The position numbers were made by a program, and so were the translations under genes. The notes beneath the pieces were generated by a model that searched no databases, had not been told where the DNA came from, and saw only the letters and a program-made list of their open reading frames with translations. A stretch of DNA of 35,257 nt from Gammaproteobacteria bacterium (GTDB lineage: Bacteria; Pseudomonadota; Gammaproteobacteria; Pseudomonadales; Azotimanducaceae), in assembly GCA_009839505.1 (NCBI GenBank), contig VXPO01000112.1, positions 1-35,257 on the forward strand, given 5' to 3'. This document shows, in pieces, positions 1-35,257 of the stretch; position 1 is the stretch's first letter; every line of letters begins with the position of its first letter.

Positions 1-47
1 CGCCAAGACGCCTCGCGGGCTCGGCGTCCGGCCCCAGCCCCCACCTG

Positions 48-103
48 CCTAGCACCCTGTCCGACTTCGCCGCTCGCGCGCCGAAGTCGGACAGGCTGCT
101 AGG
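48..103. repeat. Long near-perfect inverted repeat upstream of rng
   Basis: Two 22-nt arms (48-69 and 82-103) are reverse complements with a single mismatch (C55 against C96) around a 12-nt GC-rich loop. The core of the left arm is CTGTCCGACTTCG. The RNA would form a very stable hairpin. It could be the intrinsic terminator of a gene ending left of the window, but no T-run follows either arm, so a dispersed palindromic repeat is equally possible. No gene is recognisable in 1-189. Confidence 0.6.
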
Positions 104-104
104 G

Positions 105-132
105 TTACGAGGGCGGGCATCGGGTATATATT
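105..132 (+). promoter_or_regulatory. Weak candidate promoter for the rng operon
   Basis: A TATATT hexamer at 127-132 resembles a -10 box and stands out in otherwise GC-rich DNA. TTACGA at 105-110, 16 nt upstream, is a poor -35 match. It lies just after the inverted repeat and about 50 nt before the rng start. This is inferred from hexamer similarity only. Confidence 0.3.
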
Positions 133-189
133 GCGTTCGGGACGAGCCCGCTCAAGCGAAATCCATGAGAATTAGGGGCTGAATGCGCG

Positions 190-1653
190 ATGTTGGAAGA
201 GATCCTCATCGACGTAAGCGTCTTCGAGACGCGCGTCGCGATCCTTGCCGACGGCGAGCTTCGCGAGCTGCACTTGGAACGAGGCGGCAACTACAGCCTC
301 ACAGGCAACCTCTACAACGGCCGGGTTGCCCGCGTGGTGCCCGGGGTGCAGGCCGCGTTCGTCGACATCGGGTTCGACCGCCCTGGCTTTCTCCACGTCC
401 GCGATGTTCACGGGTTCCGCACCGACGGCGAGCCCCGCGACATCCGCGAGCTTGTCGACGCGGGCCAGCGTCTGTTGGTTCAGGTGGTGAAGGATCCGCT
501 CAACGGCAAGGGTGCCCGGCTCACCACCAATCTCGCGGTTGCTGCGCGCCATGTCGTGCTCCTGCCGCTGGACAGCCATGTCGGCGTGTCGTCGCGGATC
601 GTCGAAGAAGTCGAACGCGAACGCTTGAAAGTGCTGGCGGAGAGCGTCCGCGACGAGTTGGGGCAGTCCTACGGTTGCATCGTTCGTACCGCTGGACGGA
701 TGGCGACCAAGGATCAGCTTCGAGCCGACCTCGTGGCCCTCGACGGTCTCTGGCGGCGGATTGTCGAGCGTCGGAGCAGCCGCGAGTACCGGGGCTTGGT
801 GTTCGAGGAACTGCCGGCACCGATGCGCATCGTCCGCGACATGGCCGGTCCGTCGGTCGAGGTGGTGAAGGTCAACGACGCGGCCACGTTCGAGCGCCTC
901 ATCGACTACGTCGGGCGCTACCTGCCGGAATACGCCGACCGCATCGTGCACTACGATGGCCGCACGCCGTTGTTCGATCTGCACGACCTCGAAGCGGCCA
1001 TTGAGCGCGCCTTGGAACCGCGCGTTTCGCTGCCGTCGGGGGGGCACCTGGTGATCGAGCAGACGGAGGCGATGACCACCATCGACGTCAACAGCGGTGC
1101 CTACGTGGATTCGGCGAATCTCGAAGACACCGCCTATCGCATCAACCTGGAAGCCGCTCGGGCGATACCCGGGGAACTGCGGCTGCGGAACATCGGGGGC
1201 ATCGTCGTCGTGGACTTCATCGACATGGCCTGCGGGGACCACCGCGACGGTGTCGTGGACGCCCTGGTCGATGCCGCCCGGGGAGACCCGGCGCGGTTCC
1301 AGGCTTCGGGGTTCTCGGAACTGGGCCTGGTGGAGATCAGCCGGCGACGCACGCGGGAGAGTTTGCTACACCAGATGTGCGAACCATGCGGCCGCTGCGC
1401 CGGACACGGTCGTGCGCGGTCGCCCCAAAGCGCCTGCTACGACATCTTTCGCGCCGTGGAACGTCATGACCGCAACGGCGCGGATTCGAGCGTGTCGGAG
1501 TACCTCGTATGCGCGGGCCAGGAGGTCGTTGATCGTCTCCTCGGCGAGGACGCGGTCCATCTGTCGGCGGTCGCGCGTACCGTGGGACGGCCTATCCGCC
1601 TTCAAGTTGAGCCAGGGTACTGCGCCGATCAGTTCGACGTGGTGACGCGGTAG
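190..1653 (+). CDS. rng: Ribonuclease G (RNase E/G family)
   Basis: This is the single-strand endoribonuclease that matures the 5' end of 16S rRNA and takes part in mRNA decay in the cytoplasm. At 487 aa it has the normal RNase G length and lacks the long C-terminal scaffold of RNase E. An N-terminal S1-like RNA-binding region (about residues 35-125) precedes the nuclease core. The two catalytic aspartates are visible as D299 in TTIDVNSG and D342 in VVVDFIDM. The Zn-link cysteines are present in a CEPCGRC motif near residue 400. The start gives the canonical MLEEILI beginning, and a weak Shine-Dalgarno (AGGGG) lies about 12 nt upstream. Only 6 nt separate its stop from yhdP, so the two are probably cotranscribed. 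In relatives maf commonly precedes rng; it is not in this window. Confidence 0.96.
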   Translation: MLEEILIDVSVFETRVAILADGELRELHLERGGNYSLTGNLYNGRVARVVPGVQAAFVDIGFDRPGFLHVRDVHGFRTDGEPRDIRELVDAGQRLLVQVVKDPLNGKGARLTTNLAVAARHVVLLPLDSHVGVSSRIVEEVERERLKVLAESVRDELGQSYGCIVRTAGRMATKDQLRADLVALDGLWRRIVERRSSREYRGLVFEELPAPMRIVRDMAGPSVEVVKVNDAATFERLIDYVGRYLPEYADRIVHYDGRTPLFDLHDLEAAIERALEPRVSLPSGGHLVIEQTEAMTTIDVNSGAYVDSANLEDTAYRINLEAARAIPGELRLRNIGGIVVVDFIDMACGDHRDGVVDALVDAARGDPARFQASGFSELGLVEISRRRTRESLLHQMCEPCGRCAGHGRARSPQSACYDIFRAVERHDRNGADSSVSEYLVCAGQEVVDRLLGEDAVHLSAVARTVGRPIRLQVEPGYCADQFDVVTR

Positions 1654-1659
1654 AACGCC

Positions 1660-4600
1660 GTGCGATTCCTGCGAGCGATCTTCGTACTCGCGACCGTGGT
1701 GATCGCGACCTTTGCGACCTTGGAGTGGACCGGGCGCGCGGTCTTCTCGCAGTTGCCGCGGCTCGAGGGCGTGATCAACGATCTGCTGGCCGACCAGGGT
1801 ATCGTCGTGCAAGGTCTCGAAGGTCGTTGGCGCGGGGTCAATCCGGGATTCTTCGCTGAGAGTGTGCGTTTTCCGTCCGGCGAGTTCACCGGCTTCGACT
1901 TTCGCCTGGATCTCATTGAGAGCCTCGCCAGAAACCGGGTCGTGGCGCGGCGGATGACTGTCGCGGATGCGCGCCTCGTCGTCGAGAAGACAGACTCTGG
2001 ATGGCGGCTCAAGGACAGGACCGGTGGCTCGGGCTTTCCCGCCGGCGACTTCCTGATGTACAGCGACGAGGTCTGGATTCGCGGCCGGCTGGTCGCGGAG
2101 AACGCGGGAAGGTCGGCCCCCCTGCATGTGGAGTCGGTGTTGCTCAACAGCGACGGTCGGCACCAGTTCTCGATTCGTGCGCAATCCGAACCGACGTGCA
2201 CCATGTGTGCGCTCACCGTGGAAGGCGACGTCGCCACCGGTGGGCCCGGGGCCGTCCGCCTTGCTGCCCAGTCCTTCACCTTGGGCGCGGAGCTGGCGGA
2301 GATCCTCGGCATCCCGACGTTCGAGGCCACCCTTGACGGGGACTGGCAACGCGATGCGGACGGCACCGCCGAAGCGCGCCTTGAAGCGGACATCACCGGA
2401 CTGGCGACGGCGGGACGCACCGTGGACGTGAGCGCCCTGATCGGCGCGTGGAACGAGCGCGGTGCCTATCGCGGCAGGTTCGAACGGCTGGCGGTCGCGG
2501 CCGACGGTCGCGACATCGAACTAGGCGGCGGACTTCGAGTTCCCGAGATCTGGGGCGATGAACCGTTCGCGGAGTTCTGGCTCCAACCGGTGGCGATTGC
2601 GGACCTGGCGTCCACGCTGGTTGCCGCGGTGGGCGACGACCACCTAGTGGGACGCTGGCTCGTCAATCTCGCGCCGGCAGGGCTCATGGAGCACATTGGC
2701 CTGCGGGTCGACCCCAATGGCGTGGCATTCGTCGCGAACGGGACGGACGCGGCGGTATTCGCCTACAACGGTATGCCCGAGGTGGACAACGTGTCCTTCC
2801 GGGTGGCCGGCCATCCCCGCGCTCTGCGGGCCGACCTGAGTGCGGCGAACCACCAGCTGTCGTTCCCCGACTTTGTCTCCGCCACCGGCATTCGCGACCG
2901 CACCAACGGTTCGCTCACCGTGGTGTTCGGCTCGGACCACTACGGGATGCGTGGCGAATGGCAACTCGAGAGCGAGGGTTCCCGAGGCAGCGTCGCCGTT
3001 GCCATGGCCCGTTCCATTGGCCTGCACGACGTCAAGGTCACGGCCGACGGCACCGTTGATCGGATCGCCATGGGTTCGGCCAAGGACTACCTGCCGTTGC
3101 GGCTAGAACCGCAACTGCGCCGGTGGATTGTGGAAGGGATCGTCGACGGCCAACTCGTTGGCAGTCGGTTTCTGTTTCACGGCGACACCCGAACAGTGGC
3201 CGGCCAGGTTGCGCGTCGCTTTGAAATGACCGCCGACGTCGAGGCTGGGGTTGTCGACTACCACCCCGACTGGCCGCGGGCGAGCAGCGTGGACGGGTCC
3301 TTTGCCGTCACCGGAAGCGAGACGCGCATGCGCGGCGCGGCACGCGTCTTCGACACCGGCGTCTCCGACGTGAGGGTGCGCGTCCCGACAACCGGCGAAC
3401 GCGTGGAGGTGGATCTCCGGGCAGAGGCCACGGTCGATCGGCTGATTGACTTCGCCTGGCAGACCCCGGTGCACGAGGCCATGCCGTTCCTCTCCGAAGC
3501 CTGGGTGGGCGATGGCCGCGCGACCGTGGTCGCCGAGCTTGTACTGCCGTTGCGAGGGCAGTCTCTCCGGCCGGCCGACATGCGTCTGGACTTCACTTTC
3601 CGCGACGCGAGCATCGATCTCGTCGATCTCGGGTTGCACATCGACGCCATGGACAATCGAGTGGGCTTCGAGTGGCCGGCAGCCGTGGCGAGCGATGCCT
3701 CCGAAGGCACCCTGTTCGGCGCGCCGGTGCGCATTGCCATCGACTCCGAGGACGACCGCGTGACGTTCGCCCTCGACGGCTCGGCAACCGCGGAAAACGC
3801 CTACCGCCTGCTCGACATCGACGACCCGGGCATCGCCACTGGGCGATTCGACTTCAACGCCCGGTTCACGGTGTTCCCGGGCTCGGACCGGGCGCCCGAA
3901 CTGCGCATCGAGAGCGACCTCGGCGGCGTCTCCGTGGCGTTGCCGTCGCCTCTGGGCAAGGCGGCGGACGAGAGACGCGAACTCGTCGCTACGCTGCAGT
4001 TCCTGGACGACTATACGGCGGCGTCGCTGCGCTACGGCGTCGCCAGCGGTTGGGTACATTCGGCGGACACCGGTATTCGTGCGGCTTCGCTGGGCATCGG
4101 TGCGCCGATCCCGATGGCCGATGCGAGCGTGGGCCGTGTGGTCATTGGCGGCGGTTTGGACGTCGTCGACGGCACCGACATCACCGCCTTCATCGACGGT
4201 TTCGGCGGCGGCGCAGATACGGCCAACGAGGCCGAGCCGGCTGGTCAGCTGGCTTGGGAACTGCGCCGATTCCGTCTCGGCAAGGTTGTCCTGGATACCG
4301 TGGAACTCGACGATCTGGTCCTCGATGGATCGTCGGAACAGGGCGAGGTCAGCTTCTCCATCACCTCCGAGGCGGTCAAGGGTACCGTCGCACGAGGGGG
4401 TCGCGAGCCGTGGCAGGTGCGGCTGAACGAGGTCACGCTGGATGCTCCCGCGGTCGAAGGCGATCCGCTCGATCCGGTGTTGATAGACAGTCTGATCGCG
4501 GCGGACGTAGTGCTCGACCGAGTTCGGGTGGGCGACGCCGACTACGGCAGTTGGCAGTTCGGCATTCGCCCGGTGGAGGAGGGCGTGCGCCTCGTGGACG

Positions 4601-5409
4601 TGCGCGCGGACCTTCGGGGACTTAGCATCGAGAGCACGGCGCCGGCCCTCTGGTCGAGAGTCGGGCGGTCGTACTTCCAAGGCTCGGTCACGGCGGACGA
4701 CCTGAAGGACGTCCTGCCATTGTGGGACTTCGCGCCGAGCGTCGAGTCGGAGAGCTTCACGTCGAGCGGTCGCCTCAGTTGGCCGGGTTCGCCGATGAGT
4801 TTCGAACTGAAGGGCCTCTCCGGCGAGGCCGAGTTGCGATTGACGAACGGCCGGTTCCTGGACATCGAGCAGGGCGCGGGTGCGACCCGGATCATGAGCC
4901 TCATCAACTTCTCCACGATCGTCAAGCGCATGAGTCTCGATTTCTCCGACGTTTTCGGGCGAGGCGTGAGCTTCAACGAGGTGGTCGCCCCGTTGGCCCT
5001 GGTGGACGGTCGGGCGTGGTTCACCGAGCCGGCGAGGATCAAGGGCACGGGGTTGCGTTTCGAGATCAGTGGCGACGTCGATCTCGCGAGCGGAGTGCTC
5101 GACAACGAAATGGTGGTCACGCTGCCGCTGCACGCCAGCCTGCCTTGGTACGCGGCGGTTCTGGCGATGTCCAACCCGGCGGCGGCGGCCGGCGTCCTCG
5201 TCGGCCGTGAGGTTTTCCGCAATCCCATCGAGCGGTTGTCGAGCGGCATGTACCGCGTGTCGGGCACCTTCGACGAACCGGACGTGCAGTTCGTCCGGAT
5301 GTTCGACGACGCCGTGGACACTGCGCCTGATGAAGTGCAGGAACCCGTCGATGGCGGGATCGGCTCCACACAGTTGTTCCAGGACGGGGGGGAAGTCGAT
5401 GACGACTGA
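1660..5409 (+). CDS. yhdP: YhdP family AsmA-like envelope phospholipid transport protein
   Basis: The product is a 1249-aa AsmA-like protein of the YhdP family (TIGR02099, DUF3971 plus AsmA C-terminal region), close to the 1266 aa of E. coli YhdP. Family knowledge: YhdP, TamB and YdbH form beta-rich bridges across the periplasm that carry phospholipids to the outer membrane. Seen here are an N-terminal signal-anchor (about residues 5-28, [19 protein letters not shown]), a long soluble repeat-rich body, and a C-terminal AsmA-like segment with [23 protein letters not shown] around residue 1165. The start is GTG, placed 6 nt after the rng stop and giving the membrane anchor directly. The 3' end overlaps tldD by 11 nt. 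In pseudomonads a nitrilase-family gene lies between yhdP and tldD; here there is no room for one. Confidence 0.93.
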
Positions 5410-6844
5410 CGACCGTATCGACACCGCGCGGCGCGCGCTCTTGGATCCCGGTGAGATCAGCGAGGGCGTCGTCTCCGGCCAGCTCGCGCGGTTGACCGGG
5501 ACGGACATCGACACCGGCGAGTTGTTCTTCCAAGTTTGCCGCGACGAGTCCTGGACCCTGGAGGACGGCGCCGTCAAGGGCGGATCCTTCAGCGTCGACC
5601 GGGGCGTCGGCGTCAGGGCGATCAGCGGCGAGAAGACCGGTTTCGCCTACGCCGAAGACATCGGTCCCCTGGCGCTCGGCCGTGCCACCGACGCCGCGCG
5701 CAGCATTGCCCGCACCGGCCACGGCCGCGCACCGGTCCTGACCCCGGCGCGCACGCCTGCCCGTTACGCCGATGTGGATCCGCTTACCGCGGCTCCCGAA
5801 GGCGACAAGGTCGCCCTACTGAGTCGCATCGACGCCTTCGCGCGGGGCCTGGACCCGCGGGTCAGCGAGGTCACGGTGCGGATTTCCATGAGCCGGGAAA
5901 CGAACTTGGTCGTGGCCACCGACGGCACCTTGAGCGGCGATGCGCGACCGCTGTCGCGTTTCGACGTGTCGGTGATCGCAGAACAGGACGGACGCCGGGA
6001 ACGGGGTTTCGGGGGCGGTGGCGGCCGCTTCGACACGGGCTGGCTGATGGACGGCGACGCGGCCGATGGATACGCGAGAGAGGCAGTGCGGATGGCACTG
6101 TTGAATCTCGATGCCGTCGATGCGCCCGCGGGGACGTTCCCCGTCGTGCTCGGGCCCGGCTGGCCCGGCGTGCTGCTGCATGAAGCCGTGGGCCACGGTC
6201 TCGAGGGTGACTTCAACCGCAAGGGTACGTCGGCGTTCGCCGGCCGGCTGGGCGAAAAGGTGGCTTCACCGTTGTGCACGGTGGTCGACGACGCCACCCT
6301 TCCGGACCGTCGAGGGTCGCTCAGTGTCGACGACGAGGGCACCCCCGGACAACGCACGGTCCTGATCGAGAACGGCAGGCTGGTGGGCTACCTCCAGGAC
6401 AAGCACAACGCGCGTCTCATGGGTGTTGCGAGCACCGGCAACGGTCGCCGGCAGTCGTTCGCCCACCTGCCGATGCCGCGCATGACCAACACCTTCATGC
6501 TGGCGGGGGACAGCGACCCCCGAGAGATCATCGAGAGTGTCGACAAGGGCGTCTACGCGGTGAGTTTCGGGGGCGGCCAGGTGGACATAACCTCGGGCAA
6601 GTTCGTGTTCTCGGCCACGGAGGCGTACCTCATCGACAAGGGCAAGGTGGGTCCGCCCATCCGCGGTGCGACGTTGATCGGCAACGGACCCGAGGTGATG
6701 GCTCAGGTCTCCATGGTGGGCAACGACTTGGAACTCGATGGCGGCGTCGGCGTCTGCGGCAAGGAGGGCCAGACCGTGCCGGTTGGCGTTGGCCAGCCGA
6801 CGCTGCGCATCGACGGGATCACGGTCGGGGGCACCAGCGCGTGA
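5399..6844 (+). CDS. tldD: TldD metalloprotease subunit
   Basis: This is the catalytic subunit of the TldD/TldE heterodimeric zinc protease, which degrades unfolded peptides and processes modified peptides such as microcin B17. It is 481 aa, identical in length to E. coli TldD. The HExxxH motif is H261-E262-AVG-H265, and the third zinc ligand C453 lies in GVCGKEGQ. All three are shifted by one residue from the E. coli positions, so the site looks intact. The ATG was chosen because it yields the family start ([15 protein letters not shown]) and follows a strong purine-rich Shine-Dalgarno (the GGGGGGA tract). An open frame extends further upstream but only as a shadow inside yhdP. The gene overlaps yhdP by 11 nt and pmbA by 4 nt, so translation of the three is probably coupled. 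Confidence 0.96.
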
Positions 6845-8232
6845 ACGGGCCTGGCCGCGAAGGTCCCGGCGTGGATCTGGCCCGAGGCGAAGGGGCACGA
6901 GGGGAGGAGCAAGGCGACCTCGCCGCCTCGCTCAAGGATCTGGTCGCGGGCATTCTGGACGAGGCCAAACGCCAAGGCGCGAATGCGGCGGAGGTTTCGG
7001 CCGGCGACTCCACGGGCCTTGTCGTGTCGGTTCGCAAGGGCGAGCTGGAGACCGTCGAGTTCACCAACGACCGGGGCTTCGGAATCACCGTCTATGTCGG
7101 TGCCAGAAAGGGCTCGGCCAGCACCTCCGACGCCGGTCCCGAGGCGGTTCGCGAGACCGTGCGCGCCGCCATCAACATCGCCAAGTTCACCGAGGAGGAT
7201 CCCTGCAACGGTCTTGCCGATGCCGAGCTGATGGCCCGTGCCCTGCCGGACCTCGATCTGGATCACCCTTGGCAGGTCGATGTTCCCCGAGCCACCGAAC
7301 GTGCGCTTGAAGCCGAGGCGGCGGCGCTCGCCCAGGACTCCCGGATCGTCAATTCCGAGGGCGCCAACGTGGCCACCCATCGCGGCTACCACGTCTACGG
7401 CAACTCCCACGGGTTCATCGAGGCTTCATCGGGTACGCGCCACTCCACGGGTTGCAGCGTCATCGCGGAAGACGCCGGAGGGATGCAGCGCGACCATTGG
7501 TACACAGTTAGCCGCGACCCGGAGGACCTCGAGAACCCCGTGGACGTAGGTCGCGAAGCCGCACGTCGAGCGTTGGCCCGGCTCGGTCGGCGACCGGTTG
7601 CAACGGGTTCGTATCCCGTGTTGTTCGCACCGACCGAAGCCGGGGGCCTGATCGGCAACCTGCTGGCAGCGATCAGCGGCGGCGTGCTCTACCGCAACGC
7701 GTCATACCTCGTGGGCTCGCTCGGTCGACAGGCCGCAGCACCTGGCATCACCTTGGTGGAAGAGCCGCACCGTCGGAAGGGTCTCGGCAGCGCCGCCCAC
7801 GACGGCGACGGCGTGGCGACCCGCGCCAAGGCGTTCGTCGACGACGGCGTGGTCGCGAGCTACATCCTCGGCAGCTATTCCGCCCGGCGCCTGGGTATGA
7901 CCACCACCGGCAATGCCGGCGGCGTGTTCAACCTCGATCTCAAGGCCGAGATGCGTCCACCGGAGGCGCTGATGCGCGACATGGGGACCGGACTCCTGGT
8001 CAACGGCCTGATCGGCCAGGGCGTCAACCTGGTGACCGGCGACTATTCCCGGGGAGCGTCGGGAATCTGGGTCGAGGACGGTGAGCCTCGACACCCGGTG
8101 GACGAAGTGACCATCGCTGGCAAGCTCGACGACATGTTCAAGGGCATCGTCGGCTGCGGCGACGACATCGATCGGCGCGGCAACATCCACACCGGCTCGC
8201 TGCTGATCCGGGAGATGACCGTCGCCAACTGA
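6841..8232 (+). CDS. pmbA: PmbA/TldE metalloprotease partner subunit
   Basis: This is the TldE (PmbA) subunit that pairs with TldD to form the peptide-degrading chamber. TldE has the same fold but no catalytic HExxxH, and none is seen here. The protein is 463 aa against 450 in E. coli. Family landmarks are the [19 protein letters not shown] segment near residue 65 and the C-terminal [13 protein letters not shown]. The start is GTG within a GTGA overlap with the tldD stop. A second in-frame GTG lies 10 codons further on, so the first residues ([10 protein letters not shown]) are uncertain. In pseudomonads yjgA lies between tldD and pmbA; here the two are fused head to tail. It is the last gene of the operon and is followed by 571 nt without genes. 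Confidence 0.94.
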
Positions 8233-8303
8233 CGCCGGGCGATCTGATCGCGCCACTTGGCACGTGATTGCCGACATGTTTGAAATGGGCGATGTTCGGT
8301 CGG

Positions 8304-8521
8304 GTTGTCCACGCTTCGTCCACGGCGACGTTCCCCGAATCAACTGAGTCGCGGTGGGCGAAGGGTGGGCAAGCCGACATCCCCGGCAATTGAGAGGGGC
8401 GATGTTTCTTCGTCGTGGCCTTGGCCGGTTGGCCAAGGATATCGACCTGGGGTTGCCCACCCCTTGACCACCGCGCCTTTCTATCTTTGGGGACCGACGC
8501 CGTGGACAAGGCGTGGACAAC
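8304..8521. repeat. Inverted repeat pair with DnaA-box-like nonamers
   Basis: The 22-nt arms at 8304-8325 and 8500-8521 match in inverted orientation at 19 of 22 positions. They contain three copies of the nonamer TTGTCCACG (8305-8313 on +, 8501-8509 and 8512-8520 on -), one base away from the high-GC DnaA box TTGTCCACA. The resemblance is seen in the sequence. A DnaA-binding role is speculation, because no origin genes or AT-rich unwinding region are nearby. Confidence 0.5.
8419..8438. repeat. Perfect 8-bp hairpin with 4-nt loop
   Basis: CCTTGGCC and GGCCAAGG flank the loop GGTT. The hairpin is stable but has no adjacent T-run. It sits between the arms of the larger inverted repeat and may help end transcription of the convergent operons. 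Confidence 0.45.
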
Positions 8522-8734
8522 CCCGTCAACCAAGTCGCGGGGCGAAGGGTGGACAGCCCGACTCCGACCAATCGAAAAGGGCGATGTTGCCTCCGTGGCA
8601 TGCAATGACACCGAGGAATGACTCCCGCCGACACTGCAGCCGACGACCTGTCGATCAATGGCACCGCTCTTGACCCCGGTCGCCGGCGCTGGCGATGGTG
8701 CCAGTCACCGAAGGGTTGTCGGTTGGCTTTGGAC

Positions 8735-8773
8735 GGGCGACCACAACGCGCCCGCGAGGGCGCGCGGTCGCCC
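8735..8773. repeat. Compound palindrome of the GGGCGACC family
   Basis: The outer arms GGGCGACC (8735-8742) and GGTCGCCC (8766-8773) enclose an inner perfect stem, CGCGCCC (8747-8753) with GGGCGCG (8758-8764), around a GCGA loop. The outer arm plus ACAA recurs at 30.7, 35.1 and 35.2 kb, so this belongs to a dispersed palindromic family. It lies just downstream of the wbpM stop. Confidence 0.55.
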
Positions 8774-8803
8774 CCTACGGGTTGTTCGGAGCTTCCGTCT
8801 CTC

Positions 8804-10708
8804 TTAGGGCCGCTGCAGTCTCACGACTTCGCCGCGACGGGGTAGGCGCGACAGCGCTTCGGCGATGTCGACGCCCTCGAAGATGTCCTTCAAGAGCCTG
8901 TCGATGGTGTCGTGGTCGACGGCGCTGCAGGCGGACTCGAGGTTGGTTAGGGCGGGGCGAAGCTCCGACCACGGCATCCGGGATTCCACCGCGCGGAGAA
9001 TCTTGCGGTGCTCGGTGCCCATGGCGTCTTCGCCCACCAGCAGTTCCTCGGTGAGTTTCTCGCCCGGCAGCAACCCGGTGAAGTTGATCTCGATGTCGCC
9101 CTTGGGATTGTGCTCGTCGCGTACGTTGTAGCCCTTCAGGCGGATCATCTTGCGGGCCAGCTCGTGAATCTTTACCGGCGCGCCCATGTCGAGCACGAAG
9201 ACGTCGCCGCCAGTGGCCATGCTGCCGGCCTGCAGCACGAGCGCCACGGCTTCGGGAATCGTCATGAAGTAGCGGGTCACCTGGGGGTGGGTGACGGTGA
9301 CCGGGCCGCCCTTGTCGATCTGCTCGAGAAACAGCGGCACCACCGACCCGGACGAGTCGAGGACATTGCCGCAGCGGACCATGCAGAACCGGGTGGAGTC
9401 GGTTTCGTCGTCGAGAGCCTGCAGGACCATCTCCGCGAGTCGCTTGCTGGCACCGAGGACGTTCTGTGCCCGCACCGCCTTGTCGGTGGAGATCAGGATG
9501 AAGTTGGACACGCCGGTGGCGATGGCCGCCTGGGCGGTGTGCAGCGTGCCGAAGGTGTTGTTCTCGATGACCTGGATCACGTTCTGCTGCGCCAGGCTGA
9601 CATGCTTGTAGGCGGCGGCGTGGTAGACGGTCTCGATGCCGTTGCGTCGCATGGTGCGTTCCACCAGGGGACGGCTTAGCAGCGACCCGAGGACCGTGAC
9701 GATGGACGAGCCGATGCCCTCGGCCCGGGCGATGCGGCGAAGCTCCCGTTCGATCTCGAACAGCGCGTACTCGGACTGGTCGAGGACGACGAGCCGCGCA
9801 GGTCCGAGACGCAGGATCTGGCGGCACAACTCGGAACCGATCGAGCCCCCGGCACCGGTCACGAGCACGCTCCGGTGGGTCACGGATTTGCGCAACAGGT
9901 GGGGCAGGGGCGGCACCTCGTCGCGGCCGAGCAGATCGGCGATTTCCACATCCCAGGAAGTGGCGGGTTCGGCACCGGCGACCACGGCCTGGATGTCCGG
10001 AATCAGGCGCACCCGTACCGGGTGGGGTTCAAGCTTCTCGATGATTCGCCGACGGTCTTCGGCGGAGGCGGAGTCGACGGCGACAAGCACCTGGGCGATG
10101 CCGTGGCTCGCGACCAGCTCCGCCAGAGCGGTGACCGGGAACACCTCGAGCCCGTGGACGATGCGGCCGATTGCCTGTTGGTTGTCGTCGATGAATGCCA
10201 CCGGGCGGTAGCTGCCGCTGCGCCGCATCTGCAGGACAAGGTGTGCGCCGGCGTCGCCGGCACCGTAGACCGCCACCGGCTTGCGTACCAGGTTGGCCGG
10301 CGCGGCATCGGCGTAGACGCGCACGAGAAAACGCGTGCCCGCCGTCCCGCAGAACGCCAGAAGGGCGAAGATCACGGGGATCGAGCGGGGGAAGTCCTCC
10401 AGGCGGACCATGTAGGCCAATGCAGTGAGCGCCACGGCCGTCAGCACGACGCCCTTGACGAGGGTCCAGATGACCGCGGGCCCCAGGTAGCGCATCACGT
10501 GGCGGTACAGCCCCAGGTGGGCGAACACGGGGATGCACGCCAGGGTGACGGCGAAGCCGGGCCAGAAGGGTAGGATGTCGAAGCTCCAGTGACCGTGACG
10601 CAGCACCAGTGCGATCCACAGGGCGCCCGGGAGAATCAGGCAGTCGCTGGCGATCGCCAGCACGAACTTCTGCCGGCCGGTCAGCCGGCGAATCGCATCA
10701 CGGTTCAT
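8804..10708 (-). CDS. wbpM: WbpM/CapD-like nucleotide-sugar 4,6-dehydratase, membrane-anchored
   Basis: The product probably converts UDP-GlcNAc to its 4-keto-6-deoxy derivative, an early step for O-antigen, capsule or protein-glycan sugars. The 634-aa protein has the family layout: four N-terminal membrane segments (residues 1 to about 125), a first nucleotide-binding domain with YGAGDAGAHL, then a short-chain-dehydrogenase domain starting with GAGGSIG at 285-291. The catalytic region reads STDKAV at 407-412, followed by ASKRLAE with K422, as in WbpM-type enzymes that replace the usual Tyr. Starts further upstream (the frame is open to 10885) would add an Arg/Pro-rich segment unlike the family. 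MNRDAIRRLTGRQ begins just before the first membrane helix and overlaps wbpL by 11 nt. It is the last gene of the three-gene cluster. The exact sugar product cannot be told. Confidence 0.9.
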   Translation of the reverse strand: MNRDAIRRLTGRQKFVLAIASDCLILPGALWIALVLRHGHWSFDILPFWPGFAVTLACIPVFAHLGLYRHVMRYLGPAVIWTLVKGVVLTAVALTALAYMVRLEDFPRSIPVIFALLAFCGTAGTRFLVRVYADAAPANLVRKPVAVYGAGDAGAHLVLQMRRSGSYRPVAFIDDNQQAIGRIVHGLEVFPVTALAELVASHGIAQVLVAVDSASAEDRRRIIEKLEPHPVRVRLIPDIQAVVAGAEPATSWDVEIADLLGRDEVPPLPHLLRKSVTHRSVLVTGAGGSIGSELCRQILRLGPARLVVLDQSEYALFEIERELRRIARAEGIGSSIVTVLGSLLSRPLVERTMRRNGIETVYHAAAYKHVSLAQQNVIQVIENNTFGTLHTAQAAIATGVSNFILISTDKAVRAQNVLGASKRLAEMVLQALDDETDSTRFCMVRCGNVLDSSGSVVPLFLEQIDKGGPVTVTHPQVTRYFMTIPEAVALVLQAGSMATGGDVFVLDMGAPVKIHELARKMIRLKGYNVRDEHNPKGDIEINFTGLLPGEKLTEELLVGEDAMGTEHRKILRAVESRMPWSELRPALTNLESACSAVDHDTIDRLLKDIFEGVDIAEALSRLPRRGEVVRLQRP

Positions 10709-11669
10709 CAGCGGTTCCGGCAGCATCGGCGACGCCGGCGCGGCACACCACGCAAGCGACGGCGACCGGCAGACAGGCAGCGGCGAGCGCGGCGTAACAC
10801 CACGCCGGCCAAGTGATGCAGACGCCGGCCAGCGGCCACAGCCACGCCACGGTGTACAGCCAGAAAACGCCTGCCGTCGCACCATGGCCGAGACGGGCGG
10901 CGATGATCTGGTAGAGATGCGTCCTGTGCGCCCGCGCGAACGCTTGGCCGGTGGCGATTCTCATGAGCAGCGTGTAGCTGGCGTCCAGCCAGAATGCTAC
11001 CAACAGGATCAAACTCGCCACAAACGGCAACTCACCGTTCTGCCACAGCCACAGCGCGGTCACGCCGGTCGCCAGGCCGAGGAACAGCGATCCCACGTCG
11101 CCCATGAAGACCTTGGCCGGAGCCCAGTTGAAGCACAGGAAGCCCGCCGTTGCCGCGACGAGGATCCAGGCGAACGGCGCCGACTCCTCCAGGTCGCCGA
11201 GAATCAGCGCGCCGAGGGCGTAGGCGATGGCTTGGGAAGCAGCAAGGCCGTCGGTGCCGTCCATGAAGTTGTAGAGGTTGACCCACGCCGTGAGCCCGAC
11301 GATGGCGGCGAAGGCGACCGTCGGCGGCAGGTCGAAAAGCCAGAGCACGCTCGCCGCGCATAGAGCCAGGTAGCAGGCGAGGCGAACGTCGCGCCTGAGG
11401 TCGCGGGCGTCGTCGACGAGTCCTACCGCGGCGATGGCGCCCCCGCAGGCGGCGAGCGCGACGGCGGATGGATAGTCCCGGGCGACGGCGGCGAGCCACA
11501 CGACGATGGGCACGACGAAGCCGATGCCGCCCGACGTGGTGGTGGGCCGGTCATGGGAGCTGCGTTCGTTGGGCAACGCGACGAGTCCCAGCCGAGGCCC
11601 CGCCCGCCACGCCAGGGCGGTGATCGCCGCCGCTGCCAAGAAGGTTGCGGCGGCGTGTACCGCGGTCAT
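10698..11669 (-). CDS. wbpL: WbpL/WecA-like undecaprenyl-phosphate sugar-1-phosphate transferase
   Basis: This is a glycosyltransferase family 4 (MraY/WecA superfamily) integral membrane enzyme. It would start a lipid-linked glycan by moving a HexNAc-1-phosphate from UDP-sugar to undecaprenyl phosphate on the inner face of the membrane. The 323 aa form about ten hydrophobic segments. Signatures are the aspartates in GLVDDARDL (about residue 85), NFMDGTDGLA (about 136), the FMGDVGS loop (about 188) and the basic HRTHLYQ loop (about 245) that is thought to bind the nucleotide sugar. The start is ATG, and 62 nt separate it from the upstream HHH gene. The 3' end overlaps wbpM. Pairing with WbpM is typical of O-antigen loci. 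Substrate choice (FucNAc, QuiNAc or GlcNAc) is not readable. Confidence 0.88.
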   Translation of the reverse strand: MTAVHAAATFLAAAAITALAWRAGPRLGLVALPNERSSHDRPTTTSGGIGFVVPIVVWLAAVARDYPSAVALAACGGAIAAVGLVDDARDLRRDVRLACYLALCAASVLWLFDLPPTVAFAAIVGLTAWVNLYNFMDGTDGLAASQAIAYALGALILGDLEESAPFAWILVAATAGFLCFNWAPAKVFMGDVGSLFLGLATGVTALWLWQNGELPFVASLILLVAFWLDASYTLLMRIATGQAFARAHRTHLYQIIAARLGHGATAGVFWLYTVAWLWPLAGVCITWPAWCYAALAAACLPVAVACVVCRAGVADAAGTADEP

Positions 11670-11731
11670 CCGCAGCGTCGAGCCAGGAACAGGTTCACGG
11701 CAAGCAACGCATCCAAGAAAGGCACGGCGGA

Positions 11732-12049
11732 TTATTCGCTCGCGGGCACGGGCTTTTCAATCGGCTCCTTGCCGGGCGTTCCGCTGACCGCGATCTTCGC
11801 CTCGTTCTTCTCCACGATGGCTGGACCGATTCCCTTGACCCGGGTCAGGTCCGAAGGCGAGTCGAATCGGCCGTGGGTCTCGCGGTAGCGCACGATGGCC
11901 TCGGCCTTCTTCAATCCGACGCCGTTCAGAACCCGCGCGATGGTCTCCGCATCCGCAGTGTTGATGTTCACCTGTTCGACGCTCTCGGCGGTGGCGAATC
12001 CGGTCCAGGCCAGCGCCAGGATGGCGAGTATGGTTCGTAGTGAGGGCAT
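11732..12049 (-). CDS. Small exported helix-hairpin-helix (ComEA-like) protein
   Basis: The 105-aa protein has a clear Sec signal peptide (about 1-21, hydrophobic core ILAILALAW, cleavage near ATA|ES). Then comes the ComEA-type double helix-hairpin-helix: VNINTADAETIARVLNGVG followed by GIGPAIVEKN. Family knowledge: such domains bind double-stranded DNA, and in naturally competent bacteria periplasmic ComEA pulls DNA inward. Many gammaproteobacteria carry a similar gene without proven competence. The start was chosen for the signal peptide and a good Shine-Dalgarno (GGAGAC, 5 nt spacer); a longer open frame upstream is implausible. In Pseudomonas aeruginosa a homologue sits next to wbpM at the edge of the O-antigen locus. 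Here it lies on the ihfB-proximal side of wbpL. Confidence 0.85.
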   Translation of the reverse strand: MPSLRTILAILALAWTGFATAESVEQVNINTADAETIARVLNGVGLKKAEAIVRYRETHGRFDSPSDLTRVKGIGPAIVEKNEAKIAVSGTPGKEPIEKPVPASE

Positions 12050-12208
12050 GGTTTGTCTCCAGCTCGTGTGTTTGGGATTGCGGACCATACCCCCGGGAAC
12101 GGGCCGAACCTGTGCGACATCGGCCATGACGCGTGTACGAAATCCCATGATTTTGCACACCCTCTCGATCCGCCCTCGGACAGGGGCATCCGCCCCATGT
12201 TCATCGGC

Positions 12209-12224
12209 GCCACCGCGCGGTGGC
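12209..12224 (-). terminator. Perfect 16-nt palindrome after lapA, possible terminator
   Basis: GCCACCGC is followed immediately by GCGGTGGC, 13 nt past the lapA stop. A second short stem (GGGGC/GCCCC, 12183-12196) lies further along. No T-run follows, so termination is inferred from position. The remaining sequence between lapA and the HHH gene (188 nt in all) shows nothing else recognisable. Confidence 0.35.
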
Positions 12225-12237
12225 CACGGCGGGATTG

Positions 12238-12570
12238 CTACGGTTCGTCGAGGGTGCGTTGCAGCCGTCGAATTCGCCAGCGGGCGCGGGCGAGGCTGCC
12301 AAGACATGCGGCGAGGCCGACGACGACCCCGCCTCCAAAGGCAAGCGCGAGCCACCACGACACCGGCCAGGGACGACTGACGTAGTGCAGAAACCGTAGG
12401 CTCACGGGCGTCTGGTTGTCGATCGCCAGCAGGGCGCCGGCGATGATCACGACGATGAGCACCAGGACAACGGCGATCCGCCGCAGGATCCGTCCCAAGC
12501 GTCCGACCGAGCGTGTGGAGGTCCGGGATGGCGACGCTGGCGCGGTTGAGGACGCCGGCGTCGTTGTCAC
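12238..12570 (-). CDS. lapA: LapA-domain (DUF1049/YciS) inner-membrane protein
   Basis: The 110-aa protein matches the LapA (YciS, DUF1049) family. In E. coli LapA works with LapB in controlling LpxC proteolysis and lipopolysaccharide assembly. Two membrane helices are visible: [22 protein letters not shown] (about residues 32-53), followed by the family motif [12 protein letters not shown], and [22 protein letters not shown] (about 72-93). A basic tail ([11 protein letters not shown]) follows. The N-terminus is Ser/Thr/Pro-rich and longer than usual. The start is GTG in a GTGA overlap with the ihfB stop, which implies coupled translation. LapB is not next to it, although lapB often follows lapA in Enterobacteria. 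Confidence 0.82.
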
Positions 12571-12893
12571 GGGCGGTTCGAGTCTTGGGCGTCTAGACCT
12601 CGCTCGAGTTCACGGCCCTGGTTGACGCGGTCACGCAGACGCTTGCCGGGCTTGAAGTGGGGAGCGTACTTGCCGCCGACGCCGACCGCCTCACCGGTCT
12701 TGGGATTGCGTCCGACCCGCGGCGGTCGGTAGTGCAGCGAGAAGCTTCCGAAGCCGCGTATCTCGATGCGCTGGCCGTTTGCCAGGGCGTCGGACATGCG
12801 GTCGATCATGACCTTCACCGCCAACTCGACGTCCTTGGCCGTCAGGTGCCGTTGGCCCAACGCGATCCGGTCGATGAGTTCGGACCTGGTCAT
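12567..12893 (-). CDS. ihfB: Integration host factor beta subunit
   Basis: IHF-beta, with IHF-alpha, forms the sequence-specific DNA-bending heterodimer of the nucleoid. The protein begins [14 protein letters not shown], has the conserved [27 protein letters not shown] region (around residues 42-68) with the intercalating proline in RNPKTG, and the downstream [12 protein letters not shown]. It is 108 aa against 94 in E. coli because of a short Arg/Glu/Asp-rich tail. A Shine-Dalgarno GAGG lies 5 nt before the ATG. It follows rpsA by 28 nt, the usual rpsA-ihfB order. Confidence 0.95.
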
Positions 12894-12921
12894 GGCAGCC
12901 TCGCACCGGCCGCTTCCGGGC

Positions 12922-14679
12922 CTACTCCTTGCCCTCCATCTGCGCCTTGATCAGGTCGCCGAGGGTGGTCGGTCCCGGGCGCTCCGTCTGGGACTGCTGG
13001 TATTCGCGGTGCGCCTCTCGTTCGTCGTCCTTGTCGCGCGCCTTGATGGACAGGCCGATGGTTCGGTTCTTGCGGTCGATGCTAACGATCTTGGCGGTGA
13101 CCTCGTCGCCGGCGGACAGTGTTGAGCGCGCGTCTTCCACGCGGTCCGCGAAGATTTCCGACGCCTTCAGCGTGCCGTGAACGTCCTCGGCGAGCCTGAT
13201 GACCGCTTCCTTGGGCTCCACGCTGACCACCACGCCGCTGACCACGCTGTTGCGATCGTTGGCGGTGACGTAGTCGTTGAAGGGGTCGTTGTCCAGTTGC
13301 TTGATGCCGAGCGCGATGCGTTCGCGCTCGGGGTCGACCGACAGGATGACGGTATCGATCTCCTCACCCTTGCTGTAGCGCCGTACCGCGGTCTCGCCGG
13401 CTTCCTTCCAGGAGATGTCGGACAGGTACACCAGGCCGTCGATGCCGCCGTCGAGGCCGATGAAGATGCCGAAATCGGTGATCGACTTGATGCGGCCGCG
13501 GATCCGGTCGCCGGCGGAGTTGGTTGACGCGAACTCCTCCCAGGGATTCATGCGGCACTGCTTGATGCCCAGCGAGATGCGCCGCCGGTCTTCGTCGATG
13601 GACAGCACCATGACCTCCACGACGTCGCCCACGGCGACCACCTTGGACGGATGCACGTTGCGGTTGGTCCAATCCATCTCGGAGACGTGGACCAGGCCTT
13701 CGACGCCCTCCTCGATCTCGGCGAAGCAGCCGTAGTCGGTCAGGTTGGTCACGGTCGCTTGTACGCGTGTGTTCTGGGGATAGCGGCGACCGATGTCCAC
13801 CCACGGATCGTCCCCGAGCTGTTTCATGCCCAGCGACACCTTCTTGCTCTCCCGGTCGAAGCGGAGGATCTTCACCCCTACCTCGTCGCCGACGTTGACG
13901 ATCTCGCTCGGATGCCGGACTCGGCGCCAGGCCATGTCGGTGATGTGCAACAGGCCGTCCACGCCGCCGAGGTCGACGAACGCGCCGTAGTCGGTCAGGT
14001 TCTTGACGATGCCCTTGGTTTCCTGGCCCTCGTGCAGGGAGGCGAGCAGCGCTTCCCGTTCGACGCTGTTCTCCTCCTCGAGCACCGCGCGGCGCGACAC
14101 CACGACGTTGTTGCGTCGCTGGTCGAGCTTGATGACCTTGAACTCCAAGGCCCGGCCCTCGAGGTGCGCGGTTTCGCGCAACGGCCGGATGTCCACCAGG
14201 GAGCCGGGCAGGAAAGCGCGGATGTCGTTGATGTCGACGGTGAAACCGCCCTTGACCTTGCCGTTCAGCACGCCCTTGACGACGTCGCCGGAGCTGAATG
14301 CTGTTTCGAGCATCTGCCACGACTCGGCCCGTTTGGCCTTTTCGCGGGACAGCCGGGTCTCACCCCAGCCATCGTCGACGGTTTCCATGGCGACCTGGAC
14401 CTGGTCACCGATGGAGAGTGCGAATTCACCGTTCTCGTCGTTGAACTGCTGTCGCGGAATCACGCCTTCGGATTTCAGTCCGGCGTGGACGATGACGAAG
14501 TCCTTGTCGATCTCGACGACCGTGCCGGTGATGATCGAGCCCGGCTCCATCTCCACCGTGGCGAGGCTCTCCTCGAAGAGTTGCTCGAAGTTGTCCTCGG
14601 CCTCGGCAGGCGAGACCATCGCCTCGGGGGCGACATCCGTCGCCGTTGTCTCCGTCAGTCCTTCCAGTTCTTCCGCCAT
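12922..14679 (-). CDS. rpsA: 30S ribosomal protein S1
   Basis: S1 binds mRNA leaders and brings them to the 30S subunit. The 585-aa product has six S1 (OB-fold) repeats, roughly at residues 47-115, 132-198, 219-287, 304-374, 391-461 and 478-547. The repeats show [25 protein letters not shown]-type cores. The segment matching the E. coli N-terminus ([10 protein letters not shown]) starts only at about residue 30, so there is an acidic N-terminal extension of about 28 residues. The chosen ATG has a GGGA Shine-Dalgarno. The internal ATG at codon 21 is preceded by GAGGCG too close to act. It is 61 nt from cmk, enough room for the separate rpsA promoter seen in other species, though I could not identify one. 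Confidence 0.97.
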
Positions 14680-14740
14680 ATCGTCCCAGTTGCCGCCTCT
14701 TTGCTCGGTGGTCCGATGCGCGCCACGGGCGTCGCACCGT

Positions 14741-15547
14741 CTACCGGTCCAGCCCCCGCTCGCGAACCAGCGCCATGACCTCGGTCATCACGTTGTCGAT
14801 CGACAGGGCTGTGGAATCGATCGTCACCGCGTCTGGGGCCGGTACCAAGGGTGAGACGTCACGCGTCCGGTCCCGTTGATCCCGCGCCTCGGTTCTGGCG
14901 CGCACAGCGGTCAATGCCGCAGCGCCGTCCCCGTGAGGGACGCTATCCCCGCGAGGGGCGCGCAGACTATCACCGGCGTGTTGATCCTTCAACCGCGGCG
15001 GGTCTTCCGCCAACTGCCGCAAACGGCGTTCGGCGCGAACCTCGACGCTCGCCGTGAGGAAGATCTTGAGCCGTGCATCGGGGAACACCACGGTGCCCAT
15101 ATCGCGGCCGTCCGCCACGAGCCCCGGAGGCCGGCGGAAGCCGCGCTGGACATCCCCCAGAGCAGCGCGCACCTCGGGCACCGCGGCCACCCGGGAGGCG
15201 GGTTCCTCCGCCTCGGCGGCGCGTATCGCGCGCGTCTCGTCCAAGCCGTCGACGACAACGGCGACAGACACTGCGTTGTCCGTCACGGACTCCGCGAAGG
15301 CGATGTCGAGACCCTCGGCCGCCGCGCCCAGTGCAGCGGCGTCGGCGAGATCGATGCCCCGTCGCTGGGCGACCACGGCGACGACGCGGTACAGCGCGCC
15401 GCTGTCGAGAAGGTGCCATCCGAGCCGTGCGGCGAGGAGTCCCGCCACGGTTCCCTTGCCGGCGCCGCCCGGGCCGTCGATGGTGACGACGTCGGGCAGC
15501 CCCCGGGAGTCGCGGCCAGGCAGGCTCGTAGTTTCGGACTTCGCCAT
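14741..15547 (-). CDS. cmk: Cytidylate kinase with an in-frame insert
   Basis: The enzyme phosphorylates CMP and dCMP to the diphosphates in pyrimidine salvage and recycling. The P-loop is GPGGAGKGT (about residues 20-28). The family landmarks [13 protein letters not shown] (about 145-157) and the C-terminal [19 protein letters not shown] are present. The product is 268 aa against 227 in E. coli. Part of the excess is an N-terminal segment of about 14 residues. The rest is an insertion of about 24 residues between RLRQL and RDQRD, in the lid region, and this segment is palindromic at DNA level. The start was set at MAKSETTS, where TGATG joins it to the tyrA stop with 1 nt overlap; the longer frame lies inside tyrA. 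aroA, usually between tyrA and cmk, is absent. Confidence 0.94.
14926..14958. repeat. Twin palindromes inside cmk
   Basis: Two adjacent hairpins lie within the extra segment of cmk: CGTCCC/GGGACG around CGTGA (14926-14942) and CCCC/GGGG around GCGA (14947-14958). The CCCGCGAGGG motif also forms the inner stem of the palindrome at 8735-8773. This suggests a small palindromic element inserted in frame. Confidence 0.45.
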
Positions 15548-16377
15548 CAACGGTCCAAGGCGTCGAACGACTGCTTGTTCGCGACGACCTGCGTGAGCCG
15601 TTGGCGCAATCTCGCGGGGTCGTCTCCAACCATGGTTCCGTAGGACGCCAGCACGTCCAGCAACTCGTCGAGGCGCCCGCGCACTTCGTGCGCGTTGGCG
15701 TGCAGGATGTCGGTCCACACGTCTGGGTCCGCGCCGGCGGTTCGGACGAAGTCGCGGAAGCCGTTGCCGACGACGTCGAGGGGGCCCTCCGCTGCCACCT
15801 CCATGAACGCGAACGCCACGAGATGCGGCAGATGGCTGACGAGGGCGAAGCGACGGTCGTGGTCGTCGGGATCCTCCGTCACCACGCGTGCGCCCACGCC
15901 TTCCCAGTAGCCCGTTACGGTGGCAACGGCATCCGGGTCGGTGGTCGCCACGGGTGTCAGCACGACGGCGCGACCCTCGAACAGGTCGGCGCGCGCCTCG
16001 GCAGGCCCTTGCCGCTCCGAACCGGCGATCGGGTGGCAGGGAACATAGTTCGGCGGCACGGGCTGTAGGGCTTCCAGGATGGGCGCCTTGACGCTGCCGA
16101 CGTCGAACACCGGCACGCCGTTATGGCGCGCACCGTCGGCCACCGCGTCGCGCACGCATGCGGCGATGCCGGCCACGGGCACGGCGATGCACACGGCAGC
16201 GTGGCCGATGAAGGATTCCGCCGCTGCATCAACCACCCCGAGACGCACGGCTTCGGCGAGCGCCGCCGGGTCGCGGTCCATGCCGACGACTCGGTGGAAC
16301 ACCCCGCGGGCCTTGGCGGCGCGGGCGAAGGAGCCGCCGACGAGTCCCGTGCCCACCAGCAGCAGGGTGTCGCTCAT
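15547..16377 (-). CDS. tyrA: Prephenate dehydrogenase
   Basis: This NAD(P)-dependent enzyme oxidises prephenate to 4-hydroxyphenylpyruvate for tyrosine; if it is a cyclohexadienyl dehydrogenase, arogenate would also be a substrate. The Rossmann motif GTGLVGG is at residues 9-15. The family signatures GSVKAPI, HPIAGSERQGP and SHLPHLVAFAF follow. The 276-aa length fits a single dehydrogenase domain without a fused chorismate mutase or ACT domain, and without the AroA domain fused to it in Pseudomonas. The start ATG overlaps the hisC stop in ATGA. Its stop overlaps cmk by one base. The missing chorismate mutase activity is supplied by the adjacent PheA P-protein. Confidence 0.94.
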   Translation of the reverse strand: MSDTLLLVGTGLVGGSFARAAKARGVFHRVVGMDRDPAALAEAVRLGVVDAAAESFIGHAAVCIAVPVAGIAACVRDAVADGARHNGVPVFDVGSVKAPILEALQPVPPNYVPCHPIAGSERQGPAEARADLFEGRAVVLTPVATTDPDAVATVTGYWEGVGARVVTEDPDDHDRRFALVSHLPHLVAFAFMEVAAEGPLDVVGNGFRDFVRTAGADPDVWTDILHANAHEVRGRLDELLDVLASYGTMVGDDPARLRQRLTQVVANKQSFDALDR

Positions 16378-17504
16378 AGGGCGCGCGACAGCGCCTTCAG
16401 GAAGCGGTCGTTCTCGTCGGCAAGACCCACGGTGACGCGGAGGTGTTCCGGCATGCCGTAGTTGGCCACGGGGCGGACGATGACGCCCTGGTCGAGCAGG
16501 GCCTCGTAGACCGCCATCGCGTCGCGGTTCGGGCCCACGTGGAAGGTCACGAAGTTGCCAGCCGATGGAATCCACTTCAGCGACAGGGCTTCGAAGCCCC
16601 GCGTCAGGCGGTCCATGCCCTCGTCGTTGAGTTGCCGACTCTCGGTGGCGTACTCAACATCGCCAAGCGCCCCTTCCGCTGCGGCCAGCGCTAGGCTGTT
16701 GGCGTTGAAGGGCTGGCGGACACGGTTCAGCAGATCGGCGAACTCGGCAGAGCTCACCGCATAGCCGATGCGCAACGCGGCCAGCGCATGAATCTTCGAG
16801 AACGTCCGCGTGACGATCAGGTTCGAATGCGCGTCGAGCAGCCGGACGCCGTCCGGATAGCGCCCGCCGGCACCCACCGGCCCGCTCACGTATTCGGCGT
16901 AGGCTTCGTCGAGGACCACCCAGACCCGGCGCGGCACGGCCTCGAGGAAGCGAAACAGCGCGGCTTCGTCGAAACAGGTGCCCGTGGGATTGTTGGGGTT
17001 GGCGAGAAACATGATGCGCGTGGTCTCGTCCACGGCGGCCGCCATGGCTTCGAGATCGTGGCCCCAGTTCGCCGAGGGCACGGTGACCAACTCGCCGCCG
17101 GCGGCGGTGATCGCCATCGGATATACGACGAAACAGTGGGCGTCGACGACACCGCGCGTGCCCGGTGACACGGCCACCCGGGCGGCTAGGTCGAGGACGT
17201 CGTTGGAGCCGTTGCCCAGGGTGATCCGGCTAGGGTCGACATCGAGATGGTCGGCCAGTGCCGCCTTCAGGCGGAAGCCGTTGCCGTCGGGATAGCGGGA
17301 CAGTTCGCCGGCCGCCTCGGCGAGAGCCTTGCGCGCCCGCGGACCCGGGCCACGCGGGTTCTCGTTGCTGGCGAGCTTGACGATGTCGGCGATGCCGCGT
17401 TCCCGGCTTAGCTCTTCGATGGGCTTGCCGCCCTGGTACGGAACGAGTCCGGTGACGCTTTGGTTGATGTTCGCGGGCGTAGCCGCTCGCCTCGGCGCCG
17501 TCAC
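16374..17504 (-). CDS. hisC: Histidinol-phosphate / aromatic aminotransferase
   Basis: This is a class I/II PLP aminotransferase of the HisC family, 376 aa. The family accepts imidazole-acetol phosphate, and the copy in pheA-tyrA operons (hisC2) is thought to transaminate phenylpyruvate and hydroxyphenylpyruvate. That is inferred here from context, since the neighbours make exactly those keto acids. Visible landmarks are KLASNENPRGP near the N-terminus, ANPNNPTGT, YAEY, and the PLP lysine K237 in TFSKIHALAALRIGY. The start chosen is GTG within a GTGA overlap with the pheA stop. The longer upstream frame is a shadow of pheA. Whether another hisC exists in a his operon cannot be seen. Confidence 0.93.
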   Translation of the reverse strand: MTAPRRAATPANINQSVTGLVPYQGGKPIEELSRERGIADIVKLASNENPRGPGPRARKALAEAAGELSRYPDGNGFRLKAALADHLDVDPSRITLGNGSNDVLDLAARVAVSPGTRGVVDAHCFVVYPMAITAAGGELVTVPSANWGHDLEAMAAAVDETTRIMFLANPNNPTGTCFDEAALFRFLEAVPRRVWVVLDEAYAEYVSGPVGAGGRYPDGVRLLDAHSNLIVTRTFSKIHALAALRIGYAVSSAEFADLLNRVRQPFNANSLALAAAEGALGDVEYATESRQLNDEGMDRLTRGFEALSLKWIPSAGNFVTFHVGPNRDAMAVYEALLDQGVIVRPVANYGMPEHLRVTVGLADENDRFLKALSRAL

Positions 17505-18604
17505 GGAGTGGCCCGTGGATACGATCCGAGGTTCTTCACGTCCGTGGCGACCGTTTCGAGTTCGGCCAGGACCTTGGCGATGGTGGGTTGGCTCCGGTGC
17601 CCTTCGAAGTCGATGAAGAACACGTAGTTCCAGGACGAGGTCTGCGACGGACGCGATTCGATACGCGACAGGCTGATGTCGTTCCGTTTGAAGGGCGCGA
17701 GCAGCTTGTAGAGGGCGCCCGGTTCGTTGCGGGTGGAGACGAGGATGGACGTGCGGTCCCGGCCCGAGGCCTCCACCTGTTGCTTGCCGACGACGAAGAA
17801 ACGCGTCTTGTTGCCGGGCTGGTCCTCGATGTTGGCGTGGACAAGGTCTAGACCGTAGCGGTCGGCGGCGGGTTCGCCGGCGATGGCGGCGATGCGGTCT
17901 GCTTCGGACGCGAGCCGGGCCGCTTCGGCGTTGCTCGATACCGGCCGACGCGACACGGTGGGGTAGTGCACGTCTAGCCAATGGCGGCACTGCGCCAGCG
18001 ACTGCTCATGGGAACAGATCTCGCGGACCGCCTCCGGATCGGTTCCGCGTTTCACCAGGAAGGCGTGATGAATCGGCAACTCCACCTCGGCGCAGATGGA
18101 GAGATCGGAGCTGACGAAGCAGTCCAGGGTGTGCTTTACCATGCCGTCGGTGCTGTTCTCCACCGCGACCACACCGTAGTGCGCGGCCCCGGACTCCACC
18201 TCGCGGAAGACCTCCGGCACCGACGCCAGGGTGCGCATCTTGGCGAAGTGGCCGAACTGCTTGATCGCCGCGGCCTCGGTATAGGTCCCGGCCGGCCCGA
18301 GGCAGGCGATCGTGAGGGGCTGCTCCAGCGACAGGCAGCACGAGATGATCTCCTTGAACAGCCGTTCGATGTGCTCGTCCGGCAGGGGGCCTTCGTTCTC
18401 CGCGCGCAGCCGGGCGAGGATCTGGGCTTCGCGTTCCGGCCGGTAGTACACGGGCTGCTCGTCCTCGCCGCTGCGGGCCTTCACGTCCGCCACCTTCTGG
18501 GCGTACGCCGCGCGTTCATTCAACAGCGCGCGGAGCTGGCGGTCGATGCCGTCGATTTGCTCGCGTAGCGCGCCAAGGTCCTCTTTGGTCTGTCGTTCCG
18601 CCAT
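17501..18604 (-). CDS. pheA: Bifunctional chorismate mutase / prephenate dehydratase (P-protein)
   Basis: The protein converts chorismate to prephenate and then to phenylpyruvate, the committed route to phenylalanine. Domains in order in the 367 aa are an AroQ-type chorismate mutase (about 5-92, LREQIDGIDRQLRALLNERA), a prephenate dehydratase (about 95-275, starting IACLGPAGTYTEAAA, with the catalytic T267-R268-F269), and a C-terminal ACT domain (about 283-360) with GALYKLL and ESRP that normally binds phenylalanine for feedback inhibition. The ATG lies 11 nt after the serC stop with a modest GGA-containing Shine-Dalgarno. No leader peptide or attenuator is visible, and the tight spacing makes cotranscription from serC or gyrA more likely. 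Confidence 0.96.
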   Translation of the reverse strand: MAERQTKEDLGALREQIDGIDRQLRALLNERAAYAQKVADVKARSGEDEQPVYYRPEREAQILARLRAENEGPLPDEHIERLFKEIISCCLSLEQPLTIACLGPAGTYTEAAAIKQFGHFAKMRTLASVPEVFREVESGAAHYGVVAVENSTDGMVKHTLDCFVSSDLSICAEVELPIHHAFLVKRGTDPEAVREICSHEQSLAQCRHWLDVHYPTVSRRPVSSNAEAARLASEADRIAAIAGEPAADRYGLDLVHANIEDQPGNKTRFFVVGKQQVEASGRDRTSILVSTRNEPGALYKLLAPFKRNDISLSRIESRPSQTSSWNYVFFIDFEGHRSQPTIAKVLAELETVATDVKNLGSYPRATP

Positions 18605-18615
18605 TTGCTGATCCG

Positions 18616-19692
18616 TCAACCGTGGTCGGCCTCGAACGCCGCCAAGTACTCGATCAAGGCATCCACCGCCTCTTCGCTGACCGCATTGTAGAGACTTGCA
18701 CGCATGCCCCCAACGCTGCGATGACCCTTGAGGTTGAGCAGGCGCCGTTCCTCGGCACCGTGCAGGAAGGTCTGGTCGAGGGCTGGATCGGCCAGGGTGA
18801 ACGGGACGTTCATGATTGATCGGTCGGGTGCCTTGACGGGGGAGTGATAAAAGTTGCTGGCGTCGATCGCTGCGTACAGCTTGGCCGCCTTGCGGCGGTT
18901 GACGCTGTCCATCTCGGCGACGCCGCCGGAACGTTTCAGCCACTTCAACACCAAGCCGGCGAGATACCAGCTGTAGGTCGGCGGCGTGTTGAACATCGAG
19001 CCGTGTTCGCCTTGCACGGCGTAGTCGAAGATGCGCGGCGGGCCGGGACGCGCGCGACCGGCAAGATCCCTGCGCACGATAACCACGCAGATTCCGGCCG
19101 GGCCGACGTTCTTCTGCGCCCCCGCGTAGACGACGCCGAACCTGGCGACGTCGACGGGTCGGGACAGGAGCTCCGAGGACATGTCGGCGACAAGGGGCGA
19201 GTCCGTTTCCGGGAACTCGTGGAACTGCACGCCGCCGATGGTCTCGTTGGCGACGATATGGCAATAGGCAGCGTTCGCCGACAGACGCCAGGTCTCCCTC
19301 CGCGGTATGCGGTCGAAGTTCGTGTCCTCCGAGGACGCCGCGACGTTCACCTTGGCAAGGCGCTGGGCTTCGGCGATGGCCTTGCCGCCCCACGAACCGG
19401 TATGCACGTAGTCGACGGTATCCTCGGCGCCGCAGAGGTTGAACGGCACCATGGCGAACTGCATGGAAGCGCCACCCTGCAGAAACAGCACGTGGTAGTC
19501 GTCGCCGATGCCGAGAAGGTCGCGCAGGTCGGCCTCCGCGGTCTCCGCGATTTCGACGAACTCCTTGGAACGGTGGCTCATCTCCATGACCGAAAGACCT
19601 CGGCCGCGGTAGTCCAGGAGCTCTGCGCGCGCCTGTTCGAGTACCGCGTCGGGCAGTGCAGCCGGCCCCGGCGAGAAGTTGAAGGCGCGCAT
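18616..19692 (-). CDS. serC: Phosphoserine aminotransferase
   Basis: SerC makes 3-phosphoserine from 3-phosphohydroxypyruvate and also serves pyridoxal phosphate synthesis. The 358-aa protein starts with the canonical MRAFNFSPGPAALP. The PLP-binding lysine is K194 in GAQKNVGPAG, and SVMEMSHRS lies near residue 40. The C-terminal GGMRASLYNAVS motif is present. Longer frames upstream run into gyrA and were discarded. The spacing is 28 nt from the gyrA stop and 11 nt to pheA, matching the gyrA-serC-pheA order of pseudomonads. The ribosome binding site before the ATG is poor. Confidence 0.96.
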   Translation of the reverse strand: MRAFNFSPGPAALPDAVLEQARAELLDYRGRGLSVMEMSHRSKEFVEIAETAEADLRDLLGIGDDYHVLFLQGGASMQFAMVPFNLCGAEDTVDYVHTGSWGGKAIAEAQRLAKVNVAASSEDTNFDRIPRRETWRLSANAAYCHIVANETIGGVQFHEFPETDSPLVADMSSELLSRPVDVARFGVVYAGAQKNVGPAGICVVIVRRDLAGRARPGPPRIFDYAVQGEHGSMFNTPPTYSWYLAGLVLKWLKRSGGVAEMDSVNRRKAAKLYAAIDASNFYHSPVKAPDRSIMNVPFTLADPALDQTFLHGAEERRLLNLKGHRSVGGMRASLYNAVSEEAVDALIEYLAAFEADHG

Positions 19693-19720
19693 GTCTTTGG
19701 GCGGGTCGTCCCGGTGTGGG

Positions 19721-22480
19721 CTAGGCGTCGTCGCCCGGTTGGCTGTCGTCGACCGGGGCGCCGCCTTCCGGGTCCTCGTCGTCGGCCGGACTGCCGTTCT
19801 CCGTTTCGACGATACGCTCGACGCCGACGAGCTTGGCGTCCTCGGACAGCTTGATGAGGCGCACGCCCTGGGCGTTGCGGCCGGTCTCGCGCACGTCGGC
19901 GGCGTGGGTGCGCACCAGCGTGCCCTGGTCGCTGATGAGCATGATCTCGTCGTCTTCGAAGACCTGGACGGCACCGATGAGATCGCCGTTGCGCTCACCC
20001 GTGCGCATGGCGATGACACCCTGGATGGCGCGGCCCTTGACGGGAAACTCGTCGAAGGCCGTGCGTTTGCCGTAGCCGCGTTCGCTGGCGGTGAGGAGGT
20101 AGCCGTCGCGCTCGGGCACGATCAGTGCGATCAGGCGTTGCTCGTCGGTCAGGCGAATGCCGCGAACACCGCGTGCGGTTCGTCCGGTCGCGCGTACCGC
20201 CGACGCCTTGAAGCGCGCGGCCTTGCCTGAACTGGCCACCAGCATGATGTCGCTGGCACCGTCGATGATGGCCGCGCTCACCAGGGTGTTGCCGGGTTCG
20301 AGACCCAGCGCGATCAGGCCGCTTGGGCGTGGGCGGGAGAAACGTTCGAGCGGTGTCTTCTTGACCGTGCCGTTGGCGGTCGCCATGAACACGAAGCTGC
20401 CTTCGTCCGTCGCGCCGATGTCGACCTCCTCGTCGTCCACCGTCGGATCCAAGTCGGTCGACGGGTCGACATCGTCCGGTTCCTCGAGGTCTTCCAACGC
20501 ATCCACGTCGTCCAGTTCCGTCGATTCCGCGGACTCCCGGGGAAGCGGCAGGATGGCGGTGATGCGTTCGCCCTCGTCGAGGGACAGCATGTTCACCAGG
20601 GGACGGCCCTGGGCGCTGCGAGAGCCCTGGGGGATCCGGAAAACGCGTAGCCAGTACACCTTGCCCGCGTCGGAGAAGCACAGCAGCGTGTCGTGGCTGT
20701 TGGCGGTCAGCAGGTGTTCGACGAAGTCCTCGTCGCGCAACCCCGTGGCCGCCCGTCCGGTGCCGCCCCGGCGTTGCGCCTGGTAGACGGTGAGCGGTTG
20801 GGTCTTGGCGTAGCCCCGGTGGGAGACAGTGACCACCACGTCCTCCTCGGCGATCAGATCCTCGTCGGATAGATCGAGGTGGGAGCTCAGGATCTCCGTC
20901 CTGCGCTCGTCGCCGTAGCGTTCGCGGATGTCCTCGAGTTCTTCGCGGATGATCGCCTTCTGCCGTTCTTCCGAGGCGAGGATTTCCATCAGGTTCTGGA
21001 TCTCCGTCAGGACCTCCTCGTAGTCCGCAACGAGCTTGTCCTTCTCCAGCGCGGTCAGCCGGTTCAGGGTCATCGCGAGAATGGCCTGGGCCTGTTCTTC
21101 GGAGAGGTGGTAGAGGCCGTCCTCGTCGAGACCGAACTCCGGCCCCAGATCCTCCGGGCGACAGGCGTCGATGTCGGTGCGCGCGAGCAACGGCTTGATG
21201 ATCGTCGCCTGCCAACCCTTGGCCATCAGCCCGGCGCGCGCCTCGGCCGGGGACTGCGACGAGCGGATGAGCGCCACTACTTCGTCGATGCTCTCCAGAG
21301 CGACGGTCTGACCTTCCAGCAGGTGGCCTTGGCGGCGCGCCCGGGCGAGCAGGTAGGTGGTCCGCCGGACCACGACCTCGCGGCGGTGGCGCAGGAACGC
21401 GTCGAGCATCTCGCGCAGGTTGACGGTGCGGGGCTGGCCGTCCACCAGGGCGACGCAGTTGATGCCAAACACCGTCTGCAGCTTCGACATCGCGTAGAGG
21501 TTGTTGAGAACCACTTCGCCCGGCTCGCCTCGGCGCAGCTCGATGACCACGCGCACGCCGTCCTTGTCGGACTCGTCGCGCAGTTCGGAGATGCCCTCGA
21601 TGCGCTTCTCCTTGACCAGCTCGGCGATCTTCTCGACCAGCCGCGCCTTGTTCACCTCGTAAGGCAGTTCGGTGACGACGATCGTCTGCTTGCTGGTGCC
21701 TTCGCCTTCCACGTGCGCCCGGGCGCGGACGTAGATGAGCCCGCGTCCAGTCCGATAGGCACGCACGATGCCGGCGCGGCCATTGATGATCGCGCCGGTG
21801 GGGAAGTCGGGACCCTCGATGTACTCCATCAGATCCTCGATCGACAGGCCGGGTTCGTCGAGCAGGGCCAGGCAGCCGTTGATCACCTCGGTCAGGTTGT
21901 GCGGTGGGATGTTGGTCGCCATGCCCACGGCGATGCCGGACGAACCGTTGACCAGCAGGTTGGGCACCCGGGTCGGCAGCACCACCGGGATGTCCAGCGT
22001 CTCGTCGTAGTTGGGTACGGAGTCGACGGTTTCCTTGTCGAGGTCGACGAGCATCTCGGCCGTGATCCGCTCCATGCGGACTTCGGTGTAGCGCTGGGCC
22101 GCCGGGGGGTCGCCGTCCATGGAGCCGAAGTTGCCGTGGCCGTCGACGAGGGGATAGCGCATCGCCCAGGGCTTGGCCATGCGCACGATGGTGTCGTAGA
22201 TGGCGCTGTCGCCGTGGGGGTGGTACTTGCCCATGACCTCGCCCACGACGTACGCGGATTTGCGGTGGGGCCGGTTGAAGGTGATGCCGAGTTCGCTCAT
22301 CGCGAACAGCACGCGCCGATGCACGGGTTTGAGGCCATCGCGGACGTCCGGCAGCGCGCGGCTGACGATGACGCTCATCGCATAGGCGAGGTAGGACTGG
22401 CGAAGTTCGTCCTCGATGCTACGGGAGAGGATTCCTCTCGCCGCCGCCGGCGAATCCCCGCCGGAATCGACATCGGACAT
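19721..22480 (-). CDS. gyrA: DNA gyrase subunit A with acidic C-terminal-domain insert
   Basis: GyrA is the breakage-reunion subunit of the type II topoisomerase that introduces negative supercoils. The 919-aa protein (875 in E. coli) keeps the catalytic tyrosine Y131 in QRYTEVRM. The quinolone-determining residues are the susceptible type, S92 and D96 in [10 protein letters not shown]. The GyrA-box QRRGGTG at the head of the C-terminal pinwheel is present. The extra length comes mainly from a 47-residue insert (about 649-695) in the pinwheel with 22 Asp/Glu and no Lys/Arg, plus an acidic tail ([18 protein letters not shown]). The start [10 protein letters not shown] precedes the family-conserved [16 protein letters not shown]. 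Upstream in-frame sequence belongs to the divergent mtaD. A TACAAT -10 candidate lies 31 nt before the start. Confidence 0.97.
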
Positions 22481-22510
22481 GGATGAACAGTGCTTCGGAG
22501 TAAGCCGACT

Positions 22511-22516
22511 ATTGTA
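22511..22516 (-). promoter_or_regulatory. Candidate -10 element for gyrA
   Basis: On the minus strand TACAAT (one mismatch to TATAAT) would place the start of transcription near 22504, giving gyrA a leader of about 24 nt. No good -35 hexamer was found. It lies back to back with the mtaD -10 in a 57-nt divergent gap, so the two promoters must overlap. Confidence 0.5.
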
Positions 22517-22525
22517 GCACGGACG

Positions 22526-22531
22526 TATAAT
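22526..22531 (+). promoter_or_regulatory. Consensus -10 element directly before the mtaD start
   Basis: A perfect TATAAT ends 6 nt before the mtaD ATG. Usual -10 to +1 spacing would start the RNA at or next to the A of the ATG, which implies a leaderless mRNA. This agrees with the absence of a Shine-Dalgarno there. The -35 region is unremarkable. Confidence 0.55.
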
Positions 22532-22537
22532 CCGCCC

Positions 22538-23887
22538 ATGTCCGATCCTCCCGCCGAATCGACGTCCGGCACCTGTTCGGAGAGCGCCGACGTGGTGCTC
22601 TCGCCGCGCTACCTGCTGCCCGTCGCACCGGCCAACCGGGTGCTCGAGGGAGTCAGCGTCGCGCTTCGCGACGGTCGGGTCGCGTCCCTGGGTCCGCATG
22701 ACGAAGTGGTCGCGAACCACCCGCGCGCAGACCGCGTCACGCTCGACCGACACCTCCTGATGCCGGGTCTGGTCAACGCCCACGGCCACCTGGCGATGAC
22801 CCTGCTGCGCGGCCTCGGCGAGGCACAGGCCCTCGAGGCCTGGCTCGCCGAGACCATCTGGCCGATGGAGGCCCGTTGGATCGACGCCGAATTCGTGCGC
22901 GACGGCACACGCCTCGCGGTCGCCGAGATGGTCGCCTGCGGAACCACGACGGCGGCGGATATGTACTACTTTCCCGAGACTGCGGCGCTGGTCTGCCGGG
23001 AGGCGGGATTCCGCTTGCAGGCGGCGTTTCCCCTGATCAGCCAGCCGAACCCCTATTCCACGGGATTCGACGACTGTCTCACCAAGGGACTCGCGCTCCG
23101 CGACCGATTCCGCGACGACGACCTGGTCACCACCTGCTTCGGTCCCCACTCGGCGTACGCCGTCGGGGACGAGCATCTGCGCAAGGTGGCCACGCTCGCC
23201 GACGAGGTCGATGCGGACGTGCACATCCACCTGCACGAGACCCAGGCCGAGGTGGACGACGCGTTGCGCACCCACGGCGGCACCTGGATCAAGGTGCTCG
23301 ATGTCCTCGGGCTCTTGAACGAGAAGCTCCAGGCCGTGCACATGACCGCACTCACGGATGCCGAGATCGAGCTGGTGGCGGAACGGGGTGTGCGCGTGAT
23401 CCACTGCCCCCACTCCAACATGAAGCTCACGAGCGGCGTCTGCCCGGTGACGAAGCTGCTCGACGCCGGCGTGACGGTGGGACTCGGCACCGACGGCGCG
23501 GCCTCCAACAACGGTCTAGACCTGTTTGCCGAGGCACGCCTGGCTTCGCTCCTGGCCAAGGCCACGGCCGCCGACCCGAGCCTGCTTCCGGCGGCCGACA
23601 TGGTCGAGATGGCGACCCTCGGCGGCGCGCGCGCCCTCGGTCTCGCCCATCGCATCGGGTCCATCGAGGTCGGCAAATGCGCGGACCTGGTCGCCGTCGA
23701 CGTGGATCACCCGTCCATGCAGCCGCTGCACGACCCGCACGCGCAGCTCGTCCACGCTGCTGCCGGGGCGCGAGTCACCCACACCTTCGTCAACGGCCGC
23801 TGCGTCTACGAAAACGGCACTTGGCCCACCCTCGACATCGACGAGACCCGGGCTCGCGCGGCTCACTGGGGCAGCCGTCTCTCGTAG
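22538..23887 (+). CDS. mtaD: 5-methylthioadenosine / S-adenosylhomocysteine deaminase
   Basis: This amidohydrolase-superfamily enzyme deaminates S-adenosylhomocysteine, 5'-methylthioadenosine or related nucleosides and so removes methyltransferase by-products. That fits its place before the methyltransferase gene ubiG. The 449-aa protein has metal ligands H82 and H84 in NAHGHLAM, the HIHLHE segment at 229-234 with HETQAE, and D319 in GTDGAASNN. It keeps the SRYLLPV-like N-terminal strand (here SPRYLLPV) and the C-terminal composite-domain strands. The start MSDPPAEST is preceded by a TATAAT box instead of a Shine-Dalgarno. Possible upstream start codons lie before that promoter. The last 29 codons are duplicated downstream as a fragment. 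Substrate preference within the family cannot be fixed from sequence alone. Confidence 0.92.
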
Positions 23888-23899
23888 AGCCCCAAAGCC

Positions 23900-23918
23900 G
23901 TCCCCCCGTAAAGGGGAC
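23900..23918 (+). terminator. Hairpin after mtaD, possible terminator
   Basis: GTCCCC and GGGGAC pair around a 7-nt loop, 12 nt past the mtaD stop. The duplicated copy is at 24229-24247. The left arm is preceded by AGCCCCAAAG, which also begins the composite repeat at 34.9 kb. There is no T-run, so termination is uncertain. Confidence 0.35.
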
Positions 23919-24000
23919 ATCCACCCTTCGGCAAAAAAGGGACACCCACCCTGGCCCGAATATCCCGATCCGCCTGCGGGGTGCGTATCCCCATTCGGTC

Positions 24001-24125
24001 GTAGGGTGGATGTCCCAATTCGGTCGTAGGGTGGATGTCCCAATTCGGCCGTAGGGTGGATGTCCCGATCCGGCCGCAGGGTGGATGTCCCGATTCGGCC
24101 GCAGGGTGGATGTCCCGATTCGGCC
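24001..24125. repeat. Five-unit 25-nt tandem array (GGGTGGATGTCCC core)
   Basis: Five adjacent 25-nt units start at 24001, 24026, 24051, 24076 and 24101. Each contains GGGTGGATGTCCC followed by an AATTCGG-type spacer. A degenerate unit (23976-24000) precedes them. Further upstream two units in the opposite orientation (cores GGGACATCCACCC at 23914 and GGGACACCCACCC at 23939) keep the same 25-nt phase. As 25 is not a multiple of three, all frames cycle through one peptide pattern, which argues against coding. Confidence 0.85.
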
Positions 24126-24129
24126 GCAC

Positions 24130-24216
24130 TGCGTCTACGAAAACGGCACCTGGCCCACCCTCGACATCGACGAGACCCTGGCCCGCGCGGCCCACTGGGG
24201 CAGCCGTCTCTCGTAG
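24130..24216 (+). pseudogene. Duplicated 3' fragment of mtaD
   Basis: These 87 nt repeat the last 28 codons and stop of mtaD at 329 nt distance. There is no start and no link to the catalytic domain, so the fragment is not expected to make a product. Of four differences from the functional tail, three are synonymous and one changes Arg to Leu. Confidence 0.8.
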
Positions 24217-24444
24217 AGCCCTAAAGCCGTCCCCCCGTAAAGGGGACATCCACCCTTCGGCAAAAAAGGGACACCCACCCTGGCCCGAATGTCCCGATCC
24301 GCCTGCGGGGTGCGTATCCCCATTCGGTCGTAGGGTGGATGTCCCGATCCGGCCGCAGGGTGGATGTCCCAATTCGGCCGCAGGGTGGATGTCCCAATTC
24401 GGTCCACAATTCGGTCCAACAGGGTGGATGTCCCGATTCGGTCC
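24130..24444. repeat. Second unit of the 329-bp duplication, decayed at its right end
   Basis: This unit aligns to the first copy without gaps through 24404, then loses register. It has three intact 25-nt array units (24330-24404), a 16-nt irregular spacer, and one more GGGTGGATGTCCC core at 24422. The reverse-oriented cores recur at 24243 and about 24268. The remaining sequence to the ubiG start holds only degenerate pieces such as GGGGGACACCCCC. Confidence 0.75.
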
Positions 24445-24498
24445 AATTCGGTCGATGCGTTTGGGGGACACCCCCGGGGTGGTAGGCTTCCATCCGAC

Positions 24499-25221
24499 AT
24501 GACGAAACCGCGCGAAACCATGATCAACGTCGACGCCGACGAGGTCGCCAAGTTCGAGGCCCTAGCGCACCGCTGGTGGGACGCCGACGGCGACTTTCGC
24601 GCGCTGCACGACATCAACGCCCCGCGGGTGGACTACATCGTGCGGCGTTGCGCAGGACCGATCGAGGGCGTTCGCGTGCTCGACGCCGGCTGCGGCGGCG
24701 GACTTCTCACCGAGGTGCTCGCCGACCTCGGTGCCCACGTCACGGGAATCGACGCGGGGGAAGCGCCGTTGGCGGTTGCCCGTCTGCACGCGGCGGAGCG
24801 CGGCGTCGAGGGGATCGAATACGTCAAGGCGACGCCGGAGAGCTTTCTCGACACCGGACCGGGCGAGTTCGGCTTGGTCACCTGCCTTGAGACCTTGGAG
24901 CATGTGCCCGACGTGGCGTCCACGGTTGAGGCGCTGGCGGAGCTGACCGCCCCGGGTGGCGACGTCTTCCTCGCCACCATCAACCGCACCCCCAAGGCGT
25001 TCGCCCTCGCCATCGTCGGTGCCGAGCACGTGCTCAACCTCCTGCCCAAGGGCACCCACACCTACGAGAAGCTGATCCGGCCGGCCGAACTCTCCCGCGC
25101 ATGCCGGGATGCCGGCTTGACTGTCTTGGACATCGTCGGCGTCACCTACAATCCCTTCACCCGGCGATGCCGCTTCGGCGCCGACGTCGGCGTCAACTAC
25201 ATGCTGCATGCCCGGCGCTAG
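24499..25221 (+). CDS. ubiG: UbiG ubiquinone biosynthesis O-methyltransferase
   Basis: UbiG carries out both O-methylations of ubiquinone synthesis using S-adenosylmethionine. The 240 aa equal the E. coli length. The N-terminal signature FEALAHRWWDADGDFRALHDIN is conserved, motif I reads LDAGCGGGLLTEVL with D62, and the later ETLEHVPD and INRTPKAFALAIVGAEH stretches are typical. The start MTKPRETMINVD was chosen because upstream in-frame sequence (open to 24364) is array DNA. A second ATG 7 codons in is possible, and neither has a Shine-Dalgarno. The leader consists of the duplicated repeat region, so ubiG expression could be affected by it. mtaD upstream would clear the S-adenosylhomocysteine produced. 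Confidence 0.95.
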   Translation: MTKPRETMINVDADEVAKFEALAHRWWDADGDFRALHDINAPRVDYIVRRCAGPIEGVRVLDAGCGGGLLTEVLADLGAHVTGIDAGEAPLAVARLHAAERGVEGIEYVKATPESFLDTGPGEFGLVTCLETLEHVPDVASTVEALAELTAPGGDVFLATINRTPKAFALAIVGAEHVLNLLPKGTHTYEKLIRPAELSRACRDAGLTVLDIVGVTYNPFTRRCRFGADVGVNYMLHARR

Positions 25222-25291
25222 CCCGCCTATCTCACCAAGGGGCCGCGCTGAACAACCCGTCGCGTCATGGCGACAGGCGACTGGGTGAGAC

Positions 25292-26047
25292 ATGCCGGCC
25301 GAGCACGACTATCAGCCCCGTCCCGGCCTGCTCGACGACCGTGTGATCCTGGTCACGGGCGCGGGCGACGGCATCGGCCGGGCGGCGGCGCTCGCCTACG
25401 CTGAGTACGGTGCGGACGTGGTGCTGCTCGGTCGCACGGAGAAGAAGCTCGACGCGGTGTTCGACGAGATCGTGGCAGCGACCAAGACCCGCCCGGTGGT
25501 GGTCCCGGCGGACCTGCTTCACGCCAGTGAAGACGCGGTCACGACCCTGTATCACGCGATCCGCCGCGAGTACGCCCGCCTGGACGGCATCCTCCACAAC
25601 GCCAGCCTGCTGGGTCCGCGCGAGCCCATCGCCGACTATCCGGTGCAGGACTGGCAGGACGTCATGCAGGTCAACGTCAACGCCGCCTTCATGCTCACCC
25701 GAGGTCTGCTACCCCTGCTGGAGGAGGCGCCCGACGCGTCCGTGCTGTTCACCTCCTCGGGGGTAGGGCGCCGTGGCCGCGCCAACTGGGGCGCCTACGC
25801 GGTTTCCAAGTTCGCCGTGGAGGGTCTCGTCGAAGTCCTCGCCGACGAACTCGCCCCTGACGTCCGGGTGAACTCGCTGAATCCGGGCGCGACCCGAACG
25901 GCGATGCGTGCCGCGGCCTATCCCGAGGAAGACCCGGCTACATTGCCGAGCGCCGAGGACCACATGCCGCTTTACCTTTACCTCATGGGCCCCGACGCCA
26001 AGGGCATTAGCGGCCGCCGGTTCGACGCGGGGTCTTGGATGCCGTAG
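25292..26047 (+). CDS. yciK: YciK family short-chain dehydrogenase
   Basis: This is a classical short-chain dehydrogenase/reductase, 251 aa, of the YciK family, whose substrate is unknown. The cofactor motif TGAGDGIG is at residues 22-29, HNAS near 103, the catalytic serine in LFTSSGVG, and Y169-x3-K173 in YAVSK. A GGTGAG Shine-Dalgarno precedes the ATG. In pseudomonads ubiG, mupP and this gene are consecutive. Here only 70 nt separate it from ubiG and mupP is absent. Its 3' end overlaps that of the convergent rluB by 41 nt. Confidence 0.9.
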   Translation: MPAEHDYQPRPGLLDDRVILVTGAGDGIGRAAALAYAEYGADVVLLGRTEKKLDAVFDEIVAATKTRPVVVPADLLHASEDAVTTLYHAIRREYARLDGILHNASLLGPREPIADYPVQDWQDVMQVNVNAAFMLTRGLLPLLEEAPDASVLFTSSGVGRRGRANWGAYAVSKFAVEGLVEVLADELAPDVRVNSLNPGATRTAMRAAAYPEEDPATLPSAEDHMPLYLYLMGPDAKGISGRRFDAGSWMP

Positions 26048-26861
26048 CTGCCAGCTTCGGATACGGGATCAGCACGGAACGGGGTTTGCGCCCCGATTCG
26101 GCACGGACCGGCGTTTCGCGGACACGCCTGGCCGGCAGTCCGAGAAGCGTCTGCAACTGCGCGATGTCCCGGGAGCCGACTTCCTCCCACGTGCCGCGGG
26201 GCAGCCACGGGGGCAGGATCACCGGTCCGTAACGGACACGTTTGAGGCGCGAGACCGTGACCCCTTCGGTGGCGAACAGTTCCCGCACCTCCCGGTTGCG
26301 GCCCTCCATGAGCACGACGTGGTACCAGTGGTTGGCACCGCTGCCGTCGTAGTAGCGGATGTCGCTGAACGCCTCCACCCGGTCGTTGACGACCACGCCG
26401 GCCTTGAGTCGTTCGAGCGCTGCGTCTTCGAGCCTGCCGAATACCCGGACCGCGTACTCGCGGTCGATCCCCGTGCTCGGGTGCGCCAGCTTGTTGGCAA
26501 GCTCGCCGTCGTTGGTGAACAGCAGCAGTCCCGTGGTCTGCAGATCCAGGCGTCCGACCGAGATCCACCGTCCGCTGCGGAGCCGGGGCAGGTCGTCGAA
26601 CACGGAAGGACGACCTTGGGGATCGCGGCGGGAGACGATCACCCCGGCCCGCTTGTTGGCGATCAGCACGCGGGTGCGCGCCACGGCGGCCTTGCCGAGC
26701 CGTTGTCCGTCCACCATGACGTCGTCGGTCGGGTCGACCCGCATGCCGACGTCCGCCACCTGGCCGTTGACGGCGACGCGCCCGGCGGCGATCCACCGTT
26801 CCATCTCGCGCCGCGAGCCCAAGCCCCGGTCGGCGAGAACCTTGTGCAGCTTCTCGGTCAT
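26007..26861 (-). CDS. rluB: 23S rRNA pseudouridine(2605) synthase
   Basis: RluB makes the pseudouridine at 23S position 2605 near the peptidyl-transferase centre. The 284-aa protein has an N-terminal S4 RNA-binding domain (MTEKLHKVLADRGLGSRREMERWI) and the RsuA/RluB catalytic motif GRLDLQTTGLLLFTNDG with the nucleophile D106. The C-terminus is a short basic tail. An upstream GTG six codons earlier is open, but the internal ATG reproduces the family start and has AAGG about 8 nt before it. The gene is downstream of scpB, a common arrangement (scpA-scpB-rluB). Its last 41 nt are also the end of the convergent yciK. Confidence 0.94.
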   Translation of the reverse strand: MTEKLHKVLADRGLGSRREMERWIAAGRVAVNGQVADVGMRVDPTDDVMVDGQRLGKAAVARTRVLIANKRAGVIVSRRDPQGRPSVFDDLPRLRSGRWISVGRLDLQTTGLLLFTNDGELANKLAHPSTGIDREYAVRVFGRLEDAALERLKAGVVVNDRVEAFSDIRYYDGSGANHWYHVVLMEGRNREVRELFATEGVTVSRLKRVRYGPVILPPWLPRGTWEEVGSRDIAQLQTLLGLPARRVRETPVRAESGRKPRSVLIPYPKLAATASKTPRRTGGR

Positions 26862-26900
26862 GCTGGCCTTGGCCGACACTGGGCGGTGACGGTACGGTGA

Positions 26901-27557
26901 CTAACGTTCCGCGGTTGGCAACGGAATCACCTCGGCGACGGGCCTCGGATCCGCATTTTCCGTTTCACCGTCCGGTGCGTCCGGAACCGGGGCGTCCGTC
27001 TCGCCGGCCAGCGTGCGTTCCGTCAGCGACACGAGTTCGGCCATGGGCGGCAGCTCGTCTAGGCTCGCGAGGTTGAAGTAGTCGAGAAAGGCCCGCGTGG
27101 TCCCGTACAGCAAGGGTCGTCCCGGCGTCTCCCGCTGGCCCACGGTGCGTATCCAGCCGCGTTCGAGCAGCGTGCGCATGATGGAGGGACTCAACGACAC
27201 GCCGCGAACCTCCTCGATGTCTCCCCGGGTCACCGGTTGTCGATAGACGATCAGTGCCAGCGTCTCCAAGAGCGCGCGCGAATAGCGCGGCGGTCGCTCT
27301 TCGAACAGCCGGCTCACCCACGGGCTCATATCCTGATTGACCTGGAACCGGAAGCCGCTTGCCACCCGGACCAGTTCGAAACCGCGGCCCGCCGCACGCT
27401 TGCCGATCTCGTCCAGGGCGGCGCGTACGGCTGCGCGTGGATTGTCGGCGGGCAGTTCGCCGGGAGCGAAGATTCCCGCGAGGCGGTCGACGCTCAACGG
27501 CTCGTGGGCCGCCAGCAGCGTCGCCTCGACGATGCGTTCGATCTGTTCAGCTTCCAT
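26901..27557 (-). CDS. scpB: Segregation and condensation protein B
   Basis: ScpB is the winged-helix kite subunit that binds ScpA in the SMC-ScpAB condensin. The 218 aa contain tandem winged-helix regions, with the family motif LETLALIVYRQPVTRGDIEEVRGV (about residues 97-120) and GRPLLYGTTRAFLDYF (about 146-161), plus an acidic Pro-rich tail. The start overlaps the scpA 3' end by 11 nt, so translation is probably coupled. No smc gene is in the window. In many Gammaproteobacteria that keep ScpAB the SMC partner is encoded elsewhere. Confidence 0.95.
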   Translation of the reverse strand: MEAEQIERIVEATLLAAHEPLSVDRLAGIFAPGELPADNPRAAVRAALDEIGKRAAGRGFELVRVASGFRFQVNQDMSPWVSRLFEERPPRYSRALLETLALIVYRQPVTRGDIEEVRGVSLSPSIMRTLLERGWIRTVGQRETPGRPLLYGTTRAFLDYFNLASLDELPPMAELVSLTERTLAGETDAPVPDAPDGETENADPRPVAEVIPLPTAER

Positions 27558-28443
27558 CGACTTCGTCCGGGGTCGCGTCGTCGGCTTGGGCGCGGGGCAC
27601 GCATACGTGGATCGGCGCGAAGGGTCGACTCTGCACCAGGTCGATCATGCCCTCGCGAACCAGTTCCATCAGGGCTAGGAACGTCACCACCACGCCCTCG
27701 CGGCCTTCCGACGGATCGAACAGCGCGTCGAATGGCACGAACCCCGCATCGGCACCGATGCGGGCCAGCACGGTGGACATCCGCTCGCGCACCGACAGTC
27801 CCTCGAACTCCACGGCGTGGTGCTGCTTGAAGTCGGCCCGGCGCATGACGTCGCCGAGGGCCAGGAGAACTTCCCTCAGGTCCACCGAGGGCTCGGCGTG
27901 TCGCTTCACCAGTTCGGGCCTGGCGGCTCGGGCGGTGTGCAGATCGCGCTCCAGCCGCGGCAGGTCGTCCAGCCGCTCGGCGGCGAGCTTGACCCGTTCG
28001 TAGTCCTGCAGGCGGCGAATGAGCTCCGCCCGTGGATCGGCGGCCTCGTCGTCCTCGGTGGCCGGTTGGCGCAGCAGTAGCCGCGACTTGATCTGCGCGA
28101 GCGTGGCCGCCATCAGCAGGTACTCGCCGGCGAGTTCGAGCTTCAGCGTCTGCATCAGCTCGATGTAGTGCATGTACTGTTCGGTGATCTCCGCAACCCG
28201 GATCTGCTCGATGTCGATGTTCTGGCGCCGGGTCAGGTACAGCAGCAGGTCCATGGGGCCTTCGAAGGCGTCGAGGAAGACCTCCAGCGCATCCGGGGGA
28301 ATGTAGAGGTCGCGGGGCGACTCGCTGACCACCTGGCCACCCACCACGGCGACGACGTTGTCGTCCCGGCGCCGGGCATCGCTCAAGCGGCCCGTTCCGC
28401 GTTCCGGCGCCGGTCCGTCGTCGGGTGGCCGCGGTTCGGTCAT
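27547..28443 (-). CDS. scpA: Segregation and condensation protein A
   Basis: ScpA is the kleisin that bridges the SMC heads and binds ScpB. The conserved block VFLDAFEGPMDLLLYLTRRQNIDI (about residues 54-77) and EYLLMAATLAQIKSRLLL (about 107-124) are clear. The C-terminal winged-helix region includes VVTFLALMELVREG. The 298-aa product has about 45 residues of Pro/Arg/Asp-rich N-terminal extension, which is often variable. The start ATG overlaps the trpS stop (ATGA). The order trpS-scpA-scpB-rluB is conserved among many gammaproteobacteria. Confidence 0.95.
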   Translation of the reverse strand: MTEPRPPDDGPAPERGTGRLSDARRRDDNVVAVVGGQVVSESPRDLYIPPDALEVFLDAFEGPMDLLLYLTRRQNIDIEQIRVAEITEQYMHYIELMQTLKLELAGEYLLMAATLAQIKSRLLLRQPATEDDEAADPRAELIRRLQDYERVKLAAERLDDLPRLERDLHTARAARPELVKRHAEPSVDLREVLLALGDVMRRADFKQHHAVEFEGLSVRERMSTVLARIGADAGFVPFDALFDPSEGREGVVVTFLALMELVREGMIDLVQSRPFAPIHVCVPRAQADDATPDEVDGS

Positions 28444-29651
28444 CGTGCGAGCCCCACGGCGGCCTTCACTTCGTCCAGAGTCTCGCGCGCCTCCGCACGG
28501 GCCGCCTCGGAACCGTCGAGGAGAATGGAACGCACCAGGTTCGGGTCGTTGTCGAACTGCTCGGCACGTTCGATGAAGGGCGCCTGCTCACGGTTGATCG
28601 CATCGATCAGCGGTCGTTTGCAGTCGACACAGCCGATGCCGGCGCTTCGACACCCGTCGGCGGCCCAGGTCTTGACGTCGTCGTCGGAGTAGAGTTCGTG
28701 GAGATCGAAGACCGGGCATTTTTTCGGATCGCCCGGATCGTCCCGGCGGACGCGGGCCGGATCGGTGACCATGGTCTTGATCTTCTGCTCCACGGAGTCA
28801 GGACTCTCGCGCAGACCGATGGCGTTGTCGTAGGACTTCGACATCTTGCGTCCGTCGATGCCGGGCACGACCGGAGCGCCGGTCAACAGGGAGCTGGGCT
28901 CCGGCAGGATGATGCGGCCGCTGCCTTCCAGGTAGCCGAACAGCCTCTCGCGGTTGCCGATCGAAAGGTTCTGCTGTTCGCCGAGCATTGCCTGGGCCCG
29001 TGCCAGTGCGTCGGTGTCGCCTTTCTCCAGGTAGTCGCGTCGCGCCTGCCGGTAGAGGCGGGCGGGTCGTTTGCCCATCTGGTCGATGGCTTGCTCGGCG
29101 GTGGTCTCGAACTGCGGCTCGCGGCCGAAGATATGGTTGAAGCGGCGGGCGATCTCGCGGGCGAGCTCCAGGTGTGCGACCTGGTCCGCGCCCACGGGCA
29201 CGTGGCCCGCGCGGTACATCAGCACATCGGCCGCCTGCAGCACGGGATAGCCGAGAAAGCCGTAGGTGCCGAGGTCGCGGTCGGCGATGTTGGCCTGCTG
29301 GTCTTTGTAGCTCGGCACGCGCTCGAGCCAGGGCACGGGGGTGATCATCGACAGCAGCAGGTGAAGCTCCGCGTGTTCGGGCACCTTGCTCTGCACGAAG
29401 ATGGTGGCGGCGCTTGGGCTTAAGCCCGCGGCGAGCCAGTCCACGACGGTATCGAACGTGTACTGCTCGATGTTGGCGGTGTCCTGGTAGTGGGTCGTCA
29501 GCGCGTGGAAGTCGGCGACGAAGAAGTAGCAGTCGTACTGATGCTGGAGCCGGATCCAGTTCTTCAGGGCGCCGTGGTAGTGGCCAATGTGCAGGCGGCC
29601 GGTGGGCCGCATTCCCGACAGAACCCGTTGATCGGAGTCGCTGCTGCTCAC
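28440..29651 (-). CDS. trpS: Tryptophanyl-tRNA synthetase, probable iron-sulfur type
   Basis: This class I synthetase charges tRNA-Trp. The HIGH motif is H21-IG-H24 in GRLHIGHYHG and KMSKS is at 269-273. The 403 aa exceed E. coli TrpS (334) mainly through an insert before KMSKS (EQQNLSIGNRERLFGYLEGS region, about residues 224-262), as also found in Pseudomonas-type enzymes. The C-terminal tRNA-binding part has C312, C334, C341 and C344, spaced C-x21-C-x6-C-x2-C. That is nearly the C-x22-C-x6-C-x2-C motif known to hold a 4Fe-4S cluster in Thermotoga TrpRS. The start is GTG with AAGG directly in front. No alternative in-frame ATG gives the conserved VLSGMRPTG start. Confidence 0.95.
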   Translation of the reverse strand: MSSSDSDQRVLSGMRPTGRLHIGHYHGALKNWIRLQHQYDCYFFVADFHALTTHYQDTANIEQYTFDTVVDWLAAGLSPSAATIFVQSKVPEHAELHLLLSMITPVPWLERVPSYKDQQANIADRDLGTYGFLGYPVLQAADVLMYRAGHVPVGADQVAHLELAREIARRFNHIFGREPQFETTAEQAIDQMGKRPARLYRQARRDYLEKGDTDALARAQAMLGEQQNLSIGNRERLFGYLEGSGRIILPEPSSLLTGAPVVPGIDGRKMSKSYDNAIGLRESPDSVEQKIKTMVTDPARVRRDDPGDPKKCPVFDLHELYSDDDVKTWAADGCRSAGIGCVDCKRPLIDAINREQAPFIERAEQFDNDPNLVRSILLDGSEAARAEARETLDEVKAAVGLAR

Positions 29652-30002
29652 CTTAACCCGGATGTCTCACCAGTGGCCCCGATGATCGCCGAGGATTTTG
29701 GCCCCGTGCGCGTGCTCGCGACCGAAAGCATAGCGGGGACTACGGTTGAGGTCGCATGTGCGCTCACGGGGGCAAAAGACCGGCGAGGGCGGGGCCAGCG
29801 CAGCCTGTAGTCGCTCGGACTCATGCACACTCGCCGCAACCGTCTGATGATGTAGGGGGTAGTCACGACACAAAGCGGTCTGGTGAGATATGCGGGTTGA
29901 GGGATTCGCTGTTCCCGACATGGGCAGTATACCCTCAATCATCCCGGCTCGGTCCGCGGGTGGGAGGCAGGTGGGGGAACGGTGGCGTGCATTTCGCCGC
30001 AG
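29652..30002. other. Gene-free gap between yciO and trpS
   Basis: The 351 nt contain short frames on both strands, none with a recognisable family or ribosome binding site. A loose hairpin, TTGAGGG (29897-29903) with CCCTCAA (29932-29938), is present. The minus-strand TATGCT at 29728-29733 might be a -10 box for trpS, but no -35 supports it. In related genomes a membrane protease gene can lie between the yciO/sua5 gene and trpS; no remnant could be identified. Confidence 0.5.
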
Positions 30003-30617
30003 TCAATCGTCGACCACGCCGAGGCCCGCCCGGGTGACCGTCAACGCGCCGTCGGTGAGGTCCACGACGGTGGTCGGCTGCACGCCGCCGGTGCCGCCGT
30101 CCACGATGACGTCCACCGCGTGTTCGAGGTCCGGGCGCCGGGACTCCAGGTCGGTCACGGGCAGATCCTCATCCGGCAGCTTCAGGGTGGTTGACATCAT
30201 CGGCTCGCCGAGCGCGGCGAGGATGGCCTGGGCGATGACGTTGTCGGGTACCCGCAGGCCGATGGTCCGGCGACGCCGGTGGACCAGCCTGCGGGGAACC
30301 TCGCGGGTGGCCGACAGGACGAACGTGAACGGTCCCGGCAGGTAGCGCTTGATCACCCGGTAGCTCTGGTTGTCGACCCGCGCGTACGCCGCGAGTTCCG
30401 AGAGGTCCCGACACACCAGCGTCAGGTAGTGGTCGCGTTCGAGGCGTCGCAGCATGCGGATCCGATCCGCCGCGACCTTGTCGCCCAGGCGGCAGCCGAG
30501 TGCGTAGGTGGAGTCCGTGGGATAGACGATGACCCCGCCCTCCTTGACGATCTGGGCGGCACGGGTGACCAACCGCTGCTGCGGGTGCGTGGGGTGGACG
30601 GCGAGATACTGGCTCAC
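30003..30617 (-). CDS. yciO: YciO (Sua5/YrdC family) protein
   Basis: The 204-aa protein matches E. coli YciO (206 aa) along its length, from SQYLAVHPTHPQQRL through GGVIVYPTDSTYALGC, CRDLSELAAYA, PGPFTFVLSAT and LGEPMMSTTLKLP to PTTVVDLTDG. The family shares the YrdC/Sua5 fold that forms threonylcarbamoyl-adenylate for the t6A tRNA modification. YciO itself has been reported as a weak or divergent member, so its true role is uncertain. The start is GTG, giving the exact family N-terminus with AAGGAA about 8 nt upstream; the longer open frame upstream was rejected. It stands at the head of the minus-strand yciO-trpS-scpA-scpB-rluB string. Confidence 0.92.
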   Translation of the reverse strand: MSQYLAVHPTHPQQRLVTRAAQIVKEGGVIVYPTDSTYALGCRLGDKVAADRIRMLRRLERDHYLTLVCRDLSELAAYARVDNQSYRVIKRYLPGPFTFVLSATREVPRRLVHRRRRTIGLRVPDNVIAQAILAALGEPMMSTTLKLPDEDLPVTDLESRRPDLEHAVDVIVDGGTGGVQPTTVVDLTDGALTVTRAGLGVVDD

Positions 30618-30719
30618 GGCTGGATTCCTTGAGCGGCGTGTCCCTTGGGCGCTGCCCGGGTATGATGCGCGCGCCATGATACGCCATGCCGCCCGTCCCA
30701 TCGGGCTACATCGGCGTAG

Positions 30720-30740
30720 GGGCGACCCTTGTGGTCGCCC
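30720..30740. repeat. GGGCGACC-family hairpin upstream of yheS (first copy)
   Basis: GGGCGACC and GGTCGCCC form a perfect 8-bp stem around CTTGT. It lies in the 215-nt divergent gap between yciO and yheS. The orientation is opposite to the second copy 38 nt downstream, so the two copies could also pair with each other. Confidence 0.6.
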
Positions 30741-30777
30741 TTGTTGACCAAAACGACACCGTGCGGTGACAGGCACG

Positions 30778-30797
30778 GGCGACCACAAGGGTCCCCC
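30778..30797. repeat. GGGCGACC-family repeat upstream of yheS (second copy)
   Basis: GGGCGACCACAAGGGTCCCC is the reverse-orientation partner of the hairpin at 30720-30740, with its right arm degraded. The ACAAGGGT segment is shared with the copies at 35.1 and 35.2 kb. Confidence 0.55.
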
Positions 30798-30832
30798 ACG
30801 TTCATGGTTGGGCACCAAGTACCACTAGATCA

Positions 30833-32668
30833 ATGCTTCAACTCATCGACGTCACGCTGCACCGCGGTGACCGGCTTCTGTTCGACGGCCTGAACCTGAC
30901 GGTGCACGCCGGCCACAAGGCGGGCGTGGTCGGCCGCAACGGCATCGGCAAGTCGACGCTGTTCGAGCTCGTGCGCCGGCGTTTGGCGCCGGAGGAAGGG
31001 CAGGTCGTGCGTCCGGACTCCTGGCGCGTCGCCAGCCTGGAGCAGAACGTTGCGCCGTCGAGTCGCGCCGCGCTGGAGTTCGTCCTCGACGGCGACACCC
31101 GGCTGCGCGGCGTCGAACGCGCCATCGCGGCCGCCGAGCGGGACGGCGACGACGACGCACTCGGCACGCTCTACGCCGACTACGAGGACGCTGGCGGCTA
31201 CGAGTCCCGCGCCCGCGCCGCGGAGGTTCTGGGCGGCCTGGGTTTCGCCACGGCCGACTTCGACAAGCCGCACCGGGATTTCTCGGGCGGCTGGCGGATC
31301 ACGCTCAACCTGGCAAGGGCGTTGTTTGCGCCGTCGGATCTGCTGCTCCTGGACGAGCCCACCAACCATCTGGACCTGGACGCCACGCTTTGGCTGGAAA
31401 CGTGGGTCCGGCGCTACCAGGGCACGTTGCTGGCGATCGCCCACGACCGCGACTTCCTCGACCGCACCATGGGCGGGATCGTCCATCTCGAAGACGCCCG
31501 CGCGCGGGTCTACACCGGCAACTACAGCGGATTCGAACGTCAGCGTGCCGAAGCCCTGGCGCTTCGCGCGGCGCAGTACAAGAAGCAGCAGCGGCGAGTG
31601 CATGAGATCCACGCCTTCGTGGATCGGTTCCGGGCGAAGGCGAGCAAGGCGCGCCAGGTGCAGAGCCGCCTCAAGGCGTTGGAACGAATGGATCTGGTCG
31701 CGCCTGTCCACGCCGAGCTGCCTTATCGTTTCTCGTTCCCGCAGCCGGAGAAGATCTCCAACCCGACGTTGTCCTTGGACGATGCCGCCATCGGCTATGC
31801 CGGCCGCCCGGTGCTCGAAGAGGTAACGCTGCGCGTTCACCCCGACGACCGCATCGGCGTCCTCGGCGCCAACGGCGCGGGCAAGACGACACTGCTGCGT
31901 TGCCTGGCAGGTGAACTGGCGCCGCTTGAAGGCTCGATGACCCCGGGCCGGCACGCGTCGGTAGGCTACTTCGCCCAGCATCAGTTGGAGTCGCTCGACC
32001 TGTCCCGTGCGCCGCTCGACCATCTCGCGGACTTCGGCTACCGGGAGCAGGACGCCCGGGACACCCTCGGCCGCTGGGGGTTCGTTGGCGGGGATGTGCA
32101 ACGGCGGGCGGAGACCTTCTCCGGGGGCGAGAAGGCGCGCCTCGTGCTGCTCCTGATCGCCTGTCGGCAGCCCGCGGTGCTGGTTCTCGACGAACCCACC
32201 AACCACCTGGACCTGGACATGCGCCAGGCACTGGCCTTCGCCCTCCAGGAGTACCGTGGCGCGGTGCTGCTGGTGTCCCACGACCGGCACCTCCTGCGGC
32301 AGTGCGCGGATCGGTTCTGGCTAGTGGCCGACGGTCGGGTGGGCCGCTTCGACGACGACCTGGACGCCTACGCCGCGCTCCGCCAGCCCCGAGCGAGGCG
32401 CGACGCCAAGCCCAAGGGGGAGCGCCGGTCGGGTCGTTCTGCGAAGGAACGTTCGCTCCGCCAGGAGCAGCGGCAGCTGGAAGTCCGGATTGACGAATTG
32501 ACCCGCCATGTCGACGAGATCGATCGCACCCTGGGCGAGTCGGCTGTGCACGAACAGCCGGACGAGATGTCGCGCCTGGTCGCGGCACGGCGCAGTGCCG
32601 TGGCGGACATGGAGAGTGTCGAGCGTGACTGGCTCGCCGCGCAGGAGAAGCTGGACCGGCTTCCTTGA
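30833..32668 (+). CDS. yheS: YheS-type ABC-F ATPase
   Basis: This is a soluble ABC-F protein with two ATPase cassettes and no membrane domain. The family binds the ribosomal E site and helps stalled ribosomes, and YheS itself has been linked to relief of nascent-chain arrest. In the 611 aa, cassette 1 has Walker A GRNGIGKST (about 34-42), signature FSGGW and LLLLDEPTNHLDLD. The ABC-F linker with VDRFRAKASKARQVQSRLKALERM (about 262-285) follows. Cassette 2 has GANGAGKTT (about 344-352), FSGGEKARL and VLDEPTNHLDLDMRQAL. A charged coiled-coil tail (about 525-611) completes the YheS layout. Residue-level similarity to E. coli YheS (637 aa) is high throughout. There is no evident Shine-Dalgarno. 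The only upstream signals are two palindromic repeats. Confidence 0.94.
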   Translation: MLQLIDVTLHRGDRLLFDGLNLTVHAGHKAGVVGRNGIGKSTLFELVRRRLAPEEGQVVRPDSWRVASLEQNVAPSSRAALEFVLDGDTRLRGVERAIAAAERDGDDDALGTLYADYEDAGGYESRARAAEVLGGLGFATADFDKPHRDFSGGWRITLNLARALFAPSDLLLLDEPTNHLDLDATLWLETWVRRYQGTLLAIAHDRDFLDRTMGGIVHLEDARARVYTGNYSGFERQRAEALALRAAQYKKQQRRVHEIHAFVDRFRAKASKARQVQSRLKALERMDLVAPVHAELPYRFSFPQPEKISNPTLSLDDAAIGYAGRPVLEEVTLRVHPDDRIGVLGANGAGKTTLLRCLAGELAPLEGSMTPGRHASVGYFAQHQLESLDLSRAPLDHLADFGYREQDARDTLGRWGFVGGDVQRRAETFSGGEKARLVLLLIACRQPAVLVLDEPTNHLDLDMRQALAFALQEYRGAVLLVSHDRHLLRQCADRFWLVADGRVGRFDDDLDAYAALRQPRARRDAKPKGERRSGRSAKERSLRQEQRQLEVRIDELTRHVDEIDRTLGESAVHEQPDEMSRLVAARRSAVADMESVERDWLAAQEKLDRLP

Positions 32669-32691
32669 CAGACGCGCCCGCCAAGGCGCGC

Positions 32692-32706
32692 CAGCGGGTG
32701 CCGCTG
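32692..32706. terminator. Short hairpin between convergent yheS and hydrolase gene
   Basis: CAGCG and CGCTG pair around GGTGC in the 72-nt convergent gap. An alternative pairing GTGCC/GGCAC overlaps it. It is weak and lacks a T-run, but is the only candidate for a shared terminator here. Confidence 0.25.
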
Positions 32707-32740
32707 ACTGCTGGCACAAGCCGGCTTCGTTACATGGGAG

Positions 32741-33601
32741 TTACGCGATGAGCTTGCGGATTTCCTCGGCGACGAGATCGGGTCGCTGCATGGGGATGAA
32801 GTGGGAGAGCTCCGGGTGGTGGATGTCGCGCCCGTTCGGGAAGGCCGCCGCCAGACCCGGCCAGGTCGGCGAGCGTGCGAAGTCCATCGTTTCCGTACTG
32901 CGGTTGTCCGGATCCCGTCCTTGGGCACGGAGTACGGCAACGGGGAGCGTAACGGTGCGGATCGCGTCACCGATGTCGCGACCCGCGCTGCCCTGGTAGA
33001 TCGACGCCTCGACCAGCGGGGGACAGGCGAGTTCGAAACCGTCCCCCTCGGGAAGGAGGCCGAAGCGGCAGTAGTCGAGAAGCACTGCACGGTCCCACAG
33101 GTTGAACGGGTGGCGGTCGGCGAAGCGGTCGAACATCTCTGCCGCCGACTGCCAGCGATTGCGCCGCCGGGCCACCGGGTGCGCCTGTGCCGAGGCGAAC
33201 ATCGGGTGATTCGCATAGGCAGCCGGGTCGAGGATCACCGGGTCCACGAGAAGCAGCGCGCGGAATCGGTGTGGACGCTGGGCGGCGGCCTGGGTGAGGG
33301 CGTGTCCGCCCATGGAGTGGCCGACGCCCACCACCCCGTTGAGGTCGAGCTCGTCGACCAGGGCAGCGGCATCGGCACCGAATTCGCTCCACTCGTAGGG
33401 TCCACGCTTTTCCGAACGGCCATGGCCGCGCTGGTCCACGGCGATGACGCGGTGATCGTCGCCCAGGCACCGGACGACTCCATCCCAGCAACGCGCATGG
33501 AAGCCCGTCGCGTGCAGCAACAGGACGGTCTGTCCCGCTGGGTTGCCCCATTCGAAGTAGGCGAGATCGACCCCGCGAACGGTGACGCGGTCCTCGCGCA
33601 C
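32741..33601 (-). CDS. Alpha/beta-fold hydrolase
   Basis: The 286-aa protein has the alpha/beta-hydrolase fold with nucleophile S96 in GHSMGG, the oxyanion region LLLHATGFHARCWD (about 27-40), AVDQRGHGRS (about 54-63), an acidic candidate in the LRAQGRDPDN loop, and the likely catalytic H267 in HPELSHFIPM. No signal peptide is seen, so it is cytoplasmic. The family covers esterases, epoxide and haloalkane hydrolases and C-C hydrolases, and substrate cannot be inferred. The start is GTG (VREDRVTVRGVD), three bases after the stop of the DUF418 gene, so the two are one transcriptional unit. Confidence 0.85.
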   Translation of the reverse strand: MREDRVTVRGVDLAYFEWGNPAGQTVLLLHATGFHARCWDGVVRCLGDDHRVIAVDQRGHGRSEKRGPYEWSEFGADAAALVDELDLNGVVGVGHSMGGHALTQAAAQRPHRFRALLLVDPVILDPAAYANHPMFASAQAHPVARRRNRWQSAAEMFDRFADRHPFNLWDRAVLLDYCRFGLLPEGDGFELACPPLVEASIYQGSAGRDIGDAIRTVTLPVAVLRAQGRDPDNRSTETMDFARSPTWPGLAAAFPNGRDIHHPELSHFIPMQRPDLVAEEIRKLIA

Positions 33602-33604
33602 CGG

Positions 33605-34885
33605 TCAGGCGGGCTGGGCCATGGGCTGGCGTCTACCGTAGGTCAGGGACCGCCACAGCCACTCCAGCGGGCCGAACCGATACCGGTCGAGCCACCACAG
33701 GCTGAACACGATCATCACCACCCATTGCCCGGCCACGACGTAGTAGAGCTCGTGGCGGTCAAGGTCGTTCCACAGCCCGAGCCCGAGTTCGCGGAAGATC
33801 AGGAAGCCGAACACGCTCTGCAGGATGTAGTTCGTGAGCGCCATGCGGCCGACCGCCGCGAGGCCTTGGCGCAGCCGGGCGAACCAGCCCTGTCGGTAGG
33901 CGATCATGACGACGGACAGGAATGCCAGGGCCATGGCCACGCGGCCGATGTCGTAGGTGATCACGGTCCCGCCGGCCACCCATTGCGGCGCGTAGCCACT
34001 GCCGATCTTCATCGCCAGTTCGAAGGCGTTGGTTGCGAGCCCGATGGCGAACCCCAGGATCGCCGTGATGGTGTAGAAACGCACGCTGCGCTGCCCGGTG
34101 AGAACGCCCGTCCTGTAGAGCACCATGCCCAGCAGCATGCACGCCATCGCATCCCAGATGAACAGCACGGGCAGCCCCCAGGCGAGAAGCTCGCGGAGTT
34201 CCTGGGCGTTGGCGACGAAGGCCTCCGCGTAGGTTCCCTTGAACTTCCGCGCCTCCCGCTCGAGGAGGTGTACAGGCGGGTCCAGTTGGACTTCGACCTG
34301 GCTCCAGGCGTCGACCACGGCCTGGTCCTGGGGCGAGGGCGCTTCGGCGGCCTCGATGCGTGCCTCGGCCGCGGCAGCTTGGTCGGGCATGTAGTTGTAC
34401 ATGGCGAAAGAGGCTGCATAGAACACCGCCAGGTAGGCGAACATGCACCCGGCGACGATCGTGAGGCTGCGCGCCCGCCAGTTGCGGCAGAGATAGAGGA
34501 CCATGCCAGCCAGCGCATAGACGGTGAGGATGTCGCCGGTCCATAACAGTAGGAAGCCGTCGACCAACCCGAAGGCGAACAGCAGCAGCTGTCGCCGGTA
34601 GTGGATCGCCGCGCCCTTGCCGCTGGTCGCGAACATGGCGACCCCGACGCCGAAGAGCATCGAGAACAAGGCCCGCATGGAGCCTTCGAACAGTAATTCG
34701 ATGGTGAAGAAGACGCCGAAATCGATGCCCTCCACGGCACCATCCACGGTCGGATTCGTGTACGCCCGGAACGGCAGTCCGAAGGCCAGGATGTTGAGCA
34801 GCAGAATGCCGAGGAGGGCGAAACCGCGGATGGTGTCGATCGCCTCGATGCGTTGGCGCGGTTCCGCCGGGGCGAGTTCGGTCAT
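33605..34885 (-). CDS. DUF418 / YeiB-like membrane protein
   Basis: The 426-aa integral membrane protein opens with RIEAIDTIRGFALLGILLLNILAFGLPF, the hallmark of YeiB-type DUF418 proteins, which are distantly related to membrane acyltransferases. About nine hydrophobic segments are visible, with a soluble Ala/Glu-rich loop (about residues 165-240, QAAAAEARIEAAEAP) between the N-terminal half and the C-terminal DUF418 domain. The conserved end includes GRMALTNYILQS, GLGLW and GPLEWLWRSLTYGRRQPM. Function is unknown in all characterised genomes. The start was set at MTELAPAEP, since the frame further upstream is repeat DNA. A TATAGT hexamer 7 nt before the ATG suggests leaderless transcription. 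The downstream hydrolase gene is cotranscribed. Confidence 0.87.
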   Translation of the reverse strand: MTELAPAEPRQRIEAIDTIRGFALLGILLLNILAFGLPFRAYTNPTVDGAVEGIDFGVFFTIELLFEGSMRALFSMLFGVGVAMFATSGKGAAIHYRRQLLLFAFGLVDGFLLLWTGDILTVYALAGMVLYLCRNWRARSLTIVAGCMFAYLAVFYAASFAMYNYMPDQAAAAEARIEAAEAPSPQDQAVVDAWSQVEVQLDPPVHLLEREARKFKGTYAEAFVANAQELRELLAWGLPVLFIWDAMACMLLGMVLYRTGVLTGQRSVRFYTITAILGFAIGLATNAFELAMKIGSGYAPQWVAGGTVITYDIGRVAMALAFLSVVMIAYRQGWFARLRQGLAAVGRMALTNYILQSVFGFLIFRELGLGLWNDLDRHELYYVVAGQWVVMIVFSLWWLDRYRFGPLEWLWRSLTYGRRQPMAQPA

Positions 34886-34892
34886 GCCCGGC

Positions 34893-34898
34893 ACTATA
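34893..34898 (-). promoter_or_regulatory. Candidate -10 element abutting the DUF418 start codon
   Basis: TATAGT on the minus strand ends 7 nt before the ATG, so RNA would begin at about the start codon. No Shine-Dalgarno is present. The -35 region is poor. Confidence 0.4.
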
Positions 34899-34929
34899 GC
34901 ACCCGGACCTGCGGGCAATTGCTTACGCA

Positions 34930-35105
34930 AGCCCCAAAGGGACATCCACCCTTCCGCGAAAAGGGACATCCACCCTTGGGGGAAAAAGGGACATCCACCC
35001 TTGGGGAAAAAAGGGACATCCACCCTTGGGGGATTAGGGACACCCACCCTTGGGGGAGGGTTTGTGGTCGAGACGGGCGACCACAAGGGTTCGCCCTACG
35101 GAGAG
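34930..35105. repeat. Composite repeat, copy 1: five GGGACATCCACCC units plus hairpin
   Basis: The unit begins AGCCCCAAAGGG. Cores GGGACATCCACCC lie at 34939, 34963, 34988 and 35013, followed by the variant GGGACACCCACCC at 35037, with spacing 24-25 nt and G-plus-A-rich spacers. It ends with the 9-bp hairpin TTGTGGTCG/CGACCACAA (35062-35086) and TCGCCCTACGGAGAG. It lies directly upstream of the DUF418 gene. Confidence 0.85.
35075..35101. repeat. GGGCGACC-family palindrome in composite repeat copy 1
   Basis: GGGCGACCACAAGGGTTCGC followed by CCTACGG matches the copies at 8735, 30720 and 30778 and forms an imperfect GGGCGA/TCGCCC hairpin. It competes with the overlapping TTGTGGTCG/CGACCACAA stem. 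Confidence 0.55.
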
Positions 35106-35257
35106 AGCCCCAAAGGGACATCCACCCTTCCGCGAAAAAGGGACATCCACCCTTGGGGGAAATAGGGACATCCACCCTTGGGGGAATAGGGACACCCACC
35201 CTTGGGGGAGGGTTTGTGGTCGAGACGGGCGACCACAAGGGTTCGCCCTACGGAGAG
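35106..35257. repeat. Composite repeat, copy 2: one array unit shorter, reaching the window end
   Basis: This copy repeats the preceding element with a 176-nt offset. Cores are at 35115, 35140, 35165 and the variant at 35189, so one 25-nt unit is missing. The hairpin arms are at 35214-35222 and 35230-35238, and the palindromic family member at 35227-35253. It ends in CGGAGAG at the last base, exactly where copy 1 would lead into a new copy. Confidence 0.85.

Follow-up and report, generated by a model that had tools for sequence, protein, structure and literature searches.

A head-to-head 25-nt repeat array upstream of ubiG probably derives from a mobile REP/TIR-like repeat with a cognate HUH/Y1 transposase of subclass 2.3 character

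The interval between a hydrolase gene and ubiG in the window analysed here, a stretch of 35,257 nucleotides from the draft genome of a gammaproteobacterium, is occupied by short tandem units which share one core and carry it in both orientations. This raises the question of what kind of element these arrays represent and how they arise. A sequence-only reading of the locus had considered an RNA structure, a replication-slippage repeat or a protein-binding array. Fold-back and local tandem growth, as implied by the first two of these, are supported; the genome-wide occurrence of the core beside a transposase gene had not been foreseen.

A recount of the array before ubiG yielded nine GGGTGGATGTCCC cores on the + strand (starting at 24004, 24029, 24054, 24079, 24104, 24333, 24358, 24383 and 24422) and four cores on the opposite strand, just as had been stated before. 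The latter are GGGACATCCACCC at 23914 and 24243 and a G variant, GGGACACCCACCC, at 23939 and 24268. All 13 cores lie between 23914 and 24434 without an assembly gap (Table 1). With a degenerate core and at most one mismatch, 22 matches were obtained in the window versus 0.15 expected, the maximum among 100 shuffles being 1. The 25-nt phase that all runs had been said to share does not exist, as the offsets of successive blocks modulo 25 are 0, 15, 4, 19 and 8; in the window array, the 25-nt spacing holds only between units within one run. Overlooked at that time was also the tandem duplication of the block before ubiG: in a self-BLAST, two copies offset by 329 bp align over 282 columns at 94.7%, and the final 94 bp of the upstream gene were copied as well, with 9 mismatches. 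The possibility of an assembly artefact, named in the sequence-only reading as a point that would speak against its idea, finds no support before ubiG: the window is free of N, and the sequence differences between both copies make an assembly duplicate seem unlikely for this block. The upstream gene had been named mtaD, and its profile match is NF006549, a TRZ/ATZ-type hydrolase. An Rfam search of positions 23500-24600 returned a single chance microRNA match (27 bits versus a gathering score of 268).

Table 1. Genes, duplicated blocks and runs of cores in the window.
Feature	Position	Strand	Remark
TRZ/ATZ-type amidohydrolase gene, upstream of the array	22490..23887	+	NF006549 E 3.1e-167, above cut-off; Amidohydro_1
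Tandem duplication, copy 1 (hydrolase gene 3' end and array)	23794..24073	+	self-BLAST
Inward-left run	23914..23951	-	two cores 25 nt apart, the second being the G variant
Right run	24004..24116	+	five cores 25 nt apart
Tandem duplication, copy 2 (hydrolase 3' fragment 24123-24216 and array)	24121..24402	+	
Copy 2, left run	24243..24280	-	two cores 25 nt apart
Copy 2, right run	24333..24434	+	three cores 25 nt apart, one more after 39 nt
ubiG	24499..25221	+	TIGR01983 UbiG E 1.2e-74, above cut-off
Second array, partly duplicated (152-bp unit)	34939..35201	-	nine cores in one orientation; adjoins scaffold gap

The array at 34.9-35.26 kb, for which the same core had been claimed, does contain it nine times. 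This second array is less certain than the block on the ubiG side, as the window runs exactly up to a 10-N scaffold gap. Such 10-N gaps are present within several arrays of the assembly with identical sequence on either side, so that array lengths are uncertain in this draft. Gaps of about 10 N were noted inside the arrays of L021, L016, L018, L011, L088 and L098, and contigs start or end within an array in L044, L045, L046 and L019. Gaps inside arrays together with contig ends in arrays indicate that the repeats break this assembly.

The sequence-only reading had regarded absence of the 13-mer from the rest of the genome as an argument against an element of its own kind. This objection falls away. 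A count over the entire genome (4,699,526 bases, 181 contigs) gave 134 exact copies of GGGTGGATGTCCC on one strand and 125 on the other, 259 in total, and 0 for the reversed control; GGTGGGTGTCCC occurs in 136 copies (reversed control: 2). The stretches fetched for a closer look, which were chosen around cores, contain 232 of the 259 exact cores, and the other 27 lie outside. If up to two mismatches are permitted, these fetched stretches hold 341 cores in 74 clusters. Neighbours of the same orientation are exactly 25 nt apart in 165 of 218 cases, the next commonest step being 24 (7 times), and 42 of 49 switches in orientation are head-to-head, all within the same stretches, where 31 of the 74 clusters display a simple <<<>>> layout. 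The head-to-head centre often measures only 10 nt, with 23 nt from core start to core start.

Spacers were compared in a set of 67 runs, one per locus and strand. They follow a weak pattern (majority YTTTYSSCCGHA), of which the last A is present in 67 of 67 runs, and 61 of the 67 spacers are distinct. Mean spacer identity amounts to 0.91 within runs (68 pairs) versus 0.54 between runs (2211 pairs), and to 0.49 for the two sides of one array (21 pairs), which supports local tandem growth. The array sites are many unrelated loci, each with private spacers. That spacers are alike within a run and unlike between runs suggests that one element spread and was then expanded and homogenised locally. 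Short core-less copies of the spacer (e.g., AATTCGGTCC) are repeated at the outer end of some runs, as if growth sometimes omitted the core; examples are located at 24396-24455 of the window, in L043 from 2613 and in L044 from 163. The gene context is indicative only, as the codon-based gene caller is rough (it missed the upstream hydrolase gene, and it placed the window array between divergent genes and the second array within a gene): of 60 clusters, 20 were assigned to convergent, 20 to co-directional and 6 to divergent genes, 6 were intragenic and 8 at an edge. Cores inside called genes, a similarly indicative figure, numbered 27 of 288, while 75% of the sequence was called coding.

Single units fold no better than shuffled sequences (13-mer: z 0.68; 24-mers: z -0.39 and -0.89), whereas all three head-to-head centres examined fold strongly (z -6.24, -4.34 and -5.53). 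For the 224-nt window array as DNA a z of -4.25 was obtained, and the 611-nt spacer between the hydrolase gene and ubiG is predicted to fold back strongly as RNA (z -5.1, 20 shuffles). The hairpin potential which had been ascribed to the opposite orientations is therefore supported by strong predicted folds at both levels.

A candidate for the cognate enzyme is encoded in L019 (C29:115257-116567), where inverted core arrays bracket an intact reading frame for a 318-aa HUH/Y1 transposase, with three inverted cores on its left and four outward ones on its right, up to the contig end. Profile matches of the protein are NF047646, the REP-associated tyrosine transposase, with E 6.6e-5 and Y1_Tnp with E 0.004. 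Neither match reaches its cut-off, the protein also stays below that of REP_Tyr_transpos, and it was absent from the matches of a Pfam Y1_Tnp search of its own genome. Its motifs are NHYH, WQ and YDDLNP, with an HUH-Y distance of 103 aa. A comparison of the transposase profile with the sequences of solved structures revealed no relative (best E 0.68). A structure model was made for L118, a relative which is 53% identical in the best segment: the model (mean pLDDT 79.9) has a sole PDB match under E 0.001, namely 4ER8, the RAYT of E. coli in complex with a REP hairpin (E 1.3e-4, TM 0.34/0.56, rmsd 9.6, 10% identity), followed by the IS608 and ISDra2 enzymes at E 0.035 and above. As far as this model goes, L118 has the predicted HUH/Y1 fold of IS200/IS605-like transposases. 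The genome contains further genes of the Y1 type. Two near-identical 238-aa ones (L009:1183-1899 and L010:1183-1899, minus strand), each near a contig end, weakly match REP_Tyr_transpos. Another one, with NHFH (L203, G000:C32:29945-30373), is incomplete because the contig ends within it; it shares 42% identity with the 318-aa gene and has a GCGGATGTCCCC site upstream.

Relatives of the 318-aa gene are present in 26 of 38 genomes. A first flank sample comprised 26 of 30 fetched loci, L069-L072 being left out as fragment matches. In these 26 loci, GGACA[CT]CCA / TGG[AG]TGTCC sites point outward 35 times and inward 0 times upstream; downstream, the respective numbers are 42 and 4. Outward cores were found in 16 loci and are missing from 10. 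For a second sample, loci were fetched from named genomes by protein alone, with the flanks ignored, and the best 80 of 575 confirmed stretches were analysed; the two samples overlap by at least three shared genes (L117 = L048, L118 = L074, L120 = L075). HUH and Y motifs are present in all of these best 80 of 575 loci, at an HUH-Y distance of 103-113 (median 110), NHYH in 61 and YVDLNP in 74. Among the same best 80, [AG]GACA[CT]CCA was detected upstream in 41 and, as reverse complement, downstream in 36, which amounts to both sides in 25 loci, at least one side in 52 and no core by this rule in 28. The ratio of outward to inward sites was 70:3 upstream and 63:3 downstream (inward cores in three loci each), versus 10:10 in 157,313 bases of distal flanks of the best 80 of 575. 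The nearest upstream core is located at a median of 85 bp (quartiles 77-101.5; the 41 loci with an upstream core among the best 80). A motif-free search in these best 80 of 575 returned GGACACCCA as the top upstream 9-mer with a downstream reverse complement (13 loci; at most 2 loci in 20 mononucleotide shuffles). Some of 19 loci inspected closely contain core variants, e.g., GGACAGGCACA in L133, and in others nothing was evident.

The exact 13-mer itself is rare outside this genome, with 0-3 copies in each of the other 37 genomes. Judged by eye and without gene calls, those in L031-L037, L039 and L041 are seemingly lone sites in coding sequence; those in L038, L040 and L042 have a repeat-like appearance. 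L042 (G037:C342:86-131), from a genome of another family, exhibits two exact GGGTGGATGTCCC 33 nt apart in a TTAATATG-rich stretch. A search of viral contigs for two exact cores at 25 nt yielded 0 stretches.

Within the genus, GGTGGGTGTCCC is present in 24-136 copies in all seven genomes with a close gene and in 0-1 copies in eight of the nine others (Fisher p 0.0014, 16 genus genomes), where a close gene is one with E below 1e-90, a line that was drawn after the table had been seen. The exception is G001, an 81% complete genome with 61 copies, in which no more than a fragment of the gene is present, close to the end of a contig. In G005, G008, G009 and G015, which harbour more distant relatives of the gene, there are 0-1 copies. 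In these assemblies, repeat number thus follows the close transposase with the one exception of G001. Sites without array could also be identified. The hydrolase gene is recognisable upstream of ubiG in 11 of 14 loci from relatives, and the 9-mer core is absent from all 12 inspected regions upstream of the relatives' ubiG (the 14 loci minus L104 and L116); in some of these regions (L112-L114) both genes nearly touch. At a second locus, L078, the array in G000 follows an apparent stop codon, and the aligned flanks are about 330 nt apart versus 119 nt in G010, in which no core was found between them; G001, with a run of N and other sequence, is excluded from this comparison.

A second, palindromic repeat, CCCTTGTGGTCGCCC, which often follows GTAG and resembles a canonical GTAG REP, occurs in 149 exact copies in this genome; among the 38 genomes of the search, 13 contain it, and these belong to one and the same genus. 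In the window it is located at 30726, 30781, 35079 and 35231, it was duplicated along with the second array, and it is also found in L012, L030, L078 and others. The 238-aa genes of L009 and L010 may be its partner. CCCTTGTGGTCGCCC is unrelated to the core and ignores the split between core and gene, with 90 copies in G005 and 64 in G009.

How these repeats relate to described systems was assessed from excerpts of the papers cited. According to Quentin et al. (2018; PMC6006769), TnpAY1 subclass 2.3 is characterised by the HUH motif NHYH, the Y motif YVDLNP, the W motif WE, a median HUH-Y distance of 110 aa (58-67 in most subclasses) and a median length of 325 aa, its core has insertions of 10 aa and 55 aa, and it is common in Chromatiales and Alteromonadales. 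By motifs, distance and length, the 318-aa enzyme fits this subclass: it shares NHYH, a Y-x-D-L-N-P motif, an HUH-Y distance of 103 aa and a length above 300 aa, but differs in having WQ in place of WE. The same authors state that an automatic plus manual search revealed no REP-like sequences beside genes of subclasses 2.1 and 2.3, whereas here an oriented core flanks the gene. Our own search of open-access literature found no link between subclass 2.3 and any repeat, and papers matching the literal core strings were, by title and start of the abstract, not on bacterial repeats. Groups of RAYTs are reportedly treated by Bertels, Gallie and Rainey in 2017.

The TIRYT/TIRtron systems of Di Nocera's group (PMC3733652), in which terminal inverted repeats flank Y1 transposase genes, are similar in that inverted repeats unrelated to GTAG REPs flank the gene and in that some TIR families are dispersed as dimers or clusters. 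TIRs often share GGGGWSAS, the nearest published motif, which resembles GGGACAC here; GGGGACAC would fit it and occurs in relatives (L119 GGGGACACCTACC), while GGGGACAT of the window misses the last letter. Unlike the enzyme with subclass 2.3 features described here, TIRYTs mostly belong to subclass 2.1, where Quentin et al. place 20 of 26 described ones (PMC6006769), and 25-nt runs with private spacers were not found among the TIRYT/TIRtron features in the excerpt of PMC3733652. With the REPtrons of RAYT/TnpAREP the present system shares inverted, genome-abundant repeats that bracket the gene, a copy number that follows the gene, arrays as in BIMEs, and gene 3' ends caught in them (PMC2817692). 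Nunvar et al. (2010; PMC2817692) proposed RAYT-driven array growth and reported rayt 3' ends caught in BIMEs, to which the copied 3' end of the hydrolase gene is similar. The repeats are nevertheless not canonical REPs, as they lack a fixed GTAG head and single units have no fold. In RAYT/REP systems, by contrast, there is a GT[AG]G head and the unit is a stable palindrome, and BIMEs alternate strictly, whereas runs of one orientation meet head to head here (PMC2817692). All 67 runs have an A immediately before the core, but this A follows a T in just 27, which sets the upper limit for runs with GTAG at 27. Bertels and Rainey (2011; PMC3116915) argued that the inverted pair is the mobile unit and described tandem clusters including flanking sequence. 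A head-to-head pair that folds into a hairpin and such clusters are also features of the present repeats; unlike in REPINs, the centre is often only 10 nt and each arm is multiplied in 25-nt steps (PMC3116915).

Taken as sequence features, there is a genome-wide repeat with head-to-head 25-nt arrays and a bracketed transposase gene, a core which recurs in the same orientation next to related genes of many Gammaproteobacteria, orthologous sites without array and, within the genus, a repeat number linked to the close transposase. It is quite probable that the arrays arose by local expansion of a non-autonomous mobile repeat of REP/TIR-like type and high copy number, and that the cognate enzyme is the HUH/Y1 transposase with subclass 2.3 features. 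We infer transposition of the repeat by the 318-aa enzyme, which, by analogy with the work on TnpAREP, RAYT and REPINs, would move head-to-head pairs; TnpAREP enzymes process cognate single-stranded REPs in vitro in a strand-specific manner (PMC8266576). The enzyme would recognise the core on single-stranded DNA, probably via fold-back of a head-to-head pair, cut beside it and insert the pair into single-stranded intergenic DNA. Subsequent slippage, or repeated cutting and priming, might lengthen the runs by 25 nt at a time and duplicate larger blocks together with flanking DNA; this would explain why the spacers of one run resemble each other and those of different loci do not. In the window, a 2+5 array would have come first and the duplication at the 329-bp offset afterwards. 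Any effect on ubiG would come from the putative hairpin-rich leader.

Growth of the arrays could be plain slippage, and the uniform spacers within runs as well as larger duplications with flanks attest that local tandem growth happens, while scaffold gaps inside several arrays fit unstable repeats. A view in which replication-slippage satellites account for everything, so that the array beside the transposase gene is a coincidence, appears unlikely nonetheless, because slippage does not carry one core to dozens of loci and leaves both the oriented core beside related genes in other genera and the link with the presence of the gene unexplained. Plain slippage on arbitrary flanks would be expected to give a step which varies between loci. 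Even less can be said for a functional RNA or terminator element, i.e., an array retained in the ubiG leader for the sake of hairpins that act on transcription or on the stability of the message. The strong predicted folds and the assignment of only 6 of 60 clusters to divergent-gene intervals versus 20 to convergent ones (by a rough gene caller with known errors) would suit it, but no Rfam family fits, the relatives' ubiG genes lack the array in all 12 upstream regions inspected, and arrays lie at many unrelated loci with private spacers. This makes such an element very unlikely.

The mobile repeat itself might be the work of another Y1-type enzyme of the genome, such as the 238-aa one. Two near-identical copies of its gene, together with a truncated Y1-type gene that runs into a contig end, speak for this idea, yet only the 318-aa gene was seen bracketed by the core, and the L009 and L010 loci are without core, though both stop at a contig end; we regard this assignment as highly improbable. 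Least probable of all is a binding array for a host DNA-binding protein of the nucleoid, of replication or of segregation. Ordered binding would go well with a core that recurs unchanged every 25 nt, and for BIMEs binding by several host proteins is described (PMC2817692). However, 0-3 exact cores in each of the other 37 genomes are hard to reconcile with an essential binding site, and the core follows the transposase gene instead. Mobilisation of the repeat by the 318-aa enzyme, the reading preferred here, also has points against it, namely the 28 of the best 80 of 575 and the 10 of 26 related genes without outward core (the more distant genus relatives of G005, G008, G009 and G015 among them), the copies in G001 beside a mere gene fragment, the E-value line set with the table in view, the sub-cut-off profile scores of the gene and the existence of other Y1-type genes in the genome.

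What appears to be new is a repeat that goes with a transposase type for which no partner repeat had been reported, although the repeat is of the known REP/TIR-like kind. The outward core beside 52 of the best 80 of 575 such genes represents a candidate substrate for enzymes of subclass 2.3. A unit that has neither a hairpin nor a fixed GTAG head suggests why the core was missed in 2018. The 25-nt runs with private spacers may record the growth of arrays after insertion, a point that is open for BIMEs and REPINs. It is conceivable, at slightly less than an even chance, that the enzymes of subclass 2.3 function as a RAYT group and have a repeat class to themselves. Its core, TGG[AG]TGTC[CT], points away from the gene and would be recognised either linearly or in a head-to-head pair, without a fold of the lone unit. 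If this is true, the system builds 25-nt arrays with locus-private spacers in this lineage, and the enzyme would itself bring about their growth.
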